A stretch of 53,048 nt of DNA from Butyrivibrio sp. (GTDB taxonomy: Bacteria; Bacillota; Clostridia; Lachnospirales; Lachnospiraceae): assembly GCA_024690485.1 (NCBI GenBank), contig JAILPB010000012.1, forward strand, positions 1 to 53,048. The letters are read 5' to 3'. Each line of letters begins with the position of its first letter. The stretch's first letter is position 1. Positions 1-53,048 of the stretch are shown here, in pieces. The position numbers and the translations under genes were made by a program. The notes beneath the pieces are model-generated. The model did not search any database. It had not been told where the DNA came from and saw nothing but the letters and a program-made list of their open reading frames with translations.

Positions 1-31
1 AGTATTTTATTTAGAAGGAGTATAGACAACA

Positions 32-1018
32 ATGAAGAAATTCATACTTAAACGTCTACTCATATCAGTAGTTTTATTGTTTTTCGTATCAATGATCATT
101 TATACGATCATGAGATGTATGCCTACATCATACGTTGAACAACAGGCTATGGCTTTATCTACGAAGCCCGGCGCTAAAAGCTATTCAGAATGGGTGGAAC
201 AGCTCAATGCACAATATGGTCTGGACACGGGGGTAATCCAGGGCTACTTTAAGTGGGCATCAAAGGCAATTATGCTTGATTTCGGCGATTCATGGTATTG
301 GAATCAGCCTGTATTACAGAAGTTTAGTAGTGTAATCTGGTATTCATTTGCACTTGGTCTCGTAACATTTATTTTGGAAATTATAATCGCTATACCTGCA
401 GGTGTGGCCGCTGCGAGAAGACAGTATTCCGCAACTGACTATACTGTTACGGTTATCGCACTTATCGGAATTTCACTTCCGAGCTTTTTCTTTGCGACGA
501 TTTTGAAGTATATATTATCAGTTAAACTTGGCTGGCTTGATCTTTACGGTATCGTAGGCAGATTCCACGAGAGCTATTCATCAACAGGTAAGCTTCTTGA
601 TATGGCTCGTCATATGATCATGCCTGTAATTACACTTACAGTTGTAAGCGTTGGTTCACTTATGCGTTACACAAGAACCAACATGCTTGAAGTTTTGAAT
701 GCTGATTATATTCGTACTGCAAGGGCAAAGGGTCTTTCAGAGGATAGAGTTGTTAACTATCATGCTTTCAGAAATACACTTATTCCGATTGTTACACTTC
801 TCGGCGGATCACTTCCGGGACTTTTCAGTGGTGCTATGATCACTGAGACTTTGTTCCAGATCCCCGGTATCGGATATACATCATACCAGTGCGTAGTACA
901 GGGCGATATTCCTTTCGTTATGTTCTACATGGTATTTATGGCAGTATTGATCCTTTTGGGCAACCTCATCGCTGATATTCTCTATGCGGTAGTTGACCCG
1001 AGAGTAAGAGTAAACTAA
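32..1018 (+). CDS. oppB: Oligopeptide ABC transporter permease OppB
   Basis: Inner-membrane permease of a peptide importer (BPD_transp_1 family) and the first of four oppBCDF genes. The 328-residue length is normal for OppB. A first membrane helix lies at about residues 8-28, followed by an extracytoplasmic stretch with the family-typical sequence LNAQYGLDTG, then five more helices. The cytoplasmic EAA loop that docks on the ATPases is at about 226-253 (DYIRTARAKGLSEDRVVNYH, then FRNTLIP). The ribosome binding site AGAAGGAG sits 11 nt before the ATG. The substrate-binding protein gene is not in the window and probably lies just left of it. Substrate class (peptides rather than nickel or other solutes) is inferred from family resemblance only. 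Confidence 0.9.
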   Translation: MKKFILKRLLISVVLLFFVSMIIYTIMRCMPTSYVEQQAMALSTKPGAKSYSEWVEQLNAQYGLDTGVIQGYFKWASKAIMLDFGDSWYWNQPVLQKFSSVIWYSFALGLVTFILEIIIAIPAGVAAARRQYSATDYTVTVIALIGISLPSFFFATILKYILSVKLGWLDLYGIVGRFHESYSSTGKLLDMARHMIMPVITLTVVSVGSLMRYTRTNMLEVLNADYIRTARAKGLSEDRVVNYHAFRNTLIPIVTLLGGSLPGLFSGAMITETLFQIPGIGYTSYQCVVQGDIPFVMFYMVFMAVLILLGNLIADILYAVVDPRVRVN

Positions 1019-1036
1019 GGAAAGGAGGCGGATTAG

Positions 1037-2716
1037 ATGTCAGAAGAAAAGAAAAACGACGTTAAAAAAGAAGAGATGCATCTTGATGATGCCAACAGAG
1101 TCCGTGTCCTGTCTCCCGGAATGATGGTTCTGAAGAGATTCCTTAGAAACAGACTTGCTATCGTTGGTATGGTTATCATTGTTTGCATGTTCCTTTTTGC
1201 ATTTGTTGGCGGAGCACTTTATCCCTATTCAGAGAGCCAGGTGTTCTACAAGACAGAGCAGGTTATGAAGGATTTTGCAGGAGCTACAGTAATTGATCAG
1301 CTCCAGTTCCAGACAGCTGAAGGCGTAACACTTCCTTCAGATATTAACTCTAAGGCACTTATTGCAGCATCCAAGAAAGAGTATGTTTTCCAGACTCGTG
1401 ACGGTCAGATGATCGGTATGGCACCTGCTGCAGAGAATTCAGATATTTATCTTATCTATTCACTTGAGCCTGCACAGATTTTCCTTAAGGGCAACAAAGA
1501 GTTTGACGCTGCACTTGAAGCAGGTAGAGCTGACTTTGAGAAAGACGGTAAGATCTACATGTTCAACGGTACTGATTTCAAGGCTGATGTATATGAGGCT
1601 ACAGAGCTTGCTGTTGCAAGTATGAGATCATTTACCGGTTACAGCAAGGATACAAAGTTCTCTTATGACTTCTACAGAAACGCTCTTATAGCTGTTGCTA
1701 CAGGTGCTGCATCATTTGAGGCTGACAGCACAAAGTATACTGTTAATGATGAAGGCCTTATAGAAGCAAACGGTGAAGGTTATGCCGTTGTTTCAAACAT
1801 GAACTTTAATGCAATCGATCCCGGAACATTCCTCGATCCTGCATATAAGGCTGCAGCTCTTGAAGCATTCGAAGCTCAGGGTAATTCAGGTTCTTTCGAG
1901 TATCCTGATGTTGATGGAAACATGGTTGAATATGATTTTGAAGTTAAGACAGGTCAGTACACAATTAAGAAGTTCCAGGAGACAAGACTTATCGATATTT
2001 ATGCTGCTCCTTCCAAGGCTCACCTTGTAGGAACAGATGCTAACGGCATGGACCTTCTGGCTCGTCTTATGTATGGTGGACGTATTTCACTGCTTATCGG
2101 ATTTGTAGTTATCTTTATCGAAGTATTTATCGGTATGGTAATCGGTGGTGTTGCCGGATTCTTCGGTGGCTGGGTAGACAATCTCCTCATGAGACTTGTT
2201 GACGTAGTTTACTGTATTCCTGCCATGCCTCTTTACCTGATCCTTGGTTCAATCATGGACTACTATCAGGCAAGCCCCAGAGCAAGAATTTATCTTCTCT
2301 GCGTAGTTATGGCGGTTATCGGTTGGGTAGGAATTGCCCGTATCGTAAGAGGTCAGATCCTTTCACTTCGTGAGCAGGAGTTCATGGTAGCTGCTGAAGC
2401 TCTTGGTATCAGCACATACCGTAGAATTTTCAAGCACCTTATACCTAACGTAATTCCTCAGCTTATCGTATTTGCAAGTATGGGTCTTGGTGAGGTTATC
2501 CTTTCAGAGGCTTCACTTTCCTTCCTTGGTCTTGGTATCAAGTACCCTGCTGCTTCATGGGGAAGTATCATAAATGCGGTTAACGATTCATACGTTATGA
2601 CCAATTACTTATTCGTATGGCTTCCTGCAGGAACATTTATCCTTCTTACAGTTCTTGCATTTAACTTTATAGGTGATGGTCTTCGTGATGCATTTGATCC
2701 TAAGATGAAGAGGTAA
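1037..2716 (+). CDS. oppC: Oligopeptide ABC transporter permease OppC with large extracytoplasmic insertion
   Basis: Second permease of the importer. It begins 18 nt after oppB behind GGAGG. Typical OppC proteins are about 300 residues; this one has 559. The first membrane helix is at about 40-60. The conserved permease core resumes near residue 326 (SKAHLVGTDANGMDLLARL, matching the usual GTDxxGRDxLSR motif), with the EAA loop at about 452-475 (EFMVAAEALGISTYRRIF). Residues about 70-325 therefore form an extra domain on the outer face, rich in acidic and aromatic residues and without membrane helices. Codon use looks like that of its neighbours and the reading frame is intact. The insert may contact the binding protein or the cell wall; its fold was not recognised. 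Confidence 0.88.
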   Translation: MSEEKKNDVKKEEMHLDDANRVRVLSPGMMVLKRFLRNRLAIVGMVIIVCMFLFAFVGGALYPYSESQVFYKTEQVMKDFAGATVIDQLQFQTAEGVTLPSDINSKALIAASKKEYVFQTRDGQMIGMAPAAENSDIYLIYSLEPAQIFLKGNKEFDAALEAGRADFEKDGKIYMFNGTDFKADVYEATELAVASMRSFTGYSKDTKFSYDFYRNALIAVATGAASFEADSTKYTVNDEGLIEANGEGYAVVSNMNFNAIDPGTFLDPAYKAAALEAFEAQGNSGSFEYPDVDGNMVEYDFEVKTGQYTIKKFQETRLIDIYAAPSKAHLVGTDANGMDLLARLMYGGRISLLIGFVVIFIEVFIGMVIGGVAGFFGGWVDNLLMRLVDVVYCIPAMPLYLILGSIMDYYQASPRARIYLLCVVMAVIGWVGIARIVRGQILSLREQEFMVAAEALGISTYRRIFKHLIPNVIPQLIVFASMGLGEVILSEASLSFLGLGIKYPAASWGSIINAVNDSYVMTNYLFVWLPAGTFILLTVLAFNFIGDGLRDAFDPKMKR

Positions 2717-2727
2717 GGAGATTTAAA

Positions 2728-3888
2728 ATGGCAAAGAATTCAAACTACATCTCTGCTAAAGAGTCAAGACGAATCTCCAAAGAGAATCGTAAGATCACAT
2801 CAGAGATTGAGAAAAAGAGAAATAGAAAGCATATTCCTGAAAGCGAATATGTTACTAAGATGAAGAATCCTGATAACTGTGTTGAGTTTGACAATGTACA
2901 TACATATTTCTTCACAGATATAGGAACAGTTAAGGCTGTAGACGGTGTATCCTTCGAAGTTCCCCAGGGAAAGACAGTAGGTATCGTTGGTGAGTCAGGC
3001 TGTGGTAAGTCTGTTACCAGCCTTTCACTTATGCAGCTCGTTCAGAGACCTTCAGGACAGACAGTAGAAGGTGAGATCCGTTTCAATGACGGTGAGAGAA
3101 CAATAAACGTAGTTAATGCACCTGCTTCAGCTATGCAGAAGCTTCGCGGAAATAAGATGTCAATGATCTTCCAGGAGCCCATGACATCACTTAATCCTGT
3201 ATTTAGAATCGGAGCTCAGGTAGATGAGGTTATCGCTCTTCACAATCCTGAGATGACACCTGAGCAGGTTAAGGCTAGAACAATTGAGATGCTTCAGATG
3301 GTTGGTATTGCCAACAAAGAGGGTGTATACAACATGTATCCTCACGAGCTCTCAGGTGGTATGAGACAGCGTATTATGATCGCTATGGCTCTTGCCTGCG
3401 ACCCTAAGCTTATCATCGCTGATGAGCCTACAACAGCTCTTGATGTTACTATCCAGGCTCAGATTCTTGACCTTCTTAGAAACCTTAAGGACAAGATCAA
3501 CTCATCAATCATGCTTATCACACACGACCTTGGTGTTGTTGCTGAGATGGCTGATTATGTTGTAGTTATGTATGCAGGACGTGTTATCGAGAAAGGTACT
3601 GCAAGAGAGATATTCAAGGATCCCAGACATCCTTACACAATCGGTCTTATGAAATCAAAGCCCGTTGTTGGTAAGCACGTGGATAAGCTTTACAATATCC
3701 CCGGAAACGTACCTAATCCTATCGATATGCCGGATTACTGCTATTTCAAAGACAGATGTGAAATGTGCGTAGAGAAATGCTCAGGAAAGTATCCTAAGGT
3801 ATACAAGGTTTCTCCTACACATGAAGTTAGCTGCTACAGATGCGAAGATATCGCAAAAGATGAAACTAAGGAAGGAGGTGCTAACTAA
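2728..3888 (+). CDS. oppD: Oligopeptide ABC transporter ATPase OppD
   Basis: One of the two ATPases driving peptide import. Walker A GESGCGKS is at 88-95, the signature LSGGMRQR at 208-215, Walker B LIIADEP at 228-234, and the H-loop is in LITHDLGV. The first 50 residues are a charged extension ahead of the ABC domain. The C-terminal oligopeptide/dipeptide domain carries a cysteine group (C338, C344, C347, C351, C369, C372); in some OppD/DppD proteins such cysteines hold an iron-sulfur cluster, which is plausible here in an anaerobe but not shown. The gene starts 11 nt after oppC with AAGGAG, and its TAA overlaps the oppF ATG by one base (TAATG), so translation is probably coupled. Confidence 0.93.
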
Positions 3889-4862
3889 TGAGCGACAACA
3901 TTCTTGAAGTAAAGCACCTTAAGAAATACTTCCCAATTAAGGGTGGATTCTTTGGCGGAGTTACAGGAAATGTAAAGGCTGTTGATGATGTTAGCTTTTC
4001 AATCCCTCGCGGAACAACCATGGGTCTCGTTGGTGAGTCAGGTTGTGGTAAGTCAACAACAGGTAGAACAATCCTTAGACTTATAGAGAAAACAGAAGGT
4101 GATATTCTTTTCAACGGAGAGGATATCAGCAAGTATGATAAGAAGAAGCTTCGTGAGCTTCGTACAAAGATGCAGATCATCTTCCAGGATCCCTACTCAT
4201 CACTTTCACCTCGTCTTCCTATCGGTGAGATCATTGGTGAAGCGGTTCGTGAGCACGGTCTTGTTTCCAAGGAAGAATTTGATGATTACGTAACTGAGAT
4301 TATGAAGGAGTGTGGCCTTCAGCCTTATCACAAGGATCGTTATCCTCACGAGTTCTCAGGTGGACAGAGACAGCGTATCTGTATCGCAAGAGCTCTTGCG
4401 GTTAAGCCTGAGTTCGTAGTATGTGATGAGCCTGTATCAGCCCTTGACGTTTCTATCCAGGCACAGATCATCAACCTTCTTAAAGATCTTCAGGAGAAGA
4501 ACAACCTTACATATCTGTTCATCTCTCACGATCTTTCAGTAGTTGAGCATATCTCTGATGCAGTCGGAGTTATGTACCTTGGAAACCTTGTTGAGACAGG
4601 TAAGACAGAGGATATTTTCGCAAATCCTCTTCATCCTTACACAAAGGCACTTTTTAGTGCTATTCCTATGCCTGATCCGGATATCAAGAAGGAGAGAGTT
4701 CTTCTTGAAGGTGATATTCCTTCACCTGCTAATCCGCCTAAGGGATGTAAGTTCCATACAAGATGTCCTCATTGCATGGATTGCTGTAAAGAAGTAGAGC
4801 CTGCAGCTAAGGATATGGGCAACGGACATGTTGTAAGATGTCATCTTTACGACAATAAATAA
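3888..4862 (+). CDS. oppF: Oligopeptide ABC transporter ATPase OppF
   Basis: Partner ATPase of OppD. Walker A GESGCGKS is at 49-56, the signature FSGGQRQR at 156-163, Walker B FVVCDEP at 176-182 and the H-loop in FISHDLSV. The 324-residue length is normal. The C-terminal domain again has clustered cysteines (KGCKFHTRCPHCMDCC region, then VVRCH), as in OppD. The start codon overlaps the oppD stop and the strong AAGGAGG lies inside the end of oppD. The gene is last in the operon and is followed by a hairpin terminator. Confidence 0.93.
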   Translation: MSDNILEVKHLKKYFPIKGGFFGGVTGNVKAVDDVSFSIPRGTTMGLVGESGCGKSTTGRTILRLIEKTEGDILFNGEDISKYDKKKLRELRTKMQIIFQDPYSSLSPRLPIGEIIGEAVREHGLVSKEEFDDYVTEIMKECGLQPYHKDRYPHEFSGGQRQRICIARALAVKPEFVVCDEPVSALDVSIQAQIINLLKDLQEKNNLTYLFISHDLSVVEHISDAVGVMYLGNLVETGKTEDIFANPLHPYTKALFSAIPMPDPDIKKERVLLEGDIPSPANPPKGCKFHTRCPHCMDCCKEVEPAAKDMGNGHVVRCHLYDNK

Positions 4863-4868
4863 GACTTT

Positions 4869-4896
4869 AAAACCCTCGTCTTCGGATGAGGGTTTT
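4869..4896 (+). terminator. Intrinsic terminator of the opp operon (probably bidirectional)
   Basis: The arm AAAACCCTCGTC and the arm GATGAGGGTTTT pair around a TTCG tetraloop, ending in a T-run. Read on the minus strand the same hairpin also ends in TTTT, so it can also stop the convergent ABC permease gene that ends at 4949. Confidence 0.88.
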
Positions 4897-4948
4897 CTGT
4901 GCTATCAACCTGTTTTGGCGGGTTTCTGTATGAACGTTCAAGAAGTCA

Positions 4949-7660
4949 TCACTTTATATCTTTGAGATTTAGGCGACTGACGTTCTTCATCGCCTTGGCA
5001 TATATGCAAAACGTAAATATTGACGTTATAAGGGCGCCTAAAACGCAGGAAGGTATATTTGGTGTCCGGATGAACATAAGGTGCACCTGCTCCATATTTC
5101 GAAGAATTCCGGCTACTATGATGGCTCCAAGGATAACCCCAAGGATTATACCTAGAGAAGTGGTAAATAGAACTTCCCTTATAGCGTAGCCTATGGTCTC
5201 TTTTATGGTGAAACCATTTATTCTCATGATAGTAAGCTCGGTATGCTTGGACAGGAGGTACATGTTTGCCAGATTAAGCAGAACAAACATGCTCATGATA
5301 CCGGATAATACAATGAGAAGCCCGATTACGAGGTTAAGCACCACAAGAAGATTCTCAAAGTTAGCCATAAGCTCTGATGCAGCCTGGTAGGATTCAAATC
5401 CTTTCACGTCTGATATTTTATCTACAAATTCTGTCTCTGATTCGGGATTTTTATATCTTACAAAAAAAGCATTATCCTCAAAGGTATCAGAAAGAACTTC
5501 TTCATAGTAGGATTTTGAGATGACGGTATAGCGTCCTATGTTATTTCGCATAATGCCACTGATTGTGACGTTGTGCTTATATCCCATATCATCAACGATG
5601 GAAATAACATCACCTTTTTTCAGGCTATACATCTCAGAAAGTCTTGTGGAAATAACAATTCCATCCCTGATGCCTTGCTCTTCGGCTATGCTCTTCCCGG
5701 TTTTGGTATCAAGAATCGGTCTGTAGGATGACAGGGATTTAAGGTCATCAGAGATCAGAAGCTCTGTGTATTCCATTGTGTCATCCACATAGAGGCTGCT
5801 GTGAGCATTGTAAAAAGAGAAGCCTTCAGCATCTTCTTTCGAGATGATTTTTTCTATATCTTTATAAACCGAATTTGAGAGAGATGAGTTTATCTTTATT
5901 TTTCCATCATATTTTGTATAGATTTCCATCTGAGCATTTAGAGCGCCCATGATGTTATTACGAAGGGAAAAGCCTATGACCACAAGGGAGCAGCAGCCAG
6001 CAACGCTTATTATGGTAACCATAACCCTTACTATGTCAGAGCGCATGTTAAGAAGGATCATTCTGTTATAAAGAGATAACCTTTTAAGAAAAGGATTCGA
6101 CTCTATAGCCTTACTTCTGCCCTTTGGAACTTTGGGAGTCATGAGCTTTTTAGCGGACTCCTTAAGAAGCTGTGAGCAGGAAAAATAAATGGACAGGTAA
6201 GCCACAAGTATAGCGATTATAAAGGTGATGACGGTGGGAATGGGCGGAGCCACTGTGGGGAATAGACCAAATATAAAGTGATCTGCATAGCCAAGGCCCA
6301 CAACTGTTTCGATTATAAAGGCTGAAAGCATGATCCCTGTGATTATTCCAAGAATGGATGAGGAGAGGCCAAACATAAGATACTTGCTAAAGATTTCTCC
6401 TGTGTACATTCCAAGGGCCTTCGATACACCTATGAGAGTGCGCTGCTCAAGAACCATTCGTGAAAGGGACGCAAATATGACCATAATCGCAATGACGACG
6501 AATAGTGAGGAGAATGATGTGTTTAGGCTTCGTAGATTTTCTGAGTTGTTTTTTAAGTAAACAAAATCAAGGCATGAATTCCTGTTAAACACATACCACA
6601 CACACTCGCCCTTAGACAATAATGTGTCATAGCTTTTCTGGGTATCGGCCACCTTTTTCAAGGCGTTTTCATAGGACTTCTCTGCATCCTCTGCATCCTT
6701 AACCTGCTGATCGGCAGTTTTATACTCTGAAGGGTCTTCTGAAATAATTACGGATAGCATATTTGACATGTCAGCCATTACCTGACCTGTTTTACTTTGC
6801 ATAGATGAGGTCATTCTGCCTGCCAGATCTACCATTCCTTTTGCCTGCTTTAGATCCTTTTTACTGTCTTCTATCTGATCCTTAAGGAAAGAGAGGTGTT
6901 TTTCATATCTGTAGGGAGACCTGATTTCGCCAAGGCTTTCCAGGGTATCCACATATTTGTCTGCATCTTCGAAGTATTTCTCATCAAAAAGAGAGCCATA
7001 TTTTTTCTTATCAAAAGTTATATTTACAAGAGGGTAGCAGTTGTCGAACTTTTCAAGTTCAAAGGCAGAAGTATCAACAAGCATGCAATAGGTCTCGTCA
7101 AGGTCGTGGCTTATGTGATCTGAGTGGACAAAGGTGCCGGTTACGGTAAATTTATCTTCAGATACTTCGTGAAGTTCTTCTCCGTATTTATCCTCTACGG
7201 AGATCACGTCACCAATCATTAGTGACATGTCATCAGCTATGTTTTCTTCTACCACGCATTCCTTGGAGTTTTCTGGGAGCCGTCCAGACTTTAGAATAGG
7301 CAGGTCGATGTTTTTTGGAACAGACAGTATCATTATGTTCTTGGATTCAGAGTCAGACAGGAGTCTTCCAAAAACCCTGTACTGGCCTTCAACCTGGTTT
7401 ATGCCTGGGGTGTTCTTTATTTCTTCAATATCCTCTTTGGACAAAAGACAGTTGGATGTTATCTGAATATCGCGGAAATTTGTGGATTTATAGATGTTTT
7501 CGCCTGCAGATCCAAGGCCATAGGCAGAATAAGTAAGCCCTAAGTAAGCGGCTACTGCGAAAGAAGATATTACGATTATGGACAGCCATGATATTAGCTG
7601 CTTTTTGATATTCCTTACGGAGTCGGTAAATCGTATTTTCTTCATAGACTTTGTTACCAT
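4949..7660 (-). CDS. MacB/FtsX-type ABC transporter permease
   Basis: Large integral membrane protein (903 residues) of the FtsX/MacB permease family, which usually expels peptides or lipophilic compounds or acts on the envelope, rather than importing. One helix lies at about 22-44, followed by a long extracytoplasmic periplasmic-core-like domain with a predicted coiled coil near 255-345. Three helices (about 385-402, 425-450, 475-495) form the first FtsX unit. A second unit has a helix near 550-570, an extracytoplasmic domain and three C-terminal helices. This two-unit layout is common in Firmicutes transporters of 800-1100 residues. The ATG at 7660 overlaps the end of the ATPase gene by 7 nt, so the two genes form one operon. 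Substrate unknown. Confidence 0.85.
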   Translation of the reverse strand: MVTKSMKKIRFTDSVRNIKKQLISWLSIIVISSFAVAAYLGLTYSAYGLGSAGENIYKSTNFRDIQITSNCLLSKEDIEEIKNTPGINQVEGQYRVFGRLLSDSESKNIMILSVPKNIDLPILKSGRLPENSKECVVEENIADDMSLMIGDVISVEDKYGEELHEVSEDKFTVTGTFVHSDHISHDLDETYCMLVDTSAFELEKFDNCYPLVNITFDKKKYGSLFDEKYFEDADKYVDTLESLGEIRSPYRYEKHLSFLKDQIEDSKKDLKQAKGMVDLAGRMTSSMQSKTGQVMADMSNMLSVIISEDPSEYKTADQQVKDAEDAEKSYENALKKVADTQKSYDTLLSKGECVWYVFNRNSCLDFVYLKNNSENLRSLNTSFSSLFVVIAIMVIFASLSRMVLEQRTLIGVSKALGMYTGEIFSKYLMFGLSSSILGIITGIMLSAFIIETVVGLGYADHFIFGLFPTVAPPIPTVITFIIAILVAYLSIYFSCSQLLKESAKKLMTPKVPKGRSKAIESNPFLKRLSLYNRMILLNMRSDIVRVMVTIISVAGCCSLVVIGFSLRNNIMGALNAQMEIYTKYDGKIKINSSLSNSVYKDIEKIISKEDAEGFSFYNAHSSLYVDDTMEYTELLISDDLKSLSSYRPILDTKTGKSIAEEQGIRDGIVISTRLSEMYSLKKGDVISIVDDMGYKHNVTISGIMRNNIGRYTVISKSYYEEVLSDTFEDNAFFVRYKNPESETEFVDKISDVKGFESYQAASELMANFENLLVVLNLVIGLLIVLSGIMSMFVLLNLANMYLLSKHTELTIMRINGFTIKETIGYAIREVLFTTSLGIILGVILGAIIVAGILRNMEQVHLMFIRTPNIPSCVLGALITSIFTFCIYAKAMKNVSRLNLKDIK

Positions 7661-8370
7661 GAAAGCTCAGATGCCGGAACCGGATTTTCGTTAACCATGA
7701 TCTTATCCAGCTGGCCATCTTTTATCTTAAATATCCTGTTTGCCATTCTGGCTATCTCATTATTATGAGTGACCATGACAACAGTAGTTTTTTCCTGTTT
7801 TACTATAGATTCAAAAACCTGAAGTACTTCAATGCTGGTGGTGTAATCAAGGGCAGCGGTGGGTTCGTCAGCCAAAATAAGTTTTGGATTTTTGCATAGA
7901 GCTCTGGCAATTGATACGCGCTGCTGCTGACCTCCACTCATCTGTGAGGGGTAATTGTTTTTTCGCTCTGATAACCCCACAAGGTCAAGAGCTTTCTCAG
8001 CATCCATGGCATTGGGTATTAGTTCCGCAATAAACGCCACGTTTTCAAGGGCAGTCAGATTGGGCATCAGGTGATAATCCTGGAAAACAAATCCGATAAA
8101 ACCTCGCCTGTATGCAGTAAGATCTTCGTTTGTAGGGTGGGAAAAATCTTTACCTTCGATGTAGATGTTGCCATTAGATAGATGATCCATGCCGCCAATA
8201 ATGTTCAGAATAGTGGTTTTTCCGCAACCGCTCTCACCAAGGATCGCAACAAACTCGCCCTGGTATATATCAAATGAGATGGCTTTCAGCGCTTCAAGCT
8301 TTCCATCGCCTGTTTTAAATTCTCTGGTGACATCTTTTAGGGATATCAGTACATTATTTTCACTACTCAT
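7654..8370 (-). CDS. LolD/MacB-type ABC transporter ATPase
   Basis: ATPase for the adjoining FtsX-type permease. From the chosen ATG it has 238 residues, the usual LolD size. It has Walker A GESGCGKT, the Q-loop in FVFQDYHLMP, the signature MSGGQQQR, Walker B LILADEPTAALD and the switch histidine in MVTHNNE. An upstream GTG at 8457 would add a cysteine- and tyrosine-rich stretch without family resemblance, so the ATG at 8370 (protein start MSSENNVL) is preferred; its AGG ribosome binding site is weak. The AT-rich gap to the divergent gene at 8552 should hold the promoters of both. Confidence 0.9.
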   Translation of the reverse strand: MSSENNVLISLKDVTREFKTGDGKLEALKAISFDIYQGEFVAILGESGCGKTTILNIIGGMDHLSNGNIYIEGKDFSHPTNEDLTAYRRGFIGFVFQDYHLMPNLTALENVAFIAELIPNAMDAEKALDLVGLSERKNNYPSQMSGGQQQRVSIARALCKNPKLILADEPTAALDYTTSIEVLQVFESIVKQEKTTVVMVTHNNEIARMANRIFKIKDGQLDKIMVNENPVPASELSW

Positions 8371-8465
8371 AACACAGAACCTATATGGATAACAGAAAGC
8401 GCTATAAAAACGCCTGAAAATCTTGCTATATAAGCAAATTAAACATAAAGAGTTCACATCTTAAA

Positions 8466-8478
8466 TATAGCATAATGC
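8466..8478. promoter_or_regulatory. Palindrome in divergent promoter region
   Basis: TAGCATAATGCTA is a near-perfect 13-bp palindrome in the AT-rich divergent gap between the ABC ATPase (minus) and the zinc-ribbon protein (plus). It could be an operator for either gene. This rests on symmetry and position only. Confidence 0.25.
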
Positions 8479-8551
8479 TATAAAATCGTGTATTATGTGA
8501 ATAGTATAAACATATTAAAAAAATATAATATTTTTATGGAGGATTTTGGGA

Positions 8552-9181
8552 ATGAAATATTGTACAAATTGTGGGGAGAGCATGGAAGACAACGTTCTTG
8601 TTTGTCCTAAGTGCGGAACAGCAGTAGTAGCAGAGCAGACACCTGTAGCAGAGACACCTTCAGAGCCTCAGGCACCTCAGGCTCCTCAGATGGGAGCACC
8701 TGTAGTTGGCGGTCCTGCACCTCAGTGGCAGAATGGTCCTCAGGGAGCACCTCAGTGGCAGAACGGCCCTCAGTGGCAGAATGGTCCTCAGGGAGTACCT
8801 TACGGTCAGCCGATGCCTCAGATGCCTTCACCTACAGACCACACAGCTGAGATGGAGCAGGAAGATATCGATGACAATAGAATTTTCGGTATAATTGTAT
8901 ACTTACTTGGTTTATTCGGTGTTCTTATTGGCATTATCGCTGCTAAGGATTCAAAGTATGTTAAGTTCCACGTAAAGCAGGAATTAAAGCTTCTTGTTAC
9001 TTTCCTTTTTGTTTACTTTATAAGCTTACTTCTTTGCTGGACATTCATTGTTCCGATCGCAGGTATCATTGCAGGTATCGTACTTGCTGTTCTTAAGATC
9101 ATCGCTATTGTAAATGCATGCTGCGGTAAGGCTAAGGAAGTTCCGATCATTAGCTCACTTAAGTTCCTTGGCAAGTATTGA
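8552..9181 (+). CDS. Zinc-ribbon membrane protein with DUF4870/Tic20-like domain
   Basis: A 209-residue protein of unknown job. An N-terminal C4 zinc ribbon (CTNCGESM, then CPKCG) is followed by a proline/glutamine-rich linker (about 25-95) with repeated PQWQNGPQ units, then three membrane helices (about 115-135, 148-170, 175-192). The motif KYVKFHVKQELKLLV between the first two helices is like DUF4870/Tic20-related proteins. The start is set by GGAGGA 8 nt before the ATG; an upstream TTG overlaps the ribosome binding site and is not used. Similar zinc-ribbon plus small membrane domain proteins are common in Lachnospiraceae. A hairpin terminator follows. Confidence 0.75.
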   Translation: MKYCTNCGESMEDNVLVCPKCGTAVVAEQTPVAETPSEPQAPQAPQMGAPVVGGPAPQWQNGPQGAPQWQNGPQWQNGPQGVPYGQPMPQMPSPTDHTAEMEQEDIDDNRIFGIIVYLLGLFGVLIGIIAAKDSKYVKFHVKQELKLLVTFLFVYFISLLLCWTFIVPIAGIIAGIVLAVLKIIAIVNACCGKAKEVPIISSLKFLGKY

Positions 9182-9222
9182 TTTAGTTAATATATTTGTA
9201 AACATAGTATTAAATAAATCTG

Positions 9223-9258
9223 AAAAATCAGAGAGCGTCTCGTTCTCTGATTTTTTTT
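9223..9258 (+). terminator. Intrinsic terminator after zinc-ribbon membrane protein
   Basis: AAATCAGAGA pairs with TCTCTGATTT around a short GC-containing loop, followed by a run of T residues. Confidence 0.85.
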
Positions 9259-9271
9259 ATAAAAATTCGTG

Positions 9272-9277
9272 TATAAT
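9272..9277 (+). promoter_or_regulatory. Likely -10 element of the EAL-protein gene
   Basis: A perfect TATAAT lies just after the preceding terminator and 39 nt before the ATG of the EAL gene. No convincing -35 hexamer is present, because that position falls in the T-run of the terminator. Confidence 0.45.
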
Positions 9278-9315
9278 TGAACTATGGTTGCTGGGTAAAA
9301 AAACGGGGTGTAAAA

Positions 9316-11220
9316 ATGATAACACTTTTAAGCCTGGGAATAATGTTCATAGGCATCATTGCCATCCGTGCCAGAAAGATCAGTCACAGTGTTGGCAAGA
9401 TATGGATAGACTTGGAAATATGTGTCTCAGTCGCATACATTGGTTGTATGTGGCTTCTTGGTGTGGCTGATAAATTCTTTGAACTTAGCGAAGATACGAC
9501 CTATGTAGCCAGAGTTACAGCACTTAATCTTGCTCTTGTAACCTACATGCTTTGTGCATTTAAGATAACATTAGGACTTTCAAGGATTAGGGAAAAAGCA
9601 CCGCTTCTTTCTGTGCTGCCCTTTATTTTGCAGGCAAGCTTTCTGCTTGTTATTAATCCCATAAACCACGTTGCATATTATGAAGAAATAAAAGGACTTG
9701 TGACCATTGAAAAACTGGCATTTATGATCACAGCTTTTGCGGTTCACATGTTTTACTATGCATCAACAATATATCTTGCATGGAGACATAGAAGACGTCT
9801 TGGAAACGTTGCCACCTGGTGCTTTACTTTTATCGTAACGCTGGATTTTGCATTTATGGCTTTCCACCATCTGATAGATGATTTTTATTATATGGGAGCG
9901 GTCTTTGCAGCCTGCGTAACCTTCAATCTGATAATGCTCTATCTTGTTGATAATCCCATGGATTCCAAGACAGGAATCTATAAGAGAAAAGCCTTTTACA
10001 GAGCGGTTGAAGAGGTCCTTACCTTAAATCCTGATACGGATTATCAGCTGTGCCTTTTGGATATCCGAGATTTCCAGGATGTCAATGAACGTTTTGGTTT
10101 TGAGAGAGGCGATGATATCCTTATGAGAGTTGCTCAGGCTATGAGAAAGAGCTTTTCATGGGATGTTGAGCTGGGATACCTTGGAGAAGATAACTTTGTG
10201 GGACTTTTCCCCGATGGAAGATACTGGATGCTTGCAAGCAAGCTCTCCCTTGATGACATGTATCCCGGAGAAGGCATGGACTACGCAATGTCTCTGTATG
10301 CCGGCATATATAAAATAAAAGACAGAACCATGAATCCTATTCTTATGTGTGACAGAGCAAGGTTCGCCATGGACTCCATAAGATATGATTATGAGAAGCA
10401 CGAGTGCGTATATGATTCAGCTCAGGATCACAAGTTTGAAATGCAGGCATATATGCTTCATAACTGTGACAGAGCTATTCATGAGCACAACTTTGTTCCA
10501 TATTTCCAGCCGATATATGACGCCAAGACCAAGAAAATATGCAGTGCTGAGGCACTGGTAAGGTGGAAAGATAAGCAGTACGGACTTATCAGTCCCGGTG
10601 ATTTTATTCCGCTTTTTGAAAAGAACGGATTTGTTACAAAGCTTGATCTGTACGTGTGGGAAGAGGTTTGTAGTCAGATCTCACATTGGAGAAAAGAGGG
10701 AATACTGGTTCCTCCGGTATCAGTTAATATTTCCAGAAAAGACCTCCAGATGGATAATCTCTATGAGATAATTCTTGATCTTATTAAGAAATATAACCTG
10801 TCACCACTTGATGTGAAGCTTGAAATAACAGAGAGTGCCTTTGTTGCTGAAAATGAGAGATATTTTAAGACTGTGGATACGTTGAAAGAGGTGGGCTTCA
10901 GAATCCTCATGGATGACTTTGGAAGCGGCTATTCAAGCCTTAATACCTTCAAGGATGCACATGTGGATATCCTGAAGGCAGACATGCGATTCATGGACGG
11001 CATCGAGAGCTCAGACAAGGGTAAGATAGTCATAAATACAATCGTTGATATGGCAAAGAAACTGGATATACCAATGGTAGTTGAGGGCGTAGAAACAGAA
11101 GGGCAGTACGAATTCCTAAGAGATATAGGATGCCAGATGATCCAGGGATATTACTTCTCAAGACCTGTTCCTCCTGAAGAATTCAGGAATATGATAAAAG
11201 CTCCGGATGCTGTGGTTTAG
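9316..11220 (+). CDS. Membrane cyclic-di-GMP phosphodiesterase (degenerate GGDEF plus EAL)
   Basis: A 634-residue sensor. About seven N-terminal membrane helices (1-210) are followed by a GGDEF-like domain (about 215-375) and an EAL domain (about 395-630). The GGDEF site reads GEDNF at 290-294, so cyclase activity is unlikely. The EAL domain keeps its signature residues: AEALVRW, NISRKDL, EITES, DDFGSG, EGVETEGQ and QGYYFSRP. It should therefore hydrolyse cyclic-di-GMP, perhaps with the GGDEF half as a regulatory module. The start ATG at 9316 is preferred over an upstream TTG because GGGGTG lies just before it. The gene is monocistronic, flanked by two terminators. Confidence 0.9.
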   Translation: MITLLSLGIMFIGIIAIRARKISHSVGKIWIDLEICVSVAYIGCMWLLGVADKFFELSEDTTYVARVTALNLALVTYMLCAFKITLGLSRIREKAPLLSVLPFILQASFLLVINPINHVAYYEEIKGLVTIEKLAFMITAFAVHMFYYASTIYLAWRHRRRLGNVATWCFTFIVTLDFAFMAFHHLIDDFYYMGAVFAACVTFNLIMLYLVDNPMDSKTGIYKRKAFYRAVEEVLTLNPDTDYQLCLLDIRDFQDVNERFGFERGDDILMRVAQAMRKSFSWDVELGYLGEDNFVGLFPDGRYWMLASKLSLDDMYPGEGMDYAMSLYAGIYKIKDRTMNPILMCDRARFAMDSIRYDYEKHECVYDSAQDHKFEMQAYMLHNCDRAIHEHNFVPYFQPIYDAKTKKICSAEALVRWKDKQYGLISPGDFIPLFEKNGFVTKLDLYVWEEVCSQISHWRKEGILVPPVSVNISRKDLQMDNLYEIILDLIKKYNLSPLDVKLEITESAFVAENERYFKTVDTLKEVGFRILMDDFGSGYSSLNTFKDAHVDILKADMRFMDGIESSDKGKIVINTIVDMAKKLDIPMVVEGVETEGQYEFLRDIGCQMIQGYYFSRPVPPEEFRNMIKAPDAVV

Positions 11221-11235
11221 AGATTCAGACAAAAA

Positions 11236-11283
11236 TAAATCCTCCGGTAAGTGTCAGTGGTGACATTTTCCGGAGGATTTTTC
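11236..11283 (+). terminator. Intrinsic terminator between convergent genes
   Basis: AAATCCTCCGG pairs with CCGGAGGATTT around a 22-nt loop and is followed by TTTTT on the plus strand. The A-rich sequence on the other side gives a T-run when read on the minus strand, so it may also serve the MraY-like gene. Confidence 0.85.
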
Positions 11284-11298
11284 ATTTATAATCCCTGG

Positions 11299-12246
11299 TT
11301 AAAACATTGCAAATAATACAGAAAGAATAATCTGAGCTATGGCAAAACGGGCAACTACCTGGGGACCTGACCAGTCCATGTTTTTGCGAACGTGGTCGTG
11401 GATGGGTGTCCTTATGTTTTTCATGATGTGGATCTTTAAAAATCTTATAAGTGATACCTTAAGAAGACCAAGTCCTCCATCAAGGATAAGTACAAGTGAC
11501 AGGATCAGATAAGCAAAAGGATGATGTGATTTCATGGCTATGATTGCGATAAAAAATCCCATTGCTCTGGAGCCTGCGTCACCCATAAGCATACTGCTTG
11601 GATAAGTGTTAAAGCACAGATATGCAAGAAGCGTTGCTACAAACAGTTCGCCGAAAAGGCCCATGCTTCCAAGGTTCTCGGAAAAGATGAGGACAAAGGA
11701 CATAACGGTGATTATTACAAGAGTTGCGCTAAGACCGTCTACACCATCTGCGCAGTTGGTTACGTTGATCGCACACCAGATAAGGGCTACACCAAGGATA
11801 AAATACAAAGGATAGGGTATAACTACCTCAAATCCAAGGACTGAAATCTGTGAGTCGTTCTGGGACAGGAAAGTGATCATTGTTGCAACTGATAAAGCAA
11901 GGTCTATAAGCCCCTTTTTATATTCATTCCAGGGCTTTTCTGCTGCATCATCAAGATATCCGCTCAGCATTACAAAAAAGATGAGTAGAAGGTAAATTAT
12001 AAGTTCCGTTGATAAAGGAAGAAATACAGCGGAAGCAATTATAAAATCAATTACAAAAACGATTCCCACGCCGCGAAGCTTACCTCTTGAAAGAGCACCG
12101 TCTACGGCAAAGGCTCTTCCCTGATCTTCCGGAAGGAATGTAAATCTCATGTTTAAAGTGATAAAAGTAAGGATAAACGTGCAGATTACGGCGATTGCCG
12201 CTGTTTGAACAGGAGTAAAATTGTTCAAAAAAAGGTCATATAACAT
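11299..12246 (-). CDS. MraY/WecA-family phosphoglycosyltransferase
   Basis: A 315-residue polytopic membrane enzyme of glycosyltransferase family 4, which moves a phospho-sugar from a UDP-sugar onto undecaprenyl phosphate. Motifs seen: the magnesium-binding DD at 99-100 (GYLDDAAEKPWNEYKKG), NVTNCADGVDG at 161-171, GDAGS at 222-226 and PIHDHVRKNMDW near 281-292. The last resembles the MraY-type HHxELxGW element more than the WecA version, so an MraY-type substrate (UDP-MurNAc-pentapeptide) is possible. The gene stands alone here rather than in a division and cell-wall cluster, so it may be a paralogue acting on another glycan. Start: ATG at 12246 after AGGAGAGG; an upstream TTG adds ten residues. 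Confidence 0.75.
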   Translation of the reverse strand: MLYDLFLNNFTPVQTAAIAVICTFILTFITLNMRFTFLPEDQGRAFAVDGALSRGKLRGVGIVFVIDFIIASAVFLPLSTELIIYLLLIFFVMLSGYLDDAAEKPWNEYKKGLIDLALSVATMITFLSQNDSQISVLGFEVVIPYPLYFILGVALIWCAINVTNCADGVDGLSATLVIITVMSFVLIFSENLGSMGLFGELFVATLLAYLCFNTYPSSMLMGDAGSRAMGFFIAIIAMKSHHPFAYLILSLVLILDGGLGLLKVSLIRFLKIHIMKNIRTPIHDHVRKNMDWSGPQVVARFAIAQIILSVLFAMF

Positions 12247-12291
12247 AATAATTCCTCTCCTTAAGCCAATTACCAAACTATTGCTTAGTCG

Positions 12292-12300
12292 TGTTATAAT
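12292..12300 (+). promoter_or_regulatory. Extended -10 promoter
   Basis: TGTTATAAT fits an extended -10 element (TGnTATAAT) 45 nt before the ATG of the GGDEF-like gene. The -35 region is poor, as expected when an extended -10 is used. Confidence 0.5.
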
Positions 12301-12344
12301 TTTCTTTGGCTTATATTGTTTAATAATAGCGAAGGAAAATGATT

Positions 12345-13424
12345 ATGGCAACTTTTTCAAGTATGTATCGCAGAATGAGAAATTACCTTTATCCACACAT
12401 AAATAAGAACATAGCCGATGGTATTCACAAGAGGAATATTATTGCTGTTAGAAGGATTTCTTTATCGGTTCTTATCATAGAAATCATTGCTTTTATAGGA
12501 TATCTGACTATATCAAGGCATATGCTGGGGGAGCCCGGAGTTATTCAGAATAATCTCTATGCGGTAGCTGTCAGCCTGATAGTGTTTCTGGTTGCATGTT
12601 ATGCTCTTAAAGATAAAAAGCACAATTTTCATTTTTACAGAGGCTTAGGAACTCTGTATTACATCCTTATTTTGCAGTTTGCAATGTATGTTTCATATTA
12701 TCACTATGTTCGCGGCAGACAGATGATGATTTTTTTTGCCACGGTCTTCTGTCTTGTGAACTTTCTTATACTTCCCCCTATGGTGGGCATTTTGCTGGTC
12801 ATTTTGCCTTATATTCTGTTTTACTGGATACTGTTCTGTTTTGATGGGGCAATGCAGGTTAATTTATTTAACTACATTATTGTCGCTATAATTACTGCTG
12901 CGGGAACGGTCCACAGATTCAGACTTCAGGCCATGGAACTGGAGCGAATATACAGAATTGAGACCATGAACAACATGCTTCAGAATGTACCGGTTCATGA
13001 CAACTTAACTGACCTTAAAAACAGATATGCACTCAGAGATGATTTCAATTCCTACCAGAATCATCACATAATCGTACTGATGCTTGATATTGAGGAATTT
13101 ACCAAGATAAATGAGCTTCACGGTGAAGAGGTCGGTGATGCTGTTCTTAGGGAAATAGGAAGTAAGATTAAAAAGTATCTTCCTTATAGCACTTCATACA
13201 GATATGGTGCGGATTCGTTTTTGATCATTCTCCAGGATTTAGAGCTTGGAGATGCTCTGCAGATGCTCTCAATATGGGAGAGAAGTATGGCAACCCTGAC
13301 TGTTCCCGGACTTGATGAATCCATAAAATATACCAGTGGATATTCCCATGGAACACCAAGGGATGAGGATGAGTTAAGACTGCTAATTGAAGCAGCAGAC
13401 AGAAAACGCAAGGATTATATTTAA
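12345..13424 (+). CDS. Membrane protein with degenerate GGDEF domain
   Basis: A 359-residue protein with about six membrane helices (38-57, 70-88, 100-120, 127-145, 147-165, 173-190) followed by a GGDEF-family domain (about 215-355). Typical fold elements are present (LTDLKNRYAL, then TKINELHGEEVGDAVL). The active-site motif, however, reads GADSF at 288-292 in place of GGDEF, so cyclic-di-GMP synthesis is doubtful. It may act as a nucleotide sensor or partner of the EAL proteins nearby. GAAGGA is 8 nt before the ATG at 12345; the first ATG at 12339 is too close to that site. Confidence 0.8.
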   Translation: MATFSSMYRRMRNYLYPHINKNIADGIHKRNIIAVRRISLSVLIIEIIAFIGYLTISRHMLGEPGVIQNNLYAVAVSLIVFLVACYALKDKKHNFHFYRGLGTLYYILILQFAMYVSYYHYVRGRQMMIFFATVFCLVNFLILPPMVGILLVILPYILFYWILFCFDGAMQVNLFNYIIVAIITAAGTVHRFRLQAMELERIYRIETMNNMLQNVPVHDNLTDLKNRYALRDDFNSYQNHHIIVLMLDIEEFTKINELHGEEVGDAVLREIGSKIKKYLPYSTSYRYGADSFLIILQDLELGDALQMLSIWERSMATLTVPGLDESIKYTSGYSHGTPRDEDELRLLIEAADRKRKDYI

Positions 13425-13522
13425 ATTTTTACGAGTTTTTTGCATATTTTGCTTTTTGCGTAATATTTTTTCTGTTAGAATGGAGGAGGTGCTTTTTGCA
13501 CTTACAAGGAGGATTATTTGAT

Positions 13523-14680
13523 ATGAAGATTAATAAGAAGATTATGAGCATAGCTTTAATTTCAATGATGCTCTCATCAGCTATCGCCTGTGGTAAGGCA
13601 CCTGAGGAAGACACCAATACAACTGAAGAAGGTCTTTCATGGGAGGCTATTGAAGGCGGAAGCACTGAAGAAGTAACTGAGGAAGAGCCTGCAGAGGAAG
13701 AAGTAGTTTCTGCTGAGGTTCCTGAAGGAATGTATCTCAGTGAGCTTACAGGTACACCTATCGATGAGTCTTTGAAGGATCAGAGACCTATCGCTGTAAT
13801 GGTAGATAATGAGTCAATCGCACTTCCACACTATGGAACTGCTGAGGCTGATGTAGTATATGAGATGATGAACAGCACACAGAACGGACGTATTACACGT
13901 CTTATGTGCCTTGTGAAGGATTGGGAAAAGATTGAGCAGATGGGTTCAATCAGAAGTACAAGACCTACAAACATCATTCTTGCTGCTGAGTGGAATGCTG
14001 TTCTTTGCCATGATGGTGGTCCTGCTGTTCACATAAATCCTTATCTTGCAAAGGATTGGGGAACAAACCATATTTCCGGAGAGTTCTCCCGCGTAAATAA
14101 CGGAAAGAGCAGAGAATATACAGAGTATATCCTTCCCGGAGACCTTGATTCAGGATTTTCTAATCATAACTTCTCAACTACATATAATGAGTTTGCTCCT
14201 GAGGGAATTAAGGATAACCACTTCAACTTCACCACATGGGGTAACGAGGTTAAGCTTGAGGACAAGGGTTACGCTAAGTGCCTCGATGCTACAACAATTG
14301 ATATCATTCCTTTCGGACACAACGAGTCAAAGCTTGTTTATAACGAAGAAACTAAGGAATATGAGTACTATGAATATGGCAAGGCTCATTTAGATGCTGA
14401 GGACAGCGAGCCTCTTTCATTCAAGAATGTTATTCTTCAGAAGTGTACTTTCAACCAGCTTGATGATCACGGATACCTCATCTATAACTGCATCGATATC
14501 AACCAGCCCGGTTACTACTGCACAAACGGTAAGGCAACAGATATCGTGTGGACAAAGGTTGGTGAGCTTAACAAGACTCAGTTCTTTGATTCACAGGCTA
14601 ACGAGCTTGAGATCAACAATGGTAAGACATATATCGCTATTGTACCTGCAGATACATGGGATCAGCTTGTAATTCAGTAA
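13523..14680 (+). CDS. DUF3048 (YerB-like) lipoprotein
   Basis: A 385-residue exported protein. A signal peptide with a lipobox-like SSAIAC sequence around residue 21 suggests lipid anchoring at the new N-terminal cysteine. A disordered acidic linker (EEVTEEEPAEEEVV) follows, then the two-part DUF3048 domain, recognisable from DQRPIAVMVDNE, SIRSTRP and RVNNGK. The family includes Bacillus YerB; its biochemical function is not established. AAGGAGGA lies 9 nt before the ATG. The gene is followed by a strong terminator and seems to be monocistronic. Confidence 0.82.
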   Translation: MKINKKIMSIALISMMLSSAIACGKAPEEDTNTTEEGLSWEAIEGGSTEEVTEEEPAEEEVVSAEVPEGMYLSELTGTPIDESLKDQRPIAVMVDNESIALPHYGTAEADVVYEMMNSTQNGRITRLMCLVKDWEKIEQMGSIRSTRPTNIILAAEWNAVLCHDGGPAVHINPYLAKDWGTNHISGEFSRVNNGKSREYTEYILPGDLDSGFSNHNFSTTYNEFAPEGIKDNHFNFTTWGNEVKLEDKGYAKCLDATTIDIIPFGHNESKLVYNEETKEYEYYEYGKAHLDAEDSEPLSFKNVILQKCTFNQLDDHGYLIYNCIDINQPGYYCTNGKATDIVWTKVGELNKTQFFDSQANELEINNGKTYIAIVPADTWDQLVIQ

Positions 14681-14701
14681 TGTAATTTAATACAATCATT
14701 T

Positions 14702-14735
14702 AGGCCGCCTAGCTTTTATGCTAAGCGGCCTTTTT
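14702..14735 (+). terminator. Intrinsic terminator after DUF3048 gene
   Basis: AGGCCGCCTAGC pairs with GCTAAGCGGCCT (one mismatch) around TTTTAT and is followed by TTTTT. Confidence 0.92.
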
Positions 14736-14789
14736 AGTGCATTTTGCGCATTTTTTGCATTTGACGAGGCGAATATGTTAGGCTTTGAT

Positions 14790-16466
14790 TCATGCCCTTA
14801 GGTAAACTTTATCTTCAAGTCTTGCCTCGAATGCTGTTTTACTCATGGGTTTGTCGTAGTAAAATCCCTGTACGATATGGCATCCAACCCTCTTTAAAAG
14901 CTCTATCTGATCGGCTCTTTCCACACCTTCGGTTATGACTTCTATATCAAGTTCATTAGCCATACGAATTATGTTTCTAAGAAGGATTTCGTCACGTTTT
15001 GTCAGCGTCTCTTCCTCTATGAATGACTTGTCGATTTTAATAGTGTTTACGGGGAGGTCTCTAAGTATTCCAAGAGATGAATATCCTGTTCCGAAATCAT
15101 CTATTGAACTTGTGATATTCATACCTTTTAGCTTATTCAAAAAGTCTGTTATAAGTCCGCGATCCTTAGCTGTTGCGGTCTCTGTGACTTCAATCTGGAT
15201 GAAGCTAAGATCAATGTCGTATTTTTTTACAATGGCAAGTATCTGATCTGCCAATTTTTCGTCAGTTAGATCGCTCCTTGAAAAGTTTATTGACACAGGA
15301 ACAGGGTCAAGTCCCTTATCAATCCAGCTTCGGATGGTACGGCATACTTCCTCGATAACGAATATATCAAGACCTATTGAGAAACTGTTGCGCTCCAGTA
15401 CCGGTATAAACTCTGTGGGATAAACATATTCACCCTTGCAGAACCAGCGTGAGAGGGCTTCTGCTCCAACAACAGTATTGGTATCAGTATCTACTTTTGG
15501 CTGGTAATAAACCTGGAATTCATTGTTGGAAAGACCATCCTCAAAGCTATCCTCAATCTGCTTTTCTCTGTAAACCTTGCTGCTCATCTCTTTTGTCACA
15601 AAGAGGAAGGACTCGCTTGATAAGGAACGAGCTACGCTGCAGGCTATAGAACTTCTACTTATAACCTGACCGGGATTCTTGATCGAGTCGTCGATGTTGT
15701 AGACACCTGTTACAGCATTAAGGGCAACAGGAACCTTGTTTCCGTCCTTTATTCCGTAGAGTGTGGTCTTTTTCAAAAGATCAAGGAATTGTTCAGTTCT
15801 CTCTTTTCGGATAAGTGCTACGAAGTTGTCGCCGCCAAGATGACCTATGATCTCATCGTCCAGTTTGAACTCAAGGAGGGTTCTTGCGTAGCGACGCAAT
15901 ATATTGTCTGTTTCTTCAGGGCCGAACTTTCTGTTTACAAGTCCAAAGCCTCTGAGGTTGAAGTAGTAGGAATTGTAGCTTGTGAGCTCCCCTGCGATCA
16001 TTTTCTGAGTCACAAAGGAAAGGTATCCTCCTGAATTTGGAAGACCTGTAAGATACTGGGTCATGGCGCTTTTCTGTACCAGCTCTACAAGATGGTAGCG
16101 GCCAATGTGAATAAGGAAAACCCTTATGGCAGATAAAAGAAGCTGCCTCTCTTCATTACTCCAGTTTGTATCAATACCGGCGTAAACCTTCGCCGTGATA
16201 AGTCCATTCTCAAAAGTTCTGTGACTTTCTTCAAGCCACACGATCTCAGTCTCGGATTCTCCGTCAAGCTCATTAACATACACGCAAACATGGCGGACTT
16301 CACTTTGGGGAGTCTGCCTGGTTTCCGGAATATTCAGATCAACGGTAATGTGGGAAACACCAAGTGGAATCGCAACAAATTCAAAGGCCTGTTGTGCCAC
16401 CTCCATAGTGTTATCCGACTTGGAAAGTGTACCTATAAATTGGTCAAGACTTTTCAAATCAACCAT
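14790..16466 (-). CDS. GGDEF-EAL cyclic-di-GMP signalling protein with N-terminal GAF-like region
   Basis: A 558-residue soluble protein without membrane helices. Residues about 10-125 look like a GAF-type sensory domain. The GGDEF domain (about 135-295) has GGDNF at 211-215, one residue off the consensus. The EAL domain (about 305-550) is complete: AEALSRW at 335-341, SINFSRSDL, VTETAT, DDFGTG, TIKIDKSF, EGVERADQ and VQGFYYDKP. Phosphodiesterase activity is expected; cyclase activity is uncertain. The ATG at 16466 has an AGGG about 10 nt upstream. It is divergent from the GH115 gene, sharing an AT-rich gap. Confidence 0.88.
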   Translation of the reverse strand: MVDLKSLDQFIGTLSKSDNTMEVAQQAFEFVAIPLGVSHITVDLNIPETRQTPQSEVRHVCVYVNELDGESETEIVWLEESHRTFENGLITAKVYAGIDTNWSNEERQLLLSAIRVFLIHIGRYHLVELVQKSAMTQYLTGLPNSGGYLSFVTQKMIAGELTSYNSYYFNLRGFGLVNRKFGPEETDNILRRYARTLLEFKLDDEIIGHLGGDNFVALIRKERTEQFLDLLKKTTLYGIKDGNKVPVALNAVTGVYNIDDSIKNPGQVISRSSIACSVARSLSSESFLFVTKEMSSKVYREKQIEDSFEDGLSNNEFQVYYQPKVDTDTNTVVGAEALSRWFCKGEYVYPTEFIPVLERNSFSIGLDIFVIEEVCRTIRSWIDKGLDPVPVSINFSRSDLTDEKLADQILAIVKKYDIDLSFIQIEVTETATAKDRGLITDFLNKLKGMNITSSIDDFGTGYSSLGILRDLPVNTIKIDKSFIEEETLTKRDEILLRNIIRMANELDIEVITEGVERADQIELLKRVGCHIVQGFYYDKPMSKTAFEARLEDKVYLRA

Positions 16467-16639
16467 GAAAATAACCCTATCTTTCTATATTATGGGGAGC
16501 GTGTATCATGGGGGAACTTAAGAACATTTTCCTACAAAAAACGATATAAAACAAGGTTTATTTGCTAAATATCGTCAGTTTTCACAATTAATTAGAAAAT
16601 ATTCGTCAAAGTGTAATATATCACTTGTTATAGAAAAAT

Positions 16640-16648
16640 TGGTACAAT
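16640..16648 (+). promoter_or_regulatory. Extended -10 promoter of the GH115 gene
   Basis: TGGTACAAT is an extended -10 element whose TACAAT begins exactly 36 nt before the GH115 ATG. The gene at 34245 has the same nine bases at the same distance and a matching TTGGGGG ribosome binding region. Confidence 0.5.
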
Positions 16649-16678
16649 TAAATTATCAAATTTTCTTGGGGGAGAAAA

Positions 16679-19600
16679 ATGGGGATAACTATCAGGCAGT
16701 ACGCGTCAGTCGTTGTGACTATAAATGAACGGGAATCTGACGCGGTCAAGATTGCAGTATCGAATCTGGTACGCGATTTCAAAAGGGTTTTAAAAATCAA
16801 TACTGATTCTGCAGATCCGGACTCACAGCGTGTGCTTGTGGGTACTGTTGGCGTGTGCGACGATCTGGAGGAAGCGGACCTCGTAGGGCTTTTCAGTTCT
16901 CAGGGAAGAAGGAGAAAGGAAGCCTATGTAATCAGAGAGCGTCGAGGTATGCTGGTAATTGCAGGCTCTGATAGAAGAGGTACCATCTACGGAATATATG
17001 AATTTTGCCGAAGGGTACTGGGAGTATCTCCCTGGTATTTCATGGCAGATGTGCCCGTGAGACCTAAAAATGAGATTTCACTTCCTGACGATTATCATGT
17101 TTCAGATCATCCAAGCATAGAGTACAGAGGCATTTTTATTAATGACGAGGAAGAGCTTGATCAGTGGGCTCAGAAATACCTCGGTGAGACCACCATTGGA
17201 CCACGTACCTATGAAAAAATATTTGAGCTTATGCTGAGGCTAAAGCTTAACTATATTTGGCCTGCAATGCATGTGAATGCTTTTAATGCAAACCCTGAAA
17301 ACAGCAAGCTTGCAGATAAAATGGGAATTGTTGTGGGAACTTCTCACTGCGATATGCTTATGAGAAGTAACAACAAGGAATGGAAGCCCTGGCTTGAAAA
17401 GAAGGGATATAGTGATGTTATCTACGACTTTACAGCTTCAAAAGAAAGCCATGATGCCATTATTGAATATTGGCAGGAGAGCGTAGAACAGAACAAAAAC
17501 TACGAAGTTACCTACACCCTTGGAATGCGAGGAATACACGATTCCGGGTTTGAAACCGTTGCATTGTCGGGCCTTCAGGGAGAGGAACTCCTAAGGGCAA
17601 AAATCGACCTTCTTGAAGACGTTATTAAGACTCAGGAAGACATCCTAAGTACCACCTTAGACTACAAACCCATGAAGATTTTTGTGCCCTATAAAGAGGT
17701 TTTGGAGCTCTATGATAACGGTCTCCACATTCCTGAGGATTACACTCTGATATGGGTTAATGATAATTACGGCCATGTAAGAAGATATCCGGGTCCCGAT
17801 GAAAAGAAGCGTCCCGGCGGAAACGGCCTGTACTACCATAATTCCTACTGGGCTCCTCCCGGAGCGTCATATCTTTTCCTGTGCTCGATGCCCCTTGCTC
17901 AGACTAGGAACGAACTTAAAAAAGCTTATGAAGAAGGCATTAGAAAACTGTGGGTTACCAATTTTGGTGCAATTAAGCCCTTGGAGCAGCAGCTTACTTA
18001 CTATGCCCTTCTTTCATGGGATATCGGGAAAGAAGAGACGATCTGTGCTGATGAAGTACAGTTTTTGGCAGCTCTTATAGATGAGACATTTAGCGGAAAA
18101 CACGGAAAGAAACTGGCTCCGCTTCTTGTTGAGTTTGACCAGCTTACAAATGTAAGGAAGATAGAGCAGATGGATTCTGATGCTTTTTCACAGACGGCCT
18201 ACACCGACGAAGCAGTGACCAGGGTTCATCGCTACGAGTACATGTTTAAAACAGGAAATAGAATTTATCACTCTCTTCCCGATAATGAAAAAGATGCATT
18301 TTTCCAGCTGATACTCATGAAAATTCATGCAGCGTATTATACCTATGCAATGTATTACTATGCAGACAGAAGTAATCTCTGCATAGATCAGGGGAAAACC
18401 CACAGCGCAGCAGATTATACCGCAAAGTCATTGGCTTTTGATCATGCAAGGCGCAGTATGCTCTATTATTACAATCATGTGATGGCAAATGGAAAATGGG
18501 ATGGAATGGTTACTCCGGAGGATTTCCCTCCTCCGAGGACTGCCATGTATCCTGCATGTAAGCCGCCTCTTAGAAAATCAGAGGATCATCTCATAATCAC
18601 CTGCCAGAACAATGATGACAAGATCACTTTCGTAAAACCTGTTGAGAAGTGGTTTGAGATTGCAAATGCAGGAGACAACGAGATGGTTGTAACCGTTGAT
18701 CTCCCGGGATGGCTTAGGATTGCTGAGAATAGCATAGTTGGTTTTGACGGCCATGGTGACATCAGAATAAACGGCGAGGAGAGAATCCTCCTGGAAGTTG
18801 ATTGGGAGCAGGTTCCCGAGATGCTCTCTGCCATGTCGGAAAAGGGAGAAATAAAGCCGGATGATCCCATTATTTCTATAAAAGATGCTATTCATGTGAT
18901 GGCACTTATGACAGGAGAGAGTCAGGCTATTCCTGTAGAAATCAGGCTATTTAGAGGAATAACCCTCCTTGGACAGGGAAATATAGTATTCCCGCCTCAT
19001 ATGGAAGATGATGGCATGCTTCGAATCGAGGCAGACATGGTTCGTGATCTGTCCGGAGCATGGATAAGGATTCCGAACCTAGGAAGAAACAGGGGATCCA
19101 TAGTTGAAGCGAGAACCGAGGGAGCAACCCTTACCTATGAGGTCACGGTTACAAGTGGAGGAGCATTTTTGCTTGAACTCCATAGATTCCCTACACTGAA
19201 TTCTATGGGAAGGATCAGAATCGGAGTTTCTGTGGATGAAAATCCGCCTGAGGTAATAGAGTCAGATTCGACAGATGAATTCAAAGGTGACTGGAAGAGC
19301 AATGTGAGAAACAATGTGGATAAATTGTACCTGCGACTTCCAAATATTAAGCCCGGAGCCCATAGAATTATTTTCCATGCTATGGATAAATACTTCTCCT
19401 TCTCCAGATTTGTTATCTATACAAGAGAGAGACAGGAAAACACCCTGGGAATAAGAGGCGGAGATATGCGTCTTCCTCTATCCTTTGACGCCGCAGGATT
19501 CTGCTGGGACTTTTATGGAAAAGAAGCCTATGAACTTCCTCCGAGACCTGTTTATTATGCTTTCAGAAAGCAGAAGGATGATGGCATAGGAGAGCACATG

Positions 19601-20185
19601 GAATTCAGACCTCAGTATGGAATGCCGATTCCTGCAACGGAGCTTCTCGAGCAGGGACAGCATGTTGTTTCCGAAAAAGACGGAAGAATTCTTATCGAGG
19701 CAGTAACTGCTCTGTCAGAAACAAAGAATGCTTTTACCGAATGCGGAAAATGGGATTATTGTAACGCTCCATCCCACGGTGAGAGCGGACTTGCTATGTA
19801 TATAAGAGATCCTAAGGAACTTGACGCCTACAAGAATACAAGCTGGGGAGGAATCAGCGCGGTTAAAAAGGCTCCGTCCCTTCATTACGTATTTGAGGCA
19901 AGGGGAGGCACCTACAGAATCTGGGCAAAGATCCTCACCTGGGGACTTGATGAATCTCATTTCACAATAGGTGTGGATGACAGGATATATTCTGAGCAGG
20001 ACCTCTATGGCGGACAGCCGATATGGAGGTTTTCCGGTGAAAATATCTGGAGATGGGTACCTCTTGTGGATATAAAATTAAGAGGAGGAAGGCATACCCT
20101 TAGATATTATGCCCTCTCAAGTGGAGTGAGAGTAGAACAGTTTTATGTAACTGCAACCGATGAGCTTCCACCTGCTATGGTCTGA
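16679..20185 (+). CDS. Glycoside hydrolase family 115 (xylan alpha-glucuronidase)
   Basis: A 1168-residue enzyme of family GH115, which removes (4-O-methyl)glucuronic acid from xylan and xylo-oligosaccharides. Family landmarks seen: GSDRRGTIYGIYEFC near 97-110, VSPWYFMADVPV near 116-126, YRGIFINDEEE at 149-159, GIVVGTSHCDMLMR near 216-229, IWVNDNYGHVRRYP and YYHNSYWAPPGASYLFL. Residues beyond about 650 form beta-rich accessory domains as in other family members. There is no signal peptide, so it should act inside the cell on imported acidic oligosaccharides. The ATG follows TTGGGGGAG. No transporter or xylanase genes adjoin it, which is unusual for a xylan utilisation locus. Catalytic residues were not assigned. 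Confidence 0.88.
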   Translation: MGITIRQYASVVVTINERESDAVKIAVSNLVRDFKRVLKINTDSADPDSQRVLVGTVGVCDDLEEADLVGLFSSQGRRRKEAYVIRERRGMLVIAGSDRRGTIYGIYEFCRRVLGVSPWYFMADVPVRPKNEISLPDDYHVSDHPSIEYRGIFINDEEELDQWAQKYLGETTIGPRTYEKIFELMLRLKLNYIWPAMHVNAFNANPENSKLADKMGIVVGTSHCDMLMRSNNKEWKPWLEKKGYSDVIYDFTASKESHDAIIEYWQESVEQNKNYEVTYTLGMRGIHDSGFETVALSGLQGEELLRAKIDLLEDVIKTQEDILSTTLDYKPMKIFVPYKEVLELYDNGLHIPEDYTLIWVNDNYGHVRRYPGPDEKKRPGGNGLYYHNSYWAPPGASYLFLCSMPLAQTRNELKKAYEEGIRKLWVTNFGAIKPLEQQLTYYALLSWDIGKEETICADEVQFLAALIDETFSGKHGKKLAPLLVEFDQLTNVRKIEQMDSDAFSQTAYTDEAVTRVHRYEYMFKTGNRIYHSLPDNEKDAFFQLILMKIHAAYYTYAMYYYADRSNLCIDQGKTHSAADYTAKSLAFDHARRSMLYYYNHVMANGKWDGMVTPEDFPPPRTAMYPACKPPLRKSEDHLIITCQNNDDKITFVKPVEKWFEIANAGDNEMVVTVDLPGWLRIAENSIVGFDGHGDIRINGEERILLEVDWEQVPEMLSAMSEKGEIKPDDPIISIKDAIHVMALMTGESQAIPVEIRLFRGITLLGQGNIVFPPHMEDDGMLRIEADMVRDLSGAWIRIPNLGRNRGSIVEARTEGATLTYEVTVTSGGAFLLELHRFPTLNSMGRIRIGVSVDENPPEVIESDSTDEFKGDWKSNVRNNVDKLYLRLPNIKPGAHRIIFHAMDKYFSFSRFVIYTRERQENTLGIRGGDMRLPLSFDAAGFCWDFYGKEAYELPPRPVYYAFRKQKDDGIGEHMEFRPQYGMPIPATELLEQGQHVVSEKDGRILIEAVTALSETKNAFTECGKWDYCNAPSHGESGLAMYIRDPKELDAYKNTSWGGISAVKKAPSLHYVFEARGGTYRIWAKILTWGLDESHFTIGVDDRIYSEQDLYGGQPIWRFSGENIWRWVPLVDIKLRGGRHTLRYYALSSGVRVEQFYVTATDELPPAMV

Positions 20186-20223
20186 AAAAAGATATAACAA
20201 AATAAGCTGTAACACCAGGTATA

Positions 20224-20252
20224 TTGCGGAGCAGGCGTATCTGATATAGAAT
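20224..20252 (+). promoter_or_regulatory. Promoter predicted to give a leaderless PilZ transcript
   Basis: TTGCGG (20224-20229), a 17-nt spacer and TAGAAT (20247-20252) place the expected transcription start at the A of the ATG at 20259. There is no ribosome binding site before that ATG. Confidence 0.4.
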
Positions 20253-20258
20253 AAAAAT

Positions 20259-21440
20259 ATGAAACTAAGCGACGTAATGAAAGACTCCAAAATCAAAATC
20301 CGTGGAAGCATAAACGGACACGGCATATTGCTTATTACCAAGGCTGTCGTTGGTGTCAGGGATGGTCTTTTGGTTGATGCGCTTACTTATTTTGGTGAGG
20401 ATATTGAGTTTCGTGAGCCTGCAAAAGTAATCGCAGTCAACAAGCGTGATGGCAGAACCTATGAGTTTGAGTCACAGTCCATAGGCCCTGTCACTACTAA
20501 GTACGGCCATTTTCACCTGATCAGATGTACTCAGGACGGAGTTGTAATTAATCGCAGAAAATCAGAGAGGTACGATATCGATAAGCTGGGTGTTGTAAGA
20601 ATAAACGGCGGAGATATTAGAAATGCTCTGATTTACGATATTTCTATGCGAGGCATTGCTTTTATTCTGGACAGTAATGCCAAGTGCAAATTGGGAGATC
20701 ATATAACCGCATCCTTTAGATATGATCTCGACTATTTCCATTTCTATACCTGTGAAGCTACTGTTGTAAGAGCTTTTACAATTGATAAACAGATTGCCAT
20801 TGGCTGCACTCTTGATACTATGGGCGCAGACCTCATAAGCCTTATCAGTAGCAGGAAAAAAGAGAAGAACGGAATACCGGTTGGGGAGATGCTTCCTGTG
20901 AGTCAGTCCTCTGATGATGATATCGCCGAAGGTAAGAAGATTCCTGTGAATTATTCTCCTCCGATGCCCACGCCTCAGGTTATGTCGCCAGATGAGGCAG
21001 CAGACCTTATTCCTGAGAGAAAAGAGCAGGAAGTTATGGCTGCAAGGGCAGAGTACGTAGCTGATATGAAAGAGCTTGAAACTATCGAGGACAGAACTCC
21101 CAAGAAGCAGGCTGCGACTCCCAAGGCTCCCGCAAAGACTGGAAAGAAGGACACCGGAAAGGCAAAGGAAACCGGAAAAGCAAAGGATACCATAAGAGAG
21201 CAGGTTAACCTCCATGCTGAGCAGATAGCCCGCCTTGATGACGTGGGTCCTGCTAAAAAGCCCGCAGAGAGAGTACCTGCCTCCCACACAGATCTTAGCC
21301 TCAAGGATTTTGATGGCTACTTCAACCAGAAGGGCAGAGCTGTGGATGAAGACCTGTTTACCAAGAACAGGAACGACGGCTTCCTGACACCGGAGCAGAT
21401 TGCAGATATCATCGAGCTTGAGAGAATTCATAAGGAATAA
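20259..21440 (+). CDS. PilZ-domain cyclic-di-GMP receptor with long disordered tail
   Basis: A 393-residue protein. The N-terminal 90 residues resemble the YcgR-like flagellar-brake domain. The PilZ domain begins with the nucleotide-binding RxxxR (R100-R104 in RRKSERY) and has DISMRG at 127-132 (the DxSxxG motif). Both ligand-binding motifs are intact, so it should bind cyclic-di-GMP. Residues about 215-350 are a low-complexity Lys/Ala/Pro tail (KTGKKDTGKAKETGKAKD), followed by a short helical end. A link to flagellar motility is inferred. No ribosome binding site is visible before the ATG. It ends at a clear terminator. Confidence 0.85.
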   Translation: MKLSDVMKDSKIKIRGSINGHGILLITKAVVGVRDGLLVDALTYFGEDIEFREPAKVIAVNKRDGRTYEFESQSIGPVTTKYGHFHLIRCTQDGVVINRRKSERYDIDKLGVVRINGGDIRNALIYDISMRGIAFILDSNAKCKLGDHITASFRYDLDYFHFYTCEATVVRAFTIDKQIAIGCTLDTMGADLISLISSRKKEKNGIPVGEMLPVSQSSDDDIAEGKKIPVNYSPPMPTPQVMSPDEAADLIPERKEQEVMAARAEYVADMKELETIEDRTPKKQAATPKAPAKTGKKDTGKAKETGKAKDTIREQVNLHAEQIARLDDVGPAKKPAERVPASHTDLSLKDFDGYFNQKGRAVDEDLFTKNRNDGFLTPEQIADIIELERIHKE

Positions 21441-21447
21441 AGAGATG

Positions 21448-21483
21448 ACCCCTTAGATTGAAATTATCAACCTAAGGGGTTTT
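21448..21483 (+). terminator. Intrinsic terminator after PilZ gene
   Basis: ACCCCTTAG pairs with CTAAGGGGT around a 15-nt AT-rich loop and ends in TTT. Confidence 0.8.
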
Positions 21484-21538
21484 ACTATGGAATATTATTA
21501 TTTGAAAAATTGGAATTTTATATGTGGGTAACAAAAAT

Positions 21539-22654
21539 TTATGATGTCTTTGCAAGATCTATCTGGTGGATAACTCCGGTTCCTCCGGACTCTTTTAGGA
21601 ATACTCCGGATTTTCTAAATCTCGCATTTACCAAAAAGTCTGAGCCCTGATTTGTGAAGTCGGTCTCTGCATTTCCAAGATAAATAGCGCCTACATCAGC
21701 TTCTTTTAAGGTAAGAAGAGAATCTTTTCCATCTTCTCCCTTGCACCAGACTCTGAGCTTTTCATAAATCTCATCATCCTCGTCAATCCAGCTATCGTGA
21801 TCAGAGTCGTATTCAGAAAGCTCCGCAAACCCATCGCCGGAAATGGCGCCAAACAGCTCTGTGCCATCGTTTATTATTCCGTCGCCGTTTTTATCAAGGG
21901 CAAGGAAGCCGCTTCCGAGGCCGGGCTTTTTGATTTCGTCCTCTTTTTCGTCGGCATCAAGGTCGAAGGTAAAGGTCTGATCGGAGATCCTGGTAACCTC
22001 ACTTCCGACATTGATGATAAGTGGATCGATGAGGTTTACCGGACGCATGTACTGAATTCCTACGGTTTCGGTGAAGGTTCGTGACATTGATACGCTTACA
22101 TTAAATGAAAGCTCCCTTCCGTCTTCCGTGAGGGCTACGCCCTGAGCCTTAAATGCAGTATGCTCCTCTTCTACGTGGGTGTAGTTCATGGTCTGGACAT
22201 TCATGAACTGGTAAGAGCCGGAATTTACCTGAGAACTTAGTTTCTCCATAAAACTCTTTAACTTACTGTCCTTGTTTGACTCACCGTAGAGAATCTGCAT
22301 GATATTGAGAAGCCTCTCCATTATCTGCATCCGGAGGTTCTCAATCTCGGAAACCTTGTTGTAGGCATCTGATGTGTTACCCACAGCATATCTGCCCTTG
22401 GCGTTGTAATTGGTAAACAGGGTTTCTTCTTTTTGCTCAGCTTCGATGGCATTTTTACTCTCTGCAGACTGGGGCTGTTCCCCGGTGTTTTTATCATTAT
22501 CCCTAAGGCAGATGTTTTGCAGAGAGTTTTTAAAATTGTCTGCCCTGTCAATAGGATTTTGCACTGACTGTGTCTGCTCATTTTTAGTCAGTGTAGTGTA
22601 GGATGTGTACCTCCTTTCTGAAACAAGGTTTACGCTGCTGTCAGTAATTCTCAT
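21539..22654 (-). CDS. EF-hand-like calcium-binding-type protein of unknown function
   Basis: A 371-residue protein without signal peptide or membrane helices. The N-terminal half is polar and probably flexible. The C-terminal part carries calcium-loop-like stretches LDKNGDGIINDGTELFG and YDSDHDSWIDEDDEIYEKL, followed by RVWCKGEDGKDSL. This combination (GFxALDxNxDGxIxDGxELFG, then a second acidic loop, then LRVW) recurs in large bacterial calcium-binding or repeat proteins. Function was not recognised. The ATG at 22654 is preceded by GGAGGG; an upstream TTG would give 11 more residues but overlaps another ribosome binding site. A mini-ORF and an attenuator-like leader precede the gene. Confidence 0.7.
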   Translation of the reverse strand: MRITDSSVNLVSERRYTSYTTLTKNEQTQSVQNPIDRADNFKNSLQNICLRDNDKNTGEQPQSAESKNAIEAEQKEETLFTNYNAKGRYAVGNTSDAYNKVSEIENLRMQIMERLLNIMQILYGESNKDSKLKSFMEKLSSQVNSGSYQFMNVQTMNYTHVEEEHTAFKAQGVALTEDGRELSFNVSVSMSRTFTETVGIQYMRPVNLIDPLIINVGSEVTRISDQTFTFDLDADEKEDEIKKPGLGSGFLALDKNGDGIINDGTELFGAISGDGFAELSEYDSDHDSWIDEDDEIYEKLRVWCKGEDGKDSLLTLKEADVGAIYLGNAETDFTNQGSDFLVNARFRKSGVFLKESGGTGVIHQIDLAKTS

Positions 22655-22680
22655 AAGCACTTCCCTCCAAGTAACAGCAT
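22651..22680 (-). CDS. Possible 9-residue leader peptide
   Basis: ATG at 22680, preceded by AAGGAGG with 7-nt spacing, encodes MLLLGGKCL and stops with a TGA that overlaps the ATG of the EF-hand-like gene (TTATGA). The ribosome binding site of the main gene (GGAGGG) lies inside this mini-ORF. This would couple translation of the main gene to the mini-ORF. It could be chance; no homology can be judged at this size. Confidence 0.3.
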   Translation of the reverse strand: MLLLGGKCL

Positions 22681-22723
22681 AAGCCAACCTCCTTGTAACA
22701 GCTTACAAAGTAAATAAGAACAC

Positions 22724-22764
22724 AAAAAAATCGGCCAACACCCAGTATCTGGGCCTGCCCGATT
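22724..22764 (-). terminator. Intrinsic terminator inside the leader of the EF-hand-like gene
   Basis: Read on the minus strand, AATCGG pairs with CCGATT and an inner CCCAG pairs with CTGGG around ATA, followed by seven T residues. It lies between the predicted promoter and the start codon, so it should end most transcripts after about 80 nt unless an antiterminator forms. Confidence 0.65.
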
Positions 22765-22802
22765 ATCGTCACAATCATGCTGCTCCGCATCACTTTTGTG
22801 GC
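22765..22802 (-). ncRNA. 5' hairpin of leader RNA (unidentified attenuator or small RNA)
   Basis: The predicted transcript would start near 22802 and at once form a hairpin: CACAA (22800-22796) pairs with TTGTG (22774-22770), with an inner ATGC/GCAT stem. The terminator at 22724-22764 follows directly. The layout of sensor hairpin then terminator suits a riboswitch, protein-binding attenuator or short terminated RNA. It does not show the conserved cores of the cyclic-di-GMP riboswitches (GCAAACC, GGGACGCAAAGCC). Confidence 0.35.
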
Positions 22803-22808
22803 TCACAT

Positions 22809-22814
22809 ATTATA
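22809..22814 (-). promoter_or_regulatory. -10 element for the EF-hand-like gene leader, with upstream palindrome
   Basis: TATAAT on the minus strand (22814 to 22809). Just upstream, over the -35 position, lies the inverted repeat TTAACTGTAAAGTTAA (about 22830-22847), a possible operator. The -35 hexamer itself is weak. Confidence 0.4.
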
Positions 22815-22918
22815 TCGGCTGGCGGCGTGATTAACTTTACAGTTAACGTGATATCGTATATTAGCCCAAACGACATTTTTATTTAAATCATCATTCAATG
22901 TTTTTTTCAAAATACTTT

Positions 22919-22927
22919 TGCTATAAT
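22919..22927 (+). promoter_or_regulatory. Extended -10 promoter of TRIC-family gene
   Basis: TGCTATAAT is a perfect extended -10 element 43 nt before the ATG at 22970. Confidence 0.55.
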
Positions 22928-22969
22928 CTAGCTTTGAAGGAAAACCAAAATATGAGGTAAATACAATTT

Positions 22970-23587
22970 ATGCTTTTTATACTTGAGCTTATTGGAACTG
23001 TAGCGTTTGCTTTTTCAGGTGCTACGGTGGGAATACAAAAGAAAATGGATATTTTTGGAGTTGCCATTCTTGCAATGACGACTGCAGTTGGTGGCGGAAT
23101 ACTTAGGGATATAATTCTGAACATCACGCCTCCCGTGGCTTTTAGGGAGCCTGTATTTACGCTGCTGGGTATTGCTGTAGGAATAATAGTGTTCTTCTTT
23201 GAAAAAAGCCATTTTCAGGTTCAGAAGAGACCAATTTATGAGGTGCTTCTCAATACCATGGATGCTGTCGGACTTGGACTGTTTACAGTTATAGGTGTTC
23301 AGACTGCTTATACAAATGTTGCAGAGACCAATGTGTATCTTGCAGTGTTTGTGGGAGTTGTCACAGGTGTAGGCGGCGGAGTGCTGCGTGACGTAATGGC
23401 CGGTAATACGCCCTATATTTTCACCAAGCATTTTTATGCCTGCGCATCCTTGATCGGAGCTTTGGTATGCTCCATATGTTGGTCATTTCTTAGTCCCATA
23501 ACATCCATGCTGATTGGAGCTTTGACAATCATGGTTCTTCGTAACCTGGCTGCCCATTACAGATGGAGCCTTCCAAAGATAGAGTAA
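22970..23587 (+). CDS. TRIC-family (UPF0126) cation channel-like membrane protein
   Basis: A 205-residue protein with about seven membrane helices, the usual size of UPF0126/TRIC proteins. It shows the family's internal duplication: AVGGGILRDIILN in the first half and GVGGGVLRDVMAGNTPYIF in the second, each the glycine-rich GGGxxRD kink motif. Bacterial and archaeal relatives form trimeric potassium-selective channels; its physiological role in this organism is unknown. The GAGGT ribosome binding site is rather far (about 11 nt) from the ATG. Confidence 0.85.
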   Translation: MLFILELIGTVAFAFSGATVGIQKKMDIFGVAILAMTTAVGGGILRDIILNITPPVAFREPVFTLLGIAVGIIVFFFEKSHFQVQKRPIYEVLLNTMDAVGLGLFTVIGVQTAYTNVAETNVYLAVFVGVVTGVGGGVLRDVMAGNTPYIFTKHFYACASLIGALVCSICWSFLSPITSMLIGALTIMVLRNLAAHYRWSLPKIE

Positions 23588-23734
23588 ACTATATCGCATG
23601 CCTTGATATATATGATGCTTTTATTCCCACTTTAAATGGTGTTCGAGTGAGATTTTTAGGAAACGCGGTTTGCATTAACGGGTGATTTTTGCTAAAATTG
23701 CAGGCGATTACATTATTTAAGGAGGGAATATATA

Positions 23735-24517
23735 ATGAAATGTATGAAAAAAATCGCTTGTCTGGTGCTCGCGGGGATCATGAGCATCACACTCGCACAG
23801 CCGATGGACGTTAAGGCAGCAAGCCCTGTAATATCTTTCGGTACAGAGTACACGGAATCTAGCAACGGGGGTACTTGGAATTATAACTCTGCGTATAACA
23901 ATTTACCGGAGGCAGAAAACTGCAGAACCATCAATGCTCCATCTGACGGACGTATTACAATCAGCGGTAGCACAAATTCAGATGTCAGACTTTATCTCTA
24001 TGACAGCTTTGGCGGAACAGAGATGGTGAACAAATCAACAAACAAGGGCAGGTTTACTGTATCAATCAATGTTGCAGCTGGTGCACATTACCTGAAGTTT
24101 TGGGACACATATCAAAACAATATTACTATAAAGTACAACGTAACCTTCACACCCAACAAGATATTCACAAAGAAAAAGAAGGGCCTTGCATTCAATAAGG
24201 AAAATACTGAATACTTAGTGGGTTGCGACTACAATACCGTAATGAATAACCGAAAATCATCAGAGAATTGCCGCAAGGTCGTAATTCCCAAAGGGAAGAA
24301 AAAGCTGACAATTACAGCGTATGGTTTGGGGGATAGTAGTTCCGATATTCGTGTATTTGTATACAATAGCAAGGGTAAGGCAATTCTTTCCAACTGGTCC
24401 GTATACAATGGCAGAAAAAACAAAACAATCAAGGTGAAAAAAGGCACTTACTATATTAAGTTCTGGGAATGCTTCGGTGACAACACTGAGTTCCACTACA
24501 AACTTAAAGTTAAATAA
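23735..24517 (+). CDS. Secreted protein with two beta-sandwich repeats
   Basis: A 260-residue exported protein of unknown function. A clear signal peptide (about 1-29, hydrophobic core CLVLAGIMSITLA, cleavage near VKAAS) is followed by two similar halves. Each runs from an ENCR sequence (EAENCRTINAP; SSENCRKVVIP) through a strand such as DVRLYLYDS or DIRVFVYNS to YLKFWDTY or YIKFWECF. The halves look like pre-peptidase C-terminal (PPC) type beta-sandwiches, which often assist secretion or carbohydrate binding. AAGGAGGGA is 8 nt before the ATG. An extended-like TGCTAAAAT around 23690 may be the promoter, and a terminator follows. Confidence 0.7.
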   Translation: MKCMKKIACLVLAGIMSITLAQPMDVKAASPVISFGTEYTESSNGGTWNYNSAYNNLPEAENCRTINAPSDGRITISGSTNSDVRLYLYDSFGGTEMVNKSTNKGRFTVSINVAAGAHYLKFWDTYQNNITIKYNVTFTPNKIFTKKKKGLAFNKENTEYLVGCDYNTVMNNRKSSENCRKVVIPKGKKKLTITAYGLGDSSSDIRVFVYNSKGKAILSNWSVYNGRKNKTIKVKKGTYYIKFWECFGDNTEFHYKLKVK

Positions 24518-24540
24518 TTTGGCTGATTTGCCTTAAGGGA

Positions 24541-24584
24541 AAGTCCCATTTTCTGTATTTGATGCAGAAGATGGGACTTTTTTT
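24541..24584 (+). terminator. Intrinsic terminator after secreted protein gene
   Basis: AAGTCCCAT with TTCTG pairs with CAGAA and ATGGGACTT, followed by TTTTTT. Confidence 0.85.
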
Positions 24585-24614
24585 CATCTAATTAACAGTA
24601 AGAGGTACCCCCCA

Positions 24615-24767
24615 ACATTTCTCCCCGTAGGGGCTTATTTCATGCTCTGCGGAGCGGCAACACAAAGCGGTGTAATAATATGCAAAGGGCAAGGTATCTA
24701 AGACTTGAATCCGGCTGCGGGGGAAGGCGGCTGGCCCCTTATGTGTTTTCCCTGCGGGGAGAAATGT
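24615..24767 (+). ncRNA. GC-rich element closed by an 18-bp inverted repeat: structured RNA (6S-like shape) or invertible segment
   Basis: ACATTTCTCCCCGTAGGG (24615-24632) pairs with CCCTGCGGGGAGAAATGT (24750-24767), 17 Watson-Crick pairs and one G.U. Inside, CTCTGCGG can pair with CTGCGGGGG to give an apical rod. The 5' side keeps a bubble GCTTATTTCATG and the 3' side a bubble holding a small GGC/GCC hairpin. That layout resembles 6S RNA, and the TATTTCAT bubble is like E. coli 6S, but no firm match is claimed. An invertible switch upstream of the sugar operon is the alternative. The surrounding gap (24518-24850) holds the previous gene's terminator, this element and the ribosome binding site of the next gene, and no convincing gene. 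Confidence 0.4.
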
Positions 24768-24850
24768 ATGTAATACTGTTGAAAAGAGTCCAAATTGCCG
24801 ATAAAATAAGATATAAGGAGCATTATGCACTGGATTTCGAGGGGGAAGAC

Positions 24851-25930
24851 ATGGCAGCTCAGAATATTGATTTGGAAAAGTTTATTGGCTCTAAGGATAG
24901 TACTATCATCGAGGCAATGGGCAGGATAGATAAGAATGCAAGGAATATCCTCTATATCGTTGATGAGGATGGAAGGCTTATGGGGTCCCTTACGGACGGC
25001 GATATCCGAAGGTGGATCCTTAAGTCCGGAGGCCTAAACGGAATTGCCCAGGATGCCATAAATTCTAATCCAAAGACCATAAATATTAAAGACAGAGATA
25101 AGGGACAGGTCCTAATGGATACTGCGCTTATTAACTCTGTGCCTGTAGTTGATGATGACGGCAGGATAGTTGATATTATTTTCAGGGATAAGGCAAAGAC
25201 TTCCTATATGGAAGCCAGAGATCTGGCCTTATCAGACACCCCAATTATTATTATGGCTGGCGGCAAGGGGACACGGCTTTATCCCTATACCAAGATTCTG
25301 CCAAAGCCGCTTATACCTATAGGCGACGTGCCTATCTTAGAGAGAATCATGAACCGCTTCCATGAATACGGCGCAAAAGAATTCTACCTGACAGTCAATT
25401 ATAAAAAAGAAATGATAAAGTCATACTTTGTGGAGCAGAACGTACCCTATACTATAAAGTATGTGGAAGAGGATAAGCCCCTTGGAACAGCAGGTTCAAT
25501 CAAGCTCATTAAGGAAAAGTTTAATAGACCTGTCATAGTTACAAACTGCGATATCCTTATAGATGCCAATTACGACAGCATAATAAGGCACCATATTACA
25601 GCGGAAAATGGCATGACTATAGTATCTTCCCTTAAAAATTTTTCCATACCATATGGAGTTCTGGATTCGGAAAAAGAGGGACTTGTTAAAGCACTTAAAG
25701 AAAAACCCCATCTGTCCTACTTTATAAATACAGGAATGTACGTGGTTAATCCCGATGTGTTTAACCTGATCCCGGAGGATAAAATGTACCACATGACAGA
25801 TCTTGCTGAGGACCTTATGAAAAAAGGCGGCAAGGTTGGCATGTATCCAATAAGCGAAATGTCTTTCCTTGATATGGGCGAATTCCAGGAAATGAAGCGC
25901 ATGGAGGACAGAATAGGGGAGGTTTTGTAA
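24851..25930 (+). CDS. CBS-domain sugar-1-phosphate nucleotidyltransferase (PtmE-like)
   Basis: A 359-residue enzyme. Two CBS domains (about 8-115, including GSLTDGDIRRWI and SVPVVDDDGRIVDII) precede a nucleotidyltransferase domain (about 127-355) with the activation loop IIIMAGGKGTRLYPYTKI, LPKPLIPIGD and the metal site region VTNCDILID. This order is that of Campylobacter PtmE, the glucosamine-1-phosphate guanylyltransferase that opens the GDP-linked legionaminic acid pathway. Three nonulosonate-pathway genes directly downstream support such a role. The start is the ATG after GAGGGGGA; upstream in-frame sequence passes through the GC-rich inverted-repeat element and is not protein-like. Confidence 0.82.
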   Translation: MAAQNIDLEKFIGSKDSTIIEAMGRIDKNARNILYIVDEDGRLMGSLTDGDIRRWILKSGGLNGIAQDAINSNPKTINIKDRDKGQVLMDTALINSVPVVDDDGRIVDIIFRDKAKTSYMEARDLALSDTPIIIMAGGKGTRLYPYTKILPKPLIPIGDVPILERIMNRFHEYGAKEFYLTVNYKKEMIKSYFVEQNVPYTIKYVEEDKPLGTAGSIKLIKEKFNRPVIVTNCDILIDANYDSIIRHHITAENGMTIVSSLKNFSIPYGVLDSEKEGLVKALKEKPHLSYFINTGMYVVNPDVFNLIPEDKMYHMTDLAEDLMKKGGKVGMYPISEMSFLDMGEFQEMKRMEDRIGEVL

Positions 25931-25939
25931 GAGGATTTT

Positions 25940-26584
25940 ATGGAAAATATAGTTATGATCGGCGGAGGCGGCCACTGCAAGTCAGTTGTGGATGCGGCCC
26001 TTCGTTCCAAGAGATTCGGAAAAATCTATATAACGGATATTGCCTTAAAACCGGGGGATGATATCTTTGGCTGCGAAGTTGTGGGAAGTGATGAAGAGCT
26101 TCCAAGACTTTTTGCGGAAGGAACAACCAAAGCTTTCATAACAGTGGGCTTTATTAAGCCAAGCGGAATCAGACGAAAACTATTCTATATGGCCAGGGAC
26201 ATAGGCTTTTCATTTACAAATATCATAGATCCTTCGGCGGTGGTCTCACTTAATGCGAAACTGGGGAAGGGCATATTTGTTGGGAAAAATGCAGTAATAA
26301 ACGCAGGTGCCACAGTTGGCGACCACGCAATTATTAACACCGGAGCCATCGTTGAGCATGACTGCGAGATCGGAGACTTTGCCCATATCGCAGTTGGAAC
26401 CAAGGTCTGCGGTGAGAGCAAGATCGGAGAAAATGCACTTATTGGCGCAGGAGCCACAATACTTCAGGGTGTTGAGATCGGAAATGACACCATAATCGGA
26501 GCAGGAAGCGTTGCCACCAAAAACATCGGAACCTTCTGCACTGCTGTTGGCGCACCTGCAAGAATAGTCAGGAAGTGGACATGA
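25940..26584 (+). CDS. PglD/NeuD-type sugar O- or N-acetyltransferase
   Basis: A 214-residue protein. The N-terminal Rossmann-like PglD domain (VMIGGGGHCKSVVDAA, 5-20) is followed by left-handed beta-helix hexapeptide repeats (about 95-205, with repeated [IV]GxxA, as in IGENALIGAGATILQGVEIG). Relatives acetylate 4-amino sugars in sialic, legionaminic and bacillosamine pathways. It begins 10 nt after the nucleotidyltransferase gene with AGAGGA, and its stop overlaps the next ATG. The precise acceptor cannot be read from sequence. Confidence 0.83.
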   Translation: MENIVMIGGGGHCKSVVDAALRSKRFGKIYITDIALKPGDDIFGCEVVGSDEELPRLFAEGTTKAFITVGFIKPSGIRRKLFYMARDIGFSFTNIIDPSAVVSLNAKLGKGIFVGKNAVINAGATVGDHAIINTGAIVEHDCEIGDFAHIAVGTKVCGESKIGENALIGAGATILQGVEIGNDTIIGAGSVATKNIGTFCTAVGAPARIVRKWT

Positions 26585-27576
26585 AAAAAGTACTTATAAT
26601 AGCTGAGGCCGGGGTAAACCACAACGGTTCGCCGGAACTTGCCAAGAAACTTGTGGATAAGGCAAAGGAGTGCGGCGCAGATATAGTTAAGTTTCAGACC
26701 GCAAAGCTTAGCAGCCTTGTTTCAAAATCAGCACCCATGGCCGAGTATCAAAAAGAAAATACGGGAAAAGAAGAATCTCAGAAGGATATGCTGTCAAAGC
26801 TTCTCCTTCCTTTTGAGGATTATAAGATGCTGTCGCTTTATTGCAGGGAGGTGGGCATCAGATTTTTGTCTACTCCCTTTGACACCCCGAGTATCAGGTT
26901 TCTTGATCCTCTTCTTGATATCTGGAAAATTCCATCAGGGGAGATCACTAACTATCCGTATCTAGTGGAAATTGCAAAGACGAAAAAGGATATTATCCTC
27001 TCCACAGGAATGTGCACCATGGACGAAGTGGAGGATGCGGTAAAAGTCCTTAAGGATAACGGCTCAGGGAATATCACAATCCTGCACTGCACAACCAATT
27101 ATCCAACACCCATGGAGGACGTAAACCTCCAAGCCATGCTCTCATTAAAGGAAAAGTTTGGCTGTCCTGTTGGATATTCGGATCACACAAAAGGAATAGA
27201 AGTCCCCATAGCTGCAGTTGCCATGGGCGCCACTGTGATTGAAAAACACTTTACCTTGGACAGAAATATGGAAGGCCCTGATCACAAGGCAAGCCTTGAA
27301 CCGGATGAACTCATGGCTATGGTAAAGGCCATAAGAAATATCGAGAAGGCTCTTGGGAACGGAGAAAAGACTCCTACAGAAGCTGAGCTCAAAAACAGAC
27401 TTGTGGCAAGAAAGAGCATCATTGCTTCAAGAAATATCAAAAAAGGCGAGATATTGTCAGAGGAAAATCTTACAACAAAGAGGCCCGGAAGCGGCATATC
27501 TCCCATGAAGTGGAATGAAGTTATTGGAACAGTTGCAATCAGAGATTTTGCAGAGGATGAGCTTATAGAGATATGA
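26581..27576 (+). CDS. NeuB-family nonulosonate synthase (legionaminate/sialate synthase)
   Basis: A 331-residue enzyme that condenses a six-carbon N-acetylated amino sugar with phosphoenolpyruvate to a nine-carbon acid. The TIM-barrel start IIAEAGVNHNGS and the motifs DIVKFQTAK, FLSTPFD, KIPSGEITN, LSTGM, HCTTNYP, GYSDHT and GATVIEKHFT are all present. The C-terminal SAF/antifreeze-like domain (about 272-331, ARKSIIASRNIKKGE) is intact. The ATG overlaps the preceding stop (ATGA), with AGGAAG before it. Choice between legionaminate and N-acetylneuraminate is inferred from the PtmE-like partner. Confidence 0.9.
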   Translation: MKKVLIIAEAGVNHNGSPELAKKLVDKAKECGADIVKFQTAKLSSLVSKSAPMAEYQKENTGKEESQKDMLSKLLLPFEDYKMLSLYCREVGIRFLSTPFDTPSIRFLDPLLDIWKIPSGEITNYPYLVEIAKTKKDIILSTGMCTMDEVEDAVKVLKDNGSGNITILHCTTNYPTPMEDVNLQAMLSLKEKFGCPVGYSDHTKGIEVPIAAVAMGATVIEKHFTLDRNMEGPDHKASLEPDELMAMVKAIRNIEKALGNGEKTPTEAELKNRLVARKSIIASRNIKKGEILSEENLTTKRPGSGISPMKWNEVIGTVAIRDFAEDELIEI

Positions 27577-28265
27577 AAAATCTGGCGATTATTCCGGCAA
27601 GAAGCGGGTCCAAAGGACTTGCAGATAAAAATATAAAAGAGCTCTGCGGAAAACCTTTGATGGGATATACCATTGAGGCAGCACTAAATTCCGGAGAGTT
27701 TGATACTGTCATGGTATCAACGGATTCCGAGAAGTACGCAGAGATAGCAAAAAGCCTCGGAGCGCAGGTGCCATTTCTTAGGAGCACGGACAATTCTTCC
27801 GATAAGGCAAGCTCCTGGGATACCGTGGCAGAGGTTTTAGAGACCTTTGAAAAAGAAGGCAAGGTTTTTGACACCTTCTGCCTCCTGCAACCAACATCCC
27901 CTCTTCGCGGAGCAGAGGACATCAGGGGAGCCTATAAAACCTATGCAGAGAAAAATGCCGGGTTCGTGGTATCTGTTTGCGAACTTGAGCACCCTTTAAG
28001 TTGGTGCGGAAGCATCCCTGAGGATATGAGCCTAAGCGGATTTATAGACAGAACGGGTGCAGGTCAGAGGCAGCAGATGGGCAAAACCTACAGACTTAAC
28101 GGTGCCATCTATATTGCGGATGTAGGCGAGTTTAAAAAAGACAGATTCGTTTACAGAGAGGGTGCCTATGCTTATGTTATGAGCATGAAAAGCAGCATAG
28201 ATATAGACAATATAGAAGACTTCGAATATGCAGGATACCTGCTAGATCGAGATACATCCCTGTGA
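27573..28265 (+). CDS. CMP-nonulosonate cytidylyltransferase (NeuA/LegF-like)
   Basis: A 230-residue cytidylyltransferase that activates the nine-carbon acid as its CMP derivative. It has the N-terminal IPARSGSKGLADKNIKEL loop, the strand-end VMVSTDSEKYAEIAK, the LLQPTSPLR motif and the substrate-side RLNGAIYI segment. The length fits bacterial CMP-sialate, CMP-legionaminate and CMP-pseudaminate synthetases. It overlaps the synthase gene by ATGA, so the two are translationally coupled. Together they should deliver the donor for a glycosyltransferase that is not in this window. Confidence 0.9.
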   Translation: MKNLAIIPARSGSKGLADKNIKELCGKPLMGYTIEAALNSGEFDTVMVSTDSEKYAEIAKSLGAQVPFLRSTDNSSDKASSWDTVAEVLETFEKEGKVFDTFCLLQPTSPLRGAEDIRGAYKTYAEKNAGFVVSVCELEHPLSWCGSIPEDMSLSGFIDRTGAGQRQQMGKTYRLNGAIYIADVGEFKKDRFVYREGAYAYVMSMKSSIDIDNIEDFEYAGYLLDRDTSL

Positions 28266-28322
28266 CTATTGGCAGAAATCCGTACTGGCTACGGGTTAGC
28301 AAAAGAACAACTGGAGAACTGA

Positions 28323-29531
28323 ATGTTTAACCTTGAGAGATTTATAAATGAATATGTGACAAAAAGACCGGAGAGCATGTTCCTTGCTGACATTGAGGAT
28401 AACAAAGCAGCCCTTACAAAAAAGATTCAGGGGAAAAGCATCCTTGTAATCGGCGGCGCAGGTAGTATAGGCTCAAGCTTTGTAAAAGCAGTGCTTCCCT
28501 TTATGCCGGGGGAGCTATGCATAGTCGATACCAATGAAAATGCCCTTGCTGAGCAGACAAGGGACCTTAGATCCTCCTACGGAAAGTACATGCCGGATAC
28601 ATATCTGTCCTATCCCATGGACTATTCTTCTCCTGTTTTTAAGAGAATGTACAGGAATCACAAGGGCTTTGATATAGTTGCAAACTTTTCTGCCCACAAG
28701 CATGTGCGATCTGAAAAGGACATTTTTTCAATTGAAGCACTCCTTAGAAATAACGTAATAAATGCAAAGGGACTTTTGGATCTTCTCTCGGAATTTCCTC
28801 CGGAGGAGTATTTCTGCGTATCCACAGATAAGGCTGCAAACCCTGTAAACATCATGGGAGCATCAAAGAGAATAATGGAGGATCTTATTTTTTCATATTC
28901 CGATGACTTCCCTGTAAAAACAGCAAGATTTGCAAATGTGGCATTTTCTAACGGCTCTCTCCCGGATGGCTTTTTATCCAGAATGAAAAAGCTTCAGCCA
29001 CTTGGCGCGCCTTCTGATGTAAGAAGATATTTTGTATCTCCCATCGAAAGCGGCCAGATATGCATGTTATCCTGCATGCTTGGCGATAACAGAGAGATAT
29101 TTTTCCCAAAGCTTGAGGAAGCCCAGATGATGAGATTTGACGAGATAGCCGAAAAACTTCTTACTGAAAACGGGTACGAAGTGATTAAGTGCAGCTCCGA
29201 CGAGGAGGCAATAGAAAAAGCAAAAGACCTTCAAAATGGCTCAAAGAAATATCCGGTTCACTTTTCCGGCTCTGAGACTTCAGGAGAAAAGGCCTATGAA
29301 GAGTTTTTCACTGATGAGGAAAATGTGGATATGGCAAGGCTTAAAGCCCTTGGAATCATAACGGGCAAGGCTCTTACCGACAGAAAAGCAGTGCAAAAGC
29401 TTATCGAAGATTTGACAGATATTTTTGAAAATGAAAATGCGACCAAAGACAAAGTCGTTAGTCGCATTAGTGATTACCTTCCAAATTTTAATCATATAGA
29501 GACTGGAAAGTCTCTTGATAATAAGCTGTAG
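28323..29531 (+). CDS. Soluble nucleotide-sugar dehydratase/epimerase (CapD/LegB-like SDR)
   Basis: A 402-residue member of the polysaccharide-biosynthesis SDR family. The NAD-binding GGAGSIG is at 44-50, NFSAHKHVRSEKD near 121-133, and STDKAANPVNIMGASKR at 167-183. In the usual YxxxK position it has M178 and K182, the Ser-Met-Lys arrangement of large membrane dehydratases (WbpM/PglF), yet there are no membrane helices. It likely makes a 4-keto-6-deoxy sugar for the nonulosonate pathway (the LegB step) or a related amino sugar. The last 100 residues are helical and unrecognised. GGAG sits 6 nt before the ATG. Its stop codon lies inside the terminator stem. Confidence 0.75.
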   Translation: MFNLERFINEYVTKRPESMFLADIEDNKAALTKKIQGKSILVIGGAGSIGSSFVKAVLPFMPGELCIVDTNENALAEQTRDLRSSYGKYMPDTYLSYPMDYSSPVFKRMYRNHKGFDIVANFSAHKHVRSEKDIFSIEALLRNNVINAKGLLDLLSEFPPEEYFCVSTDKAANPVNIMGASKRIMEDLIFSYSDDFPVKTARFANVAFSNGSLPDGFLSRMKKLQPLGAPSDVRRYFVSPIESGQICMLSCMLGDNREIFFPKLEEAQMMRFDEIAEKLLTENGYEVIKCSSDEEAIEKAKDLQNGSKKYPVHFSGSETSGEKAYEEFFTDEENVDMARLKALGIITGKALTDRKAVQKLIEDLTDIFENENATKDKVVSRISDYLPNFNHIETGKSLDNKL

Positions 29532-29553
29532 CCCACAGGGTTGCAGCTTTTTT
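29523..29553 (+). terminator. Intrinsic terminator of the nonulosonate operon
   Basis: AAGCTGTAGCCC pairs over 12 positions (three of them G.U) with GGGTTGCAGCTT around ACA, followed by T residues. The stem contains the stop codon of the dehydratase gene. Confidence 0.8.
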
Positions 29554-29590
29554 CAATGAAAACCTTCAAGGTCAAAATTTATAATATGAT

Positions 29591-30094
29591 TTATGCTACA
29601 TCTTCGGCGGGACGAAAAATATACTTACTTACAGGAATAAGTGCTGAAATAAGGAGTGATCCTAAAACAACACATGAAATAACTTCTCCTGCTCCAACTG
29701 TGATCATGAAGAATGGAACTGTGCCCTCCAGGTGATAAGCGTACTTAAGCACAAGGGGAATGATGAGCATGTTAGAGATTACCGGAGGAAGTGTGCAAAG
29801 GAATCTGTGATCCTTAAGCTTATATGTAGCTACAGCTGCAAGTGCTGTTGCAAGTGTTCCAAAGATAATATCGGGAAGTGCGCATGCTGTAAGGATATTA
29901 CTAAGGAAGCAACCAATGATTACTCCCGGTACTGCTGCCGGTGTGAAAAATGGAAGTACACAGAGAGCCTCTGAAATACGAACCTGGATTGCGCCGTTTG
30001 CAAGATTAAATGCATTTACAAAAATAGTAAGGACGCAGTAAAGAGCAGCGATAACTGCTGCCTGAGTTAAGAATAATACTTTTTTATCTCTCAT
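29591..30094 (-). CDS. queT: QueT-family queuosine-precursor (preQ1) transporter
   Basis: A 167-residue integral membrane protein with about five helices, the size of QueT (S component of an energy-coupling-factor importer). Family sequence is evident in RDKKVLFLTQAAVIAALYC, GAIQVRISEALCVLPFF and the glycine-rich PGVIIGCFLSN. It should capture preQ1 or a related 7-deazaguanine for tRNA modification, with shared ECF energising units encoded elsewhere. The ATG has AAGGAG 7 nt upstream, which forms part of a preQ1 riboswitch. It is a single gene, convergent with the sugar operon. Confidence 0.9.
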   Translation of the reverse strand: MRDKKVLFLTQAAVIAALYCVLTIFVNAFNLANGAIQVRISEALCVLPFFTPAAVPGVIIGCFLSNILTACALPDIIFGTLATALAAVATYKLKDHRFLCTLPPVISNMLIIPLVLKYAYHLEGTVPFFMITVGAGEVISCVVLGSLLISALIPVSKYIFRPAEDVA

Positions 30095-30100
30095 TTTTAT

Positions 30101-30131
30101 CTCCTTTAGTTTTGACGGTTAGCCAAACCGC
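30101..30131 (-). promoter_or_regulatory. PreQ1 class I riboswitch controlling queT translation
   Basis: On the minus strand the order is GCGG, TTTGG, CTAA, CCGT, CAAAA, CTAAAGGAG. P1 is GCGG/CCGT (one G.U). The pseudoknot P2 pairs TTTGG with CTAAA, and the loop CTAA holds the cytosine expected to pair with preQ1. The 3' pseudoknot strand runs straight into the Shine-Dalgarno sequence, so ligand binding should block translation. An alternative CGGTT/AACCG hairpin would free the site. Position before queT strongly supports the call. Confidence 0.75.
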
Positions 30132-30134
30132 TTG

Positions 30135-30168
30135 CGAGTGGGAAGGAAGGGCTTTGCCCAAACACTCG
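30135..30168 (-). other. Hairpin upstream of the preQ1 riboswitch
   Basis: CGAGTG (30168-30163 on the minus strand) pairs with CACTCG (30140-30135), enclosing GGGC/GCCC around AAA. It ends three bases before P1 of the riboswitch. It has no T-run and so is not a terminator; it may be a folding or stability element of the leader. Confidence 0.5.
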
Positions 30169-30328
30169 TTATTACATTTGTAGCTCAATTAGTCTATCAC
30201 TGTATTTTCCATAATGCAAATAAAAAATATCAAAAATCTCCAAAATCATGTAAAATAATATAGTTGCGCCGGTGAAAAGAAGGCGTAGAAAAAATATAGA
30301 AAGAAGAGAGCTTAAAGAGGGATCGAGG

Positions 30329-30670
30329 ATGGAAACAAAGAGGATTGAAGGTCTTTGGGACTGCCCAAGCTGCGACACGAAAGGTATAAAAGCCAGGTTT
30401 GATGAGTGTCCAAACTGTGGAAAGCCCCGGGGAATAGAGACGTTATTCTATCTCCCGGATGACTTAAAAGCAGCGACTTTGTCTAAAGAAGCAGCAAAAA
30501 AGACCACCAATGAGCCGGACTGGCTCTGCGACTATTGCGGAGGCTACAACAGCTCTGCGGACACTGTCTGTGAGGGGTGCGGGGCCCCAAGAGACAAAAA
30601 GGGGAAAACTTATGGCACGTTACATAAGCTTACCGGAACGTTATTTAAAAGTAATAGTTTGGAGAAGTAA
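30329..30670 (+). CDS. Small protein with two RanBP2-like zinc fingers
   Basis: A 113-residue protein. The first finger is WDCPSC...CPNCGKPR (about 9-33). The second is WLCDYCGGYN...CEGCGAPR (about 68-90), which fits the RanBP2 pattern W-x-C-x2-C-x3-N-x6-C-x2-C. Such fingers bind single-stranded RNA or protein partners. It heads a five-gene cluster, with the speD-like gene starting 3 nt after its stop. The start is the ATG (protein METKRIEG) after AGAGGGA; a longer arginine-rich N terminus from 30272 is less likely. The role in the cluster is unknown. Confidence 0.7.
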   Translation: METKRIEGLWDCPSCDTKGIKARFDECPNCGKPRGIETLFYLPDDLKAATLSKEAAKKTTNEPDWLCDYCGGYNSSADTVCEGCGAPRDKKGKTYGTLHKLTGTLFKSNSLEK

Positions 30671-30672
30671 AA

Positions 30673-31029
30673 ATGGCAAAGCACTTAATTGCCGATCTCT
30701 ATGGCTGCGGTCAGATGATCGATGACCCGGAGGCCATAAGAGAAGCGGCTCACACTGCTATCCAATATGTGGGGGCTGAGATCGTGGAGGAATGTATCCA
30801 CGAATTTGAACCTATAGGCGTCACATATTTTGCAGTTATCACAACATCACATTTTTCAGTGCATACCTGGCCCGAGTACGGATATGCTGCAGTGGATATT
30901 TTTTCCTGCACTGATACTGTGACAGAGGGAATTGCCGGAAAGCTCAAAGAGCTTTTCGAAGCAAAAGAGATCAAAACACAAATAATAGAGAGAAATATAG
31001 GAGATGGATCTTTAAAAAATGAATTATAA
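30673..31029 (+). CDS. SpeD-family protein (S-adenosylmethionine decarboxylase-like)
   Basis: A 118-residue relative of bacterial class 1B SpeD, a self-processing pyruvoyl enzyme making the aminopropyl donor for polyamines. Kept are the serine that becomes the pyruvoyl group (S59), SVHTWPEYGYAAVDIFSC at 62-79 with the catalytic His64 and Cys79, and overall length. Changed is the residue before the cleavage serine: Thr58 where SpeD proteins have Glu (ESH becomes TSH); an upstream active-site serine also appears to be threonine (T51). Processing could differ or the substrate may have changed. It is flanked by the zinc-finger gene (3 nt) and overlaps the DUF4178 gene by 11 nt. Confidence 0.85.
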   Translation: MAKHLIADLYGCGQMIDDPEAIREAAHTAIQYVGAEIVEECIHEFEPIGVTYFAVITTSHFSVHTWPEYGYAAVDIFSCTDTVTEGIAGKLKELFEAKEIKTQIIERNIGDGSLKNEL

Positions 31030-32137
31030 CGAGTTAGGCAACATAAGAGTTGGTACAAAGCTTAATGTTGATGGTCTGGACGCTAAAGTAATCGGATATG
31101 TTATATACAGAAATCCCTATGACGGCAACAAGACATGGACTGAATATAGGCTCAGTACCTCAAGAGGCGAAAGATGGCTTTCAATAGATACTGCATATAA
31201 TGAGTATTCAATATCCTGGCCATCTAATAAAATCAGAGGAAATGTAGGACCTGAGTGGCATAAGGTCGATGAGGGAACTCAGGTCGTAGCTGGTTACGGC
31301 GGAGACGTAGACGTGGATTCCGGAGAAAGAGCAGGCTTTGTGGAATTCGAGGATGTCACGGAAGAGAAGATATTATCAGTTGAGACCTGGTCTGATGGCA
31401 CAGAGTTTTCCATGGGAGAATACCTTGACCTTAATGAAATACAGATTACAGGTTATGAGAAGCCTGTAGTAACCGGAGATAGCGAATTAATCGGCGGAGT
31501 AATAACTTTTATAGCGTGTATCATGATAGCGCTTGTGATGATGATTCCGGAGCTTATCCCCTATACGCCAAAGAAGATTTCGGAGTATGTAAAATCCTCA
31601 AGTAATTATACGTATGAGACATCCATTACCGGAAATGAAGGGCAAAAGGCGAATGTATATGCATATAGTAAAAATGGGAATAGAGTAGGCGCGAGAAAAG
31701 AATCCATTGAAGATGCAACACAAGACATTATAAAAGGGATAGAAGGCTACACGGAGTCTGTTACACAGCAGAACGAAGAGGATGGAGCTGTAGCTATAGT
31801 TACCAAGAAAGAGTATTGTCTAATCTATCGACCGGATACTAATACTAATATTGTATATGTTCAGGTTTCACCCAGAAAATACAATTACACCTCGGATAAT
31901 GCTCCATATAAAAGCAGCTCGTCCACCGTTAAATGGTACAGAAGTCACTATTACAGCTCGGCTTATACAACGGACTCTGCAAAATATAGCAGAACCCCTT
32001 CTGCTTATTCTATGTACCATGGGGACACCATTCATAACATTGGTAACGGATATTTTGACAGCTATTCAAACTCTGTAAGGCAGGATAGTATCAGAAGTAG
32101 AAACTCATCATCCGGCGGTCTTGGCGGCGGAAAATAA
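31019..32137 (+). CDS. DUF4178-like membrane-anchored protein
   Basis: A 372-residue protein. The N-terminal region (about 1-150) shows the DUF4178 pattern: a small beta domain with TWTEYRLSTSRGERWLSID and later WSDGTEFSMGEY. One or two membrane helices follow at about 157-182. The C-terminal part (about 200-372) is outside or inside the membrane (not determinable) and ends in a Ser/Tyr-rich stretch and a glycine-rich tail (SSGGLGGGK). DUF4178 genes often accompany speD, speE-like and DUF350 genes, as here. Function is unknown; an envelope role is inferred. The ribosome binding site AGGAGA is rather far upstream, inside speD. Confidence 0.65.
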   Translation: MNYNELGNIRVGTKLNVDGLDAKVIGYVIYRNPYDGNKTWTEYRLSTSRGERWLSIDTAYNEYSISWPSNKIRGNVGPEWHKVDEGTQVVAGYGGDVDVDSGERAGFVEFEDVTEEKILSVETWSDGTEFSMGEYLDLNEIQITGYEKPVVTGDSELIGGVITFIACIMIALVMMIPELIPYTPKKISEYVKSSSNYTYETSITGNEGQKANVYAYSKNGNRVGARKESIEDATQDIIKGIEGYTESVTQQNEEDGAVAIVTKKEYCLIYRPDTNTNIVYVQVSPRKYNYTSDNAPYKSSSSTVKWYRSHYYSSAYTTDSAKYSRTPSAYSMYHGDTIHNIGNGYFDSYSNSVRQDSIRSRNSSSGGLGGGK

Positions 32138-32174
32138 ACAATAGAAAAAAGGAAATATTTGGAGGAAATTTAAA

Positions 32175-32591
32175 ATGATATATTTAGAGACACTTATTTA
32201 TCTTGTAGTTGGTTTGGTAGTTATGATGCTTGGTTGTTTTGTGATCGACCTTCTGATCCCTGTGGATTTTCCCAAGGAGATTCACAATGGAAATAAGGCT
32301 GTAGGCTGGGTTTCTGCAGGTATTTATGCAGCTCTTGGTTTTATCATCAGATCAGCTATCATCTCATTTCAGGTATCTGATGCAGCAGGCCTTAAGGATG
32401 GAGTTATCGATACTCTTATATATTCAGCAGTTGGCGTAGTAGCGATGATCATCGGTTATTTTGCAGTAGATATCGTTAACCGCAAGTTCAACTTTGCAGA
32501 GGCTCTTAAGGGAAAAAATGAAGCTGCAGGCATAATGATCTTTGGCATTTTCATTGGAATAGCTTTCATCGTAAGTGGGGTAATTCAGTAA
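32175..32591 (+). CDS. DUF350 (YjfL-like) membrane protein
   Basis: A 138-residue protein with four membrane helices in two repeated halves. Compare VMMLGCFVIDLLIP with KEIHNGNKAVGWVSAGIYAA in the first half, and VAMIIGYFAVDIVN with ALKGKNEAAGIMIFGIF in the second. This duplication, with N-K-A/E-A-x-G before the even helix, is typical of DUF350. The family occurs with spermidine synthase-like and glutathionylspermidine synthase-like genes in bacteria; its molecular function is unknown. GGAGG lies before the ATG, and the gap to the previous gene is 37 nt. Confidence 0.82.
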   Translation: MIYLETLIYLVVGLVVMMLGCFVIDLLIPVDFPKEIHNGNKAVGWVSAGIYAALGFIIRSAIISFQVSDAAGLKDGVIDTLIYSAVGVVAMIIGYFAVDIVNRKFNFAEALKGKNEAAGIMIFGIFIGIAFIVSGVIQ

Positions 32592-32615
32592 TATAGCTTA
32601 CGAAAGGATTTGTTT

Positions 32616-34121
32616 ATGAGTAAGAAATACAGAATATTGATGCTGACCACGCTGATAATATCAGGCTGCTCCATGTGCTATGAGCTTATCATAAGTGCGG
32701 TAAGCTCCTATCTTCTTGGAAACAGCACGCTTCAGTATTCGATTACAATAGGCCTTTATATGGCATCCCTTGGCCTGGGATCATACATATCAAAATATTT
32801 TTCAAAGAACCTGTTCAACATATTTGTATCCATAGAGCTTGGGATCGGAGTTATCGGCGGAGTAAGTTCTCTTCTTCTTTTCCTTGCAAATATCTATGTA
32901 TCAAATTATGCACTTGTGATGTACATTGAGATCATCATAATCGGAACCTTTGCCGGAGCGGAGATTCCTGTAATGACCAGAATAATAGAGCAGGATGAAA
33001 ATAACCTTAAGGTTACTCTGTCATCGATTTTCAGCTTTGATTACATAGGCGGCCTTGTGGGGGCTATAGCATTTCCGCTTCTGCTCCTTCCAAAGCTTGG
33101 ATACTTTGCCACATCTTTTTTGTGCGGTCTTATGAACATAATCGCTGCTCTTATTATCATGAGAAGGTTTGGTGAAAATGTTGATAACATAGGGCTTTTC
33201 AGAGCGGCGGCAAGAATACTTGCGATGCTGATGCTGGTTGGAATGGTCTTTTCCGATAACATATCTGAGTCCATAGAGGGCGGTCTCTACAGAGATAAGG
33301 TGACTCTCATTGAGCAGACTCAGTATCAGAAAATAGTCATGACCAAGCACCGCGATGATGTAAGGCTCTATATCGATGGAAACTGCCAGTTTTCCACATC
33401 TGATGAGTACAGATATCATGAGGCTCTAGTCCATGTCCCTATGAACGAGATAAAAAGCAGGGACAGCATCCTGATCCTTGGAGGCGGAGACGGCCTTGCG
33501 GTAAGGGAAGTTTTAAAGTACGACGATGTTAAAAAGATAGATCTTGTGGATCTTGATTCAGAGATGATAAGGATCTGCAGCACAAATAAGGATATACTTG
33601 CGATAAATGAGGGAAGCCTTTTATCTGATAAGCTGAGCATTTTCAACACGGATGCCTATGAGTATCTGGAAAACAGCAGCGAAAAGTATGACCTTATCAT
33701 AGTGGATCTCCCGGATCCCAACACTGAAGTTTTGAATAAGCTTTATTCAAACATTTTTTACAGAATGTGCGCAGGTTGCCTTAAGGATGACGGCGTAATG
33801 GTGGTTCAGTCAACAAGCCCCTACTACGCGAGAGATGCCTTCTGGTGCATAAATAAAACTATTGAAAGCGAAGGCTTTTATGTGAAACCCTATCATCTGG
33901 AGGTTCCGGCCTTTGGTGACTGGGGCTTTAATATGGCAAGCCGCCATGAACTTAGTGAGAATATTTCCTTTGATGTGGATACAAAGTATCTCACTGAGGA
34001 AAATGTAGTTGCACTTTTTAAGTTCGGAAAAGATGAGGTCGCCGGCGACGTAGCAATTAATCGTCTTACCAAGCCTACGCTTATGGAGTATTACAACAAG
34101 GCAGAAGAGGCTTGGAATTAA
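32616..34121 (+). CDS. Membrane-fused spermidine synthase-like aminopropyltransferase (SpeE-like)
   Basis: A 501-residue fusion. The first 215 residues form about seven membrane helices. Residues about 230-490 form a SpeE-type Rossmann domain with YIDGNCQFSTSDEYRYHEAL, the GGGDGLAVREVL nucleotide loop, the acidic VDLDSEM, and DLIIVDLPDPN at the catalytic position. It should transfer an aminopropyl group from decarboxylated S-adenosylmethionine, or a related group, at the membrane. The nearby SpeD-like protein is the natural donor source. The start ATG has AAAGGA 7 nt upstream. The amine acceptor is unknown and need not be putrescine. Confidence 0.83.
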   Translation: MSKKYRILMLTTLIISGCSMCYELIISAVSSYLLGNSTLQYSITIGLYMASLGLGSYISKYFSKNLFNIFVSIELGIGVIGGVSSLLLFLANIYVSNYALVMYIEIIIIGTFAGAEIPVMTRIIEQDENNLKVTLSSIFSFDYIGGLVGAIAFPLLLLPKLGYFATSFLCGLMNIIAALIIMRRFGENVDNIGLFRAAARILAMLMLVGMVFSDNISESIEGGLYRDKVTLIEQTQYQKIVMTKHRDDVRLYIDGNCQFSTSDEYRYHEALVHVPMNEIKSRDSILILGGGDGLAVREVLKYDDVKKIDLVDLDSEMIRICSTNKDILAINEGSLLSDKLSIFNTDAYEYLENSSEKYDLIIVDLPDPNTEVLNKLYSNIFYRMCAGCLKDDGVMVVQSTSPYYARDAFWCINKTIESEGFYVKPYHLEVPAFGDWGFNMASRHELSENISFDVDTKYLTEENVVALFKFGKDEVAGDVAINRLTKPTLMEYYNKAEEAWN

Positions 34122-34205
34122 ATATCCCTATAATGATTATCCTCCACGGAGTTTAGAATTATTCCTAATAGTATTCCCTTTTTGTGTGAAAAGAGTAACG
34201 TTATA

Positions 34206-34214
34206 TGGTACAAT
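34206..34214 (+). promoter_or_regulatory. Extended -10 promoter of the GH38/57-like gene
   Basis: TGGTACAAT, with TACAAT beginning 36 nt before the ATG at 34245, the same element and distance as at the GH115 gene. Confidence 0.5.
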
Positions 34215-34244
34215 AATCTAAATTACTTGTTGGGGGATAAAAAT

Positions 34245-37040
34245 ATGGGGATGAATCACAAGATCCATATCGGATTTAATTTTCATGTGAATTTTCACCA
34301 TGCAGACCGGGGTGATTCCAATGACAGCGCAGGATTTGAAAGAGATCTTAAAATGGTGCGCTTCATTTTAGATGCTTTAAACAAGGCTAATAATGCGGGA
34401 CAACCCGTTAGAGCCGCATGGGATTTTGAAAGCGAATATACACTTGGGAGAATACTGCCATCCCTTGGGCCTGACGTAATTGAGCAGGTTAAGACTAGGC
34501 TTAGAGAGCGCGGAGATGAGCTTTTGTTGTCTGGAAGTCATGCGGATCTGTTTGCAGCCATGACATCAAAAGAGATTAAATGTGCAATAAAAAACATTTT
34601 GGGCGATGCCGATGCTGTGCCCGGTGACAGATCAATAAAGAAAATTCTTGGAGATGTTACTCCTATACTTCGTACAGAAGGATATATCTTTTCGCCTTCG
34701 ATAATAGGTGATCTTAAAAAGAACGGTATAAAAGCAGTACTTTTGGGAAACAGCAGTGTCGGTCCCGATGCTTTTACCACTGTTAACAGTAAATTAAAAA
34801 GTAATCCACTTACAAAATATAATCCTGTTACCTATAGACACGGGAATGAGTCCATCCTTATGGTGCCTGTTTACTCCCCCGGAGATCTACTGGATGAAGG
34901 CGGCTTTACCAAGTTTTTGACCGGGCTTCATGAAAAGCAGGCTCAGGGCGAGATTGAAAGCGATCTCTTTGTAATGATAGGTGCAGACTGCAGAAGCGGC
35001 TGGTGGAATGATATGGGTATCAGATCGCTGTTTAAGGCTGTTCCCGGGACAGGCGGATTTGAAGGCTTCCTTGGAGAACTTAGGAAGCTTGATTTTGTGG
35101 CCTATAATACGCCTGGCGGATATCTGAAAGAGCATGATCCTGAAGCTGAGGTTTCTTTTAATGGAGAGGTCGGAGCAGATAGCGGAAGTGGTATCGGCGG
35201 CTGGTCAGAGAATCCAAGTCACAGACTTATCTGGACGAGGGCTGACAGAGCAAGGCAGGGCAGCAGAGTCTATGCCAGGGAAAAAGCATCAGTCAGTCTT
35301 GAGAAGAGAATAAGCCTTCTGTCTGCATCAGGCTTTGGAGAAGATAACATAACTCCGGGTAAAGAGCGCTTTGCAGCTATAGATAGTCTTTCAAAAGAAA
35401 TACAGTCTCTGGAGAGAAAAGCTATTATAGAAAAAGAGATGTCCATGCGAACCAGCGGAAGACAGAGACTTAATAATAGCGCAAACGGAAAGTATCTATA
35501 CTCAAGAAGAAAGGATGATGAGGAGAGAAATTCCTTTATCATTATGAATCCGGACGGACAGCGCACTGTTTCGCTTCAGCTTCAGATAGAGAGCGGACAA
35601 TGCCCAAAAATATCCACTTTGGTTCTTGAATGCGATGAGTGTCATATTGACAGCTATACCGCTTTTGAAACGCATAATGATGGTAAGTTTGTGACGGATG
35701 CATTTGTAGTCATGAGATTTGTGGAGCCTCAGGATACATACAAGATCTATTATCACTTCGATAGATCAGATCTTCCAAAGGAAGAGCACAAGCCACTTAT
35801 TGAGGTAAAACCTGAAGAAATTCCTGTTTTCCATGCAGAAGGAGCTATGAAGAGGCTTCTGGAGGCTCAGGGAAAGCTTAAGAAGGAACCTGTAGAAGAA
35901 AAGGATGAGGGCAATGCAGCAGTAAATGAGCGGATATCTGCGATGAATATTGCTGCAACCAAGAATCCTGTGCCCCTTGCAAATTCTCCGAAGGATACAT
36001 ATTTTATTGAGAGTCCGTCAAGGAAGCTTAAAATAGTAGTCAGCGGAACCGGCGTAAATAAGGGTAAAGTCAGGGAAGTTTTCCTTGGTGATGAGAGAAT
36101 CGGCGATGATCAGTTCCTCTCTTCCTTTATAAAATGTGGGGATAACGTTAGCGAATTTACCTGTGAAAAAATCGAAGCTCCTGAGATTAAGGGACAGGGC
36201 GAAGGAATAACAATATCCGGTGAGATTCACGGAAGAGACGAGAAGACTCCCGGAAAATATAGTATCATGCTTATTACATCTCCTGCTCTTAAGGGAATGG
36301 ACGGCGTACTTGTATATGCAGATATCAGCTATCCCAAGATGAATGATGACACTTCTTTAAAGGAGGTTGCACCATTCCAGATAACTCCTCAGTACAGAGC
36401 TGGTATTTCTGTATTGAAAAAGTCATTTAACGGGGACATAAGTGATTATCCCGTAGCATGCTTTGCCAAAGCTGTTCCGGATAACAAGAATCTTGATTCC
36501 TTCAATAATCACTTAACCGCTGGAATAATCGGTATAAAGGGTGCATTATCAGGAATTGTTATGGGGCATGCAAGATTTTTTAACGGAGGAATGGCAATTT
36601 GCCCCGGCAGGTTAAAGACTGATGAAGAGGGACAGATTGTAAGTCTTAATCCTTTTGGAACCTATGGACTTAGGAAGCGTCATTATCCTACTAAGAGCGA
36701 CGGCCTTATTCAGAAGTATGCTGATAGTATGATAAATGAAGAAGATAAAAATGCAGCTGCTTCATACAGTGGAGTTTCGGAAAAGTTCTGTCTGTGCCTT
36801 AGCGGCTTTACAGGAGCAGCTCCCGGTGAGAACATCATATCTGAGATGACAGCCTTTAGTAACGGGGGAGTAATCTGCGGAGATGATGCAGGTGTTATCC
36901 ATCCTTTTGAAGGTGATAACATAGTTCTTCCAAGGGAATTTTATGACATGCCTTTGGGAAGAGACAGAAGCAGAGATCCAGCCGAATTAAAGCAGATAAA
37001 TGCAGAAATAGCAAAGTTTTTCACAAAGACTAAAAAATGA
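34245..37040 (+). CDS. Large glycoside hydrolase/deacetylase-barrel protein (GH38/57-like)
   Basis: A 931-residue cytoplasmic protein without signal peptide. The first 330 residues look like the seven-stranded barrel of GH38/GH57 and related deacetylase-fold enzymes: HIGFNFHVNFHHADRGDS at the start, AAWDFESEYTLGRILP, GDELLLSGSHADLF and MIGADCRSGWWNDMG. A Lys/Glu-rich middle (about 340-420 and 555-600) and beta-rich C-terminal parts resemble the domains behind alpha-mannosidase barrels. The exact family and catalytic residues could not be assigned. GTTGGGGG precedes the ATG, as in the GH115 gene. An in-frame start at 34182 is less likely because it would lie upstream of the promoter. Confidence 0.5.
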   Translation: MGMNHKIHIGFNFHVNFHHADRGDSNDSAGFERDLKMVRFILDALNKANNAGQPVRAAWDFESEYTLGRILPSLGPDVIEQVKTRLRERGDELLLSGSHADLFAAMTSKEIKCAIKNILGDADAVPGDRSIKKILGDVTPILRTEGYIFSPSIIGDLKKNGIKAVLLGNSSVGPDAFTTVNSKLKSNPLTKYNPVTYRHGNESILMVPVYSPGDLLDEGGFTKFLTGLHEKQAQGEIESDLFVMIGADCRSGWWNDMGIRSLFKAVPGTGGFEGFLGELRKLDFVAYNTPGGYLKEHDPEAEVSFNGEVGADSGSGIGGWSENPSHRLIWTRADRARQGSRVYAREKASVSLEKRISLLSASGFGEDNITPGKERFAAIDSLSKEIQSLERKAIIEKEMSMRTSGRQRLNNSANGKYLYSRRKDDEERNSFIIMNPDGQRTVSLQLQIESGQCPKISTLVLECDECHIDSYTAFETHNDGKFVTDAFVVMRFVEPQDTYKIYYHFDRSDLPKEEHKPLIEVKPEEIPVFHAEGAMKRLLEAQGKLKKEPVEEKDEGNAAVNERISAMNIAATKNPVPLANSPKDTYFIESPSRKLKIVVSGTGVNKGKVREVFLGDERIGDDQFLSSFIKCGDNVSEFTCEKIEAPEIKGQGEGITISGEIHGRDEKTPGKYSIMLITSPALKGMDGVLVYADISYPKMNDDTSLKEVAPFQITPQYRAGISVLKKSFNGDISDYPVACFAKAVPDNKNLDSFNNHLTAGIIGIKGALSGIVMGHARFFNGGMAICPGRLKTDEEGQIVSLNPFGTYGLRKRHYPTKSDGLIQKYADSMINEEDKNAAASYSGVSEKFCLCLSGFTGAAPGENIISEMTAFSNGGVICGDDAGVIHPFEGDNIVLPREFYDMPLGRDRSRDPAELKQINAEIAKFFTKTKK

Positions 37041-37043
37041 TCT

Positions 37044-37076
37044 AAAGGGATTGCGCCAAGAGCGTAATCCCTTTTC
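37044..37076 (+). terminator. Intrinsic terminator between convergent genes
   Basis: AAAGGGATTGCGC pairs with GCGTAATCCCTTT around CAAGA and is followed by TTCTTT. Confidence 0.8.
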
Positions 37077-37077
37077 T

Positions 37078-38103
37078 TTAATACTTGTTATGAACCTTTT
37101 CTGCAAAACACATCATGTCTTTTACGGTTATGACTGTGCCATCGTCGAGAACTGCTTCGCCGCTCATTCTGCCAAATACCTGATGCTGATCTGAAACTAT
37201 GACCTTATAATCAAGGCATGCACATCTGTCTATGACAGGGATGAAATCCATATTGAATCTGTTGTCGGAGGATGTAAAGGTCCAAGGCTCCATGTAGCTG
37301 TTTTCCGGGATATGGAATTCTATGTCATCAAGCTTATGGACTTTCCCATTGTAAAACAGAACGTTTTCAGTAGCGGCTGATGTATTACCAAATCCGTAGC
37401 CTATATTAAAACCAAAGCTGTTGCCGTCTATGTCGGTGTTTCCGGAGCCCCAGTGCCAGGTATTGTCATAGGTCCAGACACCTCTTCCCCAGTCCAAAGT
37501 TCCAAAATCTGTAGCAGGGTTAAATTCATATCTTTTGCCGTCAAACTCCATGTAGCCACTGGCTCTCATGCTGTTTTTCTTTTCATTGTAGTAAAAGGCA
37601 TGTTTTTTATCCCAGGGAGTTGCTATTACCATGGAGTCCATCTCGGGCTGTTTTAAGGTTATATCGCAGTAAAAAGGCTTATTTTTATAGAAATTATCGA
37701 AATAACAGGTTATGTGACGGGCATTTTCAAGGACTTCAAAGGTCATTTGAAGGCGCTTATCGTTATATTTGGTTATGCCTTCATTTGATGATCTGGGGAG
37801 GTTTAGGCCTCCCATGGGAAAAGCGTTTAATACAGTCTCAGTATGCTCCCAGGGGTTATCACCGAAAACAAGGAGAGACACTGACTGTAGGCCTATGTAG
37901 CCATCATCTGATATGGTGAATGCTCCAGCGAAGGAATCGGATAATACGAGATAGTAGTCCCATTCTTTAATGCGCCATTTTGGGGCTTTGATCATCTCTT
38001 TGTTGTATTCCTGCAAAAGGCTCCTGGACCAGCCGGGCTCTATGAGTTCCCCGCCAGGACCAAGTAAAGGGTGCCTTTCTGTGACTTCGTGATTCCTGCC
38101 CAT
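37078..38103 (-). CDS. DUF2804 family protein
   Basis: A 341-residue protein with the all-beta signature of DUF2804: LIEPGWSRSLL near the start, KEWDYYLVLSD, the central DFGTLDWGRGVWTYDNTWHWGSG segment (positions about 205-227) and NIGYGFGN. It has no signal peptide. Biochemical function of the family is unknown; it may handle lipids or sugars as a lipocalin-like barrel, which is inference. The ATG at 38103 follows AAGGAGGAG, which excludes the longer start at 38163. Confidence 0.82.
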   Translation of the reverse strand: MGRNHEVTERHPLLGPGGELIEPGWSRSLLQEYNKEMIKAPKWRIKEWDYYLVLSDSFAGAFTISDDGYIGLQSVSLLVFGDNPWEHTETVLNAFPMGGLNLPRSSNEGITKYNDKRLQMTFEVLENARHITCYFDNFYKNKPFYCDITLKQPEMDSMVIATPWDKKHAFYYNEKKNSMRASGYMEFDGKRYEFNPATDFGTLDWGRGVWTYDNTWHWGSGNTDIDGNSFGFNIGYGFGNTSAATENVLFYNGKVHKLDDIEFHIPENSYMEPWTFTSSDNRFNMDFIPVIDRCACLDYKVIVSDQHQVFGRMSGEAVLDDGTVITVKDMMCFAEKVHNKY

Positions 38104-38274
38104 TATTTCTCCTCCTTTTCCATAAGGGGTACCGATTACTGTGGCTTCCTTATGATGCTTCATAATTTACATTATCTACTTTTTTTCTTCCCAAGAATTA
38201 ATTAAATGCAAAAACGAATGCTGCATTGATATATATAAATAGTAACACTTATGGGGATTTGTGGAAACGCATTG

Positions 38275-38283
38275 TGATACAAT
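38275..38283 (+). promoter_or_regulatory. Extended -10 promoter of the aldehyde dehydrogenase gene
   Basis: TGATACAAT fits TGnTACAAT, 69 nt before the ATG at 38352. The rest of the gap 38104-38351 is AT-rich and holds no convincing gene. Confidence 0.45.
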
Positions 38284-38351
38284 AATGAGGACGATAAGCA
38301 TTTCTGAATATTGATCGGAATGTAGTATATCCATAAATTTTGGAGGGAAAT

Positions 38352-39758
38352 ATGTACAACATATCTGACATAGAAAAAATCGTAGGTGAGCAGAGGGAGT
38401 TTTTCAGAACAGGAAAAACTCTTGATGTTGAATTTAGAATAAAGCAGCTAAAGAAGTTAAAGAAGGCTGTTTTGCTACATAGAGAGGAGATAGAAGAAGC
38501 TCTGAATAAGGACCTTGGAAGAGCTCCCTTGGAGGCATATTTTTGCGATATAGGAAGCCTTATCCTGGAGATAAATGAGACCATAAAGGGAGTAAGAAGG
38601 TGGGCCAGGCCGGAGACTTGCTTTAGCGGATTTCACTGTTTCCCAAGTATGCTTACCAAGGTTTATAAGATGCCCTACGGGGTTTCTCTTATTATCAGTC
38701 CTTTTAATTTCCCGATTCTTTTATCTCTTGGGGTCCTGACTGCTGGCATCGCAGGAGGAAATACTGCGGTTATTAAGGCAAGCTCCAAGTCTCCTGCATG
38801 TACCGCTATTTTGCAGAGAATAGTCTCTGAAATCTATCCTGAAAAATACGTGACTGTCATCGATGGAGGCCATGATGTGGCGGATATGTGCCTTGCTCAG
38901 CGCTTTGATAAGATTTTCTACACGGGATCTCCCAAGGTTGGAAAGCATGTTTTGAATGAAGCTGCAAAGAACCTTACATCCACAGCCCTTGAACTTGGTG
39001 GTGAAACGGGCAATTGGTGCATTGTTAGGAAAGATGCGGATATTAAGGACGCCGCAAGGAAGATAGCATTTTTCAAGATGCTAAATGCGGGGCAGATATG
39101 CATCAACATTAACCAGATTGCTGTTGCTGAGGAGATCAGCGCAGAGTTCATTTCAGAGTTAAAGAAAGCCTTCGAGAAGCAGATAGGGAAAGAGCCGGTA
39201 AATAATCCTGAGTATCCAAAGCTTATTAACTCCGCTGCATATGATAAGTGCGAGGACTTGGCTGATAAGTACAGAGACAGGGTGGTCTTTGGAGGACATG
39301 GAAACAGGGATTTGTGTAAATTTGAGCCTACGGTTATTTATCCCGTGGATATAGATGAGGACATCGTCCAAAAGGAGCTGTTTTGCCCGCTTCTTCCGGT
39401 TGTAGTATTCAAGGATTCAGAGGTAGGTCATGTGCTTAAGACTATATCTGAGAGGGAGGCTGGGCTTTCCTTATATATCTTTACCGGGGATGTGCCATGG
39501 GCAAAGAAGGTTATGCAGTCCATGCAATTTGGCGGTGGCTGTATAAACGAAGTTTGCCTTCATATGATGGTAAAGGGTGTTCCTTTTAATGGAGTTGGAC
39601 ATTCGGGAATGGGCGCATATCACGGCAAGTGGGGATTTATGGAGTTTACACATCCGACTTCAGTTCTTATAGGTTCACGCAGTTTTAATCTGCCACTGAG
39701 GGAGCATCCTTATGACAGCAGCTTTAAGAAGTTTTTTATAAGCCTATTTGAGAGGTAG
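38352..39758 (+). CDS. Aldehyde dehydrogenase (ALDH3-like)
   Basis: A 468-residue NAD(P)-dependent aldehyde dehydrogenase of the short ALDH3/YwdH type. Recognisable are SPFNFPILL (cofactor region), KASSKSPACTAIL, FYTGSPKVGKHV (the glycine-rich turn), ALELGGETGNW with the general-base glutamate, and NAGQICININQ with the catalytic cysteine. It closes with GVGHSGMGAYHGKWGFMEFTH, typical of the class. It probably oxidises medium or long-chain aldehydes to acids. GGAGG is 5 nt before the ATG. It is monocistronic. Confidence 0.9.
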   Translation: MYNISDIEKIVGEQREFFRTGKTLDVEFRIKQLKKLKKAVLLHREEIEEALNKDLGRAPLEAYFCDIGSLILEINETIKGVRRWARPETCFSGFHCFPSMLTKVYKMPYGVSLIISPFNFPILLSLGVLTAGIAGGNTAVIKASSKSPACTAILQRIVSEIYPEKYVTVIDGGHDVADMCLAQRFDKIFYTGSPKVGKHVLNEAAKNLTSTALELGGETGNWCIVRKDADIKDAARKIAFFKMLNAGQICININQIAVAEEISAEFISELKKAFEKQIGKEPVNNPEYPKLINSAAYDKCEDLADKYRDRVVFGGHGNRDLCKFEPTVIYPVDIDEDIVQKELFCPLLPVVVFKDSEVGHVLKTISEREAGLSLYIFTGDVPWAKKVMQSMQFGGGCINEVCLHMMVKGVPFNGVGHSGMGAYHGKWGFMEFTHPTSVLIGSRSFNLPLREHPYDSSFKKFFISLFER

Positions 39759-39765
39759 AAAGATT

Positions 39766-39791
39766 ATGGCGTGACCTAAGGACCACGCCAT
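39766..39791 (+). terminator. Hairpin after aldehyde dehydrogenase gene
   Basis: ATGGCGTG pairs perfectly with CACGCCAT around a 10-nt loop. The T-run is broken (ATTTGTAT), so termination may be weak. Confidence 0.55.
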
Positions 39792-39802
39792 ATTTGTATG
39801 AC

Positions 39803-39920
39803 TTCTTGCGTGCCAAAGTGGAAATGCACGCAAGAATCCTGCGTTCCGCAGGATACGCCCCTCGCTTAGCGAGGACCTAGTCCAATACGATTCTCGTTTT
39901 TCTGAGGAAAAACAAGAATC
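39803..39920. repeat. Cluster of four consecutive hairpins between convergent genes
   Basis: TTCTTGCGTGC/GCACGCAAGAA (39803-39836, 11 bp perfect), TCCTGCG/CGCAGGA (39837-39853), CCTCGC/GCGAGG (39860-39874), and GATTCTCGTTTTT/AAAAACAAGAATC (39889-39920, one mismatch). The last may serve as a terminator for either strand. The first three are GC-rich and lack T-runs. No gene is visible in this stretch. Confidence 0.7.
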
Positions 39921-39932
39921 TATAATATATTT

Positions 39933-39982
39933 TTGTGTAGAGGTTTTTATTTTGTTCTTGTGTAGAGATTTCTAATTTGTTC
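39933..39982. repeat. Two tandem 25-bp direct repeats at a gene end
   Basis: Copies at 39933-39957 and 39958-39982 both begin TTGTGTAGAG and end TTTGTTC, with three differences between them. The second copy contains the last codons and stop of the minus-strand gene ending at 39972, so the other copy looks like a duplication of that gene's 3' end, including a stop codon in the same place. Confidence 0.8.
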
Positions 39983-40751
39983 TTCCGTTAATTTTTTTAA
40001 TTAAATCGTCTATTTGCTTTTTATCTAGGGACAATACATTTTGTGAAAAGATAGTTTTTGTTAGCCAGATCAGTAATACAAATACCAGAAGTGGCACTAT
40101 GCATGCAGTTACGATCATAATTGCCAATGACTCAAGGAGACTGCTGATAAATTTCGTGACTTTATCTATTGTGGTTGATGCAATGGATGTTAACTCAGAG
40201 AGGAATCCGGTGGATTCACTTTCGATTTCCAGATCATTGTATTCGGTTATGGTCTCTTCAATAGTATCAGCCTGAGTCTGATATATCTTGTCAGAAAGGA
40301 TTACGCTTGCAGGAACGATAAGATAGATAACGGCGCTTAAAAGGGCTATCTTTGCAGCGATACCATATAGAAACTTTTTATTTGAGATGACACCTATTGC
40401 AACCAGAATGCATGCAATGGGGACAAGTACGGAAAATGTGATAAAACCAGACAGTGTTATCAGGAACTTTTCGAGGTACAGGGCACTTAGTATCATCATG
40501 AAATATGTTGCCAGCTGCGCAAGCTGCTCTGCAAGCGGTGTGCAGAGGTCTCCGGGGAGGAGAGACAATGTTGCTGATGTGCCCGCAGCTCCTGCTGAGA
40601 GAGTCATCACATCAGTTATTTTCTTGTCGGTCTGTTCAATCGAATGACGGTGGTTTCCAGGATCGGATGCCCAAGGTGAGAGTTTTGTTACGGATATTAC
40701 CGCTATAAGAATGACTATAGCTATTTTTGCAATTTTACTAAGATTATCCAT
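39972..40751 (-). CDS. Membrane protein of unknown function (partner of DUF4230 gene)
   Basis: A 259-residue protein with an N-terminal helix (about 5-27) that may be a signal anchor, three helices at about 82-162 and a last helix pair near 222-248. Between them lie a polar stretch after the first helix and an acidic amphipathic stretch (about 175-215). No family was recognised. The ATG at 40751 follows AGGAG; the 31 residues upstream overlap the DUF4230 gene and are excluded. It lies 13 nt after the DUF4230 gene on the same strand, so the two are probably co-transcribed and act together in the envelope. Confidence 0.6.
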   Translation of the reverse strand: MDNLSKIAKIAIVILIAVISVTKLSPWASDPGNHRHSIEQTDKKITDVMTLSAGAAGTSATLSLLPGDLCTPLAEQLAQLATYFMMILSALYLEKFLITLSGFITFSVLVPIACILVAIGVISNKKFLYGIAAKIALLSAVIYLIVPASVILSDKIYQTQADTIEETITEYNDLEIESESTGFLSELTSIASTTIDKVTKFISSLLESLAIMIVTACIVPLLVFVLLIWLTKTIFSQNVLSLDKKQIDDLIKKINGRTN

Positions 40752-40764
40752 CTGAAAGGCTCCT

Positions 40765-41415
40765 TTACTTATATTCAATCTTGTAATCAGAAACTGATGG
40801 GAAGTTGTTGATAAAGTTTTCGATAAGCTTTTTTGCCTGATCATCAGAGCGCTCTAGGATTCCGCTTTCTATAGCTTTCTTCTTGGCGGCTTCTTCGAAT
40901 TCCTTTATAGCGTTGTTGTAGTCTTCGATTTCTAAAGGATTCCACAGGGAATCGTCTTCGCTAATCTTTTTGAAGGAATCTTTATCTATTATTACAGTTT
41001 GGATTTCGGAATCGGGAATATTCACAGTTATTGTCTTGGATGTATCATCCTTGGAAATGTCTATTTTTTCGAAATCAACTCCGGCTGTAACAGATCCGTC
41101 GTAACTGAAAGCCATTACGGATGATGACTTAAAGTATTTAAAAATCGGCTTTTCTTTTTTATATGTTTCCACCTGCGTGAAGTAGTATTCCTGGGTTACG
41201 AGAAAGCCCATATTTTTCAGACCATCATTTATTACCTCAGTGTTCACGGTAACTATGGTGGTGTCTTTTCTTGGTGCAAGGGTGGCTCTTTCTGAAGAGT
41301 CAGATGTTGATGCAGTCTCTGCAGGACTGTTTTTAAATTGGACGCACATCACGACTGAAGCAATGACAGAAATGGCTATGATAGCCATATAGAAAATGTT
41401 TTTTAGATTTTTCAT
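40765..41415 (-). CDS. DUF4230 membrane-anchored protein
   Basis: A 216-residue protein with an N-terminal membrane anchor (about 7-26) and an extracytoplasmic DUF4230 domain. Family features are LKNMGFLVTQEYYFTQVE near 65-82, VTAGVDFEKIDIS near 110-122 and ITVNIPDSEIQTVIID near 130-145. It ends in a helical, lysine-rich segment. The family is widespread in Firmicutes but its function is unknown. Ribosome binding site GGGAGGT precedes the ATG. It is the first gene of a two-gene unit. Confidence 0.8.
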   Translation of the reverse strand: MKNLKNIFYMAIIAISVIASVVMCVQFKNSPAETASTSDSSERATLAPRKDTTIVTVNTEVINDGLKNMGFLVTQEYYFTQVETYKKEKPIFKYFKSSSVMAFSYDGSVTAGVDFEKIDISKDDTSKTITVNIPDSEIQTVIIDKDSFKKISEDDSLWNPLEIEDYNNAIKEFEEAAKKKAIESGILERSDDQAKKLIENFINNFPSVSDYKIEYK

Positions 41416-41455
41416 ACACTACCTCCCGTTAATAAACCTATTTTACTATAAAAAC

Positions 41456-41495
41456 CTTCATTTCATCCCGAAAATCTTTCATTTCGTCGCAAAAT
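41456..41495. repeat. Two tandem 20-bp direct repeats in a divergent promoter gap
   Basis: Copies at 41456-41475 and 41476-41495 share TTCATTTC(A/G)TC and end in AAAAT. They lie about 40 bp before the DUF4230 start (minus) and 70 bp before the radical SAM start (plus). The two-turn spacing would suit side-by-side regulator binding. Confidence 0.5.
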
Positions 41496-41564
41496 TCACA
41501 CAAGGTATCGGAAATCGTTTATAGTATCTGAGGAAATAAAATTTATTAGGAAGTACGAAGTATT

Positions 41565-42557
41565 ATGAATTTTTACAGTGATTATAATGATTTAGCCCAG
41601 AGACTATCTGCAGATAGCGGAATTGAGATTACATATAAAGGAACGGGAAAATATCTCTCTTTTACCCCATACATTTACAATGATTGCAGTGCAAGCTGCA
41701 GGTTTTGTTCCGAGAAGCTTATCCGAAAAGGACAGGTTATGGTGTGTGAGGGAATATGCGACGGATATGAAAAAATGCTGGAAGATGCCTTGAAATATAC
41801 AGGTGACAGGCAGATCTTTTTATCATTATCAGGAAAGGAACCATCAGAAAGCCCTGAGCATCTGGAACTTATTGCGGAAGCTGTGAAAAACGCAGAGGAA
41901 GTAGGTAGTAACATTAAACCCAGAATTATGTACTCCAATTTGTCAGGATTTGTGAATAACTGGGACAGACTTACCAAAGTCATAAAAGACCTTAATGTTA
42001 CAAGAATCGAGTGTTCCAGACATTTTTATGAGGAGGATGTAAATCAGAACATCGTTCAGTTTAAGGACGGCGTTGCCATCAGAGAAAATGCAGTTTTTGC
42101 GGATGTAGTACAGAGATTACAGAAAATCCTGCCTCTTAAGATGGTATGTGTTTTTCAAAAAGGCGGTGTTGAAAATGCCGAGCATGTTAAGAAATATCTT
42201 GATTTTGCAAGAAGTATGGGCATTACAGAAGTGGTCTTTCGCGAGCTATCAGTTTTTTCAGATGGCGTGGACAGAGGTCCTGTGCAGCAATATATTACGG
42301 ATAGCCGAATAGAGCTAATGGATATCTTAGAGGGATTATCAAAAGAGGAGTTCAAGATAGCCGGAATCAATAAGGGATATTACTATTTCTCGTTTGAATA
42401 TAACTATAAAGATATGTCAGTGTCTTTTGAGATGTCCGATTATGAGGAGATGATCAAAAAGCATACCGGTAGCGATCTCCATAAGCTTATCTTTTATCCA
42501 AATGGAAAGCTTTGCCGTGACTGGAACATGCAGGGCGAGATCTCAAATTGGAGGTAA
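41565..42557 (+). CDS. Radical SAM protein of unknown function
   Basis: A 330-residue radical SAM enzyme. The iron-sulfur cysteines C41, C45 and C48 (CSASCRFC) fit CxxxCxxC, and the S-adenosylmethionine-binding glycine-rich strand follows at LSLSGKEPSESP. The C-terminal region has no SPASM-type cysteine cluster. The substrate cannot be told from sequence. Its stop codon overlaps the ribosome binding site of the next gene, which encodes a nucleotidyltransferase-fold protein, so the two are likely one unit. Confidence 0.8.
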   Translation: MNFYSDYNDLAQRLSADSGIEITYKGTGKYLSFTPYIYNDCSASCRFCSEKLIRKGQVMVCEGICDGYEKMLEDALKYTGDRQIFLSLSGKEPSESPEHLELIAEAVKNAEEVGSNIKPRIMYSNLSGFVNNWDRLTKVIKDLNVTRIECSRHFYEEDVNQNIVQFKDGVAIRENAVFADVVQRLQKILPLKMVCVFQKGGVENAEHVKKYLDFARSMGITEVVFRELSVFSDGVDRGPVQQYITDSRIELMDILEGLSKEEFKIAGINKGYYYFSFEYNYKDMSVSFEMSDYEEMIKKHTGSDLHKLIFYPNGKLCRDWNMQGEISNWR

Positions 42558-42562
42558 TTTCC

Positions 42563-43048
42563 ATGGGAAAAGATGAGAAAAGTTTTGAGGATATATATCC
42601 TGAGATGAAGAAAATGGCGCAGCTTCTTACCGGCGAGGCTGATAGCATTTTGATAGGTAGCATGGCTGCATATCTTATTCATCCTGAGATTTTGGATCAC
42701 AAGCCTCATGATGTGGATCTCATGATAGATAATACCCTTGAAAATATTAAACGTGTGATTGGGATTTTAAAGGAAAACGGATACGAGGTGTTTTCCTGGA
42801 CAGATGAAATCGGGGAAGATTTTGATTATAGCATCCTCCCCGGAAGGTTCTATATCCGCGGCATTAGGGATGGCCTCTATGTGGACCTTACCTATGAGAT
42901 AGTAGGGCTTACATTTGAGGAACTTAAAAGGCATACTGTTACGGCAGATGGCATTGTTACCTGCACTACAGAGGGCCTCATAAAAACTCTGGAAGTATGC
43001 GACCGCCCGGATGCAGCAAAAAGGATTGAACTTTTGAAAAGAGTTTGA
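42563..43048 (+). CDS. Nucleotidyltransferase-fold protein
   Basis: A 161-residue protein with the minimal nucleotidyltransferase pattern: ILIGSMAAYLIHP (GS at 32-33) and HDVDLMI (D50 and D52, the metal-binding pair), with a later acidic position in YVDLTYE. Such domains are found in tRNA modification, antibiotic resistance and toxin-antitoxin proteins (AbiEii-type). GGAGGT is 7 nt before the ATG, overlapping the radical SAM stop. It ends one base before the convergent glycosyltransferase gene. Which nucleotide and acceptor are used is unknown. Confidence 0.65.
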   Translation: MGKDEKSFEDIYPEMKKMAQLLTGEADSILIGSMAAYLIHPEILDHKPHDVDLMIDNTLENIKRVIGILKENGYEVFSWTDEIGEDFDYSILPGRFYIRGIRDGLYVDLTYEIVGLTFEELKRHTVTADGIVTCTTEGLIKTLEVCDRPDAAKRIELLKRV

Positions 43049-44137
43049 TCACTTCATTAGCTTTACATAAATGTCTTCAATTTTCTTAATATGAGCTTCG
43101 AAGCTGTAATTATTGTCGGCGATTTCGAGGCTCTTTTTTGATGCGTCGTCATAGAGGTCTTTGGCAGTAAGATACTCTATGATACCTGATGCTATAGATT
43201 CTACGTCTCTAGGCGCATAGAGTTTTCCGTTTACATCTTTTTCAACCACTTGGGGGATTCCGCCAACTTCTGTAGAAACTATAGGGAGTCCGTATCCCAT
43301 GGCTTCAAGGATTGACATGGGCATAGCTTCCATATGGGATGGAAGAAGGAAAATGGCACTCTCCCTAAGGAGTTTTTCTTTTTCATCGCCTCTTATCCAG
43401 CCTGGGAGAATTACGGTTTCTTCAAGGCCAAGTCTTTTGATTTCATTTACGGTAGGCTCTGTATCGCCTGATCCTGCAAGGATAAAGCTTACGTTTGGAA
43501 CAGTTTTCTTTACGATATAAGCAATAGCAGGGATATCAACAACGCCTTTGAGGTCATCGAATCTGCCAAGATAGAGAACCTGCTTTTTATCAAAGCGGGC
43601 ATCGAGGCTATCCTGTGCTATCAGATCTCTTTTAATTTTACTGTAATTTGAAACGACTTCGATTTTGTCTGAAGGCACGATTACAGACAGCTTCTTTTTC
43701 CACTCTTCTGACAAAACAATAAGTCTTGCACACTCGCCGTAGCTTTTTTCCACCATTTTCTTTTTCCAAGTGGGTGCATTTGTGTATAACTCATCCAGTG
43801 CAGAGCCATGAATGTGGTTAACTACCGGGATTTTTCGCTTGGCAGCCATGTGGATAATTGGATATTTCCTAAAGAAGCTTGGGCCGAAGGAAGAATGCAC
43901 ATGAACAAGATCAGGGGCATCTGTCCTAAGGAGATGGCGAAGCTTTTTGTAGGCAGAAAGTGCCTTTATGAGTTTTTTAAACTTGCCGCCATCGCAGTAA
44001 GATTCTATATATGTCACGTCAAAATCCTGCTCAAGGACGCTTCCGTAGTAACCGCTCGTAACTGCGGCAATCCCGCCCTTAACCTCAGGATCCTGTACTA
44101 TCATGCAGATTTTTTTCTTTGAATTATTGGTTGTCAT
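43049..44137 (-). CDS. Family 4 glycosyltransferase
   Basis: A 362-residue GT-B fold retaining glycosyltransferase. It has the N-terminal glycine-rich GGIAAVTSGYYGS, the acceptor-side DLVHVHSSFGPSF and NHIHGS, and the C-terminal nucleotide-sugar domain with LYLGRFDDLKGV, ILAGSGD and the EX7E motif EAMPMSILE followed by AMGYGLPIVST. It likely adds a hexose in surface or capsular polysaccharide assembly; the donor is not predictable. The ribosome binding site is weak. It stands alone here and not in a polysaccharide cluster. Confidence 0.88.
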   Translation of the reverse strand: MTTNNSKKKICMIVQDPEVKGGIAAVTSGYYGSVLEQDFDVTYIESYCDGGKFKKLIKALSAYKKLRHLLRTDAPDLVHVHSSFGPSFFRKYPIIHMAAKRKIPVVNHIHGSALDELYTNAPTWKKKMVEKSYGECARLIVLSEEWKKKLSVIVPSDKIEVVSNYSKIKRDLIAQDSLDARFDKKQVLYLGRFDDLKGVVDIPAIAYIVKKTVPNVSFILAGSGDTEPTVNEIKRLGLEETVILPGWIRGDEKEKLLRESAIFLLPSHMEAMPMSILEAMGYGLPIVSTEVGGIPQVVEKDVNGKLYAPRDVESIASGIIEYLTAKDLYDDASKKSLEIADNNYSFEAHIKKIEDIYVKLMK

Positions 44138-44261
44138 AGGTTTTCTTGTAGTCTTCTTTCTGTAGCCAGCGACATAGTATTTAGCACGACATCATAGATA
44201 TACAGGTGCTTGTACCAGCTATTAGCAATATTCTAAATAATTATATCGCGGAGGAGGAAAT

Positions 44262-44459
44262 ATGTTCAAGAAGAGGTGGAAGCGATGTAAGGTGAGTGTT
44301 CGGGGGAGGCATGATTTTTTAATGATATCTGGGAAACTTGCAGGGGAAAATCACAATAAAACCCACAAAATGCCTGACATTGTGGTAAAATTAGAATGTT
44401 GGAGGATTTGGATATGGAACTTAAGAAGATTGACCGGGATTTTACAGTCTGCAAGGTAG
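44262..44459 (+). CDS. Possible small basic protein upstream of ACT gene
   Basis: A 65-codon frame (MFKKRWKRCKVSVRGRHDF at its start) preceded by an excellent GGAGGAGGA ribosome binding site 4 nt before the ATG. It overlaps the start of the ACT-domain gene by 46 nt. The composition is basic with a Trp-rich end and no recognised family. It may be a translated leader or a spurious frame. Confidence 0.25.
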   Translation: MFKKRWKRCKVSVRGRHDFLMISGKLAGENHNKTHKMPDIVVKLECWRIWIWNLRRLTGILQSAR

Positions 44460-44782
44460 AAGATACTTCAAAAATCAACATGTCCGGAGAATTTGTTTTT
44501 GTTGGGAAAACCGATGAAGAGATTTCTTTAGTCTGCGCGACATCTGAAACGCCGGACAATACCACCGAGAGAAGCGATGGCTGGAAGGCCTTTAGAATTG
44601 AGGGGAAGCTTGATTTTACGCTTATCGGGATTTTATCGAAAATTTCCACCGCACTTGCAAAAAATAATATCGGAATATTTGCCGTGTCTACTTATAACAC
44701 GGACTATATCCTTGTAAAAGAGGCAGACTTTGCAAACGCAGAGGCAGTCTTAAAGGAGAAGGGTTACAGAATAACGGATTAA
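44414..44782 (+). CDS. ACT-domain protein
   Basis: A 122-residue protein made of tandem ACT-like folds. The second one is clear: GKLDFTLIGILSKISTALAKNNIGIFAVSTYNTDYILVKEADFANA (positions about 63-108), of the CASTOR-like ACT_7 type. Relatives bind amino acids or act as regulatory subunits. The ATG at 44414 follows GGAGGA with 7-nt spacing, and an in-frame ATG 18 nt upstream lacks a ribosome binding site. Ligand unknown. Confidence 0.82.
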   Translation: MELKKIDRDFTVCKVEDTSKINMSGEFVFVGKTDEEISLVCATSETPDNTTERSDGWKAFRIEGKLDFTLIGILSKISTALAKNNIGIFAVSTYNTDYILVKEADFANAEAVLKEKGYRITD

Positions 44783-44935
44783 AACCATACAAAACTTCTT
44801 AAATAGGAGCAAGGAGTGAAATTTAAAGCTATAGATATCAGAAGATAATTTTGAAATTCAAATAGAAAAATAGCCGGAAATTCGCGTTGGAAGCGCGTTT
44901 TCAAGAAAAAAGACATACATTATAGGAGAAGACCC

Positions 44936-46459
44936 ATGAACCCGGAAACAAAAGAAAAATTAGACTACATAAAGAGCGTCCTTAAGGAGGCAAATAATTA
45001 CGCAATTGCTTGCAACGTTCTTGCATTTGATCAGGAGACTATCTGCCCCCCAAGGGGTATGCAGGCTCAGGGAGAGGCAAATGCTTATCTTGCAAACCAG
45101 TTGTTTAAGCTTGTAAAATCAGATGAATTTATTTCTGCTTCAGAGTATTTATATGAGCATATCGATGAGCTCGATGATCTGGACAAGGTCCTTGCAGATC
45201 AGTATCACAGAGATTATGTAAAAAATAAAAATATCACTCCGGAAAAGAATCTGGAGTTTACACTTGCGTTCAATCAGGGCTTTGTTGACTGGACAAAAGC
45301 CAGACAGAACTCAGACTTTTCAATGTTTGCTGATGCCCTGACTAAGGTAAGAGACGTATGTATTGAGAAGGTTAAATTAAGAGAACTTAGCGAAGAAGAT
45401 AAGAAGAGAGGCATATATAACCAGCTTGTTGGTGACTACGAGAGAGGCATCACCACAGAAGAGCTTGATAAGTGCTTTGAGCACTGCAAAGAGCGACTCA
45501 TTCCTCTTCTTAAGAAAATTCAGAATAGTAAAAAGAAGATCCGCACTGACTTCATGCACCGTGAAGTAAAGGAGTACCAGCAGGTAGAGATGGTTAAGTA
45601 TCTTCTGGATGTACTTCACTTCGACCAGGAGAGAGGCGCTTTCTCAACTTCCGAGCATCCTTTCACACACTGGGTAAGCCAGCATGATACCAGAATCACA
45701 ACTCACTATTATCCTACAGATTTTAGTGCCAGCATGTATTCAATAATCCACGAGAGTGGACATGCTTTATTTGAGATGCTGCAGCCAACCGAGGATTATG
45801 ATCACTATATTCAGGATGGTAAAACTCTTGGTATGCATGAGTCTGTTTCAAGAATGTATGAGAACAGGATTGGACGTTCAAGAAGCTTTGTAAAGCTGAT
45901 CTTCCCTAAAGCAAAAGAGATATTCAGCGATATCCTCTCAGACGTAACAGAGGAAGAGTTCTACGAAGCAATAAATGCTGTAAACCCTTCACTAATCAGA
46001 ACAGAGTCCGATGAATTTACATATACCTTCCACATCATAATCCGTTATGAGATAGAGAAGGAAATAATAGAAGGCGGTCTCGACATCGCAGATATTCCAA
46101 AGAGATGGAGAGAAAAATACGAGGAATACCTGGGAGTTTCACCAAAGACTGACAGAGAGGGCGTTCTTCAGGATGTACACTGGGCTACAGGCTTTGGATA
46201 CTTCCCTACATATTCCATGGGCAATATGTACAACGCAATGTATTACAACCGCATGAAAAATGAGATTGATATCGATAAATGTGTTGAGAACGGAGACTTA
46301 GATACTATTAACAACTGGATGAAGGACAACGTTTTTGCTAAGGCTAACAGACTTGCTCCTTCTGAATGGATAAAGGATATTACCGGAAGAGATTTTACTG
46401 CAGACGATTTCCTTGATTACCTTGAGGAGAAATATAGCAAAATCTATGAACTTAGTTGA
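44936..46459 (+). CDS. M32 family metallocarboxypeptidase
   Basis: A 507-residue thermostable-carboxypeptidase-1-like enzyme that trims C-terminal residues from peptides in the cytoplasm. The zinc motif HESGH is at 272-276 and the third ligand lies in GMHESVSRMYENR (E302). Other family signatures are LAFDQETICPP, DTRITTHYYPTDF and TDEFTYTFHIIIRYEIEK-like RTESDEFTYTFHI. AGGAGAAG precedes the ATG. The next gene (a histidine kinase) starts inside its last codons; whether they share a function or only a promoter is unknown. Confidence 0.92.
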   Translation: MNPETKEKLDYIKSVLKEANNYAIACNVLAFDQETICPPRGMQAQGEANAYLANQLFKLVKSDEFISASEYLYEHIDELDDLDKVLADQYHRDYVKNKNITPEKNLEFTLAFNQGFVDWTKARQNSDFSMFADALTKVRDVCIEKVKLRELSEEDKKRGIYNQLVGDYERGITTEELDKCFEHCKERLIPLLKKIQNSKKKIRTDFMHREVKEYQQVEMVKYLLDVLHFDQERGAFSTSEHPFTHWVSQHDTRITTHYYPTDFSASMYSIIHESGHALFEMLQPTEDYDHYIQDGKTLGMHESVSRMYENRIGRSRSFVKLIFPKAKEIFSDILSDVTEEEFYEAINAVNPSLIRTESDEFTYTFHIIIRYEIEKEIIEGGLDIADIPKRWREKYEEYLGVSPKTDREGVLQDVHWATGFGYFPTYSMGNMYNAMYYNRMKNEIDIDKCVENGDLDTINNWMKDNVFAKANRLAPSEWIKDITGRDFTADDFLDYLEEKYSKIYELS

Positions 46460-48056
46460 TGGGAGAATTTTTAAAAACAGAAAGGTGTGGCTCGTATTAG
46501 GAGTCATAATGATGCTTTTCTCATTGTTTATGGGTGCGGTGTCCATAGCTTACAGATGGGCATTTATTTGGGTGCTGCTTTTTACCTTTCTATTTCTTAG
46601 CTTTCTTGTTTTTTGTACTGGAGTTTACATCGAAGGACTTAGACACAGCGAAGTTGAGAAGATGAAGAAGGAAAGGGATACGGCTATAAAAGATTCTGAA
46701 ATGCGACTGCAGTATCTTGCAAATATGGCGCATGAGATACGAACTCCCATAAATGCTATTATCGGTTATGACGAGCTTATTCTTCGTGAATACAATGATC
46801 CTGCACTTAGACAGTATGCAGGAAATATCAGGGCTGCAAGCAATTCACTACTTGCGATCGTCAACGATTCCCTTGATTATTCCAGAATGGTTGCGGGAAA
46901 AATGGAACTTCTTCCTGCAGAATATGATCTGGGAATTGTTCTTGAAGAAATCATAAGTATGATCCGTCCAAGGATTCTTGCAAAAGGTCTTGAGATGAAA
47001 TGCTTTGTGAACAAGGATATGCCACATATTCTATACGGAGATTCCGACAGACTAAAGCAGTGTATGATAAACATTCTCACCAATGCTGTTAAGTATACAG
47101 AGGAAGGAGAGATAGTTTTATCTGTTGATTACAAGCAGCTTTTCAATGATTCAGCCACAGGGAAAAAAGAAATTGTTCTTATGGTTTCCGTTAGAGACAC
47201 CGGTATCGGTATCAAGGAGGAAGACCTTAAGCGCCTGTACAGCCCCTTCGAGAGAATTGATGAAGTCAAGATAAAGGCTGTAGAGGGTAGCGGACTAGGT
47301 ATATCCATTGTAAAGAAAATTCTGGCTCTCATGAATTCCAAGCTGGAAGTTGAGAGTGTTTACGGCGAAGGAAGTAACTTCCACTTTGAAGTTAAGCAGG
47401 AAGTTATGAGAATGGACCCTCTTGGTAATTTCGAGAAGATGTACGCCCAGAACCTTGTAAATGAGAATTCTTACAGAAATAAGTTCCAGGCACCGGATGC
47501 AAGAATACTTGTGGTGGACGATGCGGACATGAACCTGTCTGTTATCGAGGGACTTTTAAAAGAAACAAGAATACAGATAGATTCTGCTCTTAGCGCTGCT
47601 ACGGGGCTGGAACTTGCTTCTACAAACGAATACGACATTATCTTCATAGACCTTAGAATGTCCGGAATGAACGGTGGAGAGATGGTTAATATCATCCATG
47701 GAAGAAGCGGAGAGGAAAAGGAAGAAAAAAGAAGGCGCGATCGTTTTAATAAAAAGCAGGATAAGGACAGAAAGAAACTTAAGAATGAAAAAACGCCCTG
47801 CATAGCACTTACTGCAGGAGCGCTTCAGGAAGTTCAGAGCGAATATGTAAAGCTTGGTTTTGCTGATTATCTGCTAAAGCCAATAGTATATAAGGAACTG
47901 GAACTGGTTCTTTTACATTTTCTGCCTGAGGAAAAAGTTAATCTCCTTTCAGACAGAAGAAAGCACAACAGGGACAAGGATGCGCCCACATTGATGTCTA
48001 CTGATAAGCTGCGTGAAGCTGTGGGTATATTAAAAAACAGGGAAGCTAGGATATAG
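46446..48056 (+). CDS. Hybrid histidine kinase (HisKA-HATPase-receiver)
   Basis: A 536-residue membrane kinase. Two helices (13-35, 38-62) are followed by the DHp domain with phospho-acceptor H96 in MAHEIRTPINA, the ATPase with the N-box NILTNAVKYTEE, RDTGIGI and GSGLGISIVKK, then a receiver (about 352-490) with D358-D359, acceptor D402 and K478. The receiver has an extra stretch of about 30 highly charged residues (418-450, EEKEEKRRRDRFNKKQDKDR) before the fourth strand. It is the only protein of this operon with an ATPase domain, and may be the phosphate source for the others. The ATG lies within the carboxypeptidase gene, with a poorly spaced GAGGAG. Confidence 0.85.
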   Translation: MNLVDGRIFKNRKVWLVLGVIMMLFSLFMGAVSIAYRWAFIWVLLFTFLFLSFLVFCTGVYIEGLRHSEVEKMKKERDTAIKDSEMRLQYLANMAHEIRTPINAIIGYDELILREYNDPALRQYAGNIRAASNSLLAIVNDSLDYSRMVAGKMELLPAEYDLGIVLEEIISMIRPRILAKGLEMKCFVNKDMPHILYGDSDRLKQCMINILTNAVKYTEEGEIVLSVDYKQLFNDSATGKKEIVLMVSVRDTGIGIKEEDLKRLYSPFERIDEVKIKAVEGSGLGISIVKKILALMNSKLEVESVYGEGSNFHFEVKQEVMRMDPLGNFEKMYAQNLVNENSYRNKFQAPDARILVVDDADMNLSVIEGLLKETRIQIDSALSAATGLELASTNEYDIIFIDLRMSGMNGGEMVNIIHGRSGEEKEEKRRRDRFNKKQDKDRKKLKNEKTPCIALTAGALQEVQSEYVKLGFADYLLKPIVYKELELVLLHFLPEEKVNLLSDRRKHNRDKDAPTLMSTDKLREAVGILKNREARI

Positions 48057-48097
48057 ATCATGGAGGAGAAGCCGGGCAAAGGCAATGAGGGGTTATT

Positions 48098-49909
48098 GTG
48101 GAACTGAAGTATAACATTTATCTTGAGGCTGCAGTTATACCGATCGATATAATACTGTGCGTCTTTCTTAAACTTAAATATACAGAAAAAACCAGAGTTA
48201 ACAAGGAATTCAGGCATCTGGCTTATTTGATTGCTGTCTCAACAATAATTGACGTTGTTGATGCAATCATTATTTCCATGGGCCCGGAGATGCCACTGAT
48301 AATCAAGTATCTGGCAAACATCATAGATTATGTAAGTGCCACAATTACATCCTATCAGTTTGTCCACTATGTAATGGCCTTTGTTGGTAGCAGATGGAAA
48401 GAGAGCACAGGTGCGTACATAAACAGGATTCTTCTTGTAATCTATCTCCTTATCATTGTTACAAATCCCATAACAGGAATAATCTTTGCTTATTCACCTA
48501 TGGGCCATTATATTGCAGGTCCTCTTTTTATGATGATCGTATATGCATACCCGTTCTATTATATCTTGTACGGCGGCGTGTTTATCCTAAGTCATAACGA
48601 GAGCTATTCCAAGCAGATGAAGCATGCTCTGGTGGCAACTTTCTTTTTTGTAATATTTTTCTATCTGTTACAGATGCTTTACGTAAATGAGCTTCTGGTT
48701 TCATTCTTTGTGGCATCAGTATCACTTCTTGTTTTGTATCTTACATTGGAGACGCCGGATTACACCAAGCTTATGAAAACTTTAGATGAGCTCTCGGTAT
48801 CACGAAAAGAGCTGGAGGCTTCAAGTATAAGGGCTGCGGAGATGAGCCGTACAAAGAGCAGATTCCTTGCTCAGATGTCCAATGAGATCAGAACTCCCGT
48901 AAATGCCATAATGGGTTATAGTAACCTTATTCTTGCAGACAGCAAGGAGGATACCTCCAGAGAATATGCCCAGAGAGTAAAAATCTCTGCAAAGAGACTG
49001 CTTACTTTCTTTGAAAACGTTTTAAATTACGTATCTGATGAAGATGATGAGAACGGTCCAAGGCGACTTCCTTCAATGGCAGAGCTTGTGGATCAGACTG
49101 AAAATACTTTTGATAATGAGAGAGATACAACAGCAGAGCACAAGGCCATAAGCGGAGCGGCTCAGATAAGGGTTTTGGTGGTTGATGATGCGGATCTTAA
49201 TATAGACCTTCTTGTCAGAATTCTTCGTCCCATAGGCTTTACTGTGGATACTGCGAACAACGGAAAACAGGCAATTATGCAGGTTAGGAAATTCAGATAT
49301 GATCTTATTTTTATGGATCATCTGATGCCTATTATGGACGGCGTAGAGGCGCTAAAGCATCTCCGCGAAGAAAACCTTTGCGACGATACACCTATCGTAA
49401 TGCTTACGGCAAATGCCGTAGCCGGTGAGGAAGAAAAGTATAGGAAGATGGGATTTGCGGCCTATGTTACAAAACCGTTTACTGAGGATTCCATCAGAGA
49501 TATCCTGAAAAAATTCCTGCCTATTACAGAACAGCAGTGGCAGGGAGAGGTTGCCATAAGTGAGTGGGAGGCTCTTCAGGAAAAACTTCCCACAGTCAGA
49601 GTTGCAGATGCAAGAGAATATCTGCTTCACAGCATTAAGGCCTACAAGAATATTTTGAAGACCTTTGCGGAAGTGGACATGAGCACTGAATTTCTGGCAG
49701 CTATAAGGCGCGGAGATTATATTAAGACCATGGCGATCATAACTTCAGAACATGATGACGCAGTACTTATCGGTGCAGAGAGCCTTGCGAATATGTCAGA
49801 GAGACTTGAGTCTTTGTGCAGACGAGGCGAATATGAACTTTTAAGAGAGAGAACGGGAGCATATTTTGCAGAGAGAAATATGCTTTCAGAACAGATAAAG
49901 GAACTTTAA
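48098..49909 (+). CDS. Membrane DHp-like/receiver/HPt-like protein without ATPase, phospho-histidines lost
   Basis: A 603-residue protein starting at GTG after GAGGGG. Six or seven N-terminal helices (about 10-215) end in TLETPDY. A short coiled coil leads to a DHp-like helix pair (about 250-312) whose H-box reads MSNEIRTPVNA: the histidine is Asn262. No HATPase domain follows. A receiver (about 357-475) is intact (D363-D364, D407 in IFMDHLMP, K in VTKPF). The C-terminal HPt-like helical domain aligns to others at IGAESL, but the phospho-histidine position is Thr (IITSEHD). It thus looks able to receive phosphate only on its receiver. It is a tandem paralogue of the gene at 50307. Confidence 0.82.
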   Translation: MELKYNIYLEAAVIPIDIILCVFLKLKYTEKTRVNKEFRHLAYLIAVSTIIDVVDAIIISMGPEMPLIIKYLANIIDYVSATITSYQFVHYVMAFVGSRWKESTGAYINRILLVIYLLIIVTNPITGIIFAYSPMGHYIAGPLFMMIVYAYPFYYILYGGVFILSHNESYSKQMKHALVATFFFVIFFYLLQMLYVNELLVSFFVASVSLLVLYLTLETPDYTKLMKTLDELSVSRKELEASSIRAAEMSRTKSRFLAQMSNEIRTPVNAIMGYSNLILADSKEDTSREYAQRVKISAKRLLTFFENVLNYVSDEDDENGPRRLPSMAELVDQTENTFDNERDTTAEHKAISGAAQIRVLVVDDADLNIDLLVRILRPIGFTVDTANNGKQAIMQVRKFRYDLIFMDHLMPIMDGVEALKHLREENLCDDTPIVMLTANAVAGEEEKYRKMGFAAYVTKPFTEDSIRDILKKFLPITEQQWQGEVAISEWEALQEKLPTVRVADAREYLLHSIKAYKNILKTFAEVDMSTEFLAAIRRGDYIKTMAIITSEHDDAVLIGAESLANMSERLESLCRRGEYELLRERTGAYFAERNMLSEQIKEL

Positions 49910-49929
49910 CTAAAAACCAAGGGGGCTTT

Positions 49930-50310
49930 ATGAGTAAGAAAATACTTATAGCTGAGGATTCTGAGGTAGGAATAGTATATCTTAAGGAGCTTTTTGAAAA
50001 GATAGAGGATGTCTCCTGCGACTATGCAAAAAGCTTTGATGATGCAGTTTCATGCTGCAAAGAAAATGAGTATGACCTTTTCCTTATAGACTACTTCATG
50101 CCTGACGGAACGGGAGATGCACTACTTACCATGCTAAGAAATATTCCTGAGCATAACAAGGAAACAAATGCAGTGGTCATGGGCTCGCCCTCTGATTTTA
50201 CTGAAGAAGGAATGCTCTCAAAATATGGTTTTTCAAATTATATTGAAAAGCCTGTTAAATTCAACATGCTTATGGGAGTTTTGACATTATATGCGGGGTA
50301 TGGAAGATGA
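49930..50310 (+). CDS. Stand-alone response-regulator receiver
   Basis: A 126-residue single-domain receiver (CheY-like). Acidic pair E9-D10 (AEDSE), phospho-acceptor D54 (LIDYFMPDG) and K107 (IEKPV) are present; the usual Ser/Thr lies in a drifted VMGSPSD. There is no output domain. It sits 20 nt after the preceding gene and its TGA overlaps the next ATG (ATGA). It may shuttle phosphate between the kinase and the HPt of the next protein. Confidence 0.85.
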   Translation: MSKKILIAEDSEVGIVYLKELFEKIEDVSCDYAKSFDDAVSCCKENEYDLFLIDYFMPDGTGDALLTMLRNIPEHNKETNAVVMGSPSDFTEEGMLSKYGFSNYIEKPVKFNMLMGVLTLYAGYGR

Positions 50311-52820
50311 TTTATGATTTAAACATTTCTTACGAAATGGCAGCAGTAGTCTTTGATGTGGTACTGTGCTTTTTTGTAAAACTGATATATACGGATGAGA
50401 CAAAGACGTCAAGGGCATTTAAAACCTTTGCATTTGTCTTTACCGTTGCATGCATTTTGGACCTTGCAACAATTGTCCTGATGCAACTTGAAGAGAGAAT
50501 GGCTGTGATTGGTCATTACGTGCTTCATTCCCTGAACATTCTGTCAGCATCTCTGGCAGCAGCAGCCTATGCAGATTATGTTGTCACCTGTGCAGGCGAT
50601 GATGAGAGAAACGAGCTTTTAGGAAAAATCAGTATCGCCGTAATGATCATCGAGATAGTTCTCCTTGTTCAGAACGTCTTTACAGGTAACGTTTTCTTCT
50701 ACAGTGAAATGGCAGGATACAGTCACGGCATGCTGTTCCTTGCATGTACTGTGGTAATACCCTGCTACTTCATTATCCTGGCATCGGGATATATTATCGT
50801 GAATTTCAGAAAGTACAACGCAAGACAGTTCTTTAGTATTGTCTTTGCAACCATAGTAGTTATCTCAATTTATCTTGCACAGATGCTGTTTTTCCCGAAT
50901 CTTAACCTGATTTATTTTGCAGCATCCGTTGGCATGTTGATACTGTTCTTTACCTTGGAGACCCCTGACTACAACAGACTTGAGAAAACCATCGTTCAGC
51001 TTGAAAAAGCGGAGAAACAGGCTGTTGATGCCATGAGAAGGGCTGAGGAAGCAAATGATGAAAAGAGCGAATTCCTATCTCAGATGTCCCATGAAATAAG
51101 AACTCCTATCAACTCAATTCTTGGTTTTGACAACCTGATCCTTGAAAATACAAGGGAAGCAAAAACCTCAGAATATGCCGCAAGAATCAAGGGCGCAGGA
51201 GAAAATCTTCTGGCATTTTTCAACAACCTCTTAAATGTTATCGCCCAGAACCCCGGCGAAGACATAGATGTGAAGACCCTTTTCGATTATTCGGCACTTA
51301 TAGAAAATGATAATGAAGAGGTTCTGGTTCCCATAATGCCAAGTGCAAGACTGCTGGTGGTTGATGACAATGCCATGAACGTGGACCTTCTTCTCAAGAT
51401 TTTAAGCAGATGTAAGGCTCAGGTAGATACTGCAGAAGATGGACAGAAGGCTCTTATGAAGCTTAGGAAAAAAGAATACGATCTGGTAATCATGGATCAT
51501 ATGATGCCTATTATGGACGGCGTTGAGACCTTAAGCATAATGAGAGAAGAAAGACTTAGTAAGGATGCTCCTGTTGTAATGCTTACGGCTGGCGGCCTTC
51601 GCGGAGATGAGGAGAGATTCAAGGAACTTGGATTTGATGCATATCTATCAAAACCTGTTGTGGCTAATACTCTCTATGAACTATTGGGAGACCTTGTGCC
51701 ATCAGAACTTATAAGCGAGAGAATATCCCTTGAGCATATTTTCTATAACGAGAATAAAGCTGCAAGAGGCATGGAATCCGAGGCAGCTCAAAACGGAAAT
51801 GCAGAGACCAAGATAGTAAAGAGAAGCCTGTCTCAAATCTTCGAAAACCTTGATACGGTATCAGGCCTTAACTACTGCATGGGAGATGAGGAGTTTTACA
51901 TATCCCAGCTGCAGATGTTTGTTGACAGCAAAAAGGGCGATGAGCTTCAGAGCTTTGTTGATGAAAAGGATTGGAATGCATACCATATAGCAGTTCATTC
52001 GCTTAAAAGTACAGCGAAGACTATCGGCGCAAATGAGATTTCAGGGGAAGCCCTTGATATTGAAAACTCAATAAAAGAAGGTGACACGGATTCTGTAATA
52101 AAAAACCATCCGCTTCTTAAAGCCCACTATGAGGACCTCTGTGAAAAAATGGCCAAAGGACTTGAGGAATATCATAGCGGAGTACAGGTTGCTACCGGCG
52201 GTGAAGAAACTCAGGCTATGGCAACAGCTTCCGAAAAATACAGTGGAAATTCTGTATCGGCACAGATTCTTACTGCCCTTGCAGGAACAGTTGATTCCAG
52301 AGATATTAATAATCCCGGAAGGTCCATGAGAGTTGCAAAGTACTCAATGGAGATAGCAAGAAGACTTGGAAAATCAGATTCAGAGCAGCAGGATATTTAC
52401 TACATGGGACTTGTACATGATATTGGTAAGCTGGTAATACCTGAGAAAATCCTGAGAAAGCCTGACAGACTTACAGCTGAGGAATCTGAAATTGTAAGAC
52501 AGCATCCTGTTATCGGATATGAGATTTTAAGGAATGTATCGGAGATGCCGGGACTTGCAACAGGTGCAAGATGGCATCATGAAAGATATGACGGAAGCGG
52601 ATATCCCGACGGGCTTATGGGAGATGAGATACCGCTTGAAGCAAGGATTATCGGTATTGCAGATGCATACGAAGCCATGACTTCACCAAGATCCTATGCA
52701 AGTGTAATGCCACCTGCCCGCATAATAAAAGAACTGGAGAAAAACCGTGGTGTACAGTTTGATCCAGCTCTTGTAGATATTCTTGTTTCCATGATCCAGG
52801 AGGATGCAGGAACAGCTTGA
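50307..52820 (+). CDS. Membrane DHp/receiver/HPt/HD-GYP phosphodiesterase without kinase ATPase domain
   Basis: An 837-residue multidomain protein: about seven helices (10-215, ending FTLETPDY), coiled coil (225-250), DHp (about 253-312) with intact H262 in MSHEIRTPINS, receiver (about 347-465; D353-D354, D397, K449), HPt (about 510-615) with H564 in VHSLKSTAKTIGA, and HD-GYP (about 650-835) with HDIGK at 704-708 and HHERYDGSGYP at 757-767. No HATPase domain lies between DHp and receiver, where a complete kinase would have one. The HD-GYP site is intact, so it should hydrolyse cyclic-di-GMP under phosphorelay control from another kinase. Confidence 0.87.
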   Translation: MIYDLNISYEMAAVVFDVVLCFFVKLIYTDETKTSRAFKTFAFVFTVACILDLATIVLMQLEERMAVIGHYVLHSLNILSASLAAAAYADYVVTCAGDDERNELLGKISIAVMIIEIVLLVQNVFTGNVFFYSEMAGYSHGMLFLACTVVIPCYFIILASGYIIVNFRKYNARQFFSIVFATIVVISIYLAQMLFFPNLNLIYFAASVGMLILFFTLETPDYNRLEKTIVQLEKAEKQAVDAMRRAEEANDEKSEFLSQMSHEIRTPINSILGFDNLILENTREAKTSEYAARIKGAGENLLAFFNNLLNVIAQNPGEDIDVKTLFDYSALIENDNEEVLVPIMPSARLLVVDDNAMNVDLLLKILSRCKAQVDTAEDGQKALMKLRKKEYDLVIMDHMMPIMDGVETLSIMREERLSKDAPVVMLTAGGLRGDEERFKELGFDAYLSKPVVANTLYELLGDLVPSELISERISLEHIFYNENKAARGMESEAAQNGNAETKIVKRSLSQIFENLDTVSGLNYCMGDEEFYISQLQMFVDSKKGDELQSFVDEKDWNAYHIAVHSLKSTAKTIGANEISGEALDIENSIKEGDTDSVIKNHPLLKAHYEDLCEKMAKGLEEYHSGVQVATGGEETQAMATASEKYSGNSVSAQILTALAGTVDSRDINNPGRSMRVAKYSMEIARRLGKSDSEQQDIYYMGLVHDIGKLVIPEKILRKPDRLTAEESEIVRQHPVIGYEILRNVSEMPGLATGARWHHERYDGSGYPDGLMGDEIPLEARIIGIADAYEAMTSPRSYASVMPPARIIKELEKNRGVQFDPALVDILVSMIQEDAGTA

Positions 52821-53048
52821 TTATTTAAGTGCATATTCAGTAAGAAGGCGCGATGCTTCACGGAGGCTTTCGCGCCTTATGTGTACACACTCGCCGTCTT
52901 TCATTTCAAATACCTGAAGGTCTTTATCCACATTCTTAACGTGGGCGATGTTTACAAGATAGCTCTTGTGACATCTCATAAAGGTATCATCAGGAGTCTG
53001 GGCTTCAATGTCATCAAGTTTTCCGGTCATCTGAAGAGTAGCGCCGTT
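52821..53048 (-). CDS. LytTR DNA-binding domain protein (5' part cut by window edge)
   Basis: The last 75 codons of a gene reading left across the right edge. The sequence FMRCHKSYLVNIAHVKNV and the closing SLREASRLLTEYAL are the C-terminal half of a LytTR DNA-binding domain. An internal ATG at 53030 is not the start, because the frame stays open to the edge with LytTR-like sequence. The stop abuts the HD-GYP stop with no gap. A LytTR response regulator next to the phosphorelay could be part of it, but the receiver part lies outside the window. Confidence 0.8.
   Translation of the reverse strand, partial: NGATLQMTGKLDDIEAQTPDDTFMRCHKSYLVNIAHVKNVDKDLQVFEMKDGECVHIRRESLREASRLLTEYALK

Follow-up and report, generated by a model that had tools for sequence, protein, structure and literature searches.

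A conserved row of four genes in the window (the whole stretch of 53,048 nucleotides analysed) encodes a kinase with no recognisable sensor, P1, together with two sensor-type proteins, P2 and P4, that have no CA (HATPase) domain, the acceptor position in the DHp of P2 being fixed as Asn, an arrangement which points to a division of sensing and kinase activity between separate proteins. Sensor kinases are mostly described as homodimeric, with sensor, DHp and ATPase on one chain, according to the parts of PMC5992135 used here. The operon would offer a natural test for DHp domains as regulatory or heteromeric parts without phosphorylation, and for several membrane sensors sharing one ATP-using engine to set c-di-GMP. 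The features of the region are as follows:

46446..48056, plus strand: P1, hybrid histidine kinase, 536 aa
48098..49909, plus strand: P2, 603 aa, with seven predicted N-terminal helices, a DHp-like hairpin, a receiver and a His-less Hpt-like bundle
49930..50310, plus strand: P3, lone receiver, 126 aa
50307..52820, plus strand: P4, 837 aa, with seven predicted N-terminal helices, DHp, receiver, Hpt and HD-GYP
52236..52817, plus strand: HD-GYP output domain of P4
52821..53030, minus strand: convergent response regulator gene cut by the contig end, with only its DNA-binding LytTR end inside the window

The P1 gene starts within the 3' end of an M32 peptidase gene. The order P1-P2-P3-P4, whose absence from relatives would have spoken against the sequence-only reading, was found in 12 of the 79 genomes of the genus, and the four genes are adjacent at every one of the 12 loci that have P2, so that the order is not due to chance. 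The seven matching loci with names belong to Butyrivibrio, which agrees with the Lachnospiraceae named in the sequence-only reading. A convergent REC gene also lies at the end of the operon in relatives (10/10 loci, plus L182), and at both loci tested (n = 2) Pfam identified this regulator as REC plus LytTR.

P1 has the elements of a hybrid sensor histidine kinase, namely the acceptor His, the N, G1 and G2 boxes and the receiver Asp. Pfam scored its HisKA, HATPase_c and Response_reg domains at 59.1, 82.6 and 58.9 bits, respectively, with His96 in the DHp and Asp402 in the receiver, and His96, the N-box Asn213 and the glycines of G1 and G2 were invariant in the 12 orthologues. Its two TM segments, around residues 16-57, have almost nothing between them, and are absent from two of the 11 P1 copies tested.

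As had been proposed from the letters of the DNA, the HATPase domain is present only in this first protein, with Pfam and a CA profile in agreement, and in P2 and P4 the DHp that follows the 7TM-type region leads directly into a receiver. Pfam detected HisKA (46.7) and Response_reg (88.5) in P2, and HisKA (39.9), Response_reg (78.4), Hpt (25.3) and HD_5 (125.2) in P4, and listed no HATPase family in either at E up to 1, a range in which HMMER filters drop most matches above 0.1. In order to find any hidden diverged HATPase, a profile of the CA domain, started from P1 and extended across the fetched loci, was run without filters on 12 orthologues each of P1, P2 and P4. It matched all 12 P1 orthologues with 194.7-201.6 bits and none of the 24 P2 and P4 orthologues at E up to 10, in such a way that, for want of HATPase_c in the window copies and in these orthologues, P2 and P4 do not classify as histidine kinases. 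The profile also detects a decayed CA in the protein of L185, where Pfam lists none, although this is no independent control, as the profile had already taken in this region, both from that genome (as L101) and from a relative (L110). The distance from the acceptor site to the REC start motif is 95-96 residues in P2 (12/12) and 86 in P4 (11/11 measured, the window copy being missed by the regular expression), versus 258 in the window copy of P1, and is thus too short for a CA domain.

In P2, the acceptor His of the DHp is replaced by Asn262 in all 12 orthologues, so that this protein also fails as a histidine kinase at its phospho-acceptor. Its receiver keeps Asp407 and Lys459, the REC Asp and Lys being invariant (12/12). 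The C-terminal end aligned with the Hpt of P4 with a probability of 96.1% and an E value of 3.1e-9 in hhalign, which supports homology between the two, but its acceptor column contains Thr, Arg or Met and never His (12/12), and it does not qualify as an Hpt. Judged from these residues, the DHp of P2 cannot be phosphorylated at its usual position, nor can P2 relay phosphate through the Hpt-like end, and it can be a receiver, a sink, a phosphatase-like partner or a scaffold. The DHp is nevertheless the most conserved domain of P2, with a mean pairwise identity of 0.89 and 47 of 64 columns invariant among 11 loci, where REC, the Hpt-like end and the 7TM part reach 0.78, 0.62 and 0.59, respectively. 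Such conservation in a DHp with neither acceptor His nor CA indicates that it is probably retained for contact or regulation. An acidic residue at H+1 and a Thr at H+4 are kept in 12/12 orthologues, which corresponds to the HE/DxxN/T phosphatase motif minus its His. P2 shares its acceptor-site Asn with L013, which has CA, and with the CA-less L170, a point against the division-of-labour reading set out below.

P4 retains what P2 has lost, with DHp His262, the REC Asp and Lys and Hpt His564 invariant in 12/12 orthologues; its Hpt combines the helical bundle with the acceptor His, and its DHp ties with REC in conservation. In the HD-GYP domain we located His704, Asp705, Lys708, His733, His757, His758, Gly-Tyr-Pro at 765-767 and Asp786, and the HD dyad, the HH pair, the GYP motif and six core metal ligands are present in the 12 orthologues, as required for an HD-GYP. 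The claim that this active site is intact holds in the six-ligand (binuclear-type) sense and not for the eight ligands of PmGH, of which two are replaced, an RpfG-like pattern. At the positions of E185 and H189 of PmGH, the window copy has Asn668 and Arg672 and the orthologues Asn/Ser668 and Arg/Lys672 (12/12), which places P4 outside the trinuclear (E/D-T-G) subgroup. In PmGH, the H189A change essentially abolished activity, as reported in the portion of PMC4159591 used here. Of the solved structures, 5z7c matches the sequence of the domain best; its deposited name is 3'3'-cGAMP-specific phosphodiesterase 3. The P4 domain probably destroys c-di-GMP, and the 25 GGDEF and four HD_5 matches in the genome (E up to 1e-5) make signalling through this nucleotide plausible. 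As for P3 (Response_reg, 50.6), it keeps Asp54 and Lys107, and its switch Thr/Ser position is not conserved.

The lack of CA in both P2 and P4, and of two His sites in P2, would also be expected if they were pseudogene-like remnants of hybrid kinases in a decaying operon. However, the frames are open, the window copies of P2 and P4 are 57-64% identical to the other 10 rows of the alignments, and the REC, Hpt and HD-GYP residues are invariant in 12/12, a conservation that largely refutes decay and leaves it very improbable.

With moderate confidence, we read the operon as a division-of-labour unit with P1 as the engine and P2 and P4 as its sensor and receiver partners, P2 acting as a brake and P4 providing the c-di-GMP output. 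The roles of engine and sensors are supported by the presence of CA only in P1 and of seven predicted N-terminal helices in P2 and P4. What was observed is the content of domains, the residues lost and kept, their conservation and the synteny; we infer each phosphotransfer step, the direction of HD-GYP control and all contacts between proteins. By its motifs, P1 would autophosphorylate His96 using its own CA domain and pass phosphoryl groups to its own receiver, to those of P2 and P4 and possibly to P3; P3 and the neighbouring LytTR regulator may be additional acceptors. P2 and P4 would be the sensors, of 7TM type and with DHp hairpins without CA. In P4, the receiver, the DHp His and the Hpt His would form a local His-Asp relay setting HD-GYP activity and so c-di-GMP breakdown. 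The proposal that one kinase feeds several membrane receivers with a c-di-GMP output is in this way compatible with the anatomy of P4 and with both receivers, but not with P2 as a full relay link, as it has Asn262 in the DHp and no His at the Hpt-like acceptor column. P2 would rather be a sensor-controlled brake with a non-phosphorylatable DHp, the receiver Asp being its only usual phosphorylation site, and might act as a phosphate sink and/or, through its DHp, as a dephosphorylating or inhibitory partner, much like RetS towards GacS. Its missing His and missing CA weaken the phosphatase idea, and the two replaced PmGH ligands of P4 also count against the division-of-labour reading.

By analogy, P2 would best be read as a RetS-like modulator of a partner kinase. 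According to the parts of PMC5992135 used here, RetS of Pseudomonas aeruginosa takes phosphate on REC2, dephosphorylates GacS via HExxT, the Thr of which is required for this transmitter phosphatase activity, and inhibits GacS autophosphorylation. RetS is likewise a sensor with a kinase-type DHp and no working ATPase that acts on a complete kinase, but it retains a degenerate HATPase, whereas P2 and P4 have none; moreover, here the DHp His is missing from P2, an HD-GYP output is attached to P4 and the genes lie in one row. The RcsC-RcsD-RcsB phosphorelay also joins a hybrid kinase with a membrane protein whose kinase domain is inactive and whose Hpt relays phosphate onward, and the authors speak against RcsC and RcsD forming a 1:1 heterodimer (preprint PMC13317618, in the parts used here). 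P4 differs in having a DHp His, a receiver of its own and an output enzyme, and it showed no remnant of a CA domain.

The invariant DHp His of P4, in a protein with no CA of its own, raises the alternative of a mixed-dimer (split) kinase, in which the CA of P1 would phosphorylate P4 His262 within a P1-P4 heterodimer and the P4 sensor would gate its own phosphorylation. There are precedents in PMC3591291, as far as the portion used here goes: CheA3/CheA4 of Rhodobacter sphaeroides is a proven split, with ATP-binding and acceptor functions on different proteins, and separated EnvZ domains reportedly still function. CheA3/CheA4 is, however, of CheA and not HisKA type, and P1 is complete by itself, with its own DHp His still present. 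In addition, P2 and P4 share their TM-to-DHp register, with the acceptor 40 residues after ETPDY/F (12/12 each), and the last TM segment lies 45 residues before the acceptor in both versus 39 in the window P1 (from crude hydropathy ends), which favours P2-P2, P4-P4 or P2-P4 dimers. We consider this alternative unlikely.

CA-less HisKA proteins are already known as a class, given that SMART held 1556 without HATPase among 42,417 HisKA proteins (PMC3591291, in the part used here). We found CA-less DHp-REC proteins in at least 13 other genomes of the family, near another kinase-type protein in eight, one such neighbour being decayed. These relatives cut both ways. In L221, a protein that has DHp His but no CA adjoins one with intact CA and Gln at the acceptor site, which favours sharing, and L115, L120 and L123 are alike, with Glu or Asp at that site (Pfam on L120 only). 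Sequence complementarity of the kind expected of a split kinase was thus seen in relatives only. However, the L221 pairing is known from a single genome, a search of 397 family genomes at E 1e-100 turned up no further copy of its CA protein, and the operons of L115, L120 and L123 also contain a complete kinase. On the other side, the protein in the place of P1 in L185 and L110 has Arg at the DHp acceptor site and a decayed CA; from these features it looks dead and is an unlikely phosphate source for its CA-less neighbour, which argues against feeding. These pairings and the four of 13 genomes with no kinase gene beside the CA-less protein, within the stretch read, speak against the division-of-labour reading and for P2 and P4 as independent homodimeric receivers, with DHp domains as dimerisation stalks and phosphate from many kinases, not mainly P1. 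A pure stalk leaves the invariant His262 of P4 unexplained, as well as the rank of the DHp among the most conserved domains of P2 and P4, and the linkage of P1 to P4 at 12/12 loci also goes against it; we regard it as improbable.

More tentatively, and with some doubt, the operon could be a naturally divided HisKA-type kinase, with sensor, acceptor and ATPase spread over its products through mixed DHp assemblies, P2 with its invariant Asn-for-His DHp serving as a subunit that cannot be phosphorylated and P4 as one that bears a c-di-GMP phosphodiesterase. If so, the sister operons would represent further stages, with a CA-only and acceptor-only pair in L221 and a dead kinase with an acceptor in L185 and L110.

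Returning to the output of P4, in RpfG and other REC-HD-GYP regulators the HD-GYP is fused to a receiver alone, whereas in P4 it is fused to a 7TM-DHp-REC-Hpt chain. The likeness lies in the two-component control of an HD-GYP and in the two metal-ligand replacements of RpfG, which P4 also has (RpfG pattern from the portion of PMC4159591 used here).

The signalling operon of the window encodes four products, P1 to P4.

Genes of the operon, with the Pfam domains of their products
46446-48056, + strand: P1, 536 aa; HisKA, HATPase_c, Response_reg
48098-49909, + strand: P2, 603 aa, GTG start; HisKA, Response_reg
49930-50310, + strand: P3, 126 aa; Response_reg
50307-52820, + strand: P4, 837 aa; HisKA, Response_reg, Hpt, HD_5

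The start of P1 was placed at 46446, the first ATG of its frame (the ORF listing begins the frame at an earlier TTG), and from there its first 14 bases overlap the 3' end of the M32 carboxypeptidase gene that lies upstream. Because P1 starts inside that gene and the P3 and P4 frames overlap by 4 bases, joint transcription is likely; no promoter or terminator scoring above shuffled sequence was found at the operon.

The sequence-only reading had given a HATPase domain to P1 and none to P2 and P4, and this is borne out by Pfam and by a profile of the ATP-binding kinase domain (CA), seeded with P1 orthologues, extended over the fetched loci and searched without filters at E up to 10, which matched 12/12 P1 sequences and 0/24 P2 and P4 orthologues. 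From the acceptor site of the phospho-acceptor hairpin (DHp) to the start of the receiver (REC) there are 258 residues in the window's P1, 95-96 in P2 (12/12) and 86 in P4 (11/11 measured). The window's genome, 72.87% complete, has 15 HisKA matches: 12 fall within, or at, a frame that encodes a CA domain, two are the CA-less P2 and P4, and one (L014) is cut by a contig end.

Orthologues of P2 (57-73% identity) occur in 12 of 79 genomes of the genus, the window's included, and in 10 of the 47 of good quality. The four-gene order, whose conservation had been left for a survey, is kept in all 12 (10 relatives, locus L182 and the window), and seven named loci with a matching arrangement (L103-L109) all belong to Butyrivibrio, which is placed in the Lachnospiraceae. 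A convergent REC gene lies 3' of P4 in 10/10 relatives' loci and in L182; it encodes REC-LytTR in the two examined, and in the window, where the gene is truncated, Pfam finds LytTR.

Residues were tabulated over 12 loci (the window, L057-L066 and L182). Invariant in P1 are the DHp His96, the Glu at H+1 and Thr at H+4, the N-box Asn213, the G1 and G2 glycines and the receiver Asp402; in L057 the P1 receiver has Arg for Lys and Gly for one acidic residue. Between Asp402 and Lys478 the P1 receiver carries an insert (window about 47703-47795) that is highly charged, varies among orthologues and is missing from L059 and L063. In P3, Asp54 and Lys107 are invariant, but Ser, His, Arg and Asn all occur at the Thr/Ser switch position. 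P4 keeps DHp His262, the receiver Asp and Lys, and Hpt His564 throughout. In P2 the acceptor position 262 is Asn in 12/12 loci, followed by Glu or Asp and with Thr at H+4, while receiver Asp407 and Lys459 are unchanged. Among the distinct DHp proteins compared, the acceptor column holds His in 186, Asn in 14 (12 being P2), Arg, Glu and Asp in 2 each, Thr in 1 and a gap in 2. A second Asn-for-His DHp, with a CA domain, is encoded in the same genome (contig C121, L226:1888-3453, 521 aa).

On profile comparison, the C-terminal end of P2 is a decayed Hpt: P2 C-termini align with the P4 Hpt at 96.1% probability (E 3.1e-9, 114 columns), and an Hpt profile built from P4 alone matches 11/11 P2 sequences (E 3e-11 to 0.002), the acceptor column being Thr, Arg or Met in the 12 loci. 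Mean pairwise identities (11 loci) were 0.89 for DHp, 0.78 for REC, 0.62 for the Hpt-like part and 0.59 for the 7TM part of P2; 0.85, 0.85, 0.84, 0.60 and 0.54 for DHp, REC, HD-GYP, Hpt and 7TM of P4; and 0.84, 0.69, 0.58 and 0.47 for DHp, CA, REC and the N-terminal TM part of P1. Since the DHp is the best-conserved domain of P2 despite lacking both acceptor and CA, we infer that it contacts other signalling parts, its conservation being otherwise hard to explain.

The HD-GYP site of P4 had been read as intact, which holds in part. His704, Asp705, Lys708, His733, His757, His758, Gly-Tyr-Pro and Asp786 are invariant over the 12 loci, and 6/8 metal ligands of PmGH, an HD-GYP enzyme of solved structure (4mcw), are kept (alignment and column check), but PmGH E185 and H189 correspond to Asn668 and Arg672. 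RpfG, more likely binuclear, also lacks counterparts of both, and the PmGH H189A change essentially abolishes activity (PMC4159591); activity of P4 is therefore likely but not certain. Among solved structures the best match by sequence is 5z7c, an entry deposited under the name 3'3'-cGAMP phosphodiesterase; either c-di-GMP or cGAMP could be the substrate of P4.

Within the operon the only visible phosphoryl source is P1, in which no sensor could be recognised; 7TM-type parts and receivers are supplied by P2 and P4. In the favoured reading P1 would pass phosphoryl groups to the receivers of P2 and P4, the receiver, DHp His and Hpt of P4 would form a local relay setting the HD-GYP, and P2 would be a phosphate sink or a brake resembling RetS, the P. 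aeruginosa modulator of kinase GacS. A protein without a working ATPase has been shown to accept phosphate from, dephosphorylate and inhibit a partner kinase (PMC5992135).

HisKA proteins without CA are already a known class: 1556 of 42417 in SMART are reported without HATPase, and 711 were suggested as possible split bifunctional kinases (PMC3591291). The nearest studied cases found are RetS, RcsD and CheA3/CheA4; among the literature matches listed, we found neither the four-gene operon, nor an invariant Asn-for-His DHp without CA, nor a 7TM-DHp-REC-Hpt-HD-GYP chain.

A profile of CA-less DHp-REC proteins (A3), run against 397 family genomes, the window's included, with up to 7 candidates scored per genome, gave near-full-length matches in at least 13 others among the matches listed. 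Over 9-17 kb, the CA-less protein directly adjoins a DHp-CA-type protein in 6/13 (G251, G498, G120, G232, G259, G272), lies inside a cluster with kinases in two (G472, G466), is without an adjoining kinase in four (G118, G165, G478, G273) and sits at a contig end in one (G348). Those of G251 and G259 have the layout DHp-REC-Hpt-REC-HD-GYP, which is close to that of P4. In G272 (L221:5680-9640, one genome) a CA-less DHp(His)-REC-Hpt protein comes immediately before one in which Pfam finds an intact HATPase_c (64.3 bits) and HisKA (43.9 bits) but whose acceptor site holds Gln; of the loci seen, this pair is the clearest candidate for a naturally split HisKA kinase. In the boldest reading P1 and P4 would form a mixed dimer in which the CA of P1 phosphorylates P4 directly; the complementary L221 pair makes such an arrangement plausible for the family, but it is less likely for this operon because P1 keeps its own DHp His and differs in TM-to-DHp spacing, and transfer from P1 to the receivers is preferred.

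A CA protein with a Glu/Asp acceptor adjoins a CA-less DHp(His)-REC protein in three further operons (Pfam for L120 only), which also hold a complete hybrid kinase.

Operons with hybrid kinase, CA-less and Glu/Asp-acceptor proteins
L115:6489-12255
L120:6483-12135
L123:6510-12180

Among the loci retrieved together with L103-L109, more CA-less DHp-REC proteins lie near kinases in L119, L127, L128 and L153; in L170 a complete kinase is upstream with about 700 bases between, and in L177 none was seen within the short stretch. The neighbour in G232 (L185) has Arg at the acceptor site and a decayed CA that Pfam does not list, and L110 likewise has Arg and a decayed CA; these P1-like, apparently dead kinases (L185:8982-10445, L110:7092-8567) are retained beside CA-less DHp(His) proteins. 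Response regulators of 249-262 aa, with a recognisable C-terminal receiver and an N-terminal half of about 125-145 residues in which no domain was recognised, recur near these kinases.

Response regulators of 249-262 aa
L183:1356-2114
L221:9656-10444
L219:2834-3613
L227:9959-10708
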